NCBI GenBank assembly: GCA_038400315.1
Contig: CP151667.1
Coordinates: forward strand, 6,273,174-6,337,173
Length of the DNA: 64,000 nt
Direction of reading: 5' to 3'
Origin: Isosphaeraceae bacterium EP7
GTDB lineage: Bacteria; Planctomycetota; Planctomycetia; Isosphaerales; Isosphaeraceae
Positions 1 to 64,000 of the stretch are shown here, in pieces. The position numbers were made by a program, and so were the translations under genes. The notes under the pieces are model-generated. The model did no database searches, was not told where the DNA came from, and saw only the letters and a program-made list of their open reading frames with translations. Numbering within the stretch: position 1 is the first letter of the stretch; each line of letters starts with the position of its first letter.

Positions 1-1821
<1,821 letters not shown>

Positions 1822-1865
1822 TCGTTCGACCTTAAACGTCGATGATCTTTCTTGATAGAGTTTAA

Positions 1866-1896
1866 GGGCCCGGCCGGGCGACGTTCGGCCGGGCCC
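1866..1896 (+). terminator. Hairpin terminator after glnN
   Basis: A perfect 11-bp stem (GGGCCCGGCCG at 1866-1876 with its complement at 1886-1896) closes a 9-nt loop 45 bases downstream of the glutamine synthetase stop. The 3' side has only scattered T residues, so this is a stable hairpin without a classical U tract, as with the other terminators in this window. Confidence 0.7.
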
Positions 1897-2114
1897 TGTC
1901 GCATGAACGCCCGAGAATCTGCTGATTCGAGCAGCCAAGATCACTGGCAAAAACCGGTGGCGAATATCTTCGACGATTCGGGCAGGCTAAAGGAGGCTAT
2001 CCTGCACAAACCGACAACCGGTAGAGGCTAGTCCCTCGTTGTGAACACTCTGGCACTATGGCGTGTCAAGAGACGGGACCGCATGGGCTTGCACGAGGTT
2101 GAGAAGACGAAACA

Positions 2115-2594
2115 ATGGCACAATTTACGGGAGGACCTACACACGACTATATTTGGGATAGGAAGCTCGTGTCTGCTCTGAAGGCTGTGAGAGCTGCTGC
2201 TAACTTGTGGTCTACCCAAGGAGCAGCTGCACTCGAAGTCGATTCGCTTCTTGCCGTCCTCTTTCACATTTTTGCGGACGAGTGGTTTTCATCTCCTGTT
2301 CCTGGCCAAATCAGGGCCGAGACGAGGACCTTTGCAGATTGGCGTCCGCTTGTATCCGCTGCGTTGATTGAAGCCCGGCGGTTGAATCCAAGGGTCAGCA
2401 GAGAAGTGGTTGAAGGGGTTGTTGATGTAGTAACAGGCGAACTTCGATTAATCGTAGAAGAGTGGTCACAGGGGGACCCTGAGCACCCGCCCACTGAGCA
2501 CGTGCTAAATGCGGTTGTACACGCCCTATTTGAAGCGAATTTAGGAAAGCGGCCGGCAAGTCGGAAGTTACCGACTTCCTTTCCGACCATGTGA
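2115..2594 (+). CDS. Hypothetical protein, atypical base composition
   Basis: A 159-residue soluble protein that I do not recognise. It is mostly helical by eye, acidic in the middle and basic at the C-terminus, with no signal peptide, membrane segment or metal motif. An in-frame stop just upstream fixes the start at ATG 2115, preceded by GAGAAGACGAAACA, which contains only a weak ribosome binding sequence. Codon use differs from its neighbours: third positions carry many A and T, and the whole stretch from about 1920 to 2980 is AT-richer than the flanking genes. That suggests an acquired or fast-evolving orphan gene. It sits alone between the glutamine synthetase terminator and the LEPR-XLL surface protein. 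A chance open frame is possible but less likely given its length in AT-richer DNA. Confidence 0.5.
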   Translation: MAQFTGGPTHDYIWDRKLVSALKAVRAAANLWSTQGAAALEVDSLLAVLFHIFADEWFSSPVPGQIRAETRTFADWRPLVSAALIEARRLNPRVSREVVEGVVDVVTGELRLIVEEWSQGDPEHPPTEHVLNAVVHALFEANLGKRPASRKLPTSFPTM

Positions 2595-3076
2595 CCTAAA
2601 TCGACCAGTCCGCTTGGGCTGGCACCGAACACGGGCTGCGGTCACCCAAGCATCATCATCACATTTCCACAATATCGAACATAACCCCCATTCTCGGCCA
2701 GACATCGTTTGCGGTGATGGAATACCTTCCGATCATGTTAGGACTTGCAGCACCGAACGTGCTCGGCGGAATCGCGTCAGGTTGGCGCCGGCAAGGTGGC
2801 ACTCGCTGGCTAAAAGTGCGACGGACAGCATGCCGCAAAGGTTGTCCATTGGAGAATTGCTCGCGAATTATTCGATCCGGAAAACCATTTCTCGGAATGA
2901 TGTCCTAGCCTTCCCGGGTTCCTCGGACTTACGAGGGGCACTCCGTCTCACGTTGATGAGACGGCCGGAGATGGGTTGAGATCAATCCGGTCGGGCTCGC
3001 ATGTCGGCGTTGAGGCCGATTGCTGGCTGGGGACGCCCCGGGTTGGACATTCTTTCAAGACGAAGGTCGATCGACG
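2595..3076. other. Gene-free stretch before the beta-helix protein
   Basis: I see no convincing gene in these roughly 480 bases. The short open frames at 2614-2979 and 2714-2908 lack ribosome binding sites and protein-like composition. The base composition is AT-richer than the surrounding DNA up to about 2980. An 8-bp hairpin (CCGTCTCA at 2943-2950, complement at 2957-2964) lies 113 bases before the start of the surface protein and could be a weak terminator for the orphan gene or part of the leader. Confidence 0.5.
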
Positions 3077-6000
3077 ATGCGAATCGATGACGCGAATTAC
3101 TCCGGGCGCCGCCTCTCGAAGGATCTCGCTCGCTCGGCCCGTCGCACGACGCTGCGTCCGCGGCTCAGGACGATCGAGGTCCTGGAGGACCGGCAGCTCC
3201 TCTCCACGTTCACGGTGTCGAACCTCAACGCATCCGGGGCCGGTTCGCTTCGCAGGGCAATCGTCGACTCCAACGCCCGTCTGGGAGCGGACACGATCGA
3301 CTTCCAGGTGAACGGCACGATCAAGACGGGTCACGTCTCGCTGCCGTCGATCACCGACGCCCTGACCATCGACGGCTCCACGGCCCCTTCGTTCGCCGGC
3401 TCGCCCGTCGTGACGGTGGATTTCCAGGGCTCCAAAGGGCTCAAGTTCGACAGGGGGGCCGACGGCTCGACCCTCAAGTCGCTCTCGCTGGTGAAGGCCG
3501 GCAACGCGGGCGTCACGCTCAACGCCTCGCGCATCACGGTGGCCGGTAATTACATCGGCCTACGTGCCGACGGCAGGACCTCGGCCGGCAACCGCGGGGA
3601 CGGCCTCCAGATCAACGCCTCGTCGCATGGCAACTTGATCGGCAACGCCAACCCGGTCTCGGGCGTCACCTTCTACAATTCCGACCAGGTGACGACGCAG
3701 CCAGTTTCTTACTGGCAGGGTATCCGTGGCGGCGATGTTGCCGGCCAGTACCTGATCTCGGGCACGTCGAACACGACCGGCCTGCTCTTCGTCGGCAATA
3801 TCGAAGGGGTCGGCACGAGCTATCCCGTTCAGGTCCCTTTCTCCACGGTCACCAGCGCCTACGGCCCGGACAACCTGGGCAACGGCCGCGTGCGGGTGGT
3901 GGGCAGTTATCAGACCAACATCCCCTCACCCGACTCGGCGGTCGTCCACGGGTTCCTCTTCGAGGGGACGACGGCGGAACTCACCGCGGGGACCGGGAAT
4001 TACCGGACAATCGACTACCCGGGCTCGAAGTTCAACTTCGTCCACAGCACCATGGGCGGTCTGGCCGTGGGCAACTCCGACGCCCCGACCTCGAGCGGCC
4101 AGCCGCTTGGCCCGGGCCAGGCTTACGTCTACGACCTCGCGTCGGGCACGTTCGCGGCGAGCGTCGTCTACCCGGGCTCGACCAGCAACACCGCCTACGG
4201 GATCTGGTCCAACGGCGGCACGAAGTACACCATCTGCGGCGGCTACAGCAACCTCAGCGTGAACAACCTCGATGGCCAGAGGCGACCGATCGGCGAGGCC
4301 TATCTCGTCGATTATGACTCCGCGACCGGCCAGTTCAGCAACTGGAAGACCTTCGAGTATCCCAACGGCGTCGTCGGCACCGACTACATCGCGCACTTCG
4401 AGGGGATCAGCAGCGTCGAGAAGGGGGTCTACACCCTCAGCGCCGACTCGGTCCAGACCACCGGCGGAACCGGCCTCGTCCAGGGCTCGCTGGTCACGGT
4501 CAGGCGCAACACGGACGGCAGCTTCGGCGACGCCGTCTGGGTCAACCTGCAATCCCCCGGCGACAAGGGCATCCCCAGCGCCAACTCGGTCTACGGTAAT
4601 CAGGTCGTCGGGATCATCACCGACAGCTCGGGCGAGAGTGCGTTCCAGGCGACGGTCAACTCCGAATTCCAGCTCTCCAACGTTATTGCCGGCAACGGCG
4701 GCAACGGGATTGGGGTTTATGGGTCCGACGCGAACGTGATCGCCATGAACTACATCGGGACCGACGCGACCGGCACGCTGAAGCGCGGGAACGCCAAGAA
4801 CGGCATCCTGCTGACGAAGGGTGCGGCCCGCAACGTCATCGGCGGCCAGGCCACGGCCGGGAACGACCCGACGGCCGGCGTCTTCGCCCGCCCCCCGCAG
4901 GGCAATCTCGTCTCGGGCAACGGCGGCAACGGCGTGCTCATCAACGACGGTTCCCATGAAAATCTGCTGAGCGGCAACTTTGTGGGGACGACGGCCTCGG
5001 GCAATGCGGCCCTGGGAAATAAGCTGGACGGCGTGGCGATCGAGAATGCCGACGCCAATTCGCTGATCGGCTGCACCTTCAGCCAGGACCCGTTCGTCTT
5101 CTACAACGTGCTCAGCGGCAACGGCGGCAACGGCCTGCGGATCACCAACTCGAATAACACCATGGTTCAGGCCAACTTCATGGGCGTCGGGGCCAACAAC
5201 GCCTCGATCGTGGCCAACGGCGGCAACGGGCTCTTGATCTCGGGGTCGTCCAGGAACACGCAGGTCGGCGGCGTGATCCCGCTGGGCAACGTGATCTCGG
5301 GCAACAACCGCAACGGCATCGAGGTGCGCGACACGGCCAGCGGGTTCATCTCGTTCAACACGTTCGGAGGCGTCTATGCATTCGGGGGCGCCGCGCCGAA
5401 CCGGGGCAACGGGATCCTGATCACCTCCAGCGGCGGGAACAACCAGGTCCGCACGTCGATCATCTCGGGCAACCGGGGCAACGGCATCGAGCTGGGCGGC
5501 AACGCGACCGGAGTGCAGATTTACGACGTCGCGGCCGGGACGAACACCAACATCACGGTGGCCATCCCCAACGCGGGTAGCGGCATCAAGCTCTCAGGAC
5601 GTGCCCATCACAACGTCATCGGCGGCTTCCAGCCCTCGGTCGTGCCGCAGGTAACGCTCTCGGCGAACGGGCGCTACGGCGTCGAGGTCACCGGCTCCGC
5701 CCGCAACAACGCCATCTTCCACACATTCGTCGGCACCAACTTCCACGGCGCGGGCGACCTGGGCAACACGCTTGGCGGCATCTACCTCGGATCCGGCACC
5801 TCGTCCACCACGATCGGCGGGCCCGGGGCCCTCCAGAACCGGATCGAGAACAGCGGCGGCAACGGCCTGACGATCCAGTCCTCCTCCAGCAATACGGTCC
5901 TGGCCAACCTGATCAGGAAGAACGGCGGGGATGGGGTCGTCGTCGCGGGCCACTCGGCCGGGACGCGGGTCCTGGGCAATGAGATCGGCGACAATGCAGG

Positions 6001-6211
6001 CAACGGCGTCACGCTCGCCGCCGCCCGCAAGGTCAACATCGGCGGGAGCGTTCCCGGTTCGGGCAACCAGATCGTGGGGAATCGCCGCTACGGCCTCCTC
6101 GCCTTCGGCAACAACCACGGCACCGTGGTGCAGCGAAACGTGATCGCGGCGAATGCCTCGGGCAACGTCAACCTGACCAAGGCGAGCGGCATCACGTACA
6201 TCCCCGCATAA
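3077..6211 (+). CDS. Large surface/secreted protein, LEPR-XLL-type N-terminus, right-handed beta-helix
   Basis: A 1044-residue protein probably displayed at or exported across the cell surface. Residues about 30-46 read RTIEVLEDRQLLSTFTV, matching the planctomycete LEPR-XLL sorting or export motif. The passage SGAGSLRRAI follows, a form common at the start of bacterial parallel beta-helix proteins. Repeats of the type GNGGNGI, NVIGG and NVISGN then recur from about residue 100 to the end, building a right-handed beta-helix. Residues about 195-535 are different: they are rich in Tyr, Trp and Gly, lack Asn-Gly repeats and look like a propeller-type insertion. ATG 3077 is preferred (AAGG ten bases upstream); an in-frame ATG at 3020 would add 19 residues with no signal character. 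A 19-bp hairpin follows. Substrate or ligand is unknown; polysaccharide binding or adhesion is a guess. Confidence 0.8.
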   Translation: MRIDDANYSGRRLSKDLARSARRTTLRPRLRTIEVLEDRQLLSTFTVSNLNASGAGSLRRAIVDSNARLGADTIDFQVNGTIKTGHVSLPSITDALTIDGSTAPSFAGSPVVTVDFQGSKGLKFDRGADGSTLKSLSLVKAGNAGVTLNASRITVAGNYIGLRADGRTSAGNRGDGLQINASSHGNLIGNANPVSGVTFYNSDQVTTQPVSYWQGIRGGDVAGQYLISGTSNTTGLLFVGNIEGVGTSYPVQVPFSTVTSAYGPDNLGNGRVRVVGSYQTNIPSPDSAVVHGFLFEGTTAELTAGTGNYRTIDYPGSKFNFVHSTMGGLAVGNSDAPTSSGQPLGPGQAYVYDLASGTFAASVVYPGSTSNTAYGIWSNGGTKYTICGGYSNLSVNNLDGQRRPIGEAYLVDYDSATGQFSNWKTFEYPNGVVGTDYIAHFEGISSVEKGVYTLSADSVQTTGGTGLVQGSLVTVRRNTDGSFGDAVWVNLQSPGDKGIPSANSVYGNQVVGIITDSSGESAFQATVNSEFQLSNVIAGNGGNGIGVYGSDANVIAMNYIGTDATGTLKRGNAKNGILLTKGAARNVIGGQATAGNDPTAGVFARPPQGNLVSGNGGNGVLINDGSHENLLSGNFVGTTASGNAALGNKLDGVAIENADANSLIGCTFSQDPFVFYNVLSGNGGNGLRITNSNNTMVQANFMGVGANNASIVANGGNGLLISGSSRNTQVGGVIPLGNVISGNNRNGIEVRDTASGFISFNTFGGVYAFGGAAPNRGNGILITSSGGNNQVRTSIISGNRGNGIELGGNATGVQIYDVAAGTNTNITVAIPNAGSGIKLSGRAHHNVIGGFQPSVVPQVTLSANGRYGVEVTGSARNNAIFHTFVGTNFHGAGDLGNTLGGIYLGSGTSSTTIGGPGALQNRIENSGGNGLTIQSSSSNTVLANLIRKNGGDGVVVAGHSAGTRVLGNEIGDNAGNGVTLAAARKVNIGGSVPGSGNQIVGNRRYGLLAFGNNHGTVVQRNVIAANASGNVNLTKASGITYIPA

Positions 6212-6238
6212 TCACATTGCCATTCAGGCAGTCGATCG

Positions 6239-6296
6239 CGAGCCCCGGCCGATCGTCGGCGACCCTCCCCGGGTCGGGACGATCGGCCGGGGTTCG
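6239..6296 (+). terminator. Long hairpin between convergent genes
   Basis: A 19-bp stem with one G-T wobble pairs 6239-6257 with 6278-6296, and the 20-nt loop contains a second 5-bp stem (GACCC at 6261, GGGTC at 6271). It lies 27 bases after the beta-helix gene stop. The next gene ends at 6469 on the other strand, so the hairpin could stop transcription in either direction. Confidence 0.75.
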
Positions 6297-6468
6297 CCCC
6301 ATTCGGGTCTCGAGGAACATCGGGCCGTCGGAAGGTGGCGATACCCCGAAGTCCGAGGCGATCGGACCCGTCATGGCCTGCGGAAAGGCCCTGCGCCGGT
6401 CCGATTCCGCGGTCGCCGGCGTTCGTCGTCGCATTCGCGGCTCGCCCCGGATGGATGACGATCCCGGC

Positions 6469-8442
6469 TCATTCGTCCGGCGACAGATAGCCGTGATGCA
6501 CGCCCAGCCAGTACGCGACCGTCCAGGCGACCCCGTCGTCCTCGGTCCTGCCCGCGTGGCCCCCGTCGGCCACCCAGGGATTGCTGTTCCAGCGAGCCTG
6601 CGACCGCTCGGCCGGCGAGAGCACTCGATCGAGCTGCGAGCTGTGGCGACGGATTCCCGGGGCGTTGGTCATGCGCACGTCGTGGCGCTGCGAGTTCTTC
6701 GTCGTCCATGAGACGAGGTCCAGGGGCCAGTCCTGGAGTGTGATCTTGGCCTCGTCGACGTCGCAGCGGCGACCGGTGGTCGCGCCATAGATGAAGTTGT
6801 AGAAGGGGTTGTGCTCGGGCCGGATCGCCTGCTCGCCTTCGATCGGCTCCCAGGTCCGGGCGATGCTCTGCACCAGCACGCGCCTGCGCGCCGGGTCCTT
6901 CTCCAGCATGAGAAGCGGATAGTAGACGAGGTACAGCAGCTCATCGTCGGAGTGATTGATGTCCGGGAACCTCCCGGTCGCCCCCCGGCGCATCAGCAGG
7001 CTATTGATCAGATAATGATGCTCGCGGATGAGCTTGTTCGCCGCCTCGGCGTACTTAGAATCGCCGGTGATGTGCTCGGCGACCTTCAGGAATGAGAGGA
7101 TTTCCAGCGAGTTCAGGGCCCGCAGGTCGTAGTAGAGCGGGTGGTTGTTGATAAGCTCGGGGGCCCAGATCCCCCAGCGCGTCTTGCGGCCGGTGTGGTC
7201 GACCAGCGTGAAGCCGTGCTCGATGATCCCGTCGGTCACCCGGCGCACGACCGCGGCGATCTCGCGCTTCTCGGCGTCGTCGGCCACCAGGTCGTGGTAG
7301 AGGAACCAGGCGAAGTAGTGGCCGTCCAGCTCGTCGCTGCTGGTGTCACCCTTGCACCAGAGCCCTTCCCTGGCCTTCGACCGATACCAGACCTTCGTCT
7401 TGTCGCCGGGCGCGTGGACCGTGCCCTCGGGGTCGAATCCGCGGATGCCGGCGGCGATCTCGGCGTCGGTGACCATCGATCGGGCCGGGAAGCCGGGGAT
7501 GCCCGAGAGGCGCTCCAGGTTGAGCAGGGCGTCCATCGAGGCCTTCGCCTGCTGGCGGGCCGCCGGGTCCTTCGTCGCCGCGTACCGCAGGGCCATGGCG
7601 CCCACGTACATCGAGGTCCAGAGGCCGTCGTTGTCGCTGGCGTCGTAGATGGCCCCCTTGGTCGGGTCGCCGGGCGTCTTCAGGTCGATCTCGCAGATGT
7701 ACCCGCGTCGGTTATGGCGACTCTGGAGGATCCGGTCGTAATGCGCCGCCTTCTGGGCGAGCGTCATCGACGCCTCTTCGATGCTGGCGAGCCCCGTCTT
7801 CGTCCGGAACCAGGCCCGTCCATCTGTATCCGTCCAGATGGCCCGGACGTCGTTATCGGGCAGCCAGCGTCGCCCCCAGAAGTAGCGGAACTGGCCGTCG
7901 CGCAGCCTCCAGGCCCCTTCGGGCGTGCCCGCCCAGAGGTCGCCGTTGGGCGTCAGGTGCAGGCAGTTGATGGTCTCGAACGGGACCCCGTCGAGCCGAT
8001 TCAGGCTCTGCCACCACTGCTCGCCGTCGGACAGGTAGATGCCCCGATCGGTGCCAGCCCAGATATGCCCGGTCGGGTCGGACACCAGCGACGAGATCTT
8101 GGCCCCCCAGCGCACCTCGGGCTGGCCGGGCTCCAGCACATGCGGGCCGATGTCCAGCGGCTCGAACCCGCCGCCGGCCGTCGACCGGAACGGCCCTTGA
8201 TCGGTGAGGACCCAGACACGGCCGCTCGCCGCCCTGGCCGACGAGATGACTTTCGCCCCCGGGGGCAGCTTGCTCGCGTCCAGATCGGGCAAGACGACCG
8301 TCGGCGGGGGCACCTTCGCCCCCGCGTCATATTGCGTCGCCACAAGCTGCGGATAGGTGCCGGATCGGGCCGAGGCCGGGCAGAGTGCCAGCAAGGCTGC
8401 GGTTGCGGCGACGGATGCAAGGCGAATCCTGATGAGGCACAT
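6469..8442 (-). CDS. Secreted protein: propeller repeats plus helical-barrel domain
   Basis: A 657-residue exported protein of unknown function. The ATG at 8442 starts a good signal peptide (LASVAATAALLALCPASARS); a start at 8496 would bury it behind 18 residues, so 8442 is preferred. Residues about 60-230 hold repeats such as DPTGHIWAGTDRGIY and TPNGDLWAGTPEGAW, the pattern of two-component-regulator propeller (Reg_prop) blades. Here no kinase or DNA-binding domain follows. Residues about 240-640 are helical with Trp, Tyr and His and resemble an alpha/alpha barrel as found in glycoside hydrolases and lyases (for example SSDELDGHYFAWFLYHD and GRFPDINHSDDELLYLVYY). That fold is my inference; no catalytic pair was identified. 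It stands alone, convergent with the beta-helix protein and divergent from lysR. Confidence 0.7.
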   Translation of the reverse strand: MCLIRIRLASVAATAALLALCPASARSGTYPQLVATQYDAGAKVPPPTVVLPDLDASKLPPGAKVISSARAASGRVWVLTDQGPFRSTAGGGFEPLDIGPHVLEPGQPEVRWGAKISSLVSDPTGHIWAGTDRGIYLSDGEQWWQSLNRLDGVPFETINCLHLTPNGDLWAGTPEGAWRLRDGQFRYFWGRRWLPDNDVRAIWTDTDGRAWFRTKTGLASIEEASMTLAQKAAHYDRILQSRHNRRGYICEIDLKTPGDPTKGAIYDASDNDGLWTSMYVGAMALRYAATKDPAARQQAKASMDALLNLERLSGIPGFPARSMVTDAEIAAGIRGFDPEGTVHAPGDKTKVWYRSKAREGLWCKGDTSSDELDGHYFAWFLYHDLVADDAEKREIAAVVRRVTDGIIEHGFTLVDHTGRKTRWGIWAPELINNHPLYYDLRALNSLEILSFLKVAEHITGDSKYAEAANKLIREHHYLINSLLMRRGATGRFPDINHSDDELLYLVYYPLLMLEKDPARRRVLVQSIARTWEPIEGEQAIRPEHNPFYNFIYGATTGRRCDVDEAKITLQDWPLDLVSWTTKNSQRHDVRMTNAPGIRRHSSQLDRVLSPAERSQARWNSNPWVADGGHAGRTEDDGVAWTVAYWLGVHHGYLSPDE

Positions 8443-8752
8443 CTCAGCGATGCTCGAAGGCCGGGAGAGGCGCCTAGAGGATGCCCGAATGGCCACGCCC
8501 CCGCCACCATGCAGTCGGCAATTCGTCGCGAGGTTTGCCCGGCCCCGAACGGCGAGTCGACCGCCTTGTCGGCGTGGGCTCGTGCGTGCCGGGGCAAGCT
8601 GGGGGAATTAAGCACGAATCGGACAACAACCCAGGCCGGGCCCCGATTCTCGGCCTGAATCCCGGTTGCCGTTGAAGGGAGTGAGACCTGGCCTCGATCG
8701 CAACCGAGGCGGTCATCGGCCGCAACATCTTGCGAGGTCGGGGGCTTCCCCC

Positions 8753-8783
8753 TTGACTTGAGGTTCGTTCCCGCCTTTACTAT
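8753..8783 (+). promoter_or_regulatory. Candidate sigma-70-type promoter for lysR
   Basis: TTGACT at 8753-8758 resembles a -35 box. TACTAT at 8778-8783 resembles a -10 box with a 19-base spacer, or TTTACT at 8776 with 17. The predicted start lies about 60 bases before the lysR ATG. This is a pattern match only. Confidence 0.4.
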
Positions 8784-8810
8784 TACCAATCCCGATACCG
8801 CCAACCTTCT

Positions 8811-8822
8811 ATTATTGATAAT
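8811..8822 (+). promoter_or_regulatory. Candidate LysR autoregulatory operator
   Basis: ATTATTGATAAT is a perfect 5-bp inverted repeat with a 2-base centre, inside the only AT-rich patch of the leader and 30 bases before the lysR start. LysR regulators usually bind interrupted AT-rich dyads near their own promoters. The assignment is inference from position and symmetry. Confidence 0.3.
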
Positions 8823-8851
8823 TAGCGACCCCCGACGGGGCCTGGCGGACG

Positions 8852-9844
8852 ATGCAGCTCGAAGCTCTGAAGATTTTCTGCGATGTGGTGCGCTGGGCGA
8901 GCTTCTCACGGGGAGCGGCCGAGAACAGCGTCTCGCAGTCGTGCGCGAGTCAGACCGTCCACCAGCTCGAGGATCGTCTCGGAGTGAAGTTGATCGACCG
9001 GTCCAAGCGTCCCCTGGTCCCCACCCCGCAAGGGAAGGTCTATTACGAGGGTTGCAAGGACCTGGTCGGCCGCTACCTGGAGATTGAAGGGCGGGCCAAG
9101 GCCGCCGCGACCGATGCGGGGAATGTGGTCGGGACGGTGCGTGTCGCGTCGATCTACTCCGTCGGGCTCAACCACATGAGCCAGTATTCTTCGAAGTTCG
9201 AGCGCCAGCATCCCGGGGCCAGCGTCCGGGTCGAATATCTGCACCCCAGGCGGGTGGTGGAGAGCGTGATCGACGAGTCGGCCGAGCTGGGCCTGATCTC
9301 GTACCCCCGCAAGTGGCCCGAGCTCCGGGCCATCCCCTGGCGTGAGGAGGCGATGGTGCTGGCCGTCCATCCGACGCACAGGTTCGCCGGCCGCGCGTCC
9401 GTGGGCGTCGCCGAGCTGGACGGCGAGCGATTCGTCGGCTTCGACGCCGACCTTTCGATCCGCCGGGCGATCGACAAGTTCCTGCGGGCCCACGGCATCC
9501 ACGTGCAAGTGGCCCTGGAATTCGACAATATCGAGAACATCAAGCGCGCCGTGGAGATCCCCGCCGGCGTGGCCATCCTCCCCGAGCCGACGCTGGCGCG
9601 TGAGCTGGCCGCCGGCACCTTGTGCAGCGTCCCCTTCGCCGACGCGAAGCTGACGCGCCCTCTGGCCGTGCTGCACCGCAGGGGCCAGACCCTGGGGCCC
9701 ACCGCGGCCCGGTTCCTGGCGTTGCTGACCGCCGACGAAGGCGGGGCCGACGCCCACGCGACGACCGCCGGCGCGACCGCGACGACCGCCGCGGCCACGG
9801 CCGTATCCAAACCTGCCGAGGGGCACGTCCCCCTGGCCCAGTAA
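8852..9844 (+). CDS. LysR-family transcriptional regulator
   Basis: A 330-residue DNA-binding regulator. Residues 1-60 form the winged helix-turn-helix (FCDVVRWASFSRGAAE, then SQTVHQLEDRLGVKLIDRS), and residues about 90-295 form the effector-binding domain. The last 30 residues are an unusual low-complexity tail of Ala, Thr and Gly ending in KPAEGHVPLAQ, which most LysR proteins lack. The gene lies 190 bases upstream of gltB in the same direction. LysR proteins such as GltC control glutamate synthase in Bacillus, so regulation of gltBD is a reasonable inference, though GltC is divergent from its target and this gene is not. CysB/Cbl-like or CbbR-like roles cannot be excluded. The start at ATG 8852 places the DNA-binding domain at the very N-terminus as expected. 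Confidence 0.88.
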   Translation: MQLEALKIFCDVVRWASFSRGAAENSVSQSCASQTVHQLEDRLGVKLIDRSKRPLVPTPQGKVYYEGCKDLVGRYLEIEGRAKAAATDAGNVVGTVRVASIYSVGLNHMSQYSSKFERQHPGASVRVEYLHPRRVVESVIDESAELGLISYPRKWPELRAIPWREEAMVLAVHPTHRFAGRASVGVAELDGERFVGFDADLSIRRAIDKFLRAHGIHVQVALEFDNIENIKRAVEIPAGVAILPEPTLARELAAGTLCSVPFADAKLTRPLAVLHRRGQTLGPTAARFLALLTADEGGADAHATTAGATATTAAATAVSKPAEGHVPLAQ

Positions 9845-10033
9845 GCCAGGCCGGCTGCCCCCAGACCTCGACCGGCCCGCCCAGGTGCGAGCCCAGGGTC
9901 GCCGGCCTCTGTCCATTTCAACGTCAATCGCCCGGGACTTCCACCGGGCCCGAAGCCGCCGGGGCCCCCTGCCCGGCCCAGTTCGACGCGATCCCAAGTA
10001 GCGCCAGGCGCGAGTTGAGAAGGGTCCCAAACG

Positions 10034-13000
10034 ATGAGTCACGGCCTCCCCCAAGCCCAGGGCCTCTACGACCCCGCACGCGAGCATGACGCCTGCGGCG
10101 TCGGGTTCGTTGCCGACCTCAAAGGCCGCAAGTCGCACAAGATCGTCCGCGACGGCATCACCGCCCTGATCAACCTCAACCATCGGGGCGCCTGCGGCTG
10201 CGAGGGCAACACCGGCGACGGCGCGGGCATCCTCATCCAGGTCCCCCACGCCTTCCTCTCCGCCAGGTGCGCGGAGATCGGCATCGAGCTGCCCGCCGCC
10301 GGCCATTACGGCGTCGGCGCCTTCTTCGCCTCGCCCAACGCCGAACGCCAGGCGTTCGGCAAGTCGCTCTTCGAACGGATCGTTGAGGAGGAGGGCCAGA
10401 CCTTCCTCGGCTGGCGCCCCTTGAAGGTCGACAACTCCAACCTGGGCGACGGCTCCAAGTCGGTCGAGCCGGCCATGGACCACGCCTTCGTCGGCCGCGG
10501 CCCGTCGATCGCCGATGAGGACGCGTTCGAGCGCAAGCTCTACGTCATCCGCAAGCGGTTCGAGACCGAGATCATCGACAGCGGGCTGGAAGACCACACG
10601 TACTTCTATTTCTCCAGCCTCTCCTGTCAGACGCTCGTCTATAAAGGGATGCTCACCGTCGAGCAGCTCTCGTCGTACTATGCCGACGACCTGGGCGACG
10701 AGCGGCTCGTCAGCGCCCTCTGCCTGTTCCACTCGCGGTTCAGCACCAACACGTTCCCGAGCTGGGAGCTGGCCCACCCGTACCGGATGATCTCGCACAA
10801 CGGCGAGATCAACACGCTCCGCGGCAACATCAACTGGATGCGTGCCCGCGAGGCCCAGTTCGAGTCGGACAAGTATGAGCCGGGCGACGTGAAGAAGCTG
10901 GTCCCGATCATCCGCGAGGGGCTCTCCGACACCGCCTGCCTGGACAACGCCGTCGAGCTGCTGGTCCGCTCCGGCTTCTCGCTGCCGCACGCGATGATGA
11001 TGCTCATCCCGGAAGCCTGGGAAGGGCACGAGTCGATGTCGCAGGCGAAGAAGGACTTCTACGCCTACCACGCCAGCCTGATGGAGCCCTGGGACGGCCC
11101 GGCATGCATCGGGTTCACCGATGGCAAGTCCATCGGCGCGGTGCTCGACCGCAACGGCCTGCGGCCCAGCCGCTACTGGATCACCAAGGGGGGCATGGTC
11201 ATCATGGCCTCCGAGGTCGGGGCGCTCGACATCCCCGCCGAGGAGATCGAGCGGAAGGGACGCCTGGAGCCGGGCCGGATGTTCCTGGTCGACCTGGAAC
11301 GCGGCGTCCTGGTCGACGACGACGAGCTGAAGCACTCGCTGGCCAACTCCCAGCCCTACGGCGACTGGCTGGCCGAGCACCAGGTCAAGCTCAGCGAGCT
11401 GCCCGAGGCGCCCCACCTGCCCGAGCCCGACCCCGACACGCTCCTGAAGCGGCAGCGGGCCTTCGGCTACACGCTGGAAGACCTCAAGTACATCATCGGC
11501 CCGATGGGGACCTCCGGCGAGGAAGGGATCGGCTCGATGGGGACCGACACCCCCCTGGCCGTGCTCTCCGACCTGCCCCAGTCGCTGTTCAACTACTTCC
11601 AGCAGCTCTTCGCCCAGGTGACCAACCCCCCGCTGGACGCCATCCGCGAGGAGCTGGTCACCAGCGTCAAGACGGTCGCCGGCGGCGAGTGCAACCTGCT
11701 GATGCCCGGCCCCGACAGCTGCAAGCAGATCGCGCTCGACTCGCCCATCCTGGACAACGACGAAACCGCCCGGATCAAGCTGCTGGAGGGCTACCGCGGC
11801 TTCAAGTCGGCCGTGGTCCCCATGCTCTTCCGCGCCTCGCAGGGGGCCGAGGGGCTTGAGAAGGCGCTCGACGTCCTGTTCGACTCGGCCGTCGCGGCCA
11901 TCGACGCCGGGGCCAGCCTGATCGTCCTGTCCGACCGCGGCGTCAACGCCGAGATGGCCCCCATCCCGTCGCTGCTCGCCTGCGCCGGCCTGCACCATCA
12001 CCTCGTCGAGAAGGGCCTGCGCACCAAGGCGGGGTTGGTCGTCGAGTGCGGCGACGCCCGCGAGAACCACCACTTCGCCCTGCTGCTGGGCTACGGCGCC
12101 GGGTCGATCAACCCGTACGTCGCCTTCGAGACCCTGGACGCCCTGACCGGCCAGGGAGCCTTGAAGGACGGGATCACGCACATCGAGGCGGTCGAGAAGT
12201 ATCGCAAGGCGATCAAGAAGGGGGTCGTGAAGGTGATGTCCAAGATGGGCATCAGCACGATCCAGAGCTATCGGGGGGCCCAGATCTTCGAGGCCATCGG
12301 CCTGAACTCCGCCTTCATCGACCGCTACTTCAAGAAGACCGCCTCGCGGATCGGCGGCATCGGCCTGCCCGAGATCGCACGCGACGTCGTCGAGCTGCAC
12401 CGCCAGGCCTACACACCCCGCGAGGTCGGCCCGATCCTGCTCTCCGAGGGGGGCCAGTACCAGTGGCGCCGCGACGGCGAGTTCCACCTGTTCAACCCCG
12501 AGACCGTCTATCGCCTCCAGCACGCGACGAAGAGCGGTCGGTATGACCTCTTCAAGTCATACACTCGCGCCGTTGACGAGCAGGGCGAGCGGCTCTGCAC
12601 CCTCCGCGGCCTGTTCTCGTTCGGCTTCGACCAGTGTACGCCGGTGCCGATCGAGGAGGTCGAATCGGTCGACTCGATCGTCCGCCGGTTCGCCACCGGG
12701 GCCATGAGCCTCGGCTCGATCAGCGAGGAAGCCCACGAGACGCTGGCCATCGCCATGAACCGGCTGGGAGGCCGGAGCAACACGGGCGAAGGGGGCGAAG
12801 ACCCGCGCCGGTTTACGCCCGATGCCAACGGAGACAGCCGCCGCAGTGCCATCAAGCAGGTGGCCTCGGGCCGGTTCGGCGTGACGAGCGAATACCTCGT
12901 CAACTCCGATGAGATCCAGATCAAGATGGCGCAAGGGGCCAAGCCCGGCGAGGGGGGGCAGCTCCCCGGCGTCAAGGTCTCGCCCTACATCGCCAAGGTC

Positions 13001-14599
13001 CGGCACTCGACCCCCGGCGTGGGCCTGATCAGCCCGCCGCCGCACCACGACATCTACTCAATCGAGGACCTGGCCCAGCTCATCCACGACCTGAAGAACG
13101 CCAACACACGGGCGCGGATCAGCGTGAAGCTGGTGGCCGAGGTCGGCGTCGGCACCGTCGCCGCAGGCGTGGCCAAGGCCCATTCCGACGTCGTCCTGAT
13201 CTCGGGGCATGACGGCGGGACCGGGGCCAGCCCGCTCACGTCGCTGAAGCACGCCGGCATCCCCTGGGAGCTCGGCCTGGCCGAGACCCAGCAGACCCTG
13301 GTGCTGAACAAGCTCCGCGACCGGATCGTGGTCCAGGCCGACGGCCAGTTGAAGACCGGCCGCGACGTGGTCATCGCCGCGCTGCTGGGGGCCGAGGAAT
13401 ACGGCTTCGCGACGGCCCCCCTGGTGGTCATGGGCTGCATCATGATGCGTGTTTGCCACCTGGGCACCTGCCCCGTGGGCATCGCCACCCAGGATGAGAC
13501 CCTGCGGGCCAAGTTCGCCGGCCGGGCCGAGCACGTCGTCCAGTTCTTCAAGTTCATCGCCGAGGAGGCCCGCGAGCTGATGGCCCGCCTCGGCTTCCGG
13601 ACCTTCGACGAGATGGTCGGGCGCAGCGACCTGCTGGAGACCGCCCGCGCGGTCGACCACTACAAGACGCAGGGGCTCGACTTCTCCAAGATCTTCCACC
13701 GCCCCGACGTCCCCGGCGCCGCCGTCCGGCGAATGATCGACCAGGACCACGGGATCGACCAGGCGCTCGACCAGACCCTGCTCGCCCCCGCCGCCCCCGC
13801 CCTGGAGCGAGGCGAGCCGGTGGTGATCGAGTCGCCCATCAAAAACGTCAACCGCACTGTGGGCACCATCCTCGGCAGCGAGGTCACCCGCCGCTACGGT
13901 GGCGCGGGCCTGCCCGACGACACGATCCGCCTGAACTTCAAGGGCTCCGCCGGCCAGAGCTTCGGCGCCTTCGTTCCGAAGGGGATGACGCTGACCCTGG
14001 AAGGTGACGCCAACGACTACGTGGGCAAGGGGCTCTCCGGCGGCAAGATCGTCATCTTCCCGCCCAAGGTTTCGACCTTCGTGGCCGAGGACAACGTGAT
14101 CACCGGCAACGTCGCCCTGTACGGGGCCACCGCCGGCCGCGCCTTCTTCCGGGGCCGAGCCGGCGAACGCTTCTGCGTGCGGAACTCGGGCGCGATGGCC
14201 GTCGTCGAAGGGGTCGGCGATCACGGGTGCGAATACATGACCGGAGGCGTGGCCGTGATCATCGGCGCGACCGGCCGCAACTTCGCCGCGGGGATGAGCG
14301 GCGGCACCGCCTTCGTCCTCGACGAGGAGGGTGAGTTCGCCTCCCGCTGCAACCTGGGCATGGTTGATCTCGAAGCCCTCCAGGAGCACGAAGACGTCGA
14401 GCTGGCCCGCGACCTTCTCATCCAGCATGCCGGCTACACCGGCAGCGAGGTCGCCAAGCGGCTCCTGTCCGACTGGGACTGGGCCGTCTCCAAGTTCGTC
14501 AAGGTCATGCCGACCGACTATCGCCGAGTGCTCCAGGAACAGCGTCTGGCCGCCCAGCGCAAGCAAGACAGCGTCGAATTGGAGGTGAGCAATGGGTAA
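10034..14599 (+). CDS. gltB: Glutamate synthase (NADPH) large subunit
   Basis: A 1521-residue iron-sulfur flavoprotein that converts glutamine and 2-oxoglutarate into two glutamates, full length for the bacterial alpha subunit. A 20-residue propeptide precedes the catalytic Cys21 ([11 protein letters not shown]), the N-terminal nucleophile of the class II glutaminase domain (about 21-430). The central domain (about 470-770) and FMN-binding barrel (about 830-1200) follow. Cys1135, Cys1141 and Cys1146 ([16 protein letters not shown]) have the spacing of the 3Fe-4S ligands. The C-terminal right-handed beta-helix (about 1270-1480) contains [10 protein letters not shown]. The ATG has GAGAAGGG upstream. 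It overlaps gltD by 8 bases, so the two are co-translated, and the LysR gene just upstream may regulate the pair. Confidence 0.98.
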
Positions 14600-16064
14600 G
14601 CCGACCGGTTTTCTGGAGATCCTGCGCGAGACGCCGACCCGCAGGCCGATCGACGAACGCATCAACGATTATCGGGAGGTGTACAACCCCTTCCCGGTCG
14701 AGAAGCTGCGCGACCAGGGCGCCCGCTGCATGGACTGCGGAGTCCCCTTCTGCCACCAGGGCTGCCCGCTCGGGAACTTGATCCCCGACTGGAACGACCT
14801 GGTCTACCGCGACCGCTGGCACGCCGCCATCGACCGCCTGCACGCCACCAACAACTTCCCCGAGTTCACCGGCAAGCTCTGCCCGGCGCCCTGCGAGTCG
14901 TCGTGCGTGCTGGGCATCAATGACAAGCCGGTGACAATCAAGCAAATCGAGCTGTCGATCGTCGATCGGGCCTGGGACGAAGGCTGGATCGTCCCGCGCC
15001 CGCCGCAGGTCCTGACCGGCAAGAAGGTCGCCGTCATCGGCAGCGGCCCCGCCGGCCTGGCCGCCGCGCAGCAGTTGCGACGCGCCGGCCACGAGGTCAC
15101 CGTCTTCGAGCGTGCCGATCGCATCGGCGGCCTGCTCCGCTACGGGATCCCCGACTTCAAGATGGAGAAGCGGTTCCTCGACCGGCGGATTGGCCAGATG
15201 GAAGGCGAAGGCGTCGTGTTCCGCGCCGGCGTCAACGTCGGCGTGGATGTCACCGGCGAGCAACTGCTGGCCGAGTTCGACGCCATCTGCCTGGCAGGCG
15301 GTGCCACCAAGCCGCGCGACCTGCCCATCGAGGGTCGCGAGCTTGAAGGCGTGATGTTCGCGATGGACTTCCTGCCGCAGCAGAACAAGCGGGTGGCCGG
15401 CGACACCCTGCCCGAGAAGACGTCGGTGACCGCCACGGGCAAGCACGTCATCATCATCGGCGGCGGCGACACCGGTGCCGACTGCCTGGGCACCTCCAAC
15501 CGCCACCGATGCGCCAGCGTCCACCAGTTCGAGATCGTCCCTCGCCCGCCCGATAGCCGGAAAGCCAACAACCCCTGGCCGCAGTGGGACAACGTCTTCC
15601 GCGTGGCCCAGGCGCACGAAGAAGGGGTGGTCCGCGAGTTCTCTATCGAGACGAAGCGGCTCGTCGGCGAGGGGGGACGAGTCACCGCGCTCGAGACCGT
15701 GCACGTCAAGTCGGAGATGGTCGACGGCCGTCCCAGGTTCGTCGCGATCCCCGGCACCGAGAAGGTCTACCCGGCCGACCTCGTGCTGCTGGCCATGGGC
15801 TTCTCCGGCCCCGAGCCGGGCGGCCTGCTGGACCAGCTCGGCGTGACGCTCGACGGCGCCGGCAACGTCAAGACCGACGGACATCGGCGGACCTCGGTCG
15901 ACAAGGTTTACGCCGCGGGCGACATGGCTCGCGGCCAGAGCCTGATCGTCTGGGCGATCGCCGAGGGCCGCCACGCGGCCCGCACCATCGACCTGACCCT
16001 GATGGGCCAGACCGACCTGCCCACCCCGCTCGACCACGGCAACATCGCCCGCCCCTTCATGTGA
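14592..16064 (+). CDS. gltD: Glutamate synthase (NADPH) small subunit
   Basis: A 490-residue beta subunit that takes electrons from NADPH through FAD and two 4Fe-4S clusters to the large subunit. Cys46, Cys49, Cys54 and Cys58 ([13 protein letters not shown]) and Cys97, Cys101 and Cys105 (CPAPCESSC) are the cluster ligands. A FAD-type Rossmann motif [14 protein letters not shown] lies near residue 148 and the NADPH motif [16 protein letters not shown] near 285. The gene begins inside the end of gltB with a strong GGAGGTGAGCA ribosome binding site. That is the usual arrangement for producing equal amounts of both subunits. A 13-bp hairpin 35 bases after the stop ends the operon. The length matches the family. 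Confidence 0.98.
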
Positions 16065-16098
16065 GCCGGGACGAGACCGAGATTCACTCCGACATCGT

Positions 16099-16130
16099 GG
16101 GGGGCGAGGCCATCAGCGGCCTCGCCCCTC
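16099..16130 (+). terminator. Hairpin terminator after gltBD
   Basis: A perfect 11-bp stem (GGGGCGAGGCC at 16101-16111, complement at 16118-16128) closes a 6-nt loop. Two more outer pairs, one a G-T wobble, extend it to 13 bp. It lies 35 bases downstream of gltD. There is no U tract. Confidence 0.75.
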
Positions 16131-16253
16131 GGCGATTCGCCCCCGCGCGATTGTCCCCCGGGCCTGGCTAGGGTTAAACTCAACGGCCGGCGGGGCACGT
16201 CGTCGACTTGCCTTCGCATCATCATGAGTCAGCCCAAGCGAGGATCTGGATCG

Positions 16254-17945
16254 ATGCAAACCTGGACGCGAACCCTGGCGCTCGCCTGCTCGATCGTCGC
16301 GGCCTCGGGGGCTGCCTCGCTCGCCGCGGACCCGGAGTGGGAAGGGACCTGGAAGCTCGTCCTGCTCCCGTTCGGCGACTTCGAGACGCTCCTGCTCGAC
16401 GCCAAGCAGGCCGATGGCAAGCCCGCGGCCGACGTCCGGGAAGCGCAGAAGGACCTGCTCCAATCCGCCAGCGTCGTCGCCGTCGACCGCAAGGATGGGT
16501 CGCTGGGATTGACCGTCATCTCGGCCGCCGGCGAGGGCAAGTTCGCCGGCACGCTGTCACGAGGCGAGGCCACCCCCACCTATCGCGGGACGTTCCTCCA
16601 GGGGGGGAGCTACCTCCCCGCCAAGCTCGAGAAGTCGACGAAGCGCAAGCTCGGCCCGCTGGTCGAGGGGCAGCTTTATAAGGACACGATGGCCGCCCGC
16701 AAGCTGTCCGACCTCAAGCTGCGGAAGCAGGCGCTCAGCGACCTGATCGCGAATCACCGCGACGACCCGTCCTCGACGCTGGCCCACGCCGACCTGCTCG
16801 CCGGCGCGACCGCCCTCAAGCTGTCCGAGGCCGAGGTCCGCGCCCTGCTGGAACGCTGGGTCGAATCGGCGAAGGTCTACGGGCCCGAGTGGATCGGCGA
16901 GATCCGCAACGTCGCGCTCAGCTCGCTGGCCGGGCAGCGGAATTACGCCGGCCTGACCCTGAAGCTAGCCCGCGAGGCCGAGGCCGCGATGCCCGCCGGA
17001 GTCCCGGTCGAGCGGCGGGCCGACATGATCCAGCTCATGGCCGATACCGCCAAGCTGGCCGACGACCCCGAGGCCGAGGCCGAGCTGCGTGCCCGCCGCG
17101 TGGCCATGGAACCCGAGCTGGACGCCAGCTATCGCAAGCTCGTCCCCCCGTTCGACCCGACCCCGTTCGCAGGCCGGCGCATGAAGGGGGCCGACCGCGT
17201 GGCCCTGGTGGAGCTGTTCACGGGGACCGAATGCCCCCCCTGCCTGGCCGCGGACGCCGCCTTCGACGCCCTGATCGAAGCCTACAAACCCGAAGATGTC
17301 ATCACGCTTCAGTATCACCTGCACGTGCCGGGCCCCGATCCGCTGACCAATGCCGACGCCGAGGCTCGGGCCCAGTTCTATGACGTGCGAGGCACCCCGA
17401 CCCTGATCTTCGGTGGCGAGCCCGGCGAGGCGGGCGGCGGCCCCCTGGCCGCTTCGGCGCAGGTCTACGAGGCCAGCCAGGGGCTGATCGACCGGATCCT
17501 GGAGACGAAGGCCAGGGCCAACATCGACCTCAAGGCCGACCGGGCCGGCGACGTCCTGACGATCCGGGCTTCGGCGAAGGTCGTCGGCGACCCCTCGCCC
17601 AATGCCAAGCTCAGGCTGCGGCTGGCCCTGGTCGAGGACGAGGTCAAGTACATCGGCGGCAACTCGGTCCGGTTCCACCACCACGTGGTCCGTGCCATGC
17701 CGGGCGGCGTCGGCGGCAAGGTGTTCGCCGACGGCAAGGCCGATGCCGAGGAAACCGTCGACCTCGGCCAGCTCCGCAAGGAGCTCGAGAAGCAGCTCGC
17801 CGACCGGGCCCGGCAGGGGGCCCCCTTCCCCAGGGCCCTCCCCTCGATCCCGCTGGAGCACATGTCGGTCGTCGCCTTTGTGCAGGACGAGGGCGACAAG
17901 AGCGTGTACCAGGCCGTGCTGGTCTCGCCCGGCCCGGCGAAGTGA
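16254..17945 (+). CDS. Exported protein with C-terminal thioredoxin-like CPPC domain
   Basis: A 563-residue exported protein. The ATG at 16254 has AGGA ten bases upstream and begins a signal peptide (LALACSIVAASGAASLAA, cleaved near residue 25); an in-frame ATG at 16224 would add ten polar residues and is less likely. The first 310 residues are a helical region of unknown family with many Lys-Leu and Ala-Glu pairs. A thioredoxin-like fold follows: VALVELFTGTECPPC carries the redox pair Cys327-Cys330, with a cis-Pro-like GTPTLIFGG near residue 383. The last 170 residues form an additional beta-rich domain. I infer a role in extracytoplasmic thiol chemistry or metal or haem delivery; the substrate is unknown. 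It is convergent with the DUF1501 gene and shares a hairpin with it. Confidence 0.75.
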   Translation: MQTWTRTLALACSIVAASGAASLAADPEWEGTWKLVLLPFGDFETLLLDAKQADGKPAADVREAQKDLLQSASVVAVDRKDGSLGLTVISAAGEGKFAGTLSRGEATPTYRGTFLQGGSYLPAKLEKSTKRKLGPLVEGQLYKDTMAARKLSDLKLRKQALSDLIANHRDDPSSTLAHADLLAGATALKLSEAEVRALLERWVESAKVYGPEWIGEIRNVALSSLAGQRNYAGLTLKLAREAEAAMPAGVPVERRADMIQLMADTAKLADDPEAEAELRARRVAMEPELDASYRKLVPPFDPTPFAGRRMKGADRVALVELFTGTECPPCLAADAAFDALIEAYKPEDVITLQYHLHVPGPDPLTNADAEARAQFYDVRGTPTLIFGGEPGEAGGGPLAASAQVYEASQGLIDRILETKARANIDLKADRAGDVLTIRASAKVVGDPSPNAKLRLRLALVEDEVKYIGGNSVRFHHHVVRAMPGGVGGKVFADGKADAEETVDLGQLRKELEKQLADRARQGAPFPRALPSIPLEHMSVVAFVQDEGDKSVYQAVLVSPGPAK

Positions 17946-17948
17946 GCG

Positions 17949-17995
17949 GCTGGCCGGCGTCCGCGGCGACTCAGACGGCCCGGACGCCGGCCAGC
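17949..17995 (+). terminator. Bidirectional hairpin embedded in a gene end
   Basis: A perfect 15-bp stem pairs 17949-17963 with 17981-17995 around a 17-nt loop. It begins 4 bases after the stop of the thioredoxin-like gene. Its 3' arm lies inside the last codons of the convergent DUF1501 gene, whose stop codon sits in the loop, so one element probably ends both transcripts. Confidence 0.7.
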
Positions 17996-19404
17996 TTCTC
18001 GGAGACGGCCCCCTCGTTGACGGTCGCCCGCTCGGGGCGGCCCTTGTGCAGGTAGACGAGGCCGGCGTGGTCCAGGCCCATCAGGTGCATGATCGTGGCA
18101 TGCAAGTCATGAACATGCATGCGATCTTCGACGGCGTGCAGGCCCACCTCGTCGGTGGAGCCGATGGTGCGCCCCCCCTGGATGCCGGCGCCGGCCATCC
18201 ACATGGTGAAGCCGTAGGGGTTGTGGTCGCGGCCGTCCCCCTTCTCCGACATCGGCGTGCGGCCGAACTCGCCCCCCCAGACGACCAGGGTTTCGTCCAG
18301 CAGGCCGCGGCGCTTCAGGTCTGTGAGCAGGGCGGCGACGGGCTGGTCCATGGAGAGGCAGAGGTCGGAGTGGTTCTTCTCGATGCCTTGATGGGCGTCC
18401 CACTTCGACCCGGCGCCGTGGTAGAGCTGGACGAACCGGACCCCGCGCTCGACCAGCCGGCGGGCCAGCAGGCAGTTGCGGCCGAAGGCGGCGGTCTCCT
18501 TGCGGTCCAGGCCGTACATCGTGCGAGTCGCCTCGGTCTCGGTCGCCAGGTCGACGGCGCCCGGGGCCTCGGCCTGCATCCGGAAGGCCAGCTCGTAGGC
18601 GCGGATGCGGGCGTCCAGTTCGGTCTGCTCGGGGCGGTCCCCAGCGTGGCGGGCGTTGAGCTTGCGGAGGTATTCCAGCTTGCCCCGCTGGCGGTCGGGG
18701 CCCACCCCCTCGGGGGTCCCCAGGTTGGGGATGACCTCGACGCCCGAACCCAGCGACGTCCCCTGATGGGTGGCCGGCATGAAGCCCGAGCCCCAGTTGC
18801 GCGGGCCGCCGGCCACCGTGCTGGGCCTGTCCAGCAGGACGACGTAGCCGGGGAGGTCCTTGTTCTCTGAGCCCAGGCCGTAGCTGACCCAGCTCCCCAG
18901 CGAGGGCCGGCCGGCCAGGGTCGAGCCGGTGTTCATCTGGCAGACGCCGCCGACGTGGTTCAGGCCGTCCGACCAGCACGAGCGGATGACCGCCAGGTCG
19001 TCGGCGCAGCCGGCCGTGTGGGGGAGCCAGTCGGAGACCCATAATCCCCCTTCGCCATGCTGTTTCCACTTGCGCCTGGATGCCAGAAGCGGGGCTCGAC
19101 CCTCGCCCATCGGGGTGAAGACGGGCTTGAAGCTGTCGGGCAGCGGCCGGCCGGCCAGGTCGTTGAGCCTGGGCTTGGGGTCGAAGGTGTCGATGTGGCT
19201 GGGGCCGCCTTCCATGAACAGGAAGATGCAGCTCTTGGCGCGGGCCGGGATCTTCCAGGCGGGTGAGGCGGGCGTCGAGGCGGCGGACGCCCTCCCCTCG
19301 CCCAGGAGCGAGGCCAGGGCCAGGGCGCCGAAGCCCCCGCCGCCTCGGATGAGCATCTCCCGCCTGGACATGCCGGGGCGTCGGTCGGTGTGTGCATCGC
19401 TCAT
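17971..19404 (-). CDS. DUF1501 family protein, Tat-exported
   Basis: A 477-residue member of the DUF1501 family, which is abundant in planctomycetes and structurally related to sulfatases and alkaline phosphatases; the reaction is unknown. A twin-arginine signal, SRREMLIRGGGGFGALALAS, marks export of a folded, probably metal-bearing protein. Typical family segments are FMEGGPSHIDTFDPKP, RSCWSDGLNHVGG and VVWGGEFGRTPMSEKGDGRDHNPYG. The ATG at 19404 is chosen because GAGGGGGCC lies just upstream; a start at 19431 would overlap the previous gene and lacks such a site. It is 16 bases downstream of the PSCyt1/PSD1 gene and surely in the same operon; the two families almost always occur as a pair in planctomycetes. 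Confidence 0.93.
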   Translation of the reverse strand: MSDAHTDRRPGMSRREMLIRGGGGFGALALASLLGEGRASAASTPASPAWKIPARAKSCIFLFMEGGPSHIDTFDPKPRLNDLAGRPLPDSFKPVFTPMGEGRAPLLASRRKWKQHGEGGLWVSDWLPHTAGCADDLAVIRSCWSDGLNHVGGVCQMNTGSTLAGRPSLGSWVSYGLGSENKDLPGYVVLLDRPSTVAGGPRNWGSGFMPATHQGTSLGSGVEVIPNLGTPEGVGPDRQRGKLEYLRKLNARHAGDRPEQTELDARIRAYELAFRMQAEAPGAVDLATETEATRTMYGLDRKETAAFGRNCLLARRLVERGVRFVQLYHGAGSKWDAHQGIEKNHSDLCLSMDQPVAALLTDLKRRGLLDETLVVWGGEFGRTPMSEKGDGRDHNPYGFTMWMAGAGIQGGRTIGSTDEVGLHAVEDRMHVHDLHATIMHLMGLDHAGLVYLHKGRPERATVNEGAVSEKLAGVRAV

Positions 19405-19420
19405 GGGTCGGCCCCCTCGG

Positions 19421-21910
19421 TCAGTCGACATAGAGGAACTCGCTGGAATTGAGCAACGCGTGGCAGAAGTCGACCAGGGGGGTGTCGGGGGCCTTGCCGC
19501 CGGGCTGGTCGCGGAGGAAGGCGAGGGCCTCGGCCCGTTCGTCGGGCTCGGGGTTCCGGCCGAAGGCGCGGCGATAGGCCAAGGTCACGCGGCCTTCGGC
19601 GTCGGGGGCGGCCACCTTCAGGCGATCTGCGAAGGCGGAGGCGCGGGCCAGGGTCCAGGTGCCGTTGATCATCAGAAGCGACTGGAGGGGGGTCACGGTG
19701 ATGTTGCGCTGGGGGGTGGTGGTCGACGGGTCGGGGGCGTCGAACCGGTCGAGCATCGCGTCGGGCGAGTTGCGCATCCCCCGGGTGTCGACGGTCCGTC
19801 GGGGCGAGGTCGCCGGCGCCGGCGGGCCGCCGATGGCGGGGTCCAGCTCGCCGCTGACGGCCAGCATGGCGTCGCGGATCGGCTCGACCTCCAGGCGGCG
19901 GGTGGACGCCCGCCAGAGCAGGCGATTCTCGGGGTCGACCCTGGCGCCGGCCTCGGGCGACGGGTGGCGGGCCGACTGCCGGTAGGTCGCCGAGCCCAGG
20001 ATCAGGCGATGAATGGCCTTCAGGCTCCAGCCGCGGTCAACCAGCTCGCCGGCAAGCCAGTCGAGCAGCGCGGGGTGGCTGGGAAGGTCTCCCTTGCGGC
20101 CGAAGTCGCTCGACGTGCCGACCAGGCCGCGGCCGAAGTGGTACTGCCAGATCCGGTTGACCATCACTCGGCCGGCGAGCGGGTTGTCCGGGCGGGTAAT
20201 CCAGGAGGCCAGGGCCGACCTCCGGCCGGTGGTCCGGGCGCCCGGCTTCACCGAGGGAATCGAGGCCGGGGACGGGTCGAGGAGCGTCAGGTATCCGGGC
20301 TCGACGGGGCTTTTGGTGCGGTCTCCGGGGATGGTCGTGGGCGGCGCCTCGGGGCCGACGTCGACGACGGAAAGGGCGGTGGGCAGCGGCTTGGGGCGGG
20401 CCGCGTCGTGCTCGGCCAGGCGCTTGCGCAAGGCGTCCCAGGCGGCCTTGTCCTTGCTGGTCTTCATGAAATCGGCGATGTGATCATATTCGTAAGTCAT
20501 CTGGCGGTAGGCAAGTTCGGCGAGCTGGTGGTCGGCCGGGCTGCGTTCGGCCCTGGGGGTGATCAGGAGGGCCTTGGTCTCGGGCTGGAACTTGGCGAAC
20601 GCATCAAAGATCCGCTTCTCGAGGACAGGGCGCTCGATGGCCTCCATCTCGCCGCGGATCTGGGCCGTCTCGGCCCGCCAGGCGGCCATCCGGGCGTCGT
20701 GTCGCCGGCGTTCGGCAGCGTCGGCCAGCTCGGCGTCCTGCACGGGGAGCATCGGCTCGAAGAAGGCCCGGAGGCGGTAGTAGTCACGCTGGAGGATGGG
20801 GTCGAACTTGTGGTCGTGGCAGCGGGCGCAGGCCATGCCCAGGCCGAGGAAGACGTCGCCGGTGACGTCGGTCACGTCGTTGAGGATCGTGTTCCACTGG
20901 CCGGGGATGTCGCGCTGGTTGTACTCATAAGTCCCCATACGCAGATAGCCGACGGCGACCTTCATCGTCGGGTCCGCGGGGTCGATCTCGTCGCCGGCCA
21001 GTTGCTCGGCCACGAACCGGTCGTAGGGGCGATCGGCGTTGAAGGCATCGACGACGTAGTCTCGATAGCGCCAGGCATTGGGGCGGAAGGCGTCCTGGTT
21101 GTAGCCATCGGAGTCGGCGTACCGGACCAGGTCGAGCCAGTGGCGGCCCCAGCGCTGACCGTAGCGCGGGCTGGCCAGCAGGCGGTCGACCAACCGCTCG
21201 TAGGCGTCGGGCCGCGTGTCGGCGATGAAGGCGTCGACCTCCTCGGGCGCGGGGGGCAGTCCGTGGAGGTCGAAGGTGAGGCGGCGGATCAGGGTCGGCC
21301 GGTCGGCCTCGGGTGCGGGGGTGAGGCCGGCGGCGGATATCCCGGCGAAGATGAATGCGTCGATGGGGTTGCGGCCCCGGCCGTCGTCGTCCACGGCGGG
21401 CGTGGCCTGGCGGGCGACGGGCCGGAACGACCAGAAGGCGCGGTCCTCGTCGGTGAGCTTGGCCTTCTTGGCGGCGGGCTTGTCGCCGGCCGGCCAGGGG
21501 GCCCCGACCTCGACCCAGCGGGCGAGGGTGGCTCTCTGGGTGTCGGCCATCTTGCCGTCGGGGGGCATCTCGACCCCCTCATAATTGACGGCCTCGACGA
21601 GCACGCTCTCGGCCGGCTTGCCCGGGACGATCGCCGGCCCGCCGTCGCCCCCTTCGAGCATGGCCCCCCTGGAGTCGAGCCTGAGGCCCCCCTCCTGCTT
21701 GTCTGGCCCGTGGCACTTGTAGCACTTCTGGGCGAGCAGCGGGCGGACCTCGGCCTCGAAGAACCTGGTCAGCTCGGGGGCGGGCTCCTGGGCCCGGGCC
21801 CGGCCGGCGCCGAAGGCCCAGAGTGACGACGCGATGACCAGGAGGGCGGCCGAGGCCCGGCGGGGGGCACGCGTGCGGGCACGGGTTCCGGGGCGGCAGG
21901 CCGAAGTCAT
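19421..21910 (-). CDS. Planctomycete cytochrome c protein (PSCyt1, DUF1549, DUF1553)
   Basis: An 829-residue exported protein. An N-terminal basic segment and hydrophobic stretch (AALLVIASSLWAFGAGRARA) act as signal peptide. The PSCyt1 domain holds a haem c site CYKCH at residues 63-67. The DUF1549 region (about 150-390) contains a second CARCH at 361-365, and DUF1553 (about 560-800) contains VMVNRIWQYHFGRGLV. A long coiled helical segment lies between them. Function is not established; with the DUF1501 partner 16 bases downstream it is thought to act in extracytoplasmic degradation of complex glycans or in related redox chemistry, but that is hypothesis. The length agrees with the family. 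Confidence 0.93.
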   Translation of the reverse strand: MTSACRPGTRARTRAPRRASAALLVIASSLWAFGAGRARAQEPAPELTRFFEAEVRPLLAQKCYKCHGPDKQEGGLRLDSRGAMLEGGDGGPAIVPGKPAESVLVEAVNYEGVEMPPDGKMADTQRATLARWVEVGAPWPAGDKPAAKKAKLTDEDRAFWSFRPVARQATPAVDDDGRGRNPIDAFIFAGISAAGLTPAPEADRPTLIRRLTFDLHGLPPAPEEVDAFIADTRPDAYERLVDRLLASPRYGQRWGRHWLDLVRYADSDGYNQDAFRPNAWRYRDYVVDAFNADRPYDRFVAEQLAGDEIDPADPTMKVAVGYLRMGTYEYNQRDIPGQWNTILNDVTDVTGDVFLGLGMACARCHDHKFDPILQRDYYRLRAFFEPMLPVQDAELADAAERRRHDARMAAWRAETAQIRGEMEAIERPVLEKRIFDAFAKFQPETKALLITPRAERSPADHQLAELAYRQMTYEYDHIADFMKTSKDKAAWDALRKRLAEHDAARPKPLPTALSVVDVGPEAPPTTIPGDRTKSPVEPGYLTLLDPSPASIPSVKPGARTTGRRSALASWITRPDNPLAGRVMVNRIWQYHFGRGLVGTSSDFGRKGDLPSHPALLDWLAGELVDRGWSLKAIHRLILGSATYRQSARHPSPEAGARVDPENRLLWRASTRRLEVEPIRDAMLAVSGELDPAIGGPPAPATSPRRTVDTRGMRNSPDAMLDRFDAPDPSTTTPQRNITVTPLQSLLMINGTWTLARASAFADRLKVAAPDAEGRVTLAYRRAFGRNPEPDERAEALAFLRDQPGGKAPDTPLVDFCHALLNSSEFLYVD

Positions 21911-22323
21911 CGAGATCCCCCCTCTTGACCGGGTCGGGTCGGGTCGATCGGTCTCGCGGATGCTCGGTCGTTTCGAGTTTAGGCGACGTCCCTATCGATC
22001 CAGGTCATCCCCTTGGACGAATTCGGGCTGATTGGCGAGATTCTTGAACGGATCGAGGCAATCGAGTCGCGGTGGCCGGGCAGAGACCCGGGCCGGGGGG
22101 GCTTGAAGCAGGGCCGGTTGGCCCGCCTGCAATCAAGAAGCACCGCACCCCCCAGCGTAAGGCACGGATCGGGATGGAACAAGGGAACTCCGCCCCGAGA
22201 TCGGGACGGCCGGGTCCTTGGTGACAACCCGGCGGGTTGCCGGGCAGGCGGCGGGCGCCCCATAATCCAAAGTCATTGGCCCGACCGCGTTCGGTCGGCG
22301 TCCCGGGTCTCCGAGGAGCGGTG
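21911..22323. other. Divergent intergenic region
   Basis: About 410 bases between the PSCyt1/PSD1 gene and the atypical SDR gene. It must hold promoters for both directions. I saw no clear -35/-10 pair, dyad or small gene; the open frames here have no ribosome binding sites and are GC-rich shadows. Confidence 0.4.
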
Positions 22324-23142
22324 ATGGGAATCGAGGGGCAATCGACGGCATTCGTGACGGGCGGCGGCCGGGGTCTTGGGCGGGAGATCGCGCTGGAGCT
22401 GGCCGGGCGCGGGGCCCGCGTGGGGCTGCTGGCGCGGACGTCCGCGGAGGTCGATGCGGTGGCGGCGTCGATCGTCGAGGAGGGGGGCGAGGCACGCGGG
22501 TTCGCGGCCGACGTGCTCGATGCACCGGGGTTCGAACGCGCCTTCGGCCAGTTCCTGGATTGGTCGGGAGGCTGCGACACCCTGGTCTCGGCCGCAGGGC
22601 GGTGGCGGGCGGTCGGGCCGACGGGGTCGGTGGATCCTGAAAACTGGTGGGCCGACGTCGAGGTGGCCGTGCGCGGGACGCAGCGGGCGATCCGGCTGGC
22701 CTTGCCGGCGCTCGAGGCCTCGGGCCGGGGGACGATCGCGGTGCTGGTCGGCCCCGGTTCCAACGGGGTCGTCCCGTTCGCGTCGGCCTATTGCGTGGCC
22801 CAGGCCGCCCTGGTCCGGCTGGTCGAGGCGGTCGCCGCCGAAAAGCCCGCGGGCGGGACGCGAATCTACGCGGTCTATCCCGGCCTGGTGCCGACGGCCC
22901 TGACGAACCACCTGCTCGACTCCGACGAAGGGCGCCGCTGGCTGCCGGGCATCACCGAGGCGTTTGCCGAGGGCAAAGAAGTGGACGCAAAGGTGGTGGC
23001 CGAGATGGTCGGCTGGCTCGCAACTCATCGCCCCGTCGAGCTTTCCGGACGACTCGTCCACGCACCCGCCACTCCCGAGATCGTGGAGACCCGCCTGACC
23101 AGGATCGCCGAAGGTGACCTGGGCGTCCTCCGCCTGCGCTGA
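22324..23142 (+). CDS. Atypical short-chain dehydrogenase/reductase
   Basis: A 272-residue Rossmann-fold protein of the SDR family. The cofactor motif FVTGGGRGLGREIALEL is at the N-terminus and SAAGRW replaces the usual NNAG. The catalytic block reads ASAYCVAQAAL, so the active-site Tyr is followed by Gln where the YxxxK lysine is expected. The Ser before it is about ten residues away instead of thirteen. That makes ordinary dehydrogenase activity doubtful; the protein may bind NAD(P)(H) without classic catalysis or act on an unusual substrate. The start at ATG 22324 has GAGGAGCGG upstream; a longer frame to 22237 has no site. It stands alone, divergent from the cytochrome protein gene and convergent with the GPKT-motif gene. 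Confidence 0.85.
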   Translation: MGIEGQSTAFVTGGGRGLGREIALELAGRGARVGLLARTSAEVDAVAASIVEEGGEARGFAADVLDAPGFERAFGQFLDWSGGCDTLVSAAGRWRAVGPTGSVDPENWWADVEVAVRGTQRAIRLALPALEASGRGTIAVLVGPGSNGVVPFASAYCVAQAALVRLVEAVAAEKPAGGTRIYAVYPGLVPTALTNHLLDSDEGRRWLPGITEAFAEGKEVDAKVVAEMVGWLATHRPVELSGRLVHAPATPEIVETRLTRIAEGDLGVLRLR

Positions 23143-23257
23143 GCGAGCACGCGGGGCCAGGGCCGTGCGGTCGACTCGCGCCTCTCCTGGTTCTGCGATC
23201 GAATTGAGAAATAGCCGGCGGGTTGGTGTCGAACGGAACATTGCGGCCGAGGCGCGA

Positions 23258-24331
23258 TCAGCAGGTCTGGAGCAACGCCTCGGCGGCCCGACGGCGGGCC
23301 TGTTCCAGACGCAACCTGCGTCCCTGGCGACGGTTGCCGGCTGGCCTGGGGGCGATTTCGGCCCGATTTTGCGCCACCGGTCGGGCGGTCGCAGGTTCGG
23401 GTTTCAGGGCATCGGTGAACTTGGGTTGGCCCGAGTGGCTTCGTTTTGCACGGGGCTCGGGCGCGGTTTGGGTCGGCTGCGGGGCGGGTCGGTCGGTGTC
23501 GGCCTGGTCTGGGGCGGGGACTTCGGCGCGGGACCTGGTCAGGAGGCCGAGGGCCCACGTCATCCTGCGGAAGCTGGCCGTCTCGTAACGCCTGATCAGC
23601 TTGAGGGTTGGGTCATCGGTGACGTTCAGGCCGTGCATGGTGGCCTGGCGCAGTTCGTCTTCGAGGCGGTCGAGCGAGTGCTCCTGGCGACTGAGGAGCC
23701 GTTCGAGCTGGTCGTCGACGAGGGCCTGGCGGTGTTCGAGCAAGTCCAGGCCTTCGGGGGCCTCGAGGGGGCTCGATGCCGAACGCAACTCGGCGGCGAC
23801 GCCCAGCAGGTCGAGGGCCAGTGAGGTCTGCTCGGCGGTCCACTCCCCCTTGGTGTCGAGCGCGTGGCCGAGCATCCGCCAGCGGGCGATCAGCCAGTCG
23901 CAGCCGGGCGAGGAAGTGGCCAACTCCAGGGTGGTCTCGGCGGGCCGTTTGGCCAGGGACCGGGCCTCGCGGGCGATGACGGCGGTGCGCTCGTCGCCCC
24001 AGCAATGCTCGGCCTTACGGGCGCGAATGTTGCGGGCCAGATTGTCCTCGGCGCGGCAACGCTCGATGCGAAGGGACTCGACGACGATGGTCTCGACCAG
24101 GGTTTCCTCGAAGACGTTGGCGGGCCTGAGCGACGCGTTCCACTGCCGGAGTCGTTCCCGGATGGCGTTGGCCTCGGCCTCGGCGACGACCACGCCTGAT
24201 CCGGCCAGCCCGTGGGTCAGGCTGTTGCGGCGAGACGCTTCCTTGCCCTCGGCCGTCTTAGGCCCGGTGCTACGCATGGCGTTGCGGCGATTGGCGTCGA
24301 TGCGCCTCTGGCTCACTTCGAGGGTACCCAT
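23258..24331 (-). CDS. Basic protein with GPKT...GK...HGL motif, unknown function
   Basis: A 357-residue protein of unknown function. The N-terminus reads RRNAMRSTGPKTAEGKEAS followed by RRNSLTHGL, a motif I recognise in many planctomycete and acidobacterial proteins, often in several copies per genome and associated with no established activity. The middle (residues 60-270) is helical and charged, with many Glu, Arg and Leu. The C-terminal 80 residues are disordered, rich in Pro, Ala, Arg and Gln, and end in a very basic helix (RRQGRRLRLEQARRRAAEAL). A nucleic-acid-binding role is plausible from composition only. It is divergent from the rhodanese gene and convergent with the atypical SDR. 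The start at ATG 24331 begins just before the motif. Confidence 0.75.
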   Translation of the reverse strand: MGTLEVSQRRIDANRRNAMRSTGPKTAEGKEASRRNSLTHGLAGSGVVVAEAEANAIRERLRQWNASLRPANVFEETLVETIVVESLRIERCRAEDNLARNIRARKAEHCWGDERTAVIAREARSLAKRPAETTLELATSSPGCDWLIARWRMLGHALDTKGEWTAEQTSLALDLLGVAAELRSASSPLEAPEGLDLLEHRQALVDDQLERLLSRQEHSLDRLEDELRQATMHGLNVTDDPTLKLIRRYETASFRRMTWALGLLTRSRAEVPAPDQADTDRPAPQPTQTAPEPRAKRSHSGQPKFTDALKPEPATARPVAQNRAEIAPRPAGNRRQGRRLRLEQARRRAAEALLQTC

Positions 24332-24559
24332 GATGCAACTTCGCTTCCTGGGGTGCGGATTCCGAAGATGTTGACGCCCGCGCCGGCGAGGAGCCTCCGG
24401 CCGCGCACCATCGCGCGAACAAGGCCCCTATCAAGTACTATCCTGAAATCCGGCCCTGGCGATCACGCAAAATGGGAAATTTAAGACGATTATCGCCTTT
24501 TCTTTCCTGACGCCATACTGGGCGAGGTTGACGGTCGAATTCGAGCTGGGGGAACTGCG

Positions 24560-25090
24560 ATGAGCGTCGAGATGATCACACCGACCGAGCTTGATGGGTT
24601 GAGGAAGCGGGGCGAGGACGTCGAGCTGGTGGACGTGCGGACCCCGAGGGAATATCGGGGGGTCCACGCGGTGGGCGCCCGCCTGGTGCCGCTGGACAGC
24701 CTGGACCCGAAGGCGTTCATGGGGGCCCGTGCCGGGCACAAGAAGGGGCCGATCTACCTGATCTGCGGGTCGGGCGGCCGGAGCCGGATCGCGGCCGAGA
24801 AGTTCAAGGCCGCGGGTTATCCGGGGGTCGTCAACGTGCAGGGGGGGATGGTCGCCTGGGAGGCGTCGGCCCTGCCGGTGATCCGAGGCGAGAAATCGGT
24901 CTCGCTGGAGCGGCAGGTCCGGATTGTGGCCGGCTTGCTGGTGGTGGCGGGGACGGCGCTTGGCTTTTTCCTGAATCCGGCCTATCTGGCGATCCCCGCG
25001 TTCGTCGGGGCGGGCCTACTGTTCTCGGGGGTTTCGAACACATGCGGGATGGGAACGGTGCTGGCGTGGATGCCCTGGAACCGAAGCTAG
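24560..25090 (+). CDS. Membrane-anchored rhodanese-like sulfurtransferase
   Basis: A 176-residue protein with a rhodanese domain (residues 1-110) that moves sulfane sulfur. The catalytic Cys lies in the loop LICGSGGRSRIAAEKF, and the domain opens with LVDVRTPREYRGVH. Residues 120-176 are a DUF2892-type membrane tail with two hydrophobic segments and the family ending NTCGMGTVLAWMPWN. The same architecture occurs in YgaP-type inner-membrane rhodaneses. The start has GGGGGAACTGCG upstream. The next gene begins 48 bases later in the same direction, so the two may be co-transcribed. Likely roles are sulfide or cyanide handling or sulfur delivery at the membrane; the acceptor is unknown. Confidence 0.9.
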   Translation: MSVEMITPTELDGLRKRGEDVELVDVRTPREYRGVHAVGARLVPLDSLDPKAFMGARAGHKKGPIYLICGSGGRSRIAAEKFKAAGYPGVVNVQGGMVAWEASALPVIRGEKSVSLERQVRIVAGLLVVAGTALGFFLNPAYLAIPAFVGAGLLFSGVSNTCGMGTVLAWMPWNRS

Positions 25091-25138
25091 GGTTGCGTCA
25101 ACGTTGGCGCCTGGTTTCCAAAGGTCAGAGGATTGCCG

Positions 25139-26122
25139 ATGTCTTCGGGTGCCGTCTTCTTCACGTTCGTGATCGGGATGTTCCCGGCGCTCATTCTCGT
25201 CGCGTTGGCGGTGAAGCTCCGGGAGATCCAGGTCGTCGGGCGCTGGCCCGAGACCGCCGGGAAAGTCGTCGCGTCGAGGGTCAAGTCGCGCAGGAACAAG
25301 CCCGGCGACCCTCGATCGAACTTCGGCGACACGGAGGTGATCAATGAGCCGTTCGTGGAATACGAATACAAGGTCGGGGGCCGGGCGTATCGATGCAGCC
25401 GGTTCACCATCGCCGAGAAGACGGCCGGGTCGGAGCTGGAGGCGATCCTCGAGCGATACCGGGTGGGGACCGCGGTGACGGTCTATTATGACCCGGTCGA
25501 CCCCTCGAAGGCGGTCCTGGAGCGAGTCCTGCCGACGGGCCCGATGGTCGCGGGCGGCCTTGCCGTGCTGCTCATCTTCGTGGGCGGCCCCCTCATCGCG
25601 GCGGCCGTCTACTTCAACGCCCTGGGCTGGCTGAGACCCCATCTGGCGATCCCGGGTCGGGCCCCGCTGGTGGCCGCGGCGACCGGGTTCGGGCTGGCCG
25701 TCTCCCTGTTCGGGGCGGTGTTTGCCAGGGCGGTGCGCGACGCCTGCGCCTGGCCGGTGGCGCCCGGACGGATCACGGCCGCCGGCGTCGAGGCCTATCG
25801 CGCCCGTCCCGACTTCGAGTCCAGCTACCGTCGTAGAAGGCTCCTGTACAAGCCCGCAGTGGTTTTCTCGTACGAGGTGAACGGCCGGAGCTACATCGGC
25901 GATCGCCTGACCCTGGGTGTCATCATGTCGGCGTCATTCCCCGGCCTCGCCGGCCGGATCGCCGCCAGGTACCCGGTCGGCAGCCATGTGGATGTCCGGT
26001 ACAACCCGCTGAGCCCCGGCGAGTCGGTGCTCAGGCCCAGATCCCGGCTGCATCACCTGATCTGGATGGTCGCGGCGGCGATGTTCACCTTCGCATGGGC
26101 CCTGGCGACGGGGCGGATCTGA
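25139..26122 (+). CDS. DUF3592-type membrane protein with duplicated domain
   Basis: A 327-residue membrane protein of unknown function. It has four or five hydrophobic segments: residues 5-25, about 140-165, 180-205 and 300-318. Between them lie two copies of a beta-rich unit with the same signatures: VEYEYKVGGRAYRCSR...VTVYYDPVDPSKAVL, then VVFSYEVNGRSYIGDR...VDVRYNPLSPGESVL. This is the DUF3592 pattern, here as an internal duplication. ATG 25139 is chosen because AGAGGA lies seven bases upstream; a TTG at 25133 is in frame but overlaps that site. It follows the rhodanese gene closely and is closed by a strong hairpin at 26149. Confidence 0.85.
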   Translation: MSSGAVFFTFVIGMFPALILVALAVKLREIQVVGRWPETAGKVVASRVKSRRNKPGDPRSNFGDTEVINEPFVEYEYKVGGRAYRCSRFTIAEKTAGSELEAILERYRVGTAVTVYYDPVDPSKAVLERVLPTGPMVAGGLAVLLIFVGGPLIAAAVYFNALGWLRPHLAIPGRAPLVAAATGFGLAVSLFGAVFARAVRDACAWPVAPGRITAAGVEAYRARPDFESSYRRRRLLYKPAVVFSYEVNGRSYIGDRLTLGVIMSASFPGLAGRIAARYPVGSHVDVRYNPLSPGESVLRPRSRLHHLIWMVAAAMFTFAWALATGRI

Positions 26123-26148
26123 CGGCTGGATTGTCCTCGATGAGAACG

Positions 26149-26186
26149 ACGCCGCCCCCGGGCCGAGATGGGCCGGGGGCGACGTC
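26149..26186 (-). terminator. Bidirectional terminator of the Gly/Met-repeat gene 1 and DUF3592 gene
   Basis: A 16-bp stem pairs 26149-26164 with 26171-26186 around a 6-nt loop, with one mismatch that becomes a U-G wobble on the minus strand. It lies 27 bases after the DUF3592 stop and 33 bases beyond the end of the convergent gene. It is closely related to the hairpin at 28270. Confidence 0.8.
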
Positions 26187-26219
26187 GGTTCTGGATTCAA
26201 GACTTGAGTCGCATCAAGC

Positions 26220-27827
26220 TCAGAGTGCGCTGAGGTCGGCGGCGTAGACCTTGATCCCCTTCTTCAGGCCCAACTTCTCCACGATCTCGCCGGTCGCCGA
26301 GAACGAGAAGCTCCGGCGGGGAGGAAGCGCCATCCCCGCCAGCGCCTTCGGCTGCTCATCCGCCTTCGGCGAAGGGCCGATCAAGGCCACGCCATTGAGG
26401 ATCAGCGGGGAATAGTTCTCCACCTTCACCCGGTAGGTGTCCTTCCCCTTGACCTTCGGCCCCTTCGTGAGCTGAGCCCGCACCAGGCGGCCCAGCACGC
26501 CCTCGGAGACCCCCGAGGCGAGGGCTTCGAGCTGCGCCTCGGCCTTGGCCGACTTCTCCAGCGGCAGGGTGAACTTGCCGGCGGCCAGCCAATGCTCGGC
26601 CGGTCCGTCGCTGACCCCCACCGTCACGGTGGCCCCCTCGTCGGTGAGCATCACCTTGCAGGCCACGGCCGGGCCGGTCGGCGACTCGGGCACGCCGAGC
26701 TCGGTTTTCAGGCCCAGGACCAGCTTGTCCTTGAGCCAGGCCTTGTAGGCCTCGGCCAGCTTGGCGCGGTCGCCCTTGACGATGACCTCGACCATCAAGA
26801 CACCGCTTTCCACCGTTTGATCGGCGGCGGGGGCCGAGTCAAGGGTCTCGACGAAGGTGCGGGCCAGGGAGAGCTCGTGGGCGTTGGCCCAGGGCTGGGC
26901 CAGGCGCGAGATCGCGTCCCAGTCGAGGCCCGAGGCCACGTTCCACATCACCATCTGCGAGACGGCCTGCGGCGCCTTGTCGGCGGCCAGCCTCTTCAGC
27001 GCCTTCTGCACGCGAGGATTCTGCGTCAGCTCGCCGATGTCGCCGATCCGCAGCTTCTCTCCCTTGGGCGGCACCAGCGGGCCGTTGGACTGCTCGGGGT
27101 TGTTCAGGCTCGTCAGCTGGATCGGCAGATGGCGGGTCTGGCCGGAGTTGAGCGTGGCGAACGGCAGGCCCGTCGCCGGCACCGACCGCATCCCGCCGCC
27201 CATGCCGCCGCCGCCCATCCCGCCGCCCATCCCGCCGCCCATCCCACCGCCCATGCCGCCGCCCATTCCGCCCATGCCACCCATGCCGCGCTGGAACGAG
27301 GTGAAGTCCCAGGTGTCGGTCTCGCCGGTGAGGCTCATGATGAGGCTGGACATGATGCGCATGCCCATCATGGCGGGGACAACGCCGCCGCCCGAACCGC
27401 CTCGCTGGCCGCCGCCCATCCCGCCGCCACCCATGCCACCGCCGCCCATCCCGCCGCCGCCCATGCCACCGCCGCCCATCCCGCCGCCGCCCATGCCACC
27501 GCCGCCCATCCCGCCGCCGCCCATGCCTCCGCCCATCCCGCCCATCTGGCCGGTGGCGCCGCTAGCGACGAGGCCCGAGGGAAGGACGATGTTCAGCGGA
27601 CGCCGGGTCCGGTTGGTCACGTGCAGGGTCATCTTGCCGTCGCCGGCGCTCTCGGCGTCGACGCCGACCTGGCCCGATCGGAGACCCTCAAGCAGGTCGA
27701 CACGGGGGACGTCTTCGACCCTGGAGGGGGTGTCCTTGGATCTATTCTCGAGATCTGCGGCAGTGACCGTCCCCGAAGCGAGGAGGCTGCCGGCGAGCAG
27801 AATCAGCATGCACAGTGCGATTGCCAT
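26220..27827 (-). CDS. Secreted Gly/Met-repeat protein, tandem paralogue 1
   Basis: A 535-residue exported protein of unknown function. The ATG at 27827 begins a signal peptide (MAIALCMLILLAGSLLASG); an upstream start at 27956 would translate a Pro-rich leader and is unlikely. Mature residues start with a conserved segment containing KMTLHVTNRTRRPLNIVLP. Two low-complexity Gly/Met blocks follow (GMGGG units with a 5-residue period) flanking a short folded stretch, WDFTSFQRGMGG. The C-terminal 300 residues are a mixed alpha/beta region with no motif I recognise. It is followed by a strong terminator. The adjacent gene at 28341 is a close paralogue. A surface-layer or cell-envelope structural role is possible but not shown. 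Confidence 0.8.
   Translation of the reverse strand: MAIALCMLILLAGSLLASGTVTAADLENRSKDTPSRVEDVPRVDLLEGLRSGQVGVDAESAGDGKMTLHVTNRTRRPLNIVLPSGLVASGATGQMGGMGGGMGGGGMGGGGMGGGGMGGGGMGGGGMGGGGMGGGGMGGGQRGGSGGGVVPAMMGMRIMSSLIMSLTGETDTWDFTSFQRGMGGMGGMGGGMGGGMGGGMGGGMGGGGMGGGMRSVPATGLPFATLNSGQTRHLPIQLTSLNNPEQSNGPLVPPKGEKLRIGDIGELTQNPRVQKALKRLAADKAPQAVSQMVMWNVASGLDWDAISRLAQPWANAHELSLARTFVETLDSAPAADQTVESGVLMVEVIVKGDRAKLAEAYKAWLKDKLVLGLKTELGVPESPTGPAVACKVMLTDEGATVTVGVSDGPAEHWLAAGKFTLPLEKSAKAEAQLEALASGVSEGVLGRLVRAQLTKGPKVKGKDTYRVKVENYSPLILNGVALIGPSPKADEQPKALAGMALPPRRSFSFSATGEIVEKLGLKKGIKVYAADLSAL
27181..27297. repeat. Gly/Met-coding minisatellite, block 2 of paralogue 1
   Basis: Short tandem units of CCGCCCATCCCGCC type, coding GGM and GGGM repeats on the minus strand. 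The units are imperfect and likely to vary in number between strains. Confidence 0.7.
27412..27545. repeat. Gly/Met-coding minisatellite, block 1 of paralogue 1
   Basis: About eight 15-base units coding GMGGG. Neighbouring units alternate between CCCATCCCGCC and CCCATGCCACC, so there is a 30-base higher-order period, a sign of recent unit-pair expansion. Confidence 0.75.
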
Positions 27828-27900
27828 GGTAACCAGGCTTTCTGTCAGGAGAGTCGCGTTCGATCGGAAGACGGCGCCTCTGCTTTTGCCGTCGAAATTT

Positions 27901-27938
27901 GGGGGGGATTTTGGGGGGGAAATTGGGGGGAAGCTGGG
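27901..27938 (+). other. G-quadruplex-prone G-run cluster
   Basis: Runs of 7, 7, 6 and 3 G residues are separated by 5-base loops on the plus strand, which is the template strand for paralogue 1, about 75 bases before its start codon. This fits the general quadruplex pattern. Confidence 0.5.
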
Positions 27939-28269
27939 TTGCGCTAATGCAGGCAAATGTCGGTCGACCCGGTCTCGACCTTCCGGAGGGTTGAGTACTT
28001 CTGAGTCTCACGCCATATCAATAGTGACTCACGCCCGATGGTCATTATTCAATCGGAGATTACCACAAGTGTGGAATGCACTCGAAACAATTGCCGCCCG
28101 GCAGTCAAAGACCCTAAAGACGGAAGTCTCGCTCCGGGTGCCTCATCGGGAGACGGCCGACCGGATGGACCGACCCGTTGCGCGAATACGGGCGATTGAC
28201 GGGGGATTCTCCCGGATCTCAGGTCCGGCGGCTCACTCGATGACCCCGTTTTGCCCCCGCCAACGCGAA

Positions 28270-28307
28270 GACGCCGCCCCGGGACCTGATCGTCCCGGGG
28301 CGGCGTC
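28270..28307 (-). terminator. Terminator of Gly/Met-repeat gene 2
   Basis: A perfect 16-bp stem pairs 28270-28285 with 28292-28307 around a 6-nt loop, 33 bases beyond the stop of paralogue 2. The outer stem and the flanking GGTTCTG match the hairpin at 26149, so the terminator was duplicated with the gene. Confidence 0.85.
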
Positions 28308-28340
28308 GGTTCTGACTTCGAAGCTCGTGCCGGCAGGGCC

Positions 28341-29963
28341 TCAGAGGGCGCTGAGGTCGGCGGCGTAGACCTTGATCCCCTTCTTCAGGCCCAACTTCTC
28401 CACGATCTCGCCGGTCGCCGAGAACGAGAAGCTCCGGCGGGGAGGAAGCGCCATCCCGGCCAGGGCCTTCGGCTGCTCATCCTCCCTGGGCGAGGGGCCG
28501 ATGAGGGCCACCCCGTTGAGGATCAGCGGGGAGTAATTTTCGACCTTCACCCGGTAGGTATCCTTGCCCTTGACCTTCGGGCCCTTCGTCAGCTGGGCGC
28601 GGACCAGGCGGCCGAGGACACCCTCGGAGACACCCGAGGAGAGGGATTCGAGCTGGGCCTCGGGCTTGGCCGCCTTGTCCAGCGGCAGGGTGAACTTGCC
28701 GGCGGGCAGCCAGCGCTCGCCGGGGCCGTCGCTGACACCAACGGTCACCGTGGCCCCTTCGTCGGTGAGGGTCACCTTGCAGGCCACGGCCGGGCCGTTC
28801 GGGGCTTCGGGAACGCCGAGCTCGGCCTTCAGGCCCAGGACGAGCTTGTCCTTGAGCCAGGCCTTGTAGGCCTCGGCCAGCTTGGCTCGACCCGCTTTGT
28901 CGGTGATTTCCACCATCAGGACGCCGCTCTCGACGGCCTTGTCAGCGGCGGGGGCCGAGTCGAGGGTCTCGACGAAGGTGCGGGCCAGGGAGAGCTCGTG
29001 GGCGTTGGCCCAGGGCTGGGCCAGGCGCGAGATCGCGTCCCAGTCGAGCCCCGAGGCCACGTTCCACATCACCATCTGCGAGACGGCCTGCGGCGCCTTG
29101 TCGGCGGCCAGCTTCTTCAGCGCCTTCTGCACGCGAGGATTCTGCGTCAGCTCGCCGATGTCGCCGATCCGCAGCTTCTCTCCCTTGGGCGGCACCAGCG
29201 GGCCGTTGGACTGCTCGGGGTTGTTCAGGCTCGTCAGCTGGATCGGCAGATGGCGGGTCTGGCCGGAATTCAGCGTGGCGAACGGCAGGCCCGTCGCCGG
29301 CACCGACCGCATCCCGCCGCCCATCCCACCGCCCATTCCGCCACCCATCCCGCCGCCCATTCCGCCACCCATCCCGCCGCCCATGCCACCCATACCGCCC
29401 ATGCCACCCATACCACGCTGGAACGAGGTGAAGTCCCAGGTGTCGGTCTCGCCGGTGAGGCTCATGACGAGGCTGGAGAGGATGCGCATGCCCATCATGG
29501 CGGGGACAACGCCGCCGCCCATCTGGCCGCCGCCACCCATGCCGCCGCCCATCCCGCCCATACCGCCGCCACCCATGCCGCCGCCCATGCCACCCATACC
29601 ACCGCCCATGCCGCCGCCCATGCCACCCATGCCGCCGCCCATGCCACCCATACCACCGCCCATCCCGCCCATGCCGCCGCCCATCTGGCCGGTGGCACCG
29701 CTGGCGACGAGGCCGGGGGGAAGGACGATGTTCAGCGGGCGCTTGGAGCGATTGGTCACGTGCAGGGTCATCTTGCCGTTGCCGGCGCTCTCGGCGTCGA
29801 CGCCGATGTCGCCCGCGCGAAGCGCGTCCAGGAGGCTGACGCTGGGGGCCTCGTCGGCCTTGACCGGGACGCCGGCCTTCGTCGGTTTGTCGGCGGCCGA
29901 AGCCGTGCCTGCGGCGAGCAGGCCGGCGGCGAGCATGGAGAGCGTCGAGAATCGCGAGGCCAT
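28341..29963 (-). CDS. Secreted Gly/Met-repeat protein, tandem paralogue 2
   Basis: A 540-residue exported paralogue of the neighbouring gene. ATG 29963 has AGGAAAGG eight bases upstream and begins a signal peptide (FSTLSMLAAGLLAAGTASA). The conserved N-terminal segment (KMTLHVTNRSKRPLNIVLP), two Gly/Met blocks and the C-terminal domain match paralogue 1. Its first Gly/Met block has mostly a seven-residue rhythm (GGMGGGM), unlike the five-residue rhythm of paralogue 1. The two genes are nearly identical over the last 125 bases and again over about 240 bases before the second Gly/Met block, but clearly diverged between, which suggests gene conversion. It has its own terminator. Function is unknown. 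Confidence 0.8.
   Translation of the reverse strand: MASRFSTLSMLAAGLLAAGTASAADKPTKAGVPVKADEAPSVSLLDALRAGDIGVDAESAGNGKMTLHVTNRSKRPLNIVLPPGLVASGATGQMGGGMGGMGGGMGGMGGGMGGMGGGMGGGMGGMGGGMGGGGMGGMGGGMGGGGQMGGGVVPAMMGMRILSSLVMSLTGETDTWDFTSFQRGMGGMGGMGGMGGGMGGGMGGGMGGGMGGGMGGGMRSVPATGLPFATLNSGQTRHLPIQLTSLNNPEQSNGPLVPPKGEKLRIGDIGELTQNPRVQKALKKLAADKAPQAVSQMVMWNVASGLDWDAISRLAQPWANAHELSLARTFVETLDSAPAADKAVESGVLMVEITDKAGRAKLAEAYKAWLKDKLVLGLKAELGVPEAPNGPAVACKVTLTDEGATVTVGVSDGPGERWLPAGKFTLPLDKAAKPEAQLESLSSGVSEGVLGRLVRAQLTKGPKVKGKDTYRVKVENYSPLILNGVALIGPSPREDEQPKALAGMALPPRRSFSFSATGEIVEKLGLKKGIKVYAADLSAL
29312..29412. repeat. Gly/Met-coding minisatellite, block 2 of paralogue 2
   Basis: Imperfect 12-base units of CCGCCCATCCCG type coding GGGM, then 9-base units coding GGM next to the conserved WDFTSFQRG stretch. 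Confidence 0.7.
29512..29690. repeat. Gly/Met-coding minisatellite, block 1 of paralogue 2
   Basis: Tandem units coding GGMGGGM with a basic 21-base period and several indels. The phase differs from the 15-base units in paralogue 1, so the arrays have expanded independently since duplication. Confidence 0.75.
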
Positions 29964-30430
29964 GTTAAGCACCTTTCCTGTCATACCGAGCCGGTGAAAC
30001 TCGCGCCAATCGGGGGCGGATTGGCGCCCAGCCGGAGTCGTTCGAGGGAGGACGATCGCCCGGGTTTGAGGGCCGGGGGAAGGACGAGTCTAACGGGTAA
30101 ACATACCGCGCCTCGTGGGCGGGGGGCTGAAACGGGCCGTCGATCTCACGGGTTTTCGACCCGGGCACGACGCGTTCAACTAGTCGACGTTCCGTCCGCG
30201 CCGGGTATTCGATGCGAGCGTGGCGAAAATCTCGGACTCCCCGCGTGCCCGGTCGGGTTGTGCGGGCTGAGATCGCTGGAGGGCTTTACCAGGCCGATCC
30301 GACCGGGGGGGCGATCCGACCATTGACCAGGGGGTGTCGCTCTCTTAATCTAGGGGGCATCGGGGATGGGGAAGGGGCCGGCTGGACTGCTGCATCGAGC
30401 GGGGGGCCGGCCGCAGATGGGGGTTTGTCC
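29964..30430. other. Divergent region between paralogue 2 and the ACT gene
   Basis: About 470 bases. The right part carries the candidate promoter for the ACT gene. An in-frame extension of the ACT gene back to 30212 has non-protein-like composition and no ribosome binding site. No gene or strong dyad is seen. Confidence 0.45.
30323..30351 (+). promoter_or_regulatory. Candidate promoter for the ACT-domain gene
   Basis: TTGACC at 30323-30328 matches a -35 box at five of six positions. After a 17-base spacer TAATCT at 30346-30351 keeps the key -10 positions A2 and T6. The predicted start lies about 75 bases before the ATG at 30431. Confidence 0.4.
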
Positions 30431-30928
30431 ATGAGTTTCGGCGAGGGCGAGGGGATCGAGGTCGGCTTTGCGACGATGCAGCCGCGTAACTGGCCGTCGA
30501 TCACGCAGTTCTCCGTCTTCCTGGAGAACCGCGTGGGGCAATTGCTGGAGGTCGTCCGGTCGTTCCAGGGGTCGAAGGTGCGCATCGTCGGCCTCTCGAT
30601 TTCCGACTCGGCCGACTGCTGCGTCGTCCGCCTGATGCTCAGCCATCCCGAGCAAGGGCGTGAGATCCTCGAACAGAACAAGCTCCCCTTCGCCGAGAAC
30701 GAGCTGCTGGTCGTCGAGCTGTTCAACGGCCCCCAGCCCCTGGTCGAGCTCTGCATGGCGCTGCTCCAGGCCGAGCTGAACCTGCATTACGCCTACCCCT
30801 TGATCATCCAGCCGCACGGCCGGCCGGCGGTGGCGCTGCACGTGGACAACATCGAGGTGGCCGGGACGACCCTGCATAACAAGGGGTTCGAGATCCTCAG
30901 CGAGGTCGACCTGTCGGCCCGCGAGTGA
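30431..30928 (+). CDS. ACT-domain protein
   Basis: A 165-residue cytoplasmic protein made of ACT-like ligand-binding folds. The first unit begins ITQFSVFLENRVGQLLEVVR and contains VGLSISDSADCCVVRLML; the second covers about residues 95-155 (HGRPAVALHVDNIEVAGTTL). ACT domains usually bind amino acids or act as regulatory subunits, so a sensor of amino acids is a reasonable inference, but no catalytic partner is fused. ATG 30431 is preferred, with a G-rich stretch upstream; an internal ATG at 30476 immediately before the domain is the alternative. The acyl-CoA dehydrogenase homologue follows 63 bases later in the same direction. Confidence 0.85.
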   Translation: MSFGEGEGIEVGFATMQPRNWPSITQFSVFLENRVGQLLEVVRSFQGSKVRIVGLSISDSADCCVVRLMLSHPEQGREILEQNKLPFAENELLVVELFNGPQPLVELCMALLQAELNLHYAYPLIIQPHGRPAVALHVDNIEVAGTTLHNKGFEILSEVDLSARE

Positions 30929-30991
30929 CCCCGCGGCATTGTGGGCGGCTGGCCGCTTGGCATTTGGCCCGGCGGCCATAAAATAGCGTCC

Positions 30992-32104
30992 ATGACGCAC
31001 CCCGACGCAGATGACCTGGCCGCCCCCTACGCTGACTCCCCTTCCGAACGCACCCGCCTGGCCGCCCTGATCGGCCGCCTGGCCGGGGCCGACGCCGCGA
31101 CCGACGAGACCGACGCCTGGCCGTCGGAACTCTGGCAAATCCTGCTCGACGAGCGTGCGACCCTCTGGTCTCTGCCTGCCGAACTGGGCGGCGAGGGCTG
31201 CGACCGACCCACGCTGGTGGGCCGCAACGCCGCGGTGGCGCAAGGCAGCCTGACGGCGGCGTTCATCCTCTCGCAGCACGACGCGGCGGTGCGCCGGCTT
31301 GCGGTGGTGGCCGACGAGAACCCGGTGGCCCGCGAATGGCTGGCGCGGATCGCCCGTGGCGAGTCGTTCGGCACCGTGGGAATCTCCCAGCTCACCACCT
31401 CCAGGCGCCACGGCACCCAGGCCATGCGCGTCACCGAGGCCGATGGCGGCTACGTCCTCGACGGGATCATGCCCTGGGTCACCGCGGCCGAACGCGCCGA
31501 CATCTTCATCACCGGCGGGGTGCTGGAAGACGGTCGCCAGTTGCTGACCGCCCTGCCCCGCGACCGCCCCGGAGTCATCGTCAAGCCCGCCTTCCCACTG
31601 GCCGCACTGGGAGCCTCGCGCACGGCCGAGGTACGCTGCGAGAACGCCCGAGTCGAGCTGGGCGAAGTCTTGATCGGCCCCTCCAACGACGTGATGGCGA
31701 TCCCCGGCCTCGCGGGAACCGGTGGCCTGGAAACCACCGCCCTGGCCCTGGGCCTGGCCCGAGCCGCCCTCCTCGCCTTCCGAGCCGAGGCCGAGCACCG
31801 CGAAGACCTGACCGAGCCCGCCGAGGCCCTTTCCGCCGAATGGATCGCACGCTGGGACGACCTAATGTCCCTGGCCAACAGCGAGCCCGGGGCCCCCGCC
31901 CCGCAGGCAATCCGTGGCCTGGGCAACGACCTCGTCCTCAGATTAACCCAGTCCTACCTCACCGCCGCCAAGGGCTCCGGCTTCGTCCGGGGAGAGCCCG
32001 CCCAGCGCTGGGCCCGCCAGGCCCTCTTCTTCCTCGTCTGGTCCTGCCCCAGCCCCGTGGCGCGGGCCTCGATGCGAGATATGGCGGGGTTGTGCCCGGT
32101 TTGA
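30992..32104 (+). CDS. Acyl-CoA dehydrogenase family protein
   Basis: A 370-residue flavoprotein of the acyl-CoA dehydrogenase superfamily. The N-terminal helical domain (LWSLPAELGGEGCDRPTLVG) is followed by the beta domain with GTVGISQLTTSRRHG and the C-terminal helical bundle (LGLARAALLAFRAEAEHRED). It is about the length of standard members. I could not place the catalytic Glu confidently, and C-terminal arginine or glycine motifs of fatty-acid enzymes are weak, so substrate and even dehydrogenase activity are open; related folds include monooxygenases. The start at ATG 30992 is chosen because upstream codons are not protein-like; no good ribosome binding site is visible. It lies 63 bases after the ACT gene. 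Confidence 0.8.
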   Translation: MTHPDADDLAAPYADSPSERTRLAALIGRLAGADAATDETDAWPSELWQILLDERATLWSLPAELGGEGCDRPTLVGRNAAVAQGSLTAAFILSQHDAAVRRLAVVADENPVAREWLARIARGESFGTVGISQLTTSRRHGTQAMRVTEADGGYVLDGIMPWVTAAERADIFITGGVLEDGRQLLTALPRDRPGVIVKPAFPLAALGASRTAEVRCENARVELGEVLIGPSNDVMAIPGLAGTGGLETTALALGLARAALLAFRAEAEHREDLTEPAEALSAEWIARWDDLMSLANSEPGAPAPQAIRGLGNDLVLRLTQSYLTAAKGSGFVRGEPAQRWARQALFFLVWSCPSPVARASMRDMAGLCPV

Positions 32105-32150
32105 TTCCCTATTCCCGCCCCAGACCTATGGCCGGACGCCACGACTCAAA

Positions 32151-32504
32151 ATGCCCGAAAAGCGTTCCCAGCATGAGTTCAAGCGACTCGTCGAATTGGC
32201 AGTCGCCGACACGTGCAACCTCCCTCGCCCCGGCCTCTGGTTCTGTAGCGATGAGGTCGAGGCGATTGGTCGACCGCTCGACCGGCTCAAGGTCCGGGCG
32301 ACACTGCACTTCCTACCCGCCGGCTCGCCGTTCTGTTGCGGAGAGCCGGGGTGCCACCTTGGTTTCGGGGAACTTTCCGAGGGGATTGGCGATCATATCC
32401 GCCGCGCGATGCGACTCCGACAGGCTCTGACGGTGGACTTCGGCCAGATCGGGGTGAACGTCCACCCGGGTGTCCGATTGACTTATGGACAGGCCGAGGG
32501 CTGA
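32151..32504 (+). CDS. Hypothetical small protein with Cys/His cluster
   Basis: A 117-residue protein I do not recognise. It has a central cluster PFCCGEPGCHLGFG with three Cys and one His that could bind a metal, and a basic C-terminal half with IGVNVHPGVRLTYG. No signal or membrane segment is present. The start ATG 32151 has no clear ribosome binding site. Base composition is less GC-rich than in the preceding gene, which continues into the convergent gene at 32511. The composition looks protein-like, so I consider it probably real. Confidence 0.5.
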   Translation: MPEKRSQHEFKRLVELAVADTCNLPRPGLWFCSDEVEAIGRPLDRLKVRATLHFLPAGSPFCCGEPGCHLGFGELSEGIGDHIRRAMRLRQALTVDFGQIGVNVHPGVRLTYGQAEG

Positions 32505-32510
32505 TTCAGC

Positions 32511-33257
32511 TCATCGGCCGCTGTAAACCCACCATCTCCGGTTGTCCTGCCGGAGAAGTCTCACGGACCAAGGGGAGGAGCGGTCGAGCGACTCCGCCCG
32601 GATCTCCTGTGATGGATTCTTGTCCCGCGATGGATCCGTCAGCACAATCTTCAGGCTCATCTTGTGGACGGCAGACACAGCAAGCTCGGCAGACAACTTG
32701 AAACGCTGGTCGTAGACGATGAGGCGTGTCCATCCGTTCGCTTTCGAGACCCGATCGAAGACGTCGGAGTTGAAATTGAAAGACTGGATTTGTGCCGGGA
32801 GGCCTCGAACGATCGCCGCAGAATCCTTCTCGGAGAGTCGCTCGATTCGATCCTCGCCAATTTTACTCAGACGCAAGGATCGTTTGAACAGATAGAATCC
32901 ATCGGAAAGTCGGGTCACGGGCCCACGATTCCAAAGTTCGAAGGATTCGCCCTGCTCGAATTCGAGGAGTCGTTGTTTGACCTTCCCGTCAGCGGTAACC
33001 TCGAAGCGGAACAATCGGAGTTGGTCATATACCGTGCCGGGCGACCTGACCAATCCCGGTCGCTCGGTCACCTGGTCAACCTCGACGAAGAGGATCACGG
33101 ACTCTGGACCTTCGAAGATCTGCACGGCTTTGATGCGATTCCAGCAGGTCTCTGGCCGTCCCACACCAATAAAGACCACGAGAATCATCGCGAGAATGAG
33201 AACAAAACAACCGAGGCAACCTCGGCGCACGCGATCCGTCCCGCTCACTTTGCTCAA
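32511..33257 (-). CDS. Hypothetical protein with N-terminal membrane anchor
   Basis: A 248-residue protein of unknown function. One hydrophobic segment, LGCFVLILAMILVVFIGVG, at residues 14-32 anchors it, with the rest probably outside the cytoplasm. The body is rich in beta strands and charged residues; no known motif was found. The start is TTG at 33257, overlapping the sulfatase stop by 4 bases (TTGA), so translation is coupled; a GTG at 33248 is an alternative. Base composition is AT-richer than in the upstream operon genes, which suggests it was added later. It is the last gene of a minus-strand run starting at 42769 or 41837. Confidence 0.65.
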   Translation of the reverse strand: MSKVSGTDRVRRGCLGCFVLILAMILVVFIGVGRPETCWNRIKAVQIFEGPESVILFVEVDQVTERPGLVRSPGTVYDQLRLFRFEVTADGKVKQRLLEFEQGESFELWNRGPVTRLSDGFYLFKRSLRLSKIGEDRIERLSEKDSAAIVRGLPAQIQSFNFNSDVFDRVSKANGWTRLIVYDQRFKLSAELAVSAVHKMSLKIVLTDPSRDKNPSQEIRAESLDRSSPWSVRLLRQDNRRWWVYSGR

Positions 33258-35074
33258 AGCTTCGCCGGTGTGAGCTTGAGCTGGCGAATGTCCATGACGG
33301 CGGGGCCGGGCTTGGAGAGGGCTCGGAGTTCAATTCGGTGGCGGCCGGGGTTGGTGATGGTGAACTGGCCCAGGGGCATGGGTTTGAAGTTCTGGAAGCC
33401 TCCGGTGACGGGGACGGTCAGGGGGAGGGTTTGGGCGTCGAGGCGGAATTCGACGAGGCTTCCTCCGCAGTTCTCGCCGCAGCCGATGAGGCCCAGGACG
33501 TCGAAGGTGCCGGGGCGGTCTACGGTGAAGTCCCAGTGGGCCCAGTCGTCGGGCTTGACCCAGTAGCCCAGGGTTTCCTTGTGGGGGAGGGGCTCGAAGC
33601 GGAGCATCCGGCCGTGAACCTCGGCGGTGGACGCGTGCAGGGTGATGGATCCGTCGGGGGCCTGCGGGTTGGGGACGTGGGCGGGGTTGGGGGTGGTGGA
33701 TCTGGCTCCGACGGATTCTTTCCAGGCGATGAGTTGATCGGTGAGGGCGCGGACCTTGTCGGGGTTGTCAAGGGCGAGGTTGACGTTCTCGGAGGGGTCT
33801 TTGGCCAGGTTGAAGAGCTCGGTGCGGCCGTCGTGCTCGGACTGGATCAGCTTCCAGTCGCCTTCGCGGATCGCGGCGCCGGGGCGGCCCCCCTGGTTGC
33901 TGTAATGGGGATAGTGCCAGTGGAGGGCGCGCGGGGCGACGGGCGTGTTGTCGGTGAGGAGCGGGGCGAGGTTCTGGCCGTCGAGGGGGCCGGGGTCGGG
34001 CAGATGGGAGAGGGCAAGGAGGGTCGGGACGAGGTCGGCGGCCCAGGTGGGCGTGGGGTCAGTTCCGGGGGCGATGCGGCCGGGTTGGCGGATGATGAGG
34101 GGGACTCGCAGGCCACCTTCGTAGAGCCAACCCTTGCCTTCGCGGAACGGGGAATTGTTGGTGGCCGGGGTGAGGGGGCCTTCGCGGGTGGCGAGGCCGC
34201 CGTTGTCGCTGGTGAAGACGAGGATGGTGTTGTCGGACAGGTTCAGGCGGTCGAGCGTGGCCGTGACCCGGCCGACGGCGTCGTCGACGGATTCGAGCAT
34301 CGCCGCGTAGGTCGGATTCTGCTGCTTGCCGCGCGGGATGCCGTCCCAGGGGGGATATTTCGCGACGAGGTCGGCCTTGGCGTTCATCGGCGTGTGGACG
34401 GCGTAGTGGGGAAGGTACAGGAAGAAGGGGGCCGACTTGTGGGCCTCGATGAAGCGTTCGGCCTCGATGGCCAGTCGGTCGGTGAGGTACTGGCCGGCGG
34501 GGGCCTCGGCAAGCCCGGGCATGGTCCGGCCGTTCCTGGTGAACGGGGCGACATAGCTGAGGGGTGAGCCGGTGGCGTCGCCGGCGATGTTCAGGTCGAA
34601 GCCCTGACGGGTCGGCTCCAGGCCGGGGCCTCCCAGGTGCCACTTGCCGATGAGTGCGGTCGCGTAGCCGGCAGCCTGGAAACGCTCGGCCAGGGTGGTT
34701 TCTTCGAGCGGCAGGCCGGGGGGCAGGGGCGCAGACAGGCGTTTCTGGTCGGGACGGTTGCCTCGACCGGGGAGCCAGTCGGTCAGGCCGAGCCTTGCCG
34801 GGTGCTTGCCGGTGAGGAGGGCCGCGCGGGTGGGCGAGCAGACCGGGCTGGCGGCGTAGGCCTGCGTGAATCGCCGGCCCGATGCGGCCAGGCGGTCGAG
34901 GTTGGGGGTCTTGTGGAAGGTGCTGCCGTAGCAACCCAGGTCGGCCCAGCCGAGGTCATCGGCGACGATGAGGACGACGTTGGGTCGGGGGTCGGCGGCC
35001 GGGGTGCGTCCGCTGGCCGCGATGGGCGCGAAGAGCAGCATCAAGGCGGCCAGGGTCGGGCGGACATTGGACAT
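33254..35074 (-). CDS. Secreted arylsulfatase-type sulfatase
   Basis: A 606-residue enzyme that hydrolyses sulfate esters, probably from polysaccharides, outside the cytoplasm. ATG 35074 has GAGGGATTTCG upstream and begins a signal peptide (LAALMLLFAPIAASG). The sulfatase fold opens with PNVVLIVADDLGWADLGCYG, which contains the metal-binding Asp pair. Cys79 in PVCSPTRAALLTGKHPA is the residue converted to formylglycine; Thr takes the place of the usual Ser in CxPSR, a common variant. A C-terminal 120-residue beta domain follows (AHWDFTVDRPGTFDVLGLIG), likely carbohydrate-binding. It follows the UDP-sugar dehydrogenase gene by 61 bases on the same strand, hinting at a link to surface polysaccharide turnover. 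Confidence 0.93.
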   Translation of the reverse strand: MSNVRPTLAALMLLFAPIAASGRTPAADPRPNVVLIVADDLGWADLGCYGSTFHKTPNLDRLAASGRRFTQAYAASPVCSPTRAALLTGKHPARLGLTDWLPGRGNRPDQKRLSAPLPPGLPLEETTLAERFQAAGYATALIGKWHLGGPGLEPTRQGFDLNIAGDATGSPLSYVAPFTRNGRTMPGLAEAPAGQYLTDRLAIEAERFIEAHKSAPFFLYLPHYAVHTPMNAKADLVAKYPPWDGIPRGKQQNPTYAAMLESVDDAVGRVTATLDRLNLSDNTILVFTSDNGGLATREGPLTPATNNSPFREGKGWLYEGGLRVPLIIRQPGRIAPGTDPTPTWAADLVPTLLALSHLPDPGPLDGQNLAPLLTDNTPVAPRALHWHYPHYSNQGGRPGAAIREGDWKLIQSEHDGRTELFNLAKDPSENVNLALDNPDKVRALTDQLIAWKESVGARSTTPNPAHVPNPQAPDGSITLHASTAEVHGRMLRFEPLPHKETLGYWVKPDDWAHWDFTVDRPGTFDVLGLIGCGENCGGSLVEFRLDAQTLPLTVPVTGGFQNFKPMPLGQFTITNPGRHRIELRALSKPGPAVMDIRQLKLTPAKL

Positions 35075-35135
35075 CGAAATCCCTCGGTTCAAGACATCCG
35101 GGTGTTCGGCCAGGTTCTCGGCCGAGGGTTTCCGC

Positions 35136-36458
35136 TCAGGCCCCGACGATCCGGTCGCGGTTCCGGGTCACGTCGCGGGTGGCGTTGCGGGTGTCGACGA
35201 CGAGGGGGGCGTGCTCGACGATGAAGTCCCAGTCGTAGGCGGAGTGGTCGGTGCAGATGAGGACGCAGTCCTGATCGGCGAGGAACGCAGGGGTGAGGTC
35301 CTGGCTCTCCAGGCGGATCGAATGCTTGCGCATGGCGGGGAGCCTGGGGACGTGGGGGTCGTTGTAGGAGACGTCGGCCCCCCGGTCCTGGAGGCGCTCC
35401 ATCAGCTCGAACGCGGGGCTCTCGCGCGGGTCGTCGACGTCCTTCTTGTAGGCGGCGCCCAGGACGAGGATCTTGCTGCCATTGACCGGCTTGCGGCGGT
35501 CGTTCAGGGCGGCGGCCACGGCGTCGATGACGTAGGCGGGCATCGACGTGTTGATCTCGCCGGCCAGCTCGATGAAGCGGGTGTTTTGGCCGTACAGGCG
35601 GGCCACCCAGGCGAGGTAGAAGGGGTCGATGGGGATGCAGTGGCCGCCCAGGCCGGGGCCCGGATAGAACGCCTGGAAGCCGAACGGCTTGGTCCTGGCG
35701 GCGTCGATGACGGCCCAGATGTCGATGCCCATCGCCTTGAAGACGACCTTCAGCTCATTGACCAGGGCGATGTTCACGGCCCGATAGGTGTTCTCGAGGA
35801 TCTTGCAGGCCTCGGCCACCTCGCAGCTGACGACCGGGACGACGCTGGGCACGACGGCGCCGTACAGGGCCAGAGCCACGCGGGCGCTGCCGGGATCGAA
35901 GCCGCCGACGACCTTGGGGATCTTGCCGGCGGAGTGCTCGGCGTTGCCCGGGTCCTCGCGCTCGGGGCTGTAGGCGAGGAAGTAGTCGACGCCCGCGGCG
36001 AGGCCACCCACCTCAAGCTCGGGGCGGAGGATGTCGCGGGTGGTGCCCGGGTAGGTGGTGCTCTCCAGCACGACGAGCTGATTCGGGCGCAGGTACTTGC
36101 CGATGGCGCGGCCGGTGCCGATGACGGCCCCCAGGTCGGGCTCGCGGTGCTCTCCCAGGGGGGTGGGGACGCAGATGAGGATGGCGTCGGCCTCGACGAG
36201 CCGGGCGAAGTCGGAGGTGGCCTCGAACCGCCCTTCGGCGTTGAGCGCCGCGACGCGTTCGGAGCCGATGTGGCCGATGTAGCTGCGGCCGGCGCGCAGG
36301 GAGCTGACCTTGGTCTCGTCGATGTCGAAGCCGAGCACGCGGAAGCCCGACCGGGCGAACAGCTCGACAAGCGGGAGACCGACGTAACCGAGGCCGATGA
36401 CCGCGACGCGTGCCGTGCGGCCCTCGATGGCCGCGAGCAGGGTTTCGATGCCGTTCAT
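35136..36458 (-). CDS. UDP-sugar 6-dehydrogenase (UDP-glucose or UDP-N-acetylglucosamine type)
   Basis: A 440-residue enzyme that oxidises the C6 hydroxyl of a UDP-sugar twice with NAD to give a UDP-uronic acid. The N-terminal Rossmann motif is VAVIGLGYVGLPLVELFARS. The thiohemiacetal-forming Cys274 lies in GGHCIPIDPFYLAWVAR, and the C-terminal UDP-binding domain includes LVLGAAYKKDVDDPRESPA. The sequence pattern is closer to the WbpA/WecC group (N-acetyl sugars) than to single-substrate Ugd. The ATG overlaps the stop of the epimerase gene by 4 bases. Together they should make modified uronic acid precursors for surface polysaccharide. Confidence 0.93.
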   Translation of the reverse strand: MNGIETLLAAIEGRTARVAVIGLGYVGLPLVELFARSGFRVLGFDIDETKVSSLRAGRSYIGHIGSERVAALNAEGRFEATSDFARLVEADAILICVPTPLGEHREPDLGAVIGTGRAIGKYLRPNQLVVLESTTYPGTTRDILRPELEVGGLAAGVDYFLAYSPEREDPGNAEHSAGKIPKVVGGFDPGSARVALALYGAVVPSVVPVVSCEVAEACKILENTYRAVNIALVNELKVVFKAMGIDIWAVIDAARTKPFGFQAFYPGPGLGGHCIPIDPFYLAWVARLYGQNTRFIELAGEINTSMPAYVIDAVAAALNDRRKPVNGSKILVLGAAYKKDVDDPRESPAFELMERLQDRGADVSYNDPHVPRLPAMRKHSIRLESQDLTPAFLADQDCVLICTDHSAYDWDFIVEHAPLVVDTRNATRDVTRNRDRIVGA

Positions 36459-37420
36459 GAGATGACCTCCCCGGCGGACCGGAACCAGTTGACGGTGCGC
36501 TTCAGGCCGGCCTCGAAGTCGATCGAAGGCTCATAGCCGAGGCCGGCTCGGGCGCGGTCGAGCGAGGCGAGCGAGTGGCGGACGTCGCCGGCTCGCGGGG
36601 GGGCGAAGATGGGCTGGATGTCGGTGTGGAGCAGGTGATTGATCGCGTTGATGAGGTCGACGAGGCTAATCTGGCGGCCGGTGCCGACGTTGTAGACCTC
36701 GCCGCCGAGGGGCCCGGGTGCCTCCATGGCCAGGAGGTTGGCCTTCACGGCGTTGGCCACGTAGGTGAAGTCTCGCGTCTGCTGTCCGTCGCCGTAGATC
36801 GTGGGCCTGACCCCGTGCATGATGGCCTTGGCGAACAGGGAGATCACGCCGCTGTAGGGGCTGCTGGGGTCCTGGCGGGGGCCGAAGATGTTGAAGTAGC
36901 GGAGGCTCACGCCGTCCAGGCCCATCGACTGCGCGTAGACCCTCACCAGGTACTCGCCGGTCACCTTCCCCACGGCGTATGGGCTGAGTGGCCTGGGCAT
37001 CATGGCCTCGTGCTTGGGCAGCTCCTCGGTCTCGCCGTAGGCGCTCGACGAGGCGGAGAAGACGACGCGGCGGACGCCGGCGAGGCGTGAGGCTTCCAGC
37101 AGGTTCTGGGTGGCGAGCGGCCCGCTGGTGAATGACCTCAGCGGTTCCAGCATCGACAGCGGGACGCTGGGGATCGCCGCGAGGTGGAAGACGGTGCTCA
37201 CCCCCTCGACGGCCCTGCGGCAGGCGTCGAAGTTGGCCAGGTCGGCCTCGATCAGCTCGTACTTCCCCCGCAGCGCGATGAGGTTGATGCGGTGGCCGGT
37301 GGAGAGGTTGTCGATGACCCGGACTGTGCGGCCGGCCTCGACGAGCGCGGTGACGAGGTGGCTGCCGATGAATCCGGCGCCTCCGGTGACGAGGACTGTG
37401 TCCGCCGCTGAATCGCTCAT
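36455..37420 (-). CDS. NAD-dependent UDP-sugar 4-epimerase
   Basis: A 321-residue extended SDR enzyme that interconverts hexoses at C4 on a UDP carrier. The cofactor loop is VTGGAGFIGSHLVTALV, the active site YAVGK has Tyr148 and Lys152, and FSASSSAYGETEE contains the active-site Ser. The LSPYAVGKVTGEYL and SLRYFNIFGPRQDP segments match the WbpP/TviC group acting on UDP-N-acetylglucosamine as well as UDP-glucose. It overlaps the dehydrogenase gene by 4 bases and lies 29 bases after the kinase/UDPGP fusion gene. Confidence 0.93.
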   Translation of the reverse strand: MSDSAADTVLVTGGAGFIGSHLVTALVEAGRTVRVIDNLSTGHRINLIALRGKYELIEADLANFDACRRAVEGVSTVFHLAAIPSVPLSMLEPLRSFTSGPLATQNLLEASRLAGVRRVVFSASSSAYGETEELPKHEAMMPRPLSPYAVGKVTGEYLVRVYAQSMGLDGVSLRYFNIFGPRQDPSSPYSGVISLFAKAIMHGVRPTIYGDGQQTRDFTYVANAVKANLLAMEAPGPLGGEVYNVGTGRQISLVDLINAINHLLHTDIQPIFAPPRAGDVRHSLASLDRARAGLGYEPSIDFEAGLKRTVNWFRSAGEVIS

Positions 37421-37449
37421 GGGGTGATTTCTCGTCTCCGCGCCTTACA

Positions 37450-40400
37450 TCATGATCCGAAGTCGCACAGCGAACGAATATACTCGCGACTGCCGTCGTT
37501 CGCCCAGCCGTCGAGCTGCGCGGTGTCCTTTAATTGCTGGCCGCGGCGGCGGTCGACGGCGAGGAAGGCGGAGTGGATGTCGGGCAGCGAGGTGAGGTCG
37601 CCCCAGAGCTTCTCGAACTGGACGACGGGGAAGACGTCCTCCTGGCCGTGTCCCCATCGCCGCTTCACGTCCTTGATCGTCACATAGGTGGGGAGTCGCG
37701 AGGCGAGCGTCCTGACGGCCTGGGCGACCTTGGCGGGGTCGGACGCGAGGTCGTCGCGGGTCAGGCCGAAGGCGCCGAGGAGGGCGTCGACGTTCACCCA
37801 ACTTGTGAGCGTGTTGTAATATTTCAACTTGAACTCGGTCTCCTCGCGCGGCTGCGCCAGGCCCTCGAGCAGCCGCAGGCGGCCGTCGACGCGTGCGAGG
37901 CCGCCGCCCCGGTCCTCGATGCGCTTGGGGATGACCTCGAAGGCGAGCGCGGCGCCCGCCTCGATCACCCGGCCGAGTGTGTCGGGGTCGGGGCGTGCGC
38001 CCAGGGTGTCGATGTTGTGGACCATCAGCCAGGTGAGGCCGGGCTGCTTCGCCAGGAGGCCGGCCAGGACCCCGTTGCGCAGCATGTTGGGCACCTCGTA
38101 GAAGTGCCCCGGGGGGTTGAACCGCTGGATCGGGACGTTATCGACGTAGTCGGACCCTTCGCCCTTGGAGCGGGCCCAGTCGAGGATGGCGCGGCGGCCG
38201 GCCTCGCGCACCTTCTGCTTGTTCTCGTCGAGGGTCTCGTGCGACGACTCTTCCCAGAGGAACGTCAGGTCGCGGGTCATCGGCACCAGCCGCTGGCCGA
38301 TCGACTGGCCGGGCGAGAGGATGACCGGCCCGACGTGGCCATACCGGCCGGTGTGCTCCAGGTGGCGGGCGATGGCGCCGTGGGTGAGGTAGCTGGTGGT
38401 GACGACGTGCGGGATGGTCGCGGCGTATTCCCTGGAGAGCTTGAGCGTCTTGGCCAGGTGCAGCTCCAGGAAGTTGCGGTGCCGCCCTTCGAGGTCGACG
38501 AACGGGTTGATGGCCTTGACGACCCCTGCGCCGGTGGTCCAGCGGCTGCCGACTCCGGCGGCGAGCGAGACGACGGCGACCCTGCCCTCGCGAAGGGCGG
38601 CCTCACCCAGTCGTCGGGTCGATGCGGGAGCCGGGCCCCGGGCGTCGACGAGGTCGGAGTCGGCCGCGTCCTCGATGTCGGTGTTGACGGGGAGCCGGTT
38701 GCGCGAGAGGCCGATCCTGCCGCGCTGCAGGTCGTCGCGGAGTTGCGCGTGCTGGGTGTGGTCGAACCCGTTCTCGCGGCGGATGGCCTCGGCCTGGCGG
38801 TCCCAGTCGCCCGGCGCGTCGCCGGCCGTGCGGACGACGGGGAAGAGAGCGTTGACGGTCGTGCGGAAGACCCTGAGCAACTCGCCGACATCGCCGCTCT
38901 GGTTGGCGAAGTGGTCGACGTCGGCCATCCGCAGGGGGTCGGCGGCCTGCTTCTCGGCGACCATCCTGGGGACTTGCAGGGCGTAATATCGGGGCGGCAT
39001 CATCGCCTGCGGTCCCGACATCAGCTCGGCGCTGGTGCCGGCCGGGTTGATCCTGAAGTCATAAACGACCGGCTCCATGGCGAACGGCAGCGCGTCGTCG
39101 AGCCTCGCCTTGGTCCGGCGCATGATCTCGGCGATCCGGCCCCGGAAGTCGTCCCGGCGGGCCGGATTCACGAAGAAGCCCATGCCGCCGCCGGACATGC
39201 CGCCGAGCATCAGGAAGCCCCAGAAGTCGTCGCCTAGCTCGGCCCTGGCCTCGGCGATGATGGCCTCGGTGAACTGGCTGCTGACCCAGGGGATGATCTT
39301 CTTGAGCGGGCCGTCCCAGTTCCTGGTCGTCAGGGCGCCCAGCGCCTTGACGTCGGCGGAGCGGACTGCGGCGACGATCTGCTCGAAGATGTCGAGCGCC
39401 TCGGCACGGGCCTTCCACTCGTCCTCGCTGCGCAGGAGGTACTTCTCCGTGACCATGTTGAGGATCGGCCCGACATTCTGGGCCATCCCGCCGTGGACCA
39501 GCACGAGGCTCTCGGCCAGGGCCTTGTGGAATCCGACCGAGGAGGGCCCGCCGTCGTCGAGCAATTCATGCGCGGGGAGGAGCCGGCCCCGGCTGACGCC
39601 GGCCTCGGGGTCGTGCTCGTCGGTGACCACCCCCTTGATGACCTTGACGCCGGGGAAGATCCCGCCCGAGTCTTGCCAGCCGCCGCCCGAGCCACCGAGC
39701 CACTCGCCGAGGATGGCCCGCGAGACGACGACGGGGGCCTCGGCCGGTTCGAGCGGGCCGCCGAGGTTCTTCGCCTGTCCGGTGGCACGCATCAAAAGGC
39801 TGATCAGCGAGGCGAGCAGGTTCGTCGAGACGGCCAGGCGCGACCCCTTGGGGATGTCGCGGACCATGCTGACGATTTCCAGGCCATAGCCCGGGCGGAC
39901 GATCCGGCCGAGCAGGTCGCCCAGCCGCGCCGAGGTCCCCTCCAGCGACGACGGGATGAGGCCCGAGGCGATGACGCCGGCCTTGACCAGCCCGAGATAG
40001 TCATTGCCGAAGTTGAACAGCTCCTCCAGCGTCGACACGTCCTTGCATGCGTTGAGGTCGATGCTGGTGAGCCTCAGCACCGGCTCGGCGATAACGCGCA
40101 GGCGGGTCTCGATGGGCGGGGACGGGTGCGGATCACGGCCGTGGACGCCCAGGTCGACGGAGATGTTCAGGACGCGCGCGCCCTCGGGGTAGTCCATCCC
40201 GAGGAAGAAGATGTCGGACCAGGCGCTGTGGGAGAGGTCCATGCGCACGGGGGTGCGCTCGACCAGGATCGGGAACAGGCCGGTGTCGGGGTCGCGGGCC
40301 AGCAGCGGCCGGCGGACGCGGATGGTGTGCTCCTCGGCCACGCCGACGCGGAACATCCAGCGGTTGCCCCGGCTACCGCGGACCGACTTGCGGACCTGGT

Positions 40401-40863
40401 CGGCCAGCGTCTGATAGGTCACCTGCTCATACGCCTGGGCCAGGGCGCTGGCGAGCGTGCCGTTCATGCCCTGGGCCCGCGAGGCGGAGCGGAACGAGGC
40501 GATCGCGCCCTCGAACCGGCGGTCGAGCAGGTCTTTGATCCCGTCGAGCGGGATGGTGCCGGCGGGGTCGACCCCCGGGGCCTCCTGGATGGCGTAGCGG
40601 TAGAGCGCGTGCAGGAACATCGAGGCCCGGACCCGATGATAGAGGTTCGCCGAGCCTCGGCGGAACGCCTCCAGGTCCTCGCAGGCGAGCAGGATCTCGT
40701 CGACGCCTCGGCCCGCGATCAGGTCGCGCAGCGGCCGGTCTCGCGCTGCGGGGTCGACGGCGCAGATCGTCTCGACGAGGGGGATCGGGCCTGGGGCACT
40801 CGCCGCCACGTTGCGTTCCTCGGGATGGGTTCGTCCGGCCCCTTGGCGCCGGGTTGGGTTCAT
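37450..40863 (-). CDS. Fusion of fucokinase-like GHMP domain and UDPGP-type nucleotidyltransferase
   Basis: A 1137-residue two-domain enzyme. Residues about 190-680 resemble the fucokinase branch of GHMP kinases: RTPVRMDLSHSAWSD near 200, GGWQDSGGIFPGVK near 390 and LGGMSGGGMGFFV near 555. The ATP loop near 340 reads IPKGSRLAVSTN where active kinases have a GLGTSS-type sequence, so phosphorylation is uncertain. Residues about 755-1130 match eukaryote-type UDP-sugar pyrophosphorylases: VVSLAAGVGSRWTTG near 761, HNIDTLGARPD near 945 and VTIKDVKRRWGHGQEDVFP near 1060. The likely role is activation or salvage of a sugar to a nucleotide sugar. Bacteroides Fkp has the reverse domain order and makes GDP-fucose. 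GTG at 40809 has a better ribosome binding site (GAGGAA) and may be the true start. It follows the GalU-type gene by 20 bases. Confidence 0.85.
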   Translation of the reverse strand: MNPTRRQGAGRTHPEERNVAASAPGPIPLVETICAVDPAARDRPLRDLIAGRGVDEILLACEDLEAFRRGSANLYHRVRASMFLHALYRYAIQEAPGVDPAGTIPLDGIKDLLDRRFEGAIASFRSASRAQGMNGTLASALAQAYEQVTYQTLADQVRKSVRGSRGNRWMFRVGVAEEHTIRVRRPLLARDPDTGLFPILVERTPVRMDLSHSAWSDIFFLGMDYPEGARVLNISVDLGVHGRDPHPSPPIETRLRVIAEPVLRLTSIDLNACKDVSTLEELFNFGNDYLGLVKAGVIASGLIPSSLEGTSARLGDLLGRIVRPGYGLEIVSMVRDIPKGSRLAVSTNLLASLISLLMRATGQAKNLGGPLEPAEAPVVVSRAILGEWLGGSGGGWQDSGGIFPGVKVIKGVVTDEHDPEAGVSRGRLLPAHELLDDGGPSSVGFHKALAESLVLVHGGMAQNVGPILNMVTEKYLLRSEDEWKARAEALDIFEQIVAAVRSADVKALGALTTRNWDGPLKKIIPWVSSQFTEAIIAEARAELGDDFWGFLMLGGMSGGGMGFFVNPARRDDFRGRIAEIMRRTKARLDDALPFAMEPVVYDFRINPAGTSAELMSGPQAMMPPRYYALQVPRMVAEKQAADPLRMADVDHFANQSGDVGELLRVFRTTVNALFPVVRTAGDAPGDWDRQAEAIRRENGFDHTQHAQLRDDLQRGRIGLSRNRLPVNTDIEDAADSDLVDARGPAPASTRRLGEAALREGRVAVVSLAAGVGSRWTTGAGVVKAINPFVDLEGRHRNFLELHLAKTLKLSREYAATIPHVVTTSYLTHGAIARHLEHTGRYGHVGPVILSPGQSIGQRLVPMTRDLTFLWEESSHETLDENKQKVREAGRRAILDWARSKGEGSDYVDNVPIQRFNPPGHFYEVPNMLRNGVLAGLLAKQPGLTWLMVHNIDTLGARPDPDTLGRVIEAGAALAFEVIPKRIEDRGGGLARVDGRLRLLEGLAQPREETEFKLKYYNTLTSWVNVDALLGAFGLTRDDLASDPAKVAQAVRTLASRLPTYVTIKDVKRRWGHGQEDVFPVVQFEKLWGDLTSLPDIHSAFLAVDRRRGQQLKDTAQLDGWANDGSREYIRSLCDFGS

Positions 40864-40883
40864 TTCGTCGAGGGCCCGGCCGG

Positions 40884-41837
40884 TCAGGTGGCGGCCTGGT
40901 CGATGCGGATCACCGACTCGAGGAGGCCGGCGAGGAACGGCTCGCGGTCGACCCCGGCCAGCGACAGGGCGATCTGGGCCTCGACGGTGCCGTACTTGAC
41001 CCCCAGGTTGTACCGCGACCCGCGCGTCTCCAGGGCCAGGTAACGCTCGCGAGAGGCCAGCTCGTTCAGCGCGGTGGTCAGCTGAATCTGGACCCCCTCG
41101 CGGCGGCCGCGGCCGACCAGGTCGCCCAGGAGGTCAATGGTCGCGGGCGTCAGGACGTGCATGCCGAAGAAGCAGAGGTAGTGGCCGACGCGGAGGCCCG
41201 GGACGTGCAGCTTCAGCTCGGCCTGCGTGAGCGTGGGCTTCTCGATGATCTCGTCGATCTGGTAGACGTCGTGCCGCTCCGAAAGCCTGCGGCCGGAAAG
41301 CGTGCCGAACTGGTTGATCCGGTGCTCGCGGGTGGCCTGCACGGCCGAGACCGAGCAGCCTTCCGCGGCGGCCAGGTCCAGCAACTGGCGGGCGCAGCTG
41401 CGGTCTTCATGCGAGACGTAGACGTGGTCGCCCAGCAGCAGCAGGAAGGGCTCATCGCCGATGAAGTCGCGGGCGCACCAGACGGCGTGGCCGTAGCCCT
41501 CGGGCTCGGGCTGCACGGCGAACCGGAGCCGGCGGCCCAACTCGGCCATGATCCTCGACTGCTCGGCCCCGTCGCCGTCGGCCGGGTCGTCGGAGAGCAG
41601 GCCGGTGGCATACGACTGGAAGTGGCGGCGGTAGCGCTCCTCGTCGCCGGGCGCGGTGACGACGCAGAGCTCCTCGATCCCGCTGGCCAGGGCCTCCTCG
41701 GCGATGATCTGGAGCGTCGGCTTGGTCCGGCCGTCGCGGTCGACCAGCGGCAGCATCGCCTTCTGGACGGTGTCCGAAGTGGGATACTGCCGGCCGCCGC
41801 GGCCCGCCGCGGTGATGACCGCCTTGGTGATCTGCAT
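40884..41837 (-). CDS. GalU-type sugar-1-phosphate nucleotidyltransferase
   Basis: A 317-residue enzyme expected to make UDP-glucose (or a similar nucleotide sugar) from UTP and sugar 1-phosphate. The nucleotide loop reads VITAAGRGGRQYPTSDT with KAMLPLVD following, and later VQPEPEGYGHAVWCARDFIG and IDEIIEKP match the GalU/RmlA fold. The Gly-Arg-Gly-Gly loop differs a little from the GLGTRFLP of E. coli GalU. ATG 41837 is chosen because GGGGAAG lies upstream and the fold begins at once; a longer frame to 41960 is not protein-like. It heads the nucleotide-sugar run and would feed the epimerase and dehydrogenase. Confidence 0.88.
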   Translation of the reverse strand: MQITKAVITAAGRGGRQYPTSDTVQKAMLPLVDRDGRTKPTLQIIAEEALASGIEELCVVTAPGDEERYRRHFQSYATGLLSDDPADGDGAEQSRIMAELGRRLRFAVQPEPEGYGHAVWCARDFIGDEPFLLLLGDHVYVSHEDRSCARQLLDLAAAEGCSVSAVQATREHRINQFGTLSGRRLSERHDVYQIDEIIEKPTLTQAELKLHVPGLRVGHYLCFFGMHVLTPATIDLLGDLVGRGRREGVQIQLTTALNELASRERYLALETRGSRYNLGVKYGTVEAQIALSLAGVDREPFLAGLLESVIRIDQAAT

Positions 41838-41989
41838 GCAAACTTCCCCACCCGCTGCGTCGGCACGGTCGGGCCCGCCCGGGCCCCCCGGCGCGGGGTC
41901 TCCATCCCCCTCGACGTGCAGAGGGTAACGCAAGCGTTCCCCCACTCGCAAGCCGACCACCCGCCGGCGAGGGGGGATGGCCGCGCGCC

Positions 41990-42769
41990 TCAGCCCAGCG
42001 GTTCGCGTCGCCGCATGCCGAGGGGCGACGGCAGGCTCTCGCGCATCGACCCCTCCTCGCGGCCGGCCCTCAGCCTCTCGGGCGTCGTCGAGCGCCCGAG
42101 AGGCTCGGAGCGGGAACGATCGACGATGAAGGGCGGCTCCTGCGAGGTCGGCAAGAGACCCTGGCGGACGACCGGGCCGCTTGGCCCCGGCCGTTCGACC
42201 GACTGTGTGTCCCGATTGGCGGGAGCCGACCGATCGATCTGGTCTCGCCAGGCGGGCACGGGCCGGGCCTCAGGCCTCGGGGCGGGGGCCAAGTCGGCGA
42301 CCGGCCCGGGCATCGGCCAGTTGGGCAGGTCGTCGGGCCTGACCTCGAAGTCGACAGGCCTGCCGTCGCGGCCGAGGGAGTCGAAGGCCTGCGTCGCCGC
42401 AGCCTGCCGCGAGGGCGCGGGCAAGTCGAGCCCCGCCGAGGGGGTGGCCCACCGGGTCGGGTCGCGCAAAAATTCCGGAGTCGCGGGGGCCGAGCTGACA
42501 GAGGTTCTTGGCGTAAAGTCTGCCATTTCCCGGAGATTGGGCGAACCGACGTGCCCCACGTCGGCCGGCGATTCGTCCGCGGTGTCGGGCGATCCCGGGG
42601 GGGGCGGGCTCATCTCGCGCGGGCGGATGGAGAGGAGCCAGGCGACGGCCGGGGCGTCGGCCATGGTCAGGAGGACGCCTTCATCGGCGGGCCCTTCGGC
42701 CGGATTCTCGGGGTTCATCGGTGTCTCTCGCGGTGCGTCTCGCGGCTCGGGGGGCGCAACAGTCGACAT
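41990..42769 (-). CDS. Hypothetical disordered Pro-rich protein
   Basis: A 259-residue protein rich in Pro, Arg, Ala and Glu with almost no hydrophobic core, hence probably disordered. One short hydrophobic patch (APAVAWLLSIRP) lies near residue 45. No motif was recognised. The start at 42769 is directly preceded by a G-rich run that is too close to be an ideal ribosome binding site; ATG at residue 18 is an alternative. It is upstream of the galU-type gene on the same strand with a 150-base gap, so it may share the transcript. It could be a shadow frame, but no competing gene exists on the other strand. Confidence 0.45.
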   Translation of the reverse strand: MSTVAPPEPRDAPRETPMNPENPAEGPADEGVLLTMADAPAVAWLLSIRPREMSPPPPGSPDTADESPADVGHVGSPNLREMADFTPRTSVSSAPATPEFLRDPTRWATPSAGLDLPAPSRQAAATQAFDSLGRDGRPVDFEVRPDDLPNWPMPGPVADLAPAPRPEARPVPAWRDQIDRSAPANRDTQSVERPGPSGPVVRQGLLPTSQEPPFIVDRSRSEPLGRSTTPERLRAGREEGSMRESLPSPLGMRRREPLG

Positions 42770-42899
42770 CCCCCTTTAGAGATAGTCGTAAAATTTGCGC
42801 GTTTCCTCCCTACAATCTTCCCGGAACGCGGAGATTCCAACCCTTGAAGGCGGGGGCCGAATATCTTAGCCTGAAGGCGCCGGGGCGTAGGCCCATGAC

Positions 42900-42977
42900 T
42901 CGCCCCGAAGGATGACCGAGGGGCGATGCTGCGGGTGAGGTGCGACGATGGGGGCGAACGACGCCGGGTCGTTGCCC
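42900..42977 (+). promoter_or_regulatory. Structured leader of the arginine decarboxylase gene
   Basis: Two hairpins precede the gene: a 7-bp stem (TCGCCCC at 42900-42906, complement at 42920-42926) and a 10-bp stem with one bulged G (42952-42962 with 42968-42977). The second ends 25 bases before the start codon and 5 bases before a GGGGAGGG sequence. This could be an attenuator or polyamine-responsive leader; that is inference. Confidence 0.35.
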
Positions 42978-43002
42978 TTCAGGGGAGGGTTCCAGGACCA
43001 CG

Positions 43003-43548
43003 ATGTACGTACCGAAACAACTCTTCTTCACCAAGGGCGTGGGCACGCATCGCGAGAAGCTGACGAGCTTCGAGATGGCCCTGCGCGACGCGAAGATCGC
43101 CTGCTATAACCTGGTCCGCGTCTCCAGCATCTTCCCGCCCCTCTGCGAAGAGACCGGAATTGATGAGGGCGTCGCCCAGCTGATGCCGGGCCAGATCGTC
43201 CACGTCGTCATGAGCGAGGCGGCCACCGCCGAGCCCAATCGGCTGATCGCCGCCAGCGTCGGCGTGGCCATCCCCCGCGACCGGTCGACGTTCGGCTACC
43301 TGTCGGAGCACCACGCCTACGGCCAGACGGCCAAGGCCGCCGCCGACTACGCCGAAGACCTCGCCGCCGAGATGCTCGCGACCGTCCTGGGCGTCGAGTT
43401 CGATCCCGACGGCTCGTGGGACGAGAAGCGCGAGATCTGGCGCATCGCCGACGTCATCTACAAGACGAAGGAAGTCACCCAGACCGCCGTCGGCCACAAG
43501 GACGGACACTGGACCACCGTCGTCGCCGCCGCCATCCTGCTGCCCTGA
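43003..43548 (+). CDS. Pyruvoyl-dependent arginine decarboxylase
   Basis: A 181-residue enzyme that decarboxylates arginine to agmatine, the first step of one polyamine pathway. It carries a pyruvoyl group formed by self-cleavage between Ser41 and Ser42 (NLVRVSSIFPP), the position and context used by the archaeal and chlamydial enzymes. Other family segments are GVAIPRDRSTFGYLSEHHAYG and the C-terminal VTQTAVGHKDGHWTTVVAAA. The length fits the 150-200 residues of the family. ATG 43003 has AGGA five bases and GGGGAGGG further upstream; an upstream frame to 42940 is not conserved-looking. A structured leader lies in front. The deoxyhypusine-synthase-like gene 850 bases downstream supports a polyamine role. 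Confidence 0.93.
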   Translation: MYVPKQLFFTKGVGTHREKLTSFEMALRDAKIACYNLVRVSSIFPPLCEETGIDEGVAQLMPGQIVHVVMSEAATAEPNRLIAASVGVAIPRDRSTFGYLSEHHAYGQTAKAAADYAEDLAAEMLATVLGVEFDPDGSWDEKREIWRIADVIYKTKEVTQTAVGHKDGHWTTVVAAAILLP

Positions 43549-43570
43549 GGCACGGAACTCACCAACCGGG

Positions 43571-43619
43571 GACCAGGATCGGGCCCATTGATCGGGGCTC
43601 CGACCTGGCTCCTGGTCGG
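43571..43619 (+). terminator. Candidate terminator or switch after the decarboxylase gene
   Basis: GACCAGGA at 43571-43578 can pair with TCCTGGTC at 43610-43617, or CCGACC at 43600-43605 with GGTCGG at 43614-43619. The two pairings exclude each other. The site separates the decarboxylase gene from the toxin-antitoxin pair. Confidence 0.35.
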
Positions 43620-43686
43620 ATGCTCGCATAACCGCCGTCGATCATCATCAATGCCGCGGCCCTCCAACCGGACGGGTAGGTGATGC

Positions 43687-43917
43687 ATGGATTACCAATC
43701 GATCCTCGAAGAGGTCGAGACCTGGCCCGTCGACGAACGCCTACGGCTGGCCGATGAGATCTGGCGCCGGACCCCCGGCGAGCGAGAAGACTCGGAGCTA
43801 TCCGACGCGTGGAAGGCGGAATTGCTTCTCCGGATCGACGAGATGGACAGTAACCCGGACGCTGGCATCCCCTGGGAAGTCATCAGGGCCGAGACCCTGA
43901 AGCGACTCAGGCCGTGA
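43687..43917 (+). CDS. Antitoxin, TIGR02574-type addiction module component
   Basis: A 76-residue antitoxin. The N-terminal helix pattern WPVDERLRLADEIWRR, a disordered acidic middle and the closing NPDAGIPWEVIRAETLKRL are characteristic of the putative addiction-module family TIGR02574, which neutralises RelE/ParE-type toxins. It overlaps the toxin gene by 4 bases, the usual arrangement. The start ATG 43687 follows AGGTGATGC. Such antitoxins normally repress their own promoter, but I saw no clear operator. Confidence 0.9.
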   Translation: MDYQSILEEVETWPVDERLRLADEIWRRTPGEREDSELSDAWKAELLLRIDEMDSNPDAGIPWEVIRAETLKRLRP

Positions 43918-44207
43918 ATCTGCCTGTCATCCTCGGCCCTCCGGCCGCCCTGGAATTCAAGGCCGGGGTCGACTGGTATGAGCGTGAAGCAGGGCTGGGC
44001 GAGGCGTTCCTCGATCGCGTGAACGAGACCTTGGATCGAATCGGGCGAATGCCCGAGTTGCATGCCCCCATCTTCGCGGGCATCCGTCGCGCTCGGGTCG
44101 AACGGTTTCCCTACCACGTCTTCTATCGGATCCTTGAAGACCGGGTCGAAGTGCTCGCGATTCACCACAGCAGCCGCGATCCGAAGAACTGGAAAGACCG
44201 GGCGTGA
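43914..44207 (+). CDS. RelE/ParE-type toxin
   Basis: A 97-residue toxin of the RelE/ParE superfamily. It begins with GTG overlapping the antitoxin stop (GTGA), so expression is coupled. The fold signatures are AALEFKAGVDWYEREAGLGEAF, ARVERFPYHVFYRILEDRVEV and the C-terminal IHHSSRDPKNWKDR, which includes the Arg and His residues that often act in catalysis. Whether it cuts ribosome-bound mRNA like RelE or poisons gyrase like ParE cannot be told from sequence alone; the VFYRI form is commoner in ParE-like proteins. The pair lies between two polyamine genes. Confidence 0.9.
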   Translation: MNLPVILGPPAALEFKAGVDWYEREAGLGEAFLDRVNETLDRIGRMPELHAPIFAGIRRARVERFPYHVFYRILEDRVEVLAIHHSSRDPKNWKDRA

Positions 44208-44395
44208 TCAGACCGAAGGATCGCCCCGCGATCGATTCAGAGGTTCGCCAGGACGGATCGCCGCATTGAATCGTGGGCAATCCTCTTCGGCCTTCCGACT
44301 CCAGGTTGCTCTGGTCGGATACGGATCTCTTCTCTCGCCCATGACCGAGTCCCGACGCCATCGCGGGATCTTCTTGATTCGAAAGTGACACCGTC

Positions 44396-45562
44396 ATGAC
44401 GACGCCCGAAGGCGAAGCTTCCCCCGCGCTGCACAAGGTCAGCAAGCATCGGATCGCCCCCCCGGCCGTGACCGGCGATGTGGCCGCGGCCGACCTGATC
44501 GACGGCGCCTTCCTGAGCTACAACGCCGGGCGGCTCCGCGAGGTCTGCCAGGTCTTCACCCGCAAGATGCTCCAGCCCGACTGCACCGTCGGCCTGACGC
44601 TCTCGGGCGCCCTGACCCCCGCCGGGCTGGGGATGAGCTGCCTGATCCCCTTGATCCGCGCCGGATTCGTCGACTGGATCGTCTCAACAGGCGCAAACCT
44701 TTATCACGATACGCATTACGCTCTCGACCTGCCGCTCCACCAGAGCGGCCCGAACCTCGACGACTTCAAGCTGCGTGAGCACGACATCATCCGGATCTAC
44801 GACATCGTCTTCGACTACAAGACGCTGCTCGACACGGATGCGTTCTACCGGACCCTGATCGAGAGCGAGCCGTTCGCCAAGAGCATGGGGACGGCCGAGT
44901 TCCACAACCTGGTGGGGGCCTATCTCCACGAGCGTTCCGTCAAGCTGGGTCGGCCCGCCAATAGCCTGCTGGCCGCGGCCTACGAGGCTGGGGTGCCGAT
45001 TTATACGTCGAGCCCCGGCGACAGCTCGATCGGCATGAACCTGGCCGCGCTCAGCCTCCAGGGAAGCGCCCTGCAAATCGACACCTTGCGGGACGTGAAC
45101 GAGACGGCCGCGATCGTGTACGACGCCAAGAAGGGGGGCGGGGCCTCGGCCGTCCTGATCCTGGGCGGCGGCAGTCCCAAGAACTTCATCCTCCAGACCG
45201 AACCGCAGATTCAGGAAGTCCTGGGCCTGGACGAGAGCGGTCACGACTACTTCCTGCAAGTCACCGACGCGAGGCCGGATACCGGCGGTCTCTCGGGCGC
45301 AACTGCCAGCGAGGCCATGACCTGGGGCAAGGTCGACCCCGAGCGTCTGCCCGATAGCGTGACCTGCTACACCGACACCACCATCGCGCTGCCCTTGCTG
45401 ACCGCCTATGCCCTGGCCCGTCACGAGCCGAGGCCCTTGAAGCGACTGTACGACCGCCGCGAGGTGATCTACGAGGCTCTCCGTTCGGAGTATCTGAAGC
45501 GTCACCATCAGGGCGACGGCCCGAGCATCGAGGCCCGCAAGCGGCCCGCAAACCCGGCCTGA
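44396..45562 (+). CDS. Deoxyhypusine synthase family protein, probable polyamine synthase
   Basis: A 388-residue NAD-dependent aminobutyl-transferase of the deoxyhypusine synthase family. Lys262 in LGGGSPKNF corresponds to the catalytic lysine that forms the enzyme-butylimine intermediate in the eukaryotic enzyme. [28 protein letters not shown] and [12 protein letters not shown] cover the NAD and substrate sites. Bacteria lack hypusine-bearing eIF5A, and several bacterial homologues are homospermidine synthases, so a similar role is likely here. With the arginine decarboxylase upstream, a route using agmatine or putrescine is plausible. ATG 44396 has no clear ribosome binding site. It is followed 18 bases later by tsaC. 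Confidence 0.9.
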
Positions 45563-45580
45563 GCCGGCGGGAAGAGACCC

Positions 45581-46591
45581 GTGGACCCCGCCGAAACCCG
45601 CCTGATCACCGTCGATCGCGACGCCCCGCAGGCGTCCGCGATCGACGAGGCGGCGCGGGCCCTGAGGCGGGGCGAACTCGTCGCCTTCGCCACCGAGACG
45701 GTTTACGGCCTGGGGGCCGACGCACTCGACCCCGACGCCGTCGCCCGGATCTTCGCCGCCAAAGGTCGACCGGCGACCAACCCCCTGATCGTGCACGCCG
45801 CCGACGTGGACGGGGCCCGGGCCTGCGTCTCGGCCTGGCCCGACGACGCCCAGACCCTGGCCGAGGCCTTCTGGCCGGGACCGCTCACGCTCGTCCTGCC
45901 CGCCTCGGCGAACATCCCGCCGATCGTGACCGCCGGACGGTCGACCGTCGGCATCCGCATCCCCAGACCCGAGGTCGCCCGTGCCCTGATCAGGGCCGCA
46001 GGTAGGCCGATCGCCGCCCCCAGCGCGAATCGATCGAACGGCGTCTCGCCCACCTTGGCCGAGCACGTCCGCAAAGACCTGGACGGGCGAATTGCCATGA
46101 TCCTGGACAGCGGACCGGCCGAAGTCGGGCTCGAATCCACGGTCCTGGACCTCTCGGGCGTCACCCCGGTCGTGCTCCGACCTGGCCAGGTTTCCTCGGC
46201 CGAGATCGCCGCGATCCTGGGCCGACCGGTCTTCGAATCGACCGTGCATGCTCCGGCTTCAGGCCCGTACGGGCTGGCAAGCCCGGGACAGCTCGCGGTC
46301 CATTACGCGCCGAGGACGCCGGCCGACTGGGTCGAACGTCTCGATGAGGGCGTCGCCCGGGCAGAACAGGAGGCTGGGGTCGGGCTCCTCGTCATCGGTC
46401 GGACGGTTGAACGCGGATCGGGGACGATCCTCTCCCTGGAAACTCCCGAGCAGGCTGCCCGCGAGCTGTATGCGACGCTACACGCCTGGGACGAGCTTGG
46501 CCTATCGCGGATCGTGATCGTCCCGCCCCCCGACCTGCCCGAGTGGAGGGCGATCCGCGACCGACTCCGCCGCGCGACCGGCCCTCGGTGA
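45581..46591 (+). CDS. tsaC: L-threonylcarbamoyladenylate synthase, Sua5 type
   Basis: A 336-residue enzyme that makes threonylcarbamoyl-AMP from threonine, bicarbonate and ATP for the t6A modification of tRNA position 37. The YrdC fold carries ATETVYGLGADAL, KGRPATNPLIVH and PSANRSNGVSPT. A linker (SPGQLAVHYAPRTPAD) and a C-terminal Sua5 domain (about 240-335) mark the long Sua5 form rather than the short TsaC. It begins with GTG 45581 after GGGAAGAGACCC. It is 18 bases downstream of the polyamine synthase gene and its stop lies 11 bases from the ruvB stop on the other strand. Confidence 0.95.
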   Translation: MDPAETRLITVDRDAPQASAIDEAARALRRGELVAFATETVYGLGADALDPDAVARIFAAKGRPATNPLIVHAADVDGARACVSAWPDDAQTLAEAFWPGPLTLVLPASANIPPIVTAGRSTVGIRIPRPEVARALIRAAGRPIAAPSANRSNGVSPTLAEHVRKDLDGRIAMILDSGPAEVGLESTVLDLSGVTPVVLRPGQVSSAEIAAILGRPVFESTVHAPASGPYGLASPGQLAVHYAPRTPADWVERLDEGVARAEQEAGVGLLVIGRTVERGSGTILSLETPEQAARELYATLHAWDELGLSRIVIVPPPDLPEWRAIRDRLRRATGPR

Positions 46592-46602
46592 CCCGGTCGG
46601 AA

Positions 46603-47703
46603 TCAATCGAACATCCGGCGCTGGTCGAAGACGCTCAGGTCGGGCTCGATGACGAGGGGCTCGGGAAGGTTGAGATGGCGATAGGCGGCGGCGGTGGCTC
46701 GTCGGCCGCGGGGGGTCCGGATGATGTATTCGCGGCGGAGGAGGTAGGGCTCGACCTCGTCGGAGAGGGTGTCGACGGCCAGGTTCATCGTGGCGGCGAT
46801 GGCGTCGACCCCGGTGGGCCCCCCTTTGAAGACGCCGATGAGGGTCTCCAGGTAGCGGCGGTCCTGACGGTCCATCCCCTCAGCGTCGATTTCCTGCATG
46901 TCGAGGGCGTCGTGCGCCAGGGCCAGGGTGATGTGGCCGTCGGCGCGAGCCGTGGCATAGTCACGCACCCAGCGCAGGCGGGCGTTGGCCAGGCGCGGGG
47001 TGCCTCGGCTGCGGCGGGCGAGTTCCCAGGCGGCATCCTCGGTGATCGTCGTGCGGAGCTTGGATGCGTTGATCGCGACGATCTTGGCCAGGTCGGGCGG
47101 GTCGTAGAATTCCAGATGCTCGTGCATGTGGAAGCGGTCGCGGAGCGGCCCGGAAAGGGCTCCGCTGCGGGTGGTGGCGCCGATGATCGTGAACTTCTTC
47201 AGCGGTAGGTTGATCGTCCGGGCGGCCATCCCTTCGCCCAGGACGACGTCGACCCGGAAGTCTTCCATCACCGGGTAGATGAACTCCTCGACTGTCTTGG
47301 GGAGGCGATGGATCTCGTCGATGAAGAGGATGGAGCCCTCGGCCGCGTTGGTGAGGTAGGGCATCACGTCCATCTTCTTGTCGAGCGCCGGGCCGCTCGT
47401 CATGTTCAGCTCGACGCCCAGCTCCCTGTGCAAGACCGTGGCGAAGGTGGTCTTGCCCAGACCCGGGGGGCCGTCGAAGAGGATGTGCGGCAGGGGCTCG
47501 TTGCGCTTGCGCGAGGCGGACAGCGCGATCGCCAGTCGCTCGGCCACGGCGCGCTGGCCGACGACCTCGGCGAGGCTCTGCGGCCTCAGCTTTTCGTCCC
47601 CCTGATCGGCCTGCGGCCCTTGCTCGGATTCCGGCTGGGGCTCGCGCCGCTTGGGCTCGTCGTCGTCACGCCTGCCGCCGCCGATGATCGTGGGCTCTCT
47701 CAT
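46603..47703 (-). CDS. ruvB: Holliday junction branch migration ATPase RuvB
   Basis: A 366-residue hexameric AAA+ motor that moves Holliday junctions together with RuvA. Walker A GPPGLGKTT is at residues 78-86, Walker B with FIDEIHRLPKTVEEF near 126, sensor ATTRSGALSGPLRDRF near 175, and the winged helix ends in PRGRRATAAAYRHL. About 40 extra polar residues precede the core. ATG 47703 has GGAGGG eight bases upstream. It is the last gene of a minus-strand run that starts with ruvA, 2.2 kb upstream, with two zinc-ribbon membrane protein genes between. ruvC is not in the window. Confidence 0.97.
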   Translation of the reverse strand: MREPTIIGGGRRDDDEPKRREPQPESEQGPQADQGDEKLRPQSLAEVVGQRAVAERLAIALSASRKRNEPLPHILFDGPPGLGKTTFATVLHRELGVELNMTSGPALDKKMDVMPYLTNAAEGSILFIDEIHRLPKTVEEFIYPVMEDFRVDVVLGEGMAARTINLPLKKFTIIGATTRSGALSGPLRDRFHMHEHLEFYDPPDLAKIVAINASKLRTTITEDAAWELARRSRGTPRLANARLRWVRDYATARADGHITLALAHDALDMQEIDAEGMDRQDRRYLETLIGVFKGGPTGVDAIAATMNLAVDTLSDEVEPYLLRREYIIRTPRGRRATAAAYRHLNLPEPLVIEPDLSVFDQRRMFD

Positions 47704-47772
47704 CCGGTCACCCTCCCTATTTGCGGTCGGATCATTGTACAGACGAACACCAAAAATGTCGAGGGGCCGGAT

Positions 47773-48738
47773 TCAGGATGATTGAGAGGCGGCCCAGATG
47801 AGCAGCACGACGATGACGATGACGGCCAGGACCGCAGCGGCGATGCGAGGGGCCGAGACGGGGGACGTCCCGGCGGAGCGGCCGGTCTGGCCGTTGACGA
47901 GGAACCGGTACGAGGCCTTTCGGTAGCGGTAGGCCAGGATGTAGACGGGGGCAAGCGCGGCACGCGAGGTGGTGCCGCTCAGCACGACATTGACCCGGAC
48001 ATTGCGCGCCTGGCCGGGGACACGTTTAGCCGAGGCCCAGGTCTCCAGATCCTCGACCCTTCGCTGAACCAAAGGTCTGGCCTGGCGGCGAGTTCGGGCG
48101 AACTGCTCGATAGTGGCGTGTTCCAGGTCGGCCTTGTCGGGAGGGAGGGCCGACTCGAGATCGAACGGGCCGATCGAGTCCAGCTCGTCGAGCGGGACGG
48201 CCTCGCTGGCGGGAACCCAGAGGTCGTCGTAGTGACCCGCCTGATTGCCTCGGATCGGTGCCCAGGAGGCCCGCGAGCCGGGGGCGACATCGCTCGTGTC
48301 GGCGGTCCAGCGAGTGGAGTAGTCGGTGGAGACGACCCAGAACGGGACATACACGCGACGCAGCTCGAAGATCTGGGCCCCCGACTTCAGGTCGCCGGGA
48401 TGCCAGACGCTCGACCCGAGCCAGTCGCGCAGGCGTTTCTCGGCATCGCCGACGTCGAGAGCGAACGGGAGGACGCAATCGGGGGCGAGGATCCCCTTGG
48501 TCCCGTCGTCGACGAGGTCCACCGATGCGCAGAAGGGGCACTTCAGGTCGCGTGCCCCGGCGTCGTAGCTCATGGTGGCGCCGCAGTTTCGGCACTCGAA
48601 GTTCTTCACTCCCAGGGGCATGCGGCTCAGGGCCCGCCCGATGGGCTCGGGAACTTCCCGGCCGCAGGTCGGGCAGAAGAGATCCTCGATGTCGACCATC
48701 GAGTTGCAGGACGAACAACGCTCGATGGCCACGCTCAT
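47773..48738 (-). CDS. Zinc-ribbon membrane protein, paralogue 2
   Basis: A 321-residue protein of unknown function. Two zinc ribbons open it: RCSSCNSMVDIEDLFCPTCG (residues 7-26) and ECRNCGATMSYDAGARDLKC with PFC (about 48-70). The middle (about 80-260) has SSVWHPGDLKSGAQIFELR and YVPFWVVSTDYSTRW. It ends with RFLVNGQTGRSAGTSPVS and a single membrane helix (IAAAVLAVIVIVVLLIWAA), so it is probably a C-terminally anchored protein facing the cytoplasm. Start ATG 48738 overlaps the upstream paralogue by 4 bases. The paralogue shares the ribbons, the VPFW-type segment and the NGQTG plus anchor. Function is unknown. Confidence 0.75.
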   Translation of the reverse strand: MSVAIERCSSCNSMVDIEDLFCPTCGREVPEPIGRALSRMPLGVKNFECRNCGATMSYDAGARDLKCPFCASVDLVDDGTKGILAPDCVLPFALDVGDAEKRLRDWLGSSVWHPGDLKSGAQIFELRRVYVPFWVVSTDYSTRWTADTSDVAPGSRASWAPIRGNQAGHYDDLWVPASEAVPLDELDSIGPFDLESALPPDKADLEHATIEQFARTRRQARPLVQRRVEDLETWASAKRVPGQARNVRVNVVLSGTTSRAALAPVYILAYRYRKASYRFLVNGQTGRSAGTSPVSAPRIAAAVLAVIVIVVLLIWAASQSS

Positions 48739-49856
48739 CGGGCCCCCCAGGTCGCCAGGACGTAAGCGGCGGCGAAGATGGCCAGGATGAGGGTCACCGC
48801 GACCGTGACCCGAGGGATCGAGAGCGGTTCCTGGCCGACGATCTTGCCCGTCTGGCCATTGATGATCACCCGATAGAGCGTCCCGCCGTAGCGATAGCTG
48901 CGCAAGTAGATGGGCAGGAGGATCAGGTCGGAATCGGCCTCGGAAAAGTCGGTCTCGACGCCGAGGTCCGTGTGGGTGTCCCCCGGCAACAGGGCGGCGA
49001 TGGCCTCCTGCTCGCGGCGACGGGTCTCGTCCTGGCTGCGGGCGAGGGCCTCGTCGCGGTCAACCGAATATTCCTCGCTCAGCCAGCCGGCCAGGTAGCG
49101 CGGGGCATAACGTCGGAGGGCATCAAGCCGATAGGGCAGGACCTGATCGAAGTCTTGCTGCGGCAACCCTTTGGAGGCACTGACGAGGTAGAGGCTGTAA
49201 TAATCCTGATGCTCGCCATCGAGAGGCCCCCACTCGATCTCGCGGACCTGGCGGGTGCGGGTCACGGTCCGGCCGTTGGAATCGCGGGTGGTGTAAGTCT
49301 CGGTGCGATACCAGAATTCGCCGATATTCGCCCGCCATCGTGAGCTTGCCCGGACGCTGAACGACCAGAACGGCAGGTAGATGCCGCGCAGCCCGTCGGC
49401 GAGCGCGGCCCTGCCCAGATCCCCCGGCCGGAACAGGGCGCGGCCACCGATCCATCGGCGATAGATCGCCTCGGCGCGGTTGCGGTCGATCTCGAAGCCG
49501 AGCACGAACTCGGGGGCCTGGCGGCCGGTGCGGTCGGGGGGCCGGTCGACGACGTAGGGGGAGTCGCAGAAGGGACAGGTCGCAGTCCGCGAATCAGGAT
49601 CGCAGCGGACCGAGGCGCCGCAATTCTCGCAGGTGAAGACGGTTCCTGAGTCGGCCTTGGTCTCGGCGGGCTCAAGGGGCAGGGCCCCGTCCACCTCGGA
49701 ATCAACGGCGTTATCGAGGGCCTGGCCGCAGTTGGGACAGAAGACCGCGCCTCGTTCGAGGGGTGCGGAGCAGTTGGGGCAGAGCCGGGCGCGCGGGGGC
49801 TCGGCGGCGGTCTCGGCCGGCGGGGTGCCGTGGGTGAGGTGAGGGCCGGGCGGCAT
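48735..49856 (-). CDS. Zinc-ribbon membrane protein, paralogue 1
   Basis: A 373-residue protein of unknown function and a paralogue of its downstream neighbour. Zinc ribbons are LCPNCSAPLERGAVFCPNCG (about 25-44) and FTCENCGASVRCDPDSRTA with CPFC (about 74-97). The middle has RALFRPGDLGRAALADGLRG and YLPFWSFSVRASSRW, and the end has RVIINGQTGKIVGQEPLS followed by one membrane helix (VTVAVTLILAIFAAAYVLA). The first ribbon resembles the short double-Cys zinc ribbons common in bacterial membrane proteins. It begins at ATG 49856, 38 bases after ruvA, with no strong ribosome binding site, so translation may depend on ruvA. It is followed by a 4-base overlap. Confidence 0.75.
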   Translation of the reverse strand: MPPGPHLTHGTPPAETAAEPPRARLCPNCSAPLERGAVFCPNCGQALDNAVDSEVDGALPLEPAETKADSGTVFTCENCGASVRCDPDSRTATCPFCDSPYVVDRPPDRTGRQAPEFVLGFEIDRNRAEAIYRRWIGGRALFRPGDLGRAALADGLRGIYLPFWSFSVRASSRWRANIGEFWYRTETYTTRDSNGRTVTRTRQVREIEWGPLDGEHQDYYSLYLVSASKGLPQQDFDQVLPYRLDALRRYAPRYLAGWLSEEYSVDRDEALARSQDETRRREQEAIAALLPGDTHTDLGVETDFSEADSDLILLPIYLRSYRYGGTLYRVIINGQTGKIVGQEPLSIPRVTVAVTLILAIFAAAYVLATWGAR

Positions 49857-49894
49857 GGGTCGGGCGGGCCTCGTCGGGGTCCGGGTCCGATCGT

Positions 49895-50557
49895 TCAGCG
49901 TTCGTTGCGATCCTGCAGATAGATGGCATCGATCATCTCGGCCACGCTCTTGTACTTTTTCTTGCCCATCAGGACACGATCGATCGCCTGGCGGGCCTGA
50001 CTTTCGTTGTGGCCGACGGACATGAGCGCCGCGAAGGTGTCGCGGATGACGTCGGCCTGGGCGTTCTCCACGACGCCGTTAGCCTGGGAAGCGGCGGCAG
50101 GCTCGTTGGGGGAGCCGGGCTGCGCGACCATCAGGGCGAACTTGCCGACCTTGCGGCGGAGCTTGGCGACGATCCGCTCGGCGGTGGCCTCGCCGATCCC
50201 CGGATAGGTGGCCAAGGTCTTGACCTCCTGATCCTGGATGGCGCGGGCCAGCTCGCGGACGGGCCGGACCATGGCACGCAAGGCTTTGCGCACGCCGACG
50301 CCGTCGACCGAGCAGAAGATCTCGAAGAACTCGCGCTCGATCGTGGTGAGGAAGCCGACGAGCCTGGGGGTCATCCGACCGACGGCGTTGCCCTCGATAT
50401 AGAAGATCGTGTGGAGCGCGATCTTCTCGCCAACCTGCCCCTGGAGCGCCCTGCGGGCGTGCTCGGGGATGAGGATCTCGAGCTCGTAGGGGTCGACCTC
50501 GAGGACGAGCTCTTCCACGCCGACGGAACGGACGATGCCTCGGACCTGGGAAATCAA
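49895..50557 (-). CDS. ruvA: Holliday junction DNA helicase subunit RuvA
   Basis: A 220-residue protein that binds the four-way junction as a tetramer and positions RuvB. The N-terminal OB fold, helix-hairpin-helix region ([22 protein letters not shown]) and C-terminal RuvB-contact domain ([21 protein letters not shown]) are all present. The start is TTG 50557, supported by GGAGG six bases upstream. It is the first gene of the run ruvA, two zinc-ribbon genes, ruvB, and is divergent from mlaE. It is slightly longer than usual because of a Pro/Ala-rich linker near residue 150. Confidence 0.95.
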
Positions 50558-50794
50558 CGTGGGCCTCCGTGGGCGTGCGCCCCTAGAGTTGGGGCTCGCC
50601 TGTGATTTTGTACAGAGAGTTTGCCGCGCATCGGGGTTTGCGGCAAGGGGGTTCGGCGGTTTGAGCTGACCTTGTGTTTTCCTGGCAGGCGTGCAGAATG
50701 CAGGGAGGCCCTAGGGATGGGTGCTGGACCGGACGGACGAGGCCCCTGGCGGGCTCGTCGCCACGGATCCAAGCTCGGGAGGAGCGTCGAACGC

Positions 50795-51634
50795 ATGGCC
50801 GTTGCCCCGACGTCGCACCACGGCCATACCCCGGTCCATCGGCTGGGCGAGCGATTCTTCGACATCGTCGCAGACGTGGGCGATGTCGCCCAGTTCTCGG
50901 CGACGACGCTGGCCTGGACTTTCCGCCGGCGGGTCCGGTGGTCGGTGCTGGTGCCGAACTTCTACGCCATCGGCGTGATGAGCTTCCCGGTGGTGGCGAT
51001 CACCGGCACGTTCATCGGTATGGTGCTGGCCTCTCAGGCGCACAGCCAGTTCGCCATGATGGGCCTGGCCACCCGGCTGGGCTCGGTGATCAATATCTCG
51101 CTGGTCAAGGAGCTGGGCCCGGTGCTGGCGGCGACGATGCTGGCCGGCCGCGTGGGATCGAGCATGTCGGCCGAGCTGGGGACGATGCGCGTCACCGAGC
51201 AGATCGACGCGCTGGAGGCCCTGGGCACCAACCCGATCCACCACCTGGTCGTCCCCCGGTTCCTGGCCTGCGTGCTCCTGATCCCGCTGCTGACCCTGAT
51301 GGCCGACTTCATGGGCGTCATCGGCGGGGCGGTGGTGAGCACGAAGATCCTGGGGGTCGACTCCTACTTCTACTGGTATCACTCGCGCAATTATGTTGGC
51401 GCGCTCGACCTGTTCGCCGGCATCTTCAAGAGCTTCTTCTTCGGCGCGGCGATCGCGATGATCAGCTGCCACCGCGGGTTCAACTCCAAGGCGGGTGCCG
51501 AGGGGGTGGGCAAGGCGGCGACCGAGGCGTTCGTCTATTCGTTCATCGCGATCCTGGCGCTGGACTTCGCGCTGGGGATCCTCTGGAACTCGGTGTATTA
51601 CGCAATCTGGCCAGACTCGTCGGGGCTGCTATGA
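50795..51634 (+). CDS. mlaE: MlaE-type lipid ABC transporter permease
   Basis: A 279-residue inner-membrane permease of the MCE/Mla phospholipid or lipid transport system. It has about five hydrophobic helices and the family segments [41 protein letters not shown] and [20 protein letters not shown]. The ATG at 50795 has GGGAGGAGCG upstream; longer frames from 50621 lack a membrane-protein start. It overlaps mlaF by 4 bases. It is divergent from ruvA, with a 237-base spacer between them. mlaC and mlaB are not in this window. Confidence 0.93.
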
Positions 51635-52494
51635 GTGCCGACCCGATCATCGAGCTGGACCGGATCACGATGCGGTTCCGCCAGCAGACGGTCCTGCGCG
51701 ACCTGACGTTGAACGTCAGGCTGGGCGAGACCCTCTGCGTCATCGGCGAGAGCGGCTGCGGCAAGACCGTGCTGCTGAAGCTGATGATCGGACTGCTGAC
51801 GCCGACGAGCGGGACGGTCAAGTTCGACGGCAAGGAGCTGTCGAAGATGAGCGAGCAGGAGCTGACGCGCACCCGGCTGCGGTTCGGCTTCCTGTTCCAG
51901 ATGGCCGCCCTGTTCGACAGCCTGACGATCTTCGACAACGTCGCCTTCGGCCCCCGGCAGCACAACCTGTACGACCCAGAGACGATCCGCAAGGTGGTCG
52001 CCGAGCGACTGCACGAGGTGGGCCTGCCCGCCGGCGTCGAGCACAAGAAGCCCGCGGAGCTGTCCGGCGGCCAGCGCAAACGGGTCGGCCTGGCCCGCGC
52101 CCTGGCGCTCGACCCCGAGGTGATGCTCTACGACGAGCCGACCACCGGCCTCGACCCGATCATGAGCGACGTGATCAACCAGCTCATCATGCAGACGCAC
52201 GACACCAAGGGGGTCACCGGCATCGTCGTCACCCACGACATGACGACGGTGACGAAGGTGGCCGACCGCGTGGTGATGCTCTACCCGATCCGCAGGCTGG
52301 GGCCCAAGGATTCGCAGGTCCTCTTCGACGGGCCGCCGGACCTGCTGCACGACCACCCCGACCCCCGCGTCCGCCAGTTCGTGCGGGGCGAGGCCGGCGA
52401 GCGGCTGCGCGAGATGTCGCAGCAGCAGCGCGAGGCCAACGCGACGCCCGACTCCGGCGCCGGCGACGACTCGGACTCGGGGCCCGACGTATGA
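51631..52494 (+). CDS. mlaF: MlaF-type lipid ABC transporter ATPase
   Basis: A 287-residue ATPase that powers the MlaE permease. Walker A GESGCGKT is at residues 39-46, the signature [15 protein letters not shown] near 142, Walker [14 protein letters not shown] near 162 and the switch His in VVTHDM near 195. A disordered acidic tail ends it (GAGDDSDSG). It starts with ATG inside the mlaE stop (ATGA), so the two are translated together, and precedes mlaD by 43 bases. Confidence 0.95.
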
Positions 52495-52537
52495 CGGCCA
52501 CACACGACGCGACGATGCCGCCCAGACGAGGTCAGCC

Positions 52538-53647
52538 ATGAACGAGCGGGTCATGCAGTTCCGGATCGGCATGTTCGTCATCGTGGCGGGCCTGGTCCTG
52601 TCGATGCTCCTGGTCTGGTTCGGCGAGAGCCCCTCGCTGCTCCGCGACCATGTCTTCGTCACCGCACGCTATGTCGAGGCCCCCGGCGTGGCCGAGGGCG
52701 TCCCCGTGCGAAAGAGCGGGATCCGCGTCGGCGAGGTCACGGCCGTCACCTTCGACGAGCGCGAGGGCCAGCCGGACGGCGTGCTGGTGACGATCCAGCT
52801 CGAGCGCAAATACAAGCTGAAGGCGGGGTCGAGGCCCAGGATCACGCGATCGCTGATCGGCGACGTCTCGATCGACATGATCCCCGGACCCGGACCCGAG
52901 CTGCTCCAGACCTTCAAGAGTCACAACCCGCCGCCGACCCTGGAGGGGGAGATCACCCCCGACCCGTCGAAGGCGCTTCAGGCGGCGACCGAGGCGTTCC
53001 AGAAGGCGGGCAACACCCTGGCCGCCATCGACGCGGCGGCCAGCGGGATCGCCGACATCTCCAAGAAGGCCGGCAGCCTGGGCGAGTTCCTCGACACCTG
53101 GGGGACCACCGGGCGCAAGATGATGACCCTGGCCGAGGACATCGACCGCGTGGTGCGCGACAACGAGGCCGACATCAAGCCGGCCGTGGCGAACCTGCGG
53201 CAGGCGGTGGAGAAGGTCAACGCGGTGCTCGACCCGTCCACCCAGGCCAACGCCAAGTCGGCCATCAACCGGATGAACAAGGTCACCTCCGAGCTGGAGC
53301 TGGGCCTGGCCGAGGTCCGCCCCCTGCTCCGCGACCTGGGCGCCCCCGCGACCACCGTCCCCCAGACCGGCGCCGGCCAGACCGTGCAACGCCTCAACCG
53401 GATCGCCAGCGACGTGGGCCTGCTGACCCACACGCTCAACGACGGCAAGAACGGCCTGAACACCAACGGCACCCTCCAGCGAATGCTGACCCACCCCGAG
53501 CTGTTCGACAACCTGAACCGGATGGCGGCGACCGCCAACGAGGTCATCAATGGGGCCAAGCCCGTGGTGAACTCCTTCCGCACCTTCGCCGAGAAGCTGG
53601 CGCGAGACCCCTCGGCCATGACCCGAGGGGCCTTGCAGCGTCAGTGA
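52538..53647 (+). CDS. mlaD: MlaD-type MCE protein
   Basis: A 369-residue MCE-family lipid-binding protein anchored in the inner membrane by one N-terminal helix (IGMFVIVAGLVLSMLLVWFG). The MCE domain covers about residues 40-120 (APGVAEGVPVRKSGIRVGEV), and a long helical region (about 145-340) forms the tail typical of longer MCE proteins. GAGGTCAGCC provides the ribosome binding site. With mlaE and mlaF it forms the inner-membrane part of a lipid transporter for the cell envelope. Its stop codon abuts the stop of the SDR gene on the other strand with no space. Confidence 0.93.
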   Translation: MNERVMQFRIGMFVIVAGLVLSMLLVWFGESPSLLRDHVFVTARYVEAPGVAEGVPVRKSGIRVGEVTAVTFDEREGQPDGVLVTIQLERKYKLKAGSRPRITRSLIGDVSIDMIPGPGPELLQTFKSHNPPPTLEGEITPDPSKALQAATEAFQKAGNTLAAIDAAASGIADISKKAGSLGEFLDTWGTTGRKMMTLAEDIDRVVRDNEADIKPAVANLRQAVEKVNAVLDPSTQANAKSAINRMNKVTSELELGLAEVRPLLRDLGAPATTVPQTGAGQTVQRLNRIASDVGLLTHTLNDGKNGLNTNGTLQRMLTHPELFDNLNRMAATANEVINGAKPVVNSFRTFAEKLARDPSAMTRGALQRQ

Positions 53648-54397
53648 TCAGAGCGACTGGGCGGTGGGCCTGACCAGGATCTCATTGACGGCGACCGACG
53701 CAGGTTGCCGGATCGCGTAGAGAACGGCCTGGGCGATCGCCTCCGCTGGGATCGCGATCGAGGTGAACGCCTTGACCATCTCGGCGGTCGGGGCGTCGGT
53801 GATGTGGCTGCTCAGCTCGGATTCCACCGCGCCGGGGCTGATGATGGTGCTGCGGATGTTCGGGCCGGCCTCCATCCGGAACCCCTCCGCGATCGCACGG
53901 ACCGCGAACTTCGTCCCGCAATAGACAGCGGCGCCGGGGAAGACATGGTGCCCTGCGACCGATGACACGCTGATCATGTGCCCGCTTTGCTGGGCCAGGA
54001 AATGCGGCAAGGCGGCCGAGATGCCGTAGAGCACACCCTTCACATTGACGTCGATGGTCCGGTCCCACTCGTCCACCTTGTCGGCCGCCAGCGGCGACAG
54101 CGGCATATATCCCGCGTTGTTGATCATCACGTCGATCCGGCCGAAGTGCGAGACGGCCGCGGCAACCAGGCCTTTCACCTCGTCATGCTTGGTCACGTCG
54201 ACGGCATGGGCCAGGGCCTGCCCGCCCGATGCCCGGATCTCGCCGACGATCGATTCCAGACGATCGCCGCGCCTCGCCCCGAGTACCACCTTCGCGCCAT
54301 TCGCGGCCAGCAGCCGGGCCATCGCCTCGCCGATCCCGCTGCTGGCCCCGGTGATGACGACGACCTTTCCGTCGACCTTGGTGTTCCATTCAGACAT
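53648..54397 (-). CDS. Classical short-chain dehydrogenase/reductase
   Basis: A 249-residue NAD(P)-dependent oxidoreductase. It has the cofactor motif [18 protein letters not shown], the structural NNAG (MINNAGYMP), catalytic Ser in SVSSVAG and Tyr/Lys in [12 protein letters not shown]. It is a complete classical SDR, unlike the atypical SDR at 22324. ATG 54397 has GAGAGGA seven bases upstream; a longer frame to 54421 lacks such a site. The AraC-type regulator gene is divergent, with a palindrome between them, so this SDR is a likely target of that regulator. Aldehyde or ketone detoxification is plausible; the substrate is unknown. Confidence 0.92.
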
Positions 54398-54507
54398 TGC
54401 CGGATCCTCTCGGGATGACATCGAGCAGATGCGACCGATCGCCGCACGACCGGTCGGATTCTAGGGCGTTCAGGCCACGATGCGCTATCCCGATCCTCGC
54501 CGATCCT

Positions 54508-54521
54508 TGCACGATCGTGCA
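54508..54521. promoter_or_regulatory. Palindromic operator candidate between SDR and AraC genes
   Basis: TGCACGATCGTGCA is a perfect 14-bp palindrome 110 bases before the SDR start and 90 bases before the AraC start. Its position in the shared promoter region suggests binding of the divergent AraC-type regulator, though AraC proteins more often bind direct repeats. Confidence 0.45.
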
Positions 54522-54610
54522 TAAGCCGCCGGATTTCTCCGGACGGCGACTCCGCGGGCTGCGTACACTGAGGGAACGAAGCGACCGAGGACGAACGAAG
54601 GGGCGAGCGG

Positions 54611-55507
54611 ATGAGCGGACGGACCGTCGAAGAGCTGGCCGAGCTGATCGAGCGGCATACCGGCGTGGATGGTGAGCATCCGACCGCGATCGGGGGGCTT
54701 GACCTGTTCCGGCTCTCGGCCCCGAACGAGCCGATCCAGATCGTCTACGAGCCGTCCCTCTGCCTGATCGCGCAAGGCCGGAAGCGGGTCATCCTGGCCG
54801 ACGAGATCTACATCTACGACCCTGCGCATTTCCTGCTCGCGTCCGTCGACCTGCCGGTCGCCAGCCAGGTCATCGAGGCCTCTCCGCAATCTCCCTACCT
54901 GGCCCTCAGGATCAATCTCGATGCCGGGCAGGTCGGGGAACTGGCCGCGGACGCCGGACTGGCGCGACCGGCGGGCCCGCCGAAGAATCGAGGACTGGCC
55001 GTCAGTCCGGTGGGGCCTACGCTGCTGGACGCGGTCGTGCGGCTGCTCGACCTCCTCGATAGCCCGGGGGACGTCGGGATATTGGCGCCGCTGGTCCTGC
55101 GCGAGATCACCTACCGGCTGCTGGTGGGCGAGCAGGGTCCTCGGCTGCGCCAGATCACCGCGGTGGACGGCCAGGCGAGGCGAATCGTGCGGGCCATACA
55201 GTGGCTCAAAGGCCACTTCGCGGAGCCCTTCCGCATCGACATCCTCGCACGCGAGGCGAGGATGAGCCCGTCGTCGCTCCACCACCAGTTCAAGGCCGTG
55301 ACGGCGATGAGCCCGCTCCAATACCAGAAGCAACTCCGGCTCCAGGAAGCCCGACGCCTGATGCTCGGCGAGGGGCTGGACGCGGCGACGGCCGGATACC
55401 GCGTGGGCTACGAAAGCCCCTCGCAATTCAGCCGCGAATACCGCCGCCTGTTCGGCCAGCCCCCGCGGCTCGATCTGGCCTCAATCCGGACCGCATCACG
55501 GCTGTAA
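54611..55507 (+). CDS. AraC-family transcriptional regulator
   Basis: A 298-residue regulator. Residues about 20-170 are the AraC_N (PF06719-type) domain, with IQIVYEPSLCLIAQGRKRVIL; the two C-terminal helix-turn-helix units cover about 195-290 (FRIDILAREARMSPSSLHHQF and GYESPSQFSREYRRLFG). Regulators of this type, such as YqhC, often control a divergently transcribed oxidoreductase in response to reactive aldehydes. The SDR gene on the other strand fits that pattern. The ATG has GGGGCGAGCGG upstream. A perfect palindrome lies between the two genes. Confidence 0.92.
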   Translation: MSGRTVEELAELIERHTGVDGEHPTAIGGLDLFRLSAPNEPIQIVYEPSLCLIAQGRKRVILADEIYIYDPAHFLLASVDLPVASQVIEASPQSPYLALRINLDAGQVGELAADAGLARPAGPPKNRGLAVSPVGPTLLDAVVRLLDLLDSPGDVGILAPLVLREITYRLLVGEQGPRLRQITAVDGQARRIVRAIQWLKGHFAEPFRIDILAREARMSPSSLHHQFKAVTAMSPLQYQKQLRLQEARRLMLGEGLDAATAGYRVGYESPSQFSREYRRLFGQPPRLDLASIRTASRL

Positions 55508-55519
55508 CCTGCCCACCGA

Positions 55520-57559
55520 TTAACGGGCCTGCCAGTGGCGGGCGAGGCGGTCGGCGTCGGCCTGATCGAGGCGGTAGAGGTTGATGGAATAGCCAATCTG
55601 GGCGATGGGCTTCAGCTCGCGGAAGTAGCCGAAGGCGTCGGCGAAGGCGGGGTAGGGGGCGAACCGGCCGGGGGCGTAGACCCTCCAGGGAAGGCCATGG
55701 ACCAGCGACACGCTCACGGCGTAGAGGCCGGGTTTCGGGCCGTCGACGGGCGTCCCGGCGGGCGAGCCGTCCAGGCCCCTGGGCTTGGCGGTCGGCAGGA
55801 ACCAGGGGAACGAGTCGCCCCGCAACGCGAACATATTCGGATGAATCTGGCCGAAGTAGGCGATCCCGACGGGCTCCTTGACGTCGTTCTCGCGCAGCCA
55901 GGCGCGGAGGTTGATCAGGTCCTGGCCCCAGTCGATGTTGCTGTCGATGAGGTGCGAGGAGCCGTTGGCGGGGCCGCCGCTGGCCACGTTGAAGTAGGCC
56001 AGGTAGTGCGGGTGGACCGAGAGGCTGCCCGCCGCCGCAAGCGCGACGAGCCCGGCGACCGCGCCGCAAGCGACCCTCCTGGCCCCCACCCCGGCGAAGC
56101 CCGAGGCCCAGGGGGCGATCCGGCCCAGGGCGATGTAGGCATAGGGAAAGATGGGCAGGATGTAGCGCAGGCCGATGTTGATGTCGGTGCCGAAGCTGAT
56201 CGCGGCGAACGTGGCGGCCGGGACGACGACCAGGCTCAGCTCGTCGCCCAGCGACGCCCGGGCCCGGCGCGAAGTGGCGGCGGCGACGAGCGCCAGGGCG
56301 GCCAGAAGGATCGTGGCGTCGGGCGTCTTGTAGGCCAGTGCCCAGAGGTAATAGGTGCGCCAACCCTGGCTCCTGAGGCTGCCGTCCAGGTAGACAGGAT
56401 AGCCGCGGATCTCGCCAGCCCGCACCGGCGGCGGCTCCGCGTTGAGGATGTGAAGCGGGACGCCGTCGGCCTCGAGCTTCTGGTTGTCGAACCCCAGCAG
56501 GTAGTGCGCCGGGAGCGGGACGGGGATCGAGCCGAGCCAGGTGCCCCTGAATCGGTTGACGCGATAGGAACGCAGCTTGACTAGCAGGTCGGCCCTGTAA
56601 GGGGGGAGCACAAGGTCGGCCTCCCGCTCCCGGGTGAGCGGTGCGCTGACGAACTGGTAATTGCCCAGCGGCGTGAAGGAGCCTTCGAACTCATAGCCGA
56701 GGTTAATGACGAGCACGCTGACCGAGACGATGACCAGGCCGCGGCCGGCGGCGCCGGCGATGCTGCGACCGAGCCCGGCTCCCCTTCCCTTCGCCCAGAC
56801 GTCGATCGCCCAGATGAGGGGCCAGAGGGCGTAGAGGACGACCAGGCTGAACTTGGTCAGTTGCGCCAGGCCCAGGACCGCGCCCAGGCCGAGGGCGGCC
56901 CACCAGCTCGGCCGCCTCAGCGATGACCAGAACAGGTACGTGGCGGCGACACCCAGCGAGGTCGCGGCGACGTCGGTGGTGATCAGCCGCGAGTGGGCCA
57001 GCACGTTCGGGCAGGTGCACCAGAGGGCGAGACTGAGCAGGCCACCGGCGGGCCCGAACAGCCGGGCCGACCAGGCGAACACGGCAAGTCCGCCGATGAG
57101 GGCGAACGTGGGCATCACCAGCCTGGCCTTGGTGAATAGCTCGAAATAATCGGCCGCACGCAACCGGGCGAACTCGTGGGCGAACTCCGCCTTGTTGGGC
57201 AGCTCCGACGTCCATGCCGGCGACCGATAGAGCTCCTCCGTCGTCGCGTCTCGCCCGGAAACAGGCCAGGCGGCGAGCATCTTCACCAGCGGCGGGTTGT
57301 GGTGATAGAGCTTGAACGTCCCGGTCTGCCAGTAGCTGATCCCCGCCGGCAGGTGGATGACCTCGTCGATCGTCGGGTTCTCGCGGACCAGGCTCAGGAC
57401 CGCCAGGCACCACTGGGCGATGAGCAGGAACGCCACCGCGCCCGCGGTCCGCCCCTTCGTCCAGAACGGCGGTCGGGTTGCAACCGAAACCGAGGGAGGC
57501 GGGGGCTCGACCGGGGCCGGGTTCGGGGCGGATCGCTGCGAAGGGGGACGTCGGGCCAT
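55520..57559 (-). CDS. Membrane glycosyltransferase, GT39/ArnT-type
   Basis: A 679-residue multi-pass membrane enzyme that should transfer a sugar from a lipid-phosphate carrier to a protein or lipid at the outer face of the inner membrane. After a Pro-rich cytoplasmic start there are about eleven hydrophobic helices. The first external loop has ENPTIDEVIHLPAGISYW, with the Asp-Glu pair typical of the PMT/ArnT superfamily. The C-terminal part (SNIDWGQDLINLRAWLREN) is characteristic of bacterial members. ATG 57559 has AGGAAACACCG upstream. Function is general; no specific acceptor is suggested by the neighbours. Confidence 0.85.
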   Translation of the reverse strand: MARRPPSQRSAPNPAPVEPPPPSVSVATRPPFWTKGRTAGAVAFLLIAQWCLAVLSLVRENPTIDEVIHLPAGISYWQTGTFKLYHHNPPLVKMLAAWPVSGRDATTEELYRSPAWTSELPNKAEFAHEFARLRAADYFELFTKARLVMPTFALIGGLAVFAWSARLFGPAGGLLSLALWCTCPNVLAHSRLITTDVAATSLGVAATYLFWSSLRRPSWWAALGLGAVLGLAQLTKFSLVVLYALWPLIWAIDVWAKGRGAGLGRSIAGAAGRGLVIVSVSVLVINLGYEFEGSFTPLGNYQFVSAPLTREREADLVLPPYRADLLVKLRSYRVNRFRGTWLGSIPVPLPAHYLLGFDNQKLEADGVPLHILNAEPPPVRAGEIRGYPVYLDGSLRSQGWRTYYLWALAYKTPDATILLAALALVAAATSRRARASLGDELSLVVVPAATFAAISFGTDINIGLRYILPIFPYAYIALGRIAPWASGFAGVGARRVACGAVAGLVALAAAGSLSVHPHYLAYFNVASGGPANGSSHLIDSNIDWGQDLINLRAWLRENDVKEPVGIAYFGQIHPNMFALRGDSFPWFLPTAKPRGLDGSPAGTPVDGPKPGLYAVSVSLVHGLPWRVYAPGRFAPYPAFADAFGYFRELKPIAQIGYSINLYRLDQADADRLARHWQAR

Positions 57560-57732
57560 CGGTGTTTCCTGCAATCGTCGGAGGAGCGTGCCGGCATGGC
57601 GACGGTCCCCCATGATCGCCGGGCGGCCCCTGATTGTCGATCCGCTGGTTCACGCGACGGGGATCGGCTCGCGGTAGAATCGGCGGCCGTCTCGCGGGAT
57701 TTCGGGCAGGAACCATGGGCCGAGGGCCGAAG

Positions 57733-58275
57733 ATGAGCCGCGCATTGCTCGTGATCGACGTACAGAACGAATACTTCGACGGCGCACTGCCGATCACCCA
57801 TCCGGCGGGCCACCTCGACCGGATCCTCGAAGTGATGGACGCCGCCCGGGGGAAGATCCCGACGGTCGTCATCCAGCACCACTTCCCGCAGCCCGACAAG
57901 CCCTTCTTTCAGAGGGGAACCCACGGCTGGGAGTTGCACAAGGAGGTGGCCGGCAGGCCCAGGGATGCCCTGATCGAGAAGACGATGCCGGGCAGCTTCA
58001 CCGGCACCAACCTGGAGGCCTGGCTCCGCGAGCGTGGGATTACCACGGTGACCATCGCCGGATACATGACGCACATGTGCTGCGACACCACCGCGAGACA
58101 GGCCGTGCATCGGGGCCTGACCGTGGAGTTCTTGAGCGACGCGACCGGCACACTTCCGCTGTCCAACGCCGCCGGCTCCGTGACGGCCGAGGAGTTGCAG
58201 CGGTCGATCCTGTGCGCCCAGCAGATGCTCCTGAGCGAGGTGCTTCCGACGTCGGAGTGGATCGGGCGGCTGTGA
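57733..58275 (+). CDS. Isochorismatase-family cysteine hydrolase
   Basis: A 180-residue hydrolase. The catalytic triad of the family is visible: Asp in [11 protein letters not shown], Lys in [10 protein letters not shown] and Cys in [15 protein letters not shown]. The cis-peptide IAGYMTHMC context is closest to nicotinamidase or N-carbamoyl-amide-type members rather than true isochorismatase. ATG 57733 is preferred, with GAGGGCCGAAG upstream. It stands alone, convergent with kup, and ends at a strong bidirectional hairpin. Confidence 0.9.
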
Positions 58276-58287
58276 GGCACGAGCCAG

Positions 58288-58324
58288 CCTCGAACTCGGG
58301 CCCGACCTGGGCCCGAGTTCGAGG
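58288..58324 (+). terminator. Bidirectional terminator between convergent genes
   Basis: A perfect 16-bp stem pairs 58288-58303 with 58309-58324 around a 5-nt loop. It lies 13 bases after the cysteine hydrolase stop and 16 bases beyond the end of kup, so it can end both transcripts. Confidence 0.88.
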
Positions 58325-58339
58325 GGAGACTCCATGCGT

Positions 58340-60592
58340 TCAGGACCCGAGGACTTCGATCTTGGGCGGGTGGAAGTCGGGGGTGGGCGGGGCGGGAGCC
58401 CGCTCGTCGTCGAGGATTTCGAGTTCGGGGAGCGTGACCCGCACGCCGGCCTTGGTGAACTCGACGGGGATCAGCTCCTTGGAGATGGCCGCGTCGTAGC
58501 CCAGGCCGAAGAAGCGATGCGCGGGGGTCGACAGGCGCAGGCTGAAGCGGAAGAGCTGGAGCCTGAGCCAGTGCAGGCCCCGGATGTCATCGCCGAGGAT
58601 GATGTCTTCCTCGCCGATGACGATGATCCAGCGATTCGACGGGATATCGATCTGGCCGCGGCGTTGCAGCTCCACCAGGGCCCCCCGGACGTCGGGATGC
58701 TGCATGTATCCGTACGTGCCCGAGATCGAGATGATGTTACGCCCCAGGTTGATGATCTCGAAGAGATCGTTCCCCTGGGCCTCGGCCACCGAGACCTGGT
58801 GGACGTGGAAGAGGGTGATATGCGCCGGCAGCACGCCGTACTTCTTCAGGAAGATTCGCAGCGAGACCGGCAGGAACTCGTCGAGGGTGCGGATGGGCCT
58901 GGAGCAGAGGAAGACGAAGGCGCGGTCGGTCTCGACCACCCGCCGGCGACCCTGGACCAGCAGGCGGGCCTGGGGGAGGTTCTCGAGGATCGACAGCTGG
59001 ATCTCGTCGAGCTTGTCGCGCAAGGCCACCAGCCAGGAGACCCGCTTGCCCCCCTGCACGCCGAAGGCGAAGTAAGCGCGGGCGATCTCTCCGCGGCCCC
59101 ACTGCCAGGTGAGCATGATCGTCACCAGCACGACGGCGATGCCCACCGGCACGTAGCCGCCGTGGATGAATTTCAGCAGGTTGCTGAAGAAGAAGGTCAG
59201 GTCCACCGCCATGATCGGCACGCAGACGGCCAGGGCCTTTGCGATCGACCATCCCCATCGGAAGTGCGCCACATAGCCGAAGGCCAGCGTGGTGATGCCC
59301 ATCGTGCCGGTGACCGCGATCCCGTAGGCCGCTGCCAAATTGCCCGCGGTGCGGAAGATCAGGGTGATGGCCACGCAGCCGAGGAACATCGACCAGTTGA
59401 TGGCCGGGATGTAAACCTGGCCCTCGGCCTCGCGGCTGGTGAATTTGACGTCGAACCGGGGGCAGAAGCCCAGCGCGATCGCCTGCTTGACGATCGAGAA
59501 CATCCCCGTGATCAACGCCTGCGAGGCGATGAACGCCGCGATGGCCGAGATGACGAGGTCTGCCCCCAGGATCACGCGGTCGACCAGCGGGTTACCCGTC
59601 TGCGGCGTCAGGGCGTAGAACGTGTTGGCCCGGGGGGGCACGCCCTTCTCGAGCATGTACCCCACCTGCCCCGCGTAGTTGCAGATGAGCGCGGGCAGGA
59701 CCAGGTAGAACCAGGAGAACATGACCGGGCGTCGGCCCGAGTCGGCCGCGAGGACGCTCTTGCCCTCGAGCACCTCGCCCTCGCCTCTGCGGGCGAAGTG
59801 GCCGATGTCGGCGTACTTGGCCTCACCGCCGGTGATGGCCAGCACCACGACGCCCAGGATGACGAAGGCCCCCAGGCTGGGGAACTGGGCCAAGAAGTCG
59901 TACGCGTACCGGGGGTCGATCGCGCGGAAGACCTCGGGGTGGCGGAACGCCCAGGGAAGCCCCTTCAGGGCGATCCAGGGGAACCAGATGAGCATCATGA
60001 ACCAGCCGAAGAGGCCGCCGACCTTGCTCGTCCCGCGCCACTGCGCCTTGAACAGGATGAACAGGCTGACCAGGGTGGCCCAGACCGCCGTCGTCTCGCC
60101 CAGCGGCTCATACGCCCCCAGCATGCTGATCGGCGGCGTGATCACGCCGTCGGCCGCGAGCAGGCCCGCCGCGGCGACGACCAGATAGCCCAGCATCGAG
60201 ATGCCGACGATCTTGCCCGAGTAGCCCTTCAGCAGCCCCCAGAGGGCGAACGTCCCCCCCTCGCCCCGGTTGTCGGCCCGCATGATGAGCAGGTCGTACT
60301 TCACCGTCAGGAAGAGGAGCGCCCAGAGCACCAGGCTGAAGCCGCCGAGGATCTCGCGTGCGTTGAGCAGGTCGGCCCCCCCGTGCTCCAGGACGGGGAC
60401 CATCTCCGCCTCGTGGTGGATGCCCCGCTTGAGCCGGACGGTCTCACGCGTGATCTCCATGATGGTGTAGAGCACCGACGTGCCGATGTCACCATAGACG
60501 GTGCCGGTGGCCTCGCGCATGCGAGTGAAAAGACTGCTGCTGCCATGCGAGGGCTGATGCGACTCGGGTCTGCGTTTCTCGGCCGGATCCAC
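58340..60592 (-). CDS. kup: KUP-type potassium uptake protein
   Basis: A 750-residue potassium/proton symporter of the inner membrane. The family signature YGDIGTS is at residues 33-39, followed by ADNRGEGGTFALWGLLKG, VITPPISMLGAYEPLG and about twelve hydrophobic helices to residue 470. A long hydrophilic C-terminal domain (about 480-750) completes it; this is longer than E. coli Kup (about 620 residues). The start is GTG 60592, with GGAGCGAG upstream. It is convergent with the cysteine hydrolase. A 240-base gene-free stretch separates it from the xylulokinase gene. Confidence 0.95.
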   Translation of the reverse strand: MDPAEKRRPESHQPSHGSSSLFTRMREATGTVYGDIGTSVLYTIMEITRETVRLKRGIHHEAEMVPVLEHGGADLLNAREILGGFSLVLWALLFLTVKYDLLIMRADNRGEGGTFALWGLLKGYSGKIVGISMLGYLVVAAAGLLAADGVITPPISMLGAYEPLGETTAVWATLVSLFILFKAQWRGTSKVGGLFGWFMMLIWFPWIALKGLPWAFRHPEVFRAIDPRYAYDFLAQFPSLGAFVILGVVVLAITGGEAKYADIGHFARRGEGEVLEGKSVLAADSGRRPVMFSWFYLVLPALICNYAGQVGYMLEKGVPPRANTFYALTPQTGNPLVDRVILGADLVISAIAAFIASQALITGMFSIVKQAIALGFCPRFDVKFTSREAEGQVYIPAINWSMFLGCVAITLIFRTAGNLAAAYGIAVTGTMGITTLAFGYVAHFRWGWSIAKALAVCVPIMAVDLTFFFSNLLKFIHGGYVPVGIAVVLVTIMLTWQWGRGEIARAYFAFGVQGGKRVSWLVALRDKLDEIQLSILENLPQARLLVQGRRRVVETDRAFVFLCSRPIRTLDEFLPVSLRIFLKKYGVLPAHITLFHVHQVSVAEAQGNDLFEIINLGRNIISISGTYGYMQHPDVRGALVELQRRGQIDIPSNRWIIVIGEEDIILGDDIRGLHWLRLQLFRFSLRLSTPAHRFFGLGYDAAISKELIPVEFTKAGVRVTLPELEILDDERAPAPPTPDFHPPKIEVLGS

Positions 60593-60830
60593 GAAGCTCG
60601 CTCCACGGGGGCTCGATCGATAGGCTATCCGGGCGGGGGCCCCACCAACTTAACTTCCGGACCGGTCGCGGGATAGGGGTGATCGACCGCCCGCCCCGCT
60701 CCGAAGGCCCGATCCAGACCCGCCGCCAGCCGTTCGGGCGGGCCGATCACGGCGGCGACGAAGTTGGGGACGGCGTCGGGGTCCGGGCGGCGATTGATGC
60801 AACGGACGTGCCCGCGGCATCACGGCCCAC

Positions 60831-62360
60831 TCAGGCGAGCGTGGAGAGCGTCTTGAAGCTGGCCTGAAGCGCCGGGTAGAGCGCCCGGTAAGCGGCGTAG
60901 CCACGGTCGTAATAGGCCTTGGCCTCGGGCTGCACCGTCGCCCGGTCGACCGCCCTGATGGTCGCGTCGCAGGCCTCGGGCACGTTGGAGAACGTGCCGA
61001 CACCGACGTGGGCCAGCAGCGCGACGCCGAAGGCGGGCCCTTCGGTGGCGTTGACCGTCTGCACGTCCTGGCCGTAGATGTCAGCCTGCACCTGCCTCCA
61101 AAATGGGCTGCGGGCACCGCCGCCGGAGACCCTGATCTCGTCGATTGGCGCCCCGCTCTCGCGGATCACCTCCAGGCAGTCGCGCATGGCGTAAGTCGCC
61201 CCCTCGATCACGCTGCGGATGAGGTGCGGCCGGCCATGCCGCACGGTCAGGCCCACCCAGGCCCCCTTGGCATCCGGGTCGGAGTGAGGCGCCCGCTCGC
61301 CGGTCAGGTAGGGCAGGAAGATCAGGCCTTCCGATCCAGGTCCCACCTGCGCGGCCTCGTCGGTCAGCAGCGCATAAGGGTCGACGCCCAGGGCCTTGGC
61401 CTGTTCCACCTCGACCTGGCCCAGCTGGTTGCGGAACCACTGGAAGCTGCCGCCGGCGGCCAGCACGACGCCCATCGCCACCCAGGCGCCCGGCACCGCA
61501 TGACAGCCGCTCTGCACCCGCCCCTCGGGGTCGATCGCGGCCTCCTTGGAATGGGCGAACACCACGCCCGAGGTCCCCATCGTCGCCGAGACCACCCCAG
61601 GGCGCACGATCCCGTTGCCGATCGCGCCGGCCGGCTGGTCTCCGCCCCCGCCCACGACCGGCGTGCCCACGGCCAGCCCGCAGGCCCTCGCGCCCTCAGC
61701 TCCGACCTTCCCCGAGATTTCCTGGCTCTCGTAACAGGTGGGCAAAAGCGACATGTCGATCTGGAGCAGGCCCGCCAGCTTGCGGCTCCAGCGGCGGTTG
61801 GCCACGTCGAAGAGGAGCGTCCCCGAGGCGTCGCTCACCTCGGTCGCATAAGTCCCCGTCAGTCGATAGCGGATGTAATCCTTGGGCAGCAACACCTGCC
61901 GCACCCGGTCCCAGTTGGCCGGCTCGTGCCTGCGCACCCAGAGCAGCTTGGGCGCGGTGAACCCGGTCAGCGCCCGGTTGGCGACGAGCTTGACCAGCCC
62001 CGCCCTGCCCCCGGCGGCGGCCTCGATCTCGTCGCACTCGGCGGCCGTGCGCTGGTCGTTCCAGAGCAGGGCCGGCCGGATGACCTCGCCCGCTTCATCC
62101 AGGAAGACCGAACCGTGCATCTGCCCGCTGAGGCCGATGCCCGCGACGTCGGACGGCTTCAGGCCCGCGCCCGACATCACCCGGCTGACCGTGTCCGCGG
62201 TCGCCTTCCACCAGAGCTCGGGCTCCTGCTCCGACCACCCCGCCCTGGGGTGGCTGCACGGATATTCGGCCGACGCCGAGGCGAGGATCGCCCCCTTGGC
62301 GTCGACGGCGATGGTCTTGGTCCCCGACGTGCCGATGTCGATCCCGAGCGTGACGGCCAA
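60831..62360 (-). CDS. xylB: Xylulokinase
   Basis: A 509-residue FGGY-family sugar kinase that phosphorylates D-xylulose at C5. Signatures are LGIDIGTSGTKTIAVD at the N-terminus, GLSGQMHGSVFLDEAGE, LLWNDQRT and the sugar-site segment GGGGDQPAGAIGNG. The length matches E. coli XylB (484) closely. The start is TTG 62360 with a GGAGGG ribosome binding site lying in the end of the upstream gene 3 bases away, so translation is coupled. No xylA, transporter or regulator is visible, so the physiological substrate should be treated as probable D-xylulose. Confidence 0.93.
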   Translation of the reverse strand: MAVTLGIDIGTSGTKTIAVDAKGAILASASAEYPCSHPRAGWSEQEPELWWKATADTVSRVMSGAGLKPSDVAGIGLSGQMHGSVFLDEAGEVIRPALLWNDQRTAAECDEIEAAAGGRAGLVKLVANRALTGFTAPKLLWVRRHEPANWDRVRQVLLPKDYIRYRLTGTYATEVSDASGTLLFDVANRRWSRKLAGLLQIDMSLLPTCYESQEISGKVGAEGARACGLAVGTPVVGGGGDQPAGAIGNGIVRPGVVSATMGTSGVVFAHSKEAAIDPEGRVQSGCHAVPGAWVAMGVVLAAGGSFQWFRNQLGQVEVEQAKALGVDPYALLTDEAAQVGPGSEGLIFLPYLTGERAPHSDPDAKGAWVGLTVRHGRPHLIRSVIEGATYAMRDCLEVIRESGAPIDEIRVSGGGARSPFWRQVQADIYGQDVQTVNATEGPAFGVALLAHVGVGTFSNVPEACDATIRAVDRATVQPEAKAYYDRGYAAYRALYPALQASFKTLSTLA

Positions 62361-62363
62361 GAC

Positions 62364-63218
62364 CTAACCCTCCCCGGTCAGCACCCAGGCCTCGCCGCAG
62401 CGCAACGCCCGGGCCGTCACCCCCGCCGGCAGCGCCCGGGCCAGTTGCCCGAACTCCTCGACGGAGGCCGTGTTGAATGTGAACATTTCATAATGATGAG
62501 GCACGACGAACCGGGGCCGCACCGCGGCCGCCAATGCCAGCGCCTCGGCCGACGACATGTTCCCCGGCACGCCCCGCGCCGGGTCCCGGCCGTTGATCGG
62601 CAGGAACATCGCGTCGAACGCCCCCGGCCCCAGCGCCCCGACGAGCCCGTCGTAAACGAGCCCGTCGCCGCTGTGGTAGACCCTGATCCCGTCGGCCTCG
62701 ATCACGAACCCCAGGTAAAGATGACGCCCCGCCGCATCCGTGTCGAGCCCCTCGTGCGCCGAAGCCAGGGCCCGGACCCGGAACCCCGCCACCTCCACCG
62801 ACTCCCCCGCGTCCAGCCCCAGCAGCCGTCCCGCATCCAGGCCCATCCCCGCCGCATGCTCCAGCAGGCTCGCCGGCAGCCCCAGCAACGCCCCCGGAGA
62901 CGCCGCCATCAACCCCGGCATCGTCCCCGGGTCCAGATGGTCCGAATGCTTGTGGCTCGCCAGAATAAGGTCCACCCCGGCCAGATCATGCCCCCGAAGC
63001 GGGGCCTCGGTCATCCGCACATGCGGCTTGTCGGTTTCGGCATATTTGGTCGTCAGGTGCTCGGACAGATAAGGGTCGATGACCAGCAGGCCCGTCCGAG
63101 ACTTGATGACGAACCCGCTCTGCCCTAGCCACCAGACGATCAGCGAGCCGGCCTCGGGACTGGCCCCGGCGATCTCCTCGACGAGTTCGGCCCCTTTGCG
63201 AACGGGCTGAATGAGCAT
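62364..63218 (-). CDS. UlaG-like metal-dependent hydrolase (metallo-beta-lactamase fold)
   Basis: A 284-residue zinc or manganese hydrolase of the metallo-beta-lactamase superfamily. The first metal motif is HKHSDH at residues 89-94; later ligands include the His of ASAHEG near 160 and the Asp of YHSGDGLVYDG near 185. Spacing and the opening WLGQSGFVIK match UlaG, the L-ascorbate-6-phosphate lactonase, and related broad lactone hydrolases. ATG 63218 is chosen because an AGGGGG sequence lies upstream and the fold begins at once; the longer frame toward 63923 is antisense to the Fic gene. It is separated by only 3 bases from xylB, so a sugar acid or lactone substrate is likely. Confidence 0.88.
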   Translation of the reverse strand: MLIQPVRKGAELVEEIAGASPEAGSLIVWWLGQSGFVIKSRTGLLVIDPYLSEHLTTKYAETDKPHVRMTEAPLRGHDLAGVDLILASHKHSDHLDPGTMPGLMAASPGALLGLPASLLEHAAGMGLDAGRLLGLDAGESVEVAGFRVRALASAHEGLDTDAAGRHLYLGFVIEADGIRVYHSGDGLVYDGLVGALGPGAFDAMFLPINGRDPARGVPGNMSSAEALALAAAVRPRFVVPHHYEMFTFNTASVEEFGQLARALPAGVTARALRCGEAWVLTGEG

Positions 63219-63252
63219 CGGATAACACCCCCTGGACTCGCCGCCCTTTGGA

Positions 63253-63281
63253 TTGCCCGTGCGGAGCAAATCGCGTATTCT
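63253..63281 (+). promoter_or_regulatory. Candidate promoter of the fic gene
   Basis: TTGCCC at 63253-63258 and TATTCT at 63276-63281 match four of six consensus bases each, with an exact 17-base spacer. The predicted start is near 63288, about 20 bases before the GTG start. The spacer and the start region carry the operator half-sites listed next. Confidence 0.5.
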
Positions 63282-63301
63282 CTCCGCACAACATGCGGAG
63301 A
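63259..63301. promoter_or_regulatory. Three-half-site operator on the fic promoter
   Basis: GTGCGGAG at 63259-63266 lies in the promoter spacer. CTCCGCAC at 63282-63289 lies directly after the -10 box. TGCGGAGA at 63294-63301 covers the ribosome binding site and forms an 8-bp inverted repeat with TCTCCGCA at 63281-63288 around a 5-base spacer. Binding there would block both transcription and translation of fic. Confidence 0.55.
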
Positions 63302-63308
63302 AAAAGTC

Positions 63309-64000
63309 GTGTGGATTCACGAGCACCCCGACTGGCCTCATTTCATCTGGGACGCCGCGTCGATCACCGATCGCCTTGCCTCTCTGCGGCACCGCCAGGG
63401 GAGGCTCGTCGGCCGTATGGAAGGCCTCGGCTTCCGCCTGCGCGGCGAGGCCGAGCTTGCCACACTCACCGAGAACGTCCTGCGATCGAGCGAGATCGAG
63501 GGTGACATCCTCGAACCCGAGCAAGTCCGGTCGTCGATCGCGCGTCGACTGGGGATCGACATCGGCGGCCTTCTCCCCGCCGATCGGCGCGTCGAAGGGG
63601 TCGTCGAGATGATGCTCGACGCCGCCCAGAACAGCCAGGCCCCACTCTCCGCCGAACGTCTCTACAACTGGCATGCCGCCCTGTTCCCGACCGGCCGTAG
63701 CGGCCTGGGCCGGATCGTCGTCGGCTCCTGGAGGGACGACGCCAACGGCCCGATGCAGGTCGTCTCGGGACCGATCGGCAAGGAACGGGTCCACTTTCAG
63801 GCGCCGGAGGCCGGTCGTCTCGAAGCCGAGATGACGCACTTCCTCGACAACTTCAACGCCGAAACCGCCATCGATCCGGTCATCAAGGCCGCGATCGCGC
63901 ATCTCTGGTTCGTGACCATCCACCCCTTCGACGACGGCAACGGCCGGATCGCCCGCGCCATCGCCGACCTGGCCCTCGCCCGCTCCGACCGCAGCCCCCA
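63309..64000 (+). CDS. Fic-family AMP transferase with inhibitory helix, 3'-truncated by window
   Basis: The first 230 residues of a Fic-domain protein that is likely to attach AMP to a target protein. A DUF4172-type N-terminus (IHEHPDWPHFIWDAA) opens it. The inhibitory alpha-helix motif SSEIEG has Ser60, Glu64 and Gly65, the SxxxEG form that blocks ATP in class II enzymes. The active loop HPFDDGNGRIAR at residues 205-216 carries the catalytic His205 and Gly-Asn-Gly-Arg. The start is GTG 63309, with GGAG eight bases upstream. An inverted-repeat operator covers its promoter and ribosome binding site, suggesting tight repression, perhaps by this protein's own C-terminal domain or a partner beyond the window. 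Confidence 0.88.
   Translation, partial: MWIHEHPDWPHFIWDAASITDRLASLRHRQGRLVGRMEGLGFRLRGEAELATLTENVLRSSEIEGDILEPEQVRSSIARRLGIDIGGLLPADRRVEGVVEMMLDAAQNSQAPLSAERLYNWHAALFPTGRSGLGRIVVGSWRDDANGPMQVVSGPIGKERVHFQAPEAGRLEAEMTHFLDNFNAETAIDPVIKAAIAHLWFVTIHPFDDGNGRIARAIADLALARSDRSP

What the first reader, a model, noticed from the sequence alone, without database searches (positions are those of the whole stretch)
42900..45562. Pyruvoyl arginine decarboxylase, toxin-antitoxin pair and deoxyhypusine-synthase-like enzyme in one cluster
An archaeal-type pyruvoyl arginine decarboxylase and a DHS-family enzyme with the catalytic Lys262 are co-directional. Together they suggest an agmatine-derived route to an unusual polyamine. 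A complete TIGR02574/RelE-type addiction module sits exactly between them, which would stabilise the locus or couple it to growth control. The final product cannot be told from sequence.
Basis: partly seen in the sequence, partly recalled or inferred. Interest (0 to 1): 0.62.

Follow-up and report, generated by a model that had tools for sequence, protein, structure and literature searches.

The report
Homospermidine genes with a stray toxin-antitoxin
Two neighbouring genes in a planctomycete bacterium very probably help make the polyamine homospermidine from arginine by a route known from other bacteria, and the toxin-antitoxin pair between them looks like a one-off insertion with no shown link to them.

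Summary
The genes are real: a pyruvoyl arginine decarboxylase (43003-43548), a TIGR02574 antitoxin with a ParE-type toxin (43687-44207), and a deoxyhypusine-synthase (DHS) homologue (44396-45562), followed by a Sua5/TsaC gene. The homologue passes the NCBIfam cut-off for 'homospermidine biosynthesis protein' (SpeY; 577 against 450 bits) and fails those for true deoxyhypusine synthase and for the agmatine-coupling enzyme CdmS. The catalytic lysine is Lys312, not Lys262. The genome also holds adjacent agmatine-deiminase-family and N-carbamoylputrescine-amidase-like genes; arginase/agmatinase, AdoMet decarboxylase and spermidine synthase were searched and not found at cut-off. Best reading: arginine, agmatine, N-carbamoylputrescine, putrescine, homospermidine. 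SpeY follows the decarboxylase in 34 of 45 family genomes; PvlArgDC also sits beside SpeY or another DHS homologue in other phyla. The toxin-antitoxin pair lies in that gap in 1 of the 34, so it is not part of a conserved unit. Gimesia maris is published with the same layout but a pyruvoyl decarboxylase candidate of another family. This is a new variant of a known pathway. An open side result: Paludisphaera-like and Isosphaera relatives lack SpeY and carry other DHS-fold enzymes. No activity has been tested.

The parts
43003..43548 (+). Archaeal-type pyruvoyl-dependent arginine decarboxylase (PvlArgDC), 181 aa; Ser41-Ser42 in RVSSIFPP is the expected self-cleavage site
   Evidence: PF01862 205.5 bits, TIGR00286 120 over cut-off, NF009064 194 under its 207; aligned to the RISS motif of 2qqd
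43687..43917 (+). Antitoxin, TIGR02574 / Unstab_antitox, 76 aa; not part of the conserved pathway unit
   Evidence: only PF09720 match in the whole genome
43914..44207 (+). ParE_toxin-family toxin, 97 aa, GTG start overlapping the antitoxin stop
   Evidence: PF05016 39.9 bits
44396..45562 (+). DHS homologue of SpeY type, predicted homospermidine synthase, 388 aa; catalytic Lys312 at 45329-45331
   Evidence: NF001980 576.6 bits against 450; in a 27-row SpeY clade, 100/99; model pLDDT 90.7, best PDB matches are deoxyhypusine synthases
45581..46591 (+). Sua5/TsaC L-threonylcarbamoyladenylate synthase, 336 aa; conserved neighbour of unknown relevance to the pathway
   Evidence: TIGR00057 198 bits, cut-off 123.2; found after SpeY in 31 of 34 family genomes

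Best explanation
The cluster is the dedicated part of a homospermidine pathway. PvlArgDC cleaves itself at Ser41-Ser42 to form a pyruvoyl group and decarboxylates arginine to agmatine. Agmatine deiminase (AguA) and N-carbamoylputrescine amidase (AguB), encoded together elsewhere in the chromosome (C1:4867116-4869044, minus strand), turn agmatine into putrescine. The DHS homologue (SpeY) then, with NAD, oxidises one putrescine, holds the aminobutyl group as an imine on Lys312 and passes it to a second putrescine, giving sym-homospermidine. The toxin-antitoxin pair is a lineage-specific insertion in the gap between the two genes. Shown here: the genes, their families, the conserved lysine, the predicted fold, the linkage, and the absence at cut-off of the competing families that were searched (arginase/agmatinase, AdoMet decarboxylase, spermidine synthase). 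Inferred from relatives and family knowledge: every catalytic step and the product.
For: SpeY equivalog cut-off passed, 576.6 against 450; SpeY clade with 100/99 support. AguA-family gene, PF04371 394.8 bits, with an AguB-like gene beside it. No PF00491 (arginase/agmatinase) in the genome and in only 3 of 45 family genomes; no PF02675 (AdoMet decarboxylase), 3 of 45; PF01564 only under cut-off, in a 925-aa frame (sequence); the single PF02784 hit reads to me as LysA. SpeY follows the decarboxylase in 34 of 45 genomes; in the phylum sample PvlArgDC is in 26 of 37 genomes with SpeY over cut-off against 51 of 257 others, Fisher p 1.7e-9, not corrected for descent. SpeY over cut-off adjoins PvlArgDC in 4 named loci of Hydrogenedentes, Acidobacteria and Chloroflexi. 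[quoted passage not shown]
Against: I found no polyamine measurement for an organism known to have this gene set (searches; most of the listed papers were not opened). AguA and AguB score under their NCBIfam equivalog cut-offs (255.5 against 381.8; 297.3 against 410.25). NF009064 is missed by the decarboxylase (194 against 207). Not searched for: the other, non-DHS homospermidine synthase (HSS), aspartate-aminotransferase-fold decarboxylases, carboxyspermidine dehydrogenase and IF5A. Isosphaera pallida, the family member with a reported sym-homospermidine, has no SpeY but a CdmS-type enzyme, so it does not test SpeY. Outside the family most linked DHS homologues are of another subtype: 6 of 6 tested fail NF001980, and 4 of these pass the deoxyhypusine synthase model TIGR00321. 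Polyamine reports for planctomycetes conflict: G. obscuriglobus is given sym-homospermidine in PMC4334474 and spermidine in PMC10817699 (passages).
Confidence: 0.85

Rival explanations
1. [quoted passage not shown]
For: The neighbour makes agmatine; CdmS shows that a DHS homologue can do this (PMC10981699, parts 1 and 2 of 4 read); Leu299 and Glu306 are shared with CdmS-type enzymes, though also with nearly every other row.
Against: Fails NF002699 (163.8 against 500 bits), which the three planctomycete CdmS-type proteins pass at 601-609. Met214 stands where CdmS has Phe204 and the three CdmS-type rows have Phe; SpeY rows have Met (24) or Leu (2) (mapping by motif, not by structure). No ureohydrolase of PF00491 in the genome.
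Confidence: 0.08
2. True deoxyhypusine synthase: the enzyme modifies a protein lysine (an EF-P or IF5A-like factor).
For: Same fold as deoxyhypusine synthase (best PDB match 1roz, TM 0.71/0.85) and the same catalytic lysine.
Against: TIGR00321 176.3 against 304.25 and the other DHS models under cut-off; no AdoMet decarboxylase and no spermidine synthase over cut-off to supply the usual donor; SpeY is reported not to form deoxyhypusine. An IF5A search of this genome was not run.
Confidence: 0.03
3. The toxin-antitoxin pair is a functional part of the unit, stabilising the polyamine genes or linking them to growth.
For: It lies exactly between the two genes, on the same strand, and no terminator-like or promoter-like site was found in the interval; it is the only PF09720 match in the genome.
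Against: Present in this gap in 1 of 34 family genomes; 4 others hold different small open frames there and the remaining 29 have only 26-182 bases measured to the SpeY match. Its third-position GC is lower (0.79 and 0.74) than in the decarboxylase (0.92), SpeY (0.88) and Sua5 (0.84) genes, as expected of a recent arrival.
Confidence: 0.05

Closest known systems
speDA-speY of Gimesia maris with aguA/aguB elsewhere (PMC10407285)
   Same: Candidate pyruvoyl arginine decarboxylase directly upstream of speY; agmatine deiminase and amidase clustered elsewhere in a planctomycete
   Different: The decarboxylase there is a homologue of AdoMet decarboxylase (SpeD); here it is of the archaeal PvlArgDC family
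SpeY of Anabaena and relatives (NF001980; Burnat 2018, seen only as a cited reference)
   Same: Described as a DHS homologue needed for homospermidine; that NF001980 is this family is recalled
   Different: Neighbourhood and decarboxylase type in cyanobacteria are recalled, not tested; no cyanobacterial sequence was compared here
CdmS, caldomycin synthase of Thermus thermophilus (PMC10981699)
   Same: DHS homologue on a route from agmatine to homospermidine
   Different: Couples agmatine and relies on a ureohydrolase; the window's protein fails the NF002699 model
PvlArgDC - DHS homologue - agmatinase clusters in Acidobacteria, Chloroflexi, Zixibacteria and Deltaproteobacteria
   Same: Same decarboxylase family linked to a DHS homologue; SpeY proper in the Acidobacteria and Chloroflexi loci
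   Different: Agmatinase in the cluster instead of distant AguA/AguB; the Zixibacteria and Deltaproteobacteria loci tested carry a different DHS subtype
TIGR02574 / ParE-RelE type II toxin-antitoxin modules
   Same: Antitoxin and toxin families and overlapping frames
   Different: Placed inside this gene pair in 1 of the 34 family genomes

Membership tests
SpeY (DHS-like homospermidine synthase, NF001980) | Passes the curated NCBIfam cut-off | tested here: met
   576.6 against 450 bits
SpeY (DHS-like homospermidine synthase, NF001980) | Catalytic lysine equivalent to human Lys329 | tested here: met
   K312, invariant in 33 of 33 rows; Lys329/Lys299 from PMC10981699, placed by the WGK motif
SpeY (DHS-like homospermidine synthase, NF001980) | Groups with other NF001980 proteins in a tree | tested here: met
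   27-row clade 100/99; 31-row clade 95/89 with the 44-46% identical forms. No experimentally proven SpeY was in the tree
SpeY (DHS-like homospermidine synthase, NF001980) | Makes homospermidine from putrescine | not testable with these tools
   No assay
[quoted passage not shown]
   163.8 against 500 bits
[quoted passage not shown]
   No PF00491 match in G000
Deoxyhypusine synthase (TIGR00321) | Passes the curated NCBIfam cut-off | tested here: not met
   176.3 against 304.25 bits
Deoxyhypusine synthase (TIGR00321) | IF5A-like acceptor protein in the genome | not tested
   No search was run
Pyruvoyl-dependent arginine decarboxylase | Family models PF01862 and TIGR00286 | tested here: met
   Both over cut-off; the narrower NF009064 is not reached, 194 against 207
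Pyruvoyl-dependent arginine decarboxylase | Ser-Ser self-cleavage site | tested here: met
   S41-S42 aligned to the SS of 2qqd
AguA/AguB putrescine route | Agmatine-deiminase-family and amidase-like genes present and linked | tested here: met
   PF04371 394.8 bits; TIGR03381 is the best match of its neighbour; adjacent on the same strand
AguA/AguB putrescine route | Equivalog cut-offs TIGR03380 and TIGR03381 | tested here: not met
   255.5 against 381.8 and 297.3 against 410.25; function is therefore inferred from best match and linkage
TIGR02574/ParE toxin-antitoxin module | Both families in overlapping frames | tested here: met
TIGR02574/ParE toxin-antitoxin module | Toxicity and its neutralisation | not testable with these tools
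   No assay

The most novel reading that the evidence does not exclude
In Isosphaeraceae the guanidino groups may be removed after, not before, the coupling step: a DHS-fold enzyme joins two agmatines and the deiminase/amidase pair then trims the product to homospermidine. Isosphaera pallida fits this best (CdmS-type enzyme, AguA-family and AguB-like genes, no PF00491 ureohydrolase, reported sym-homospermidine); for the SpeY enzyme of this window it is not excluded but less likely.
Probability: 0.1. Interest if true: 0.5.

Novelty: new variant of a known kind. Interest (0 to 1): 0.3.

Why it matters
It gives a family of little-studied planctomycetes a testable route to their polyamine, and shows that pyruvoyl arginine decarboxylases of two different families (PvlArgDC here, the SpeDA candidate in Gimesia maris) have each come to sit beside speY. 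It also removes a tempting but unsupported link between a toxin-antitoxin pair and polyamines. The exchange of DHS-fold enzymes within the family offers a natural test of which substrate each type uses.

Tried and rejected
Agmatine as direct substrate (CdmS type): rejected as first choice by the NF002699 score and the missing ureohydrolase. True deoxyhypusine synthase: rejected by model scores. Spermidine route: no AdoMet decarboxylase match, and the only PF01564 match lies under cut-off in a long frame. Toxin-antitoxin as conserved part: rejected, 1 of 34. Mobile-element ends around the pair: one imperfect 17-base direct repeat (82%), one copy of it inside the toxin gene, and no inverted repeat, so no insertion mechanism is claimed. 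Promoter and terminator scan: nothing found. Seven neighbours of divergent DHS genes tested with Pfam (EamA transporter twice, mannosyltransferase-like, FAD oxidoreductase, DUF559, epimerase, solute-binding protein) gave no pathway clue. The small open frames in the gap of G009 and G044 had no Pfam match; those of G010 and G026 were not tested. A paper search for 'pyruvoyl-dependent arginine decarboxylase' with 'Planctomycet' gave 0 papers, and 'Paludisphaera' with 'homospermidine' gave 1, on Stieleria (listing only); this is one open-access library, not proof of absence.
Full report
What is there. The window lies on the main contig of a 7.2-Mb genome (G000:C1:6273174-6337173). Named records with the closest decarboxylase include Singulisphaera, Aquisphaera, Tautonia and Paludisphaera (titles), so it is a planctomycete of the Isosphaeraceae or near it. 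Four genes in a row on the + strand match the finding: PvlArgDC 43003-43548, antitoxin 43687-43917, toxin 43914-44207, DHS homologue 44396-45562; a Sua5/TsaC gene follows 18 bases later. The decarboxylase keeps the Ser-Ser cleavage motif.

What the DHS homologue is. [quoted passage not shown] In a tree of 53 chosen DHS homologues it sits in a 27-row SpeY clade (100/99) with proteins from other planctomycetes, Acidobacteria, Hydrogenedentes and Chloroflexi; no experimentally proven SpeY or CdmS was among the rows. The predicted model (pLDDT 90.7) matches deoxyhypusine synthases best in the PDB, which shows the fold, not the substrate.

The rest of the pathway. In 45 genomes of the family: DS fold 42, PvlArgDC 43, agmatine deiminase family 41, arginase/agmatinase family 3, AdoMet decarboxylase family 3. 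The AguB model TIGR03381 has matches in all 45, up to 14 a genome, but none over its cut-off. In the window's genome the deiminase and the best amidase match lie side by side; PF00491 and PF02675 have no match; the one PF01564 match is under cut-off in a 925-aa frame; the one PF02784 match reads as LysA (the LysA reading is mine, by eye, from the sequence and an argininosuccinate-lyase-like neighbour). Caveats: both AguA and AguB proteins are under their equivalog cut-offs, and the non-DHS homospermidine synthase, aspartate-aminotransferase-fold decarboxylases, carboxyspermidine dehydrogenase and IF5A were not searched. The simplest complete route is arginine, agmatine, N-carbamoylputrescine, putrescine, homospermidine.

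Linkage in the family. SpeY directly follows the decarboxylase in 34 of 45 genomes, three of these read only partly at contig ends (G007, G035, G044); the others were assigned to SpeY by 72-84% identity to the window's protein, not by a model scan. Of the other 11, 8 carry a different DHS homologue away from the decarboxylase (G011, G025, G027-G032), G006 showed the decarboxylase alone and G012 and G036 neither. Sua5 follows SpeY in 31 of the 34; two contigs end first and G014 lacks it.

Linkage beyond it. In an evenly drawn phylum sample of 294, SpeY over cut-off occurs in 37 and PvlArgDC in 77, together in 26 (Fisher p 1.7e-9, not corrected for descent). But the flanks of up to 1.5 kb of 29 SpeY loci other than the window's own showed no PvlArgDC or Sua5, so tight adjacency to SpeY is not phylum-wide. 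G272, G045, G324, G328 and G174 carry the decarboxylase next to or near some DHS homologue. Of 80 named loci kept from 156 matches, 28 (83-90% identical decarboxylase) are taken as this family; of the other 52, 24 show a DHS homologue within the fetched flank. Ten of these 24 (with G045 in place of one, so 9 plus G045) were scanned with NCBIfam: 4 pass NF001980 (L209, L217, L218, L256) and 6 do not; of the 6, which are closest to the deoxyhypusine synthase model NF002006 just under its cut-off, 4 pass TIGR00321. Outside the family the linkage is therefore mostly to another DHS subtype. In one search I looked by eye at 15 of the 24 loci; 12 show an agmatinase-like gene in or beside the pair, while L209, L217 and L220 showed none in the stretch read. 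Ten of the 12 were scanned and all 10 pass the agmatinase cut-off. So decarboxylase and DHS homologue form a recurrent unit, often with agmatinase in other phyla and with AguA/AguB elsewhere in the genome here.

The toxin-antitoxin pair. A search with both proteins finds it in the decarboxylase-SpeY gap of the window's genome only, 1 of 34; one weaker relative lies elsewhere in G009 (L080). The gap is 850 bases here; 485-575 in G009, G010, G026 and G044, which hold other small open frames (no Pfam match for the two tested); and 26-182 in the other 29 (measured to the SpeY match). The pair has lower third-position GC than its neighbours and is the only PF09720 match in the genome. A chance insertion into a permissive gap explains this; a role in polyamine control has no comparative support, though a recent, lineage-specific effect cannot be excluded.

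Comparison with what is known. [quoted passage not shown] PMC10407285 (passages) reports gene clusters of SpeD-derived arginine decarboxylases with speY and either speB or aguA/aguB, including Gimesia maris with a speDA candidate immediately upstream of speY and aguA/aguB elsewhere. The window shows the same design with a decarboxylase of the PvlArgDC family. CdmS (PMC10981699, parts 1 and 2 of 4) shows that a DHS homologue can instead couple agmatine. I therefore file the enzyme as SpeY by sequence and the cluster as a new variant of a known pathway.

Side results. In seven genomes (G025, G027-G032) the decarboxylase is followed directly by Sua5 with no SpeY. In a decarboxylase-plus-Sua5 tree of 35 of the 45 genomes this group lies within SpeY-bearing genomes, beside G001 and G002, and G002 holds both enzymes (midpoint-rooted, bootstrap not fully settled, place of G025 unresolved). 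This suggests gain of the second enzyme and later loss of SpeY. G011, whose chromosome length equals that of Isosphaera pallida (PMC3072084, passages), carries a CdmS-type enzyme without a PF00491 ureohydrolase, yet I. pallida is listed with sym-homospermidine only (PMC4334474 Table 8, passage). Reports for Gemmata obscuriglobus conflict, so these measurements deserve repetition.

Verdict. Interest is modest.

Noticed in passing
L099-L104 (G027-G032) and L105 (G002): A DHS-fold subfamily 23-27% identical to SpeY and far under all NCBIfam DHS cut-offs where tested (5 of 7 proteins); found in genomes without speY between the decarboxylase and Sua5 genes, and as a second copy in G002. Substrate unknown.
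   Followed up: partly
   Followed up: partly
L148:763-1185 (G009), L014 (G010), L019 (G026), L149:802-1206 (G044): Other small open frames (128-141 aa, alike in G009, G010 and G026; a different 135-aa one in G044) occupy the same decarboxylase-SpeY gap; no Pfam match for the two tested.
   Followed up: partly
L225, L228, L235, L239, L246, L210 and others: In Deltaproteobacteria, Zixibacteria and others PvlArgDC clusters with agmatinase and a DHS homologue of another subtype, near the deoxyhypusine synthase models; product unknown.
   Followed up: partly
window 45581-46591: Sua5/TsaC gene is the conserved downstream neighbour of speY across the family; whether tRNA threonylcarbamoylation and polyamines are linked or merely neighbours is open.
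   Followed up: no
window 37450-40863 (-) and 40884-41960 (-): A 1137-aa protein with a UDPGP domain in its C-terminal part beside a GalU-like nucleotidyltransferase; unusual length, not examined.
   Followed up: no
literature, PMC4334474 against PMC10817699: Polyamine reports for Gemmata obscuriglobus disagree (sym-homospermidine against spermidine).
   Followed up: no
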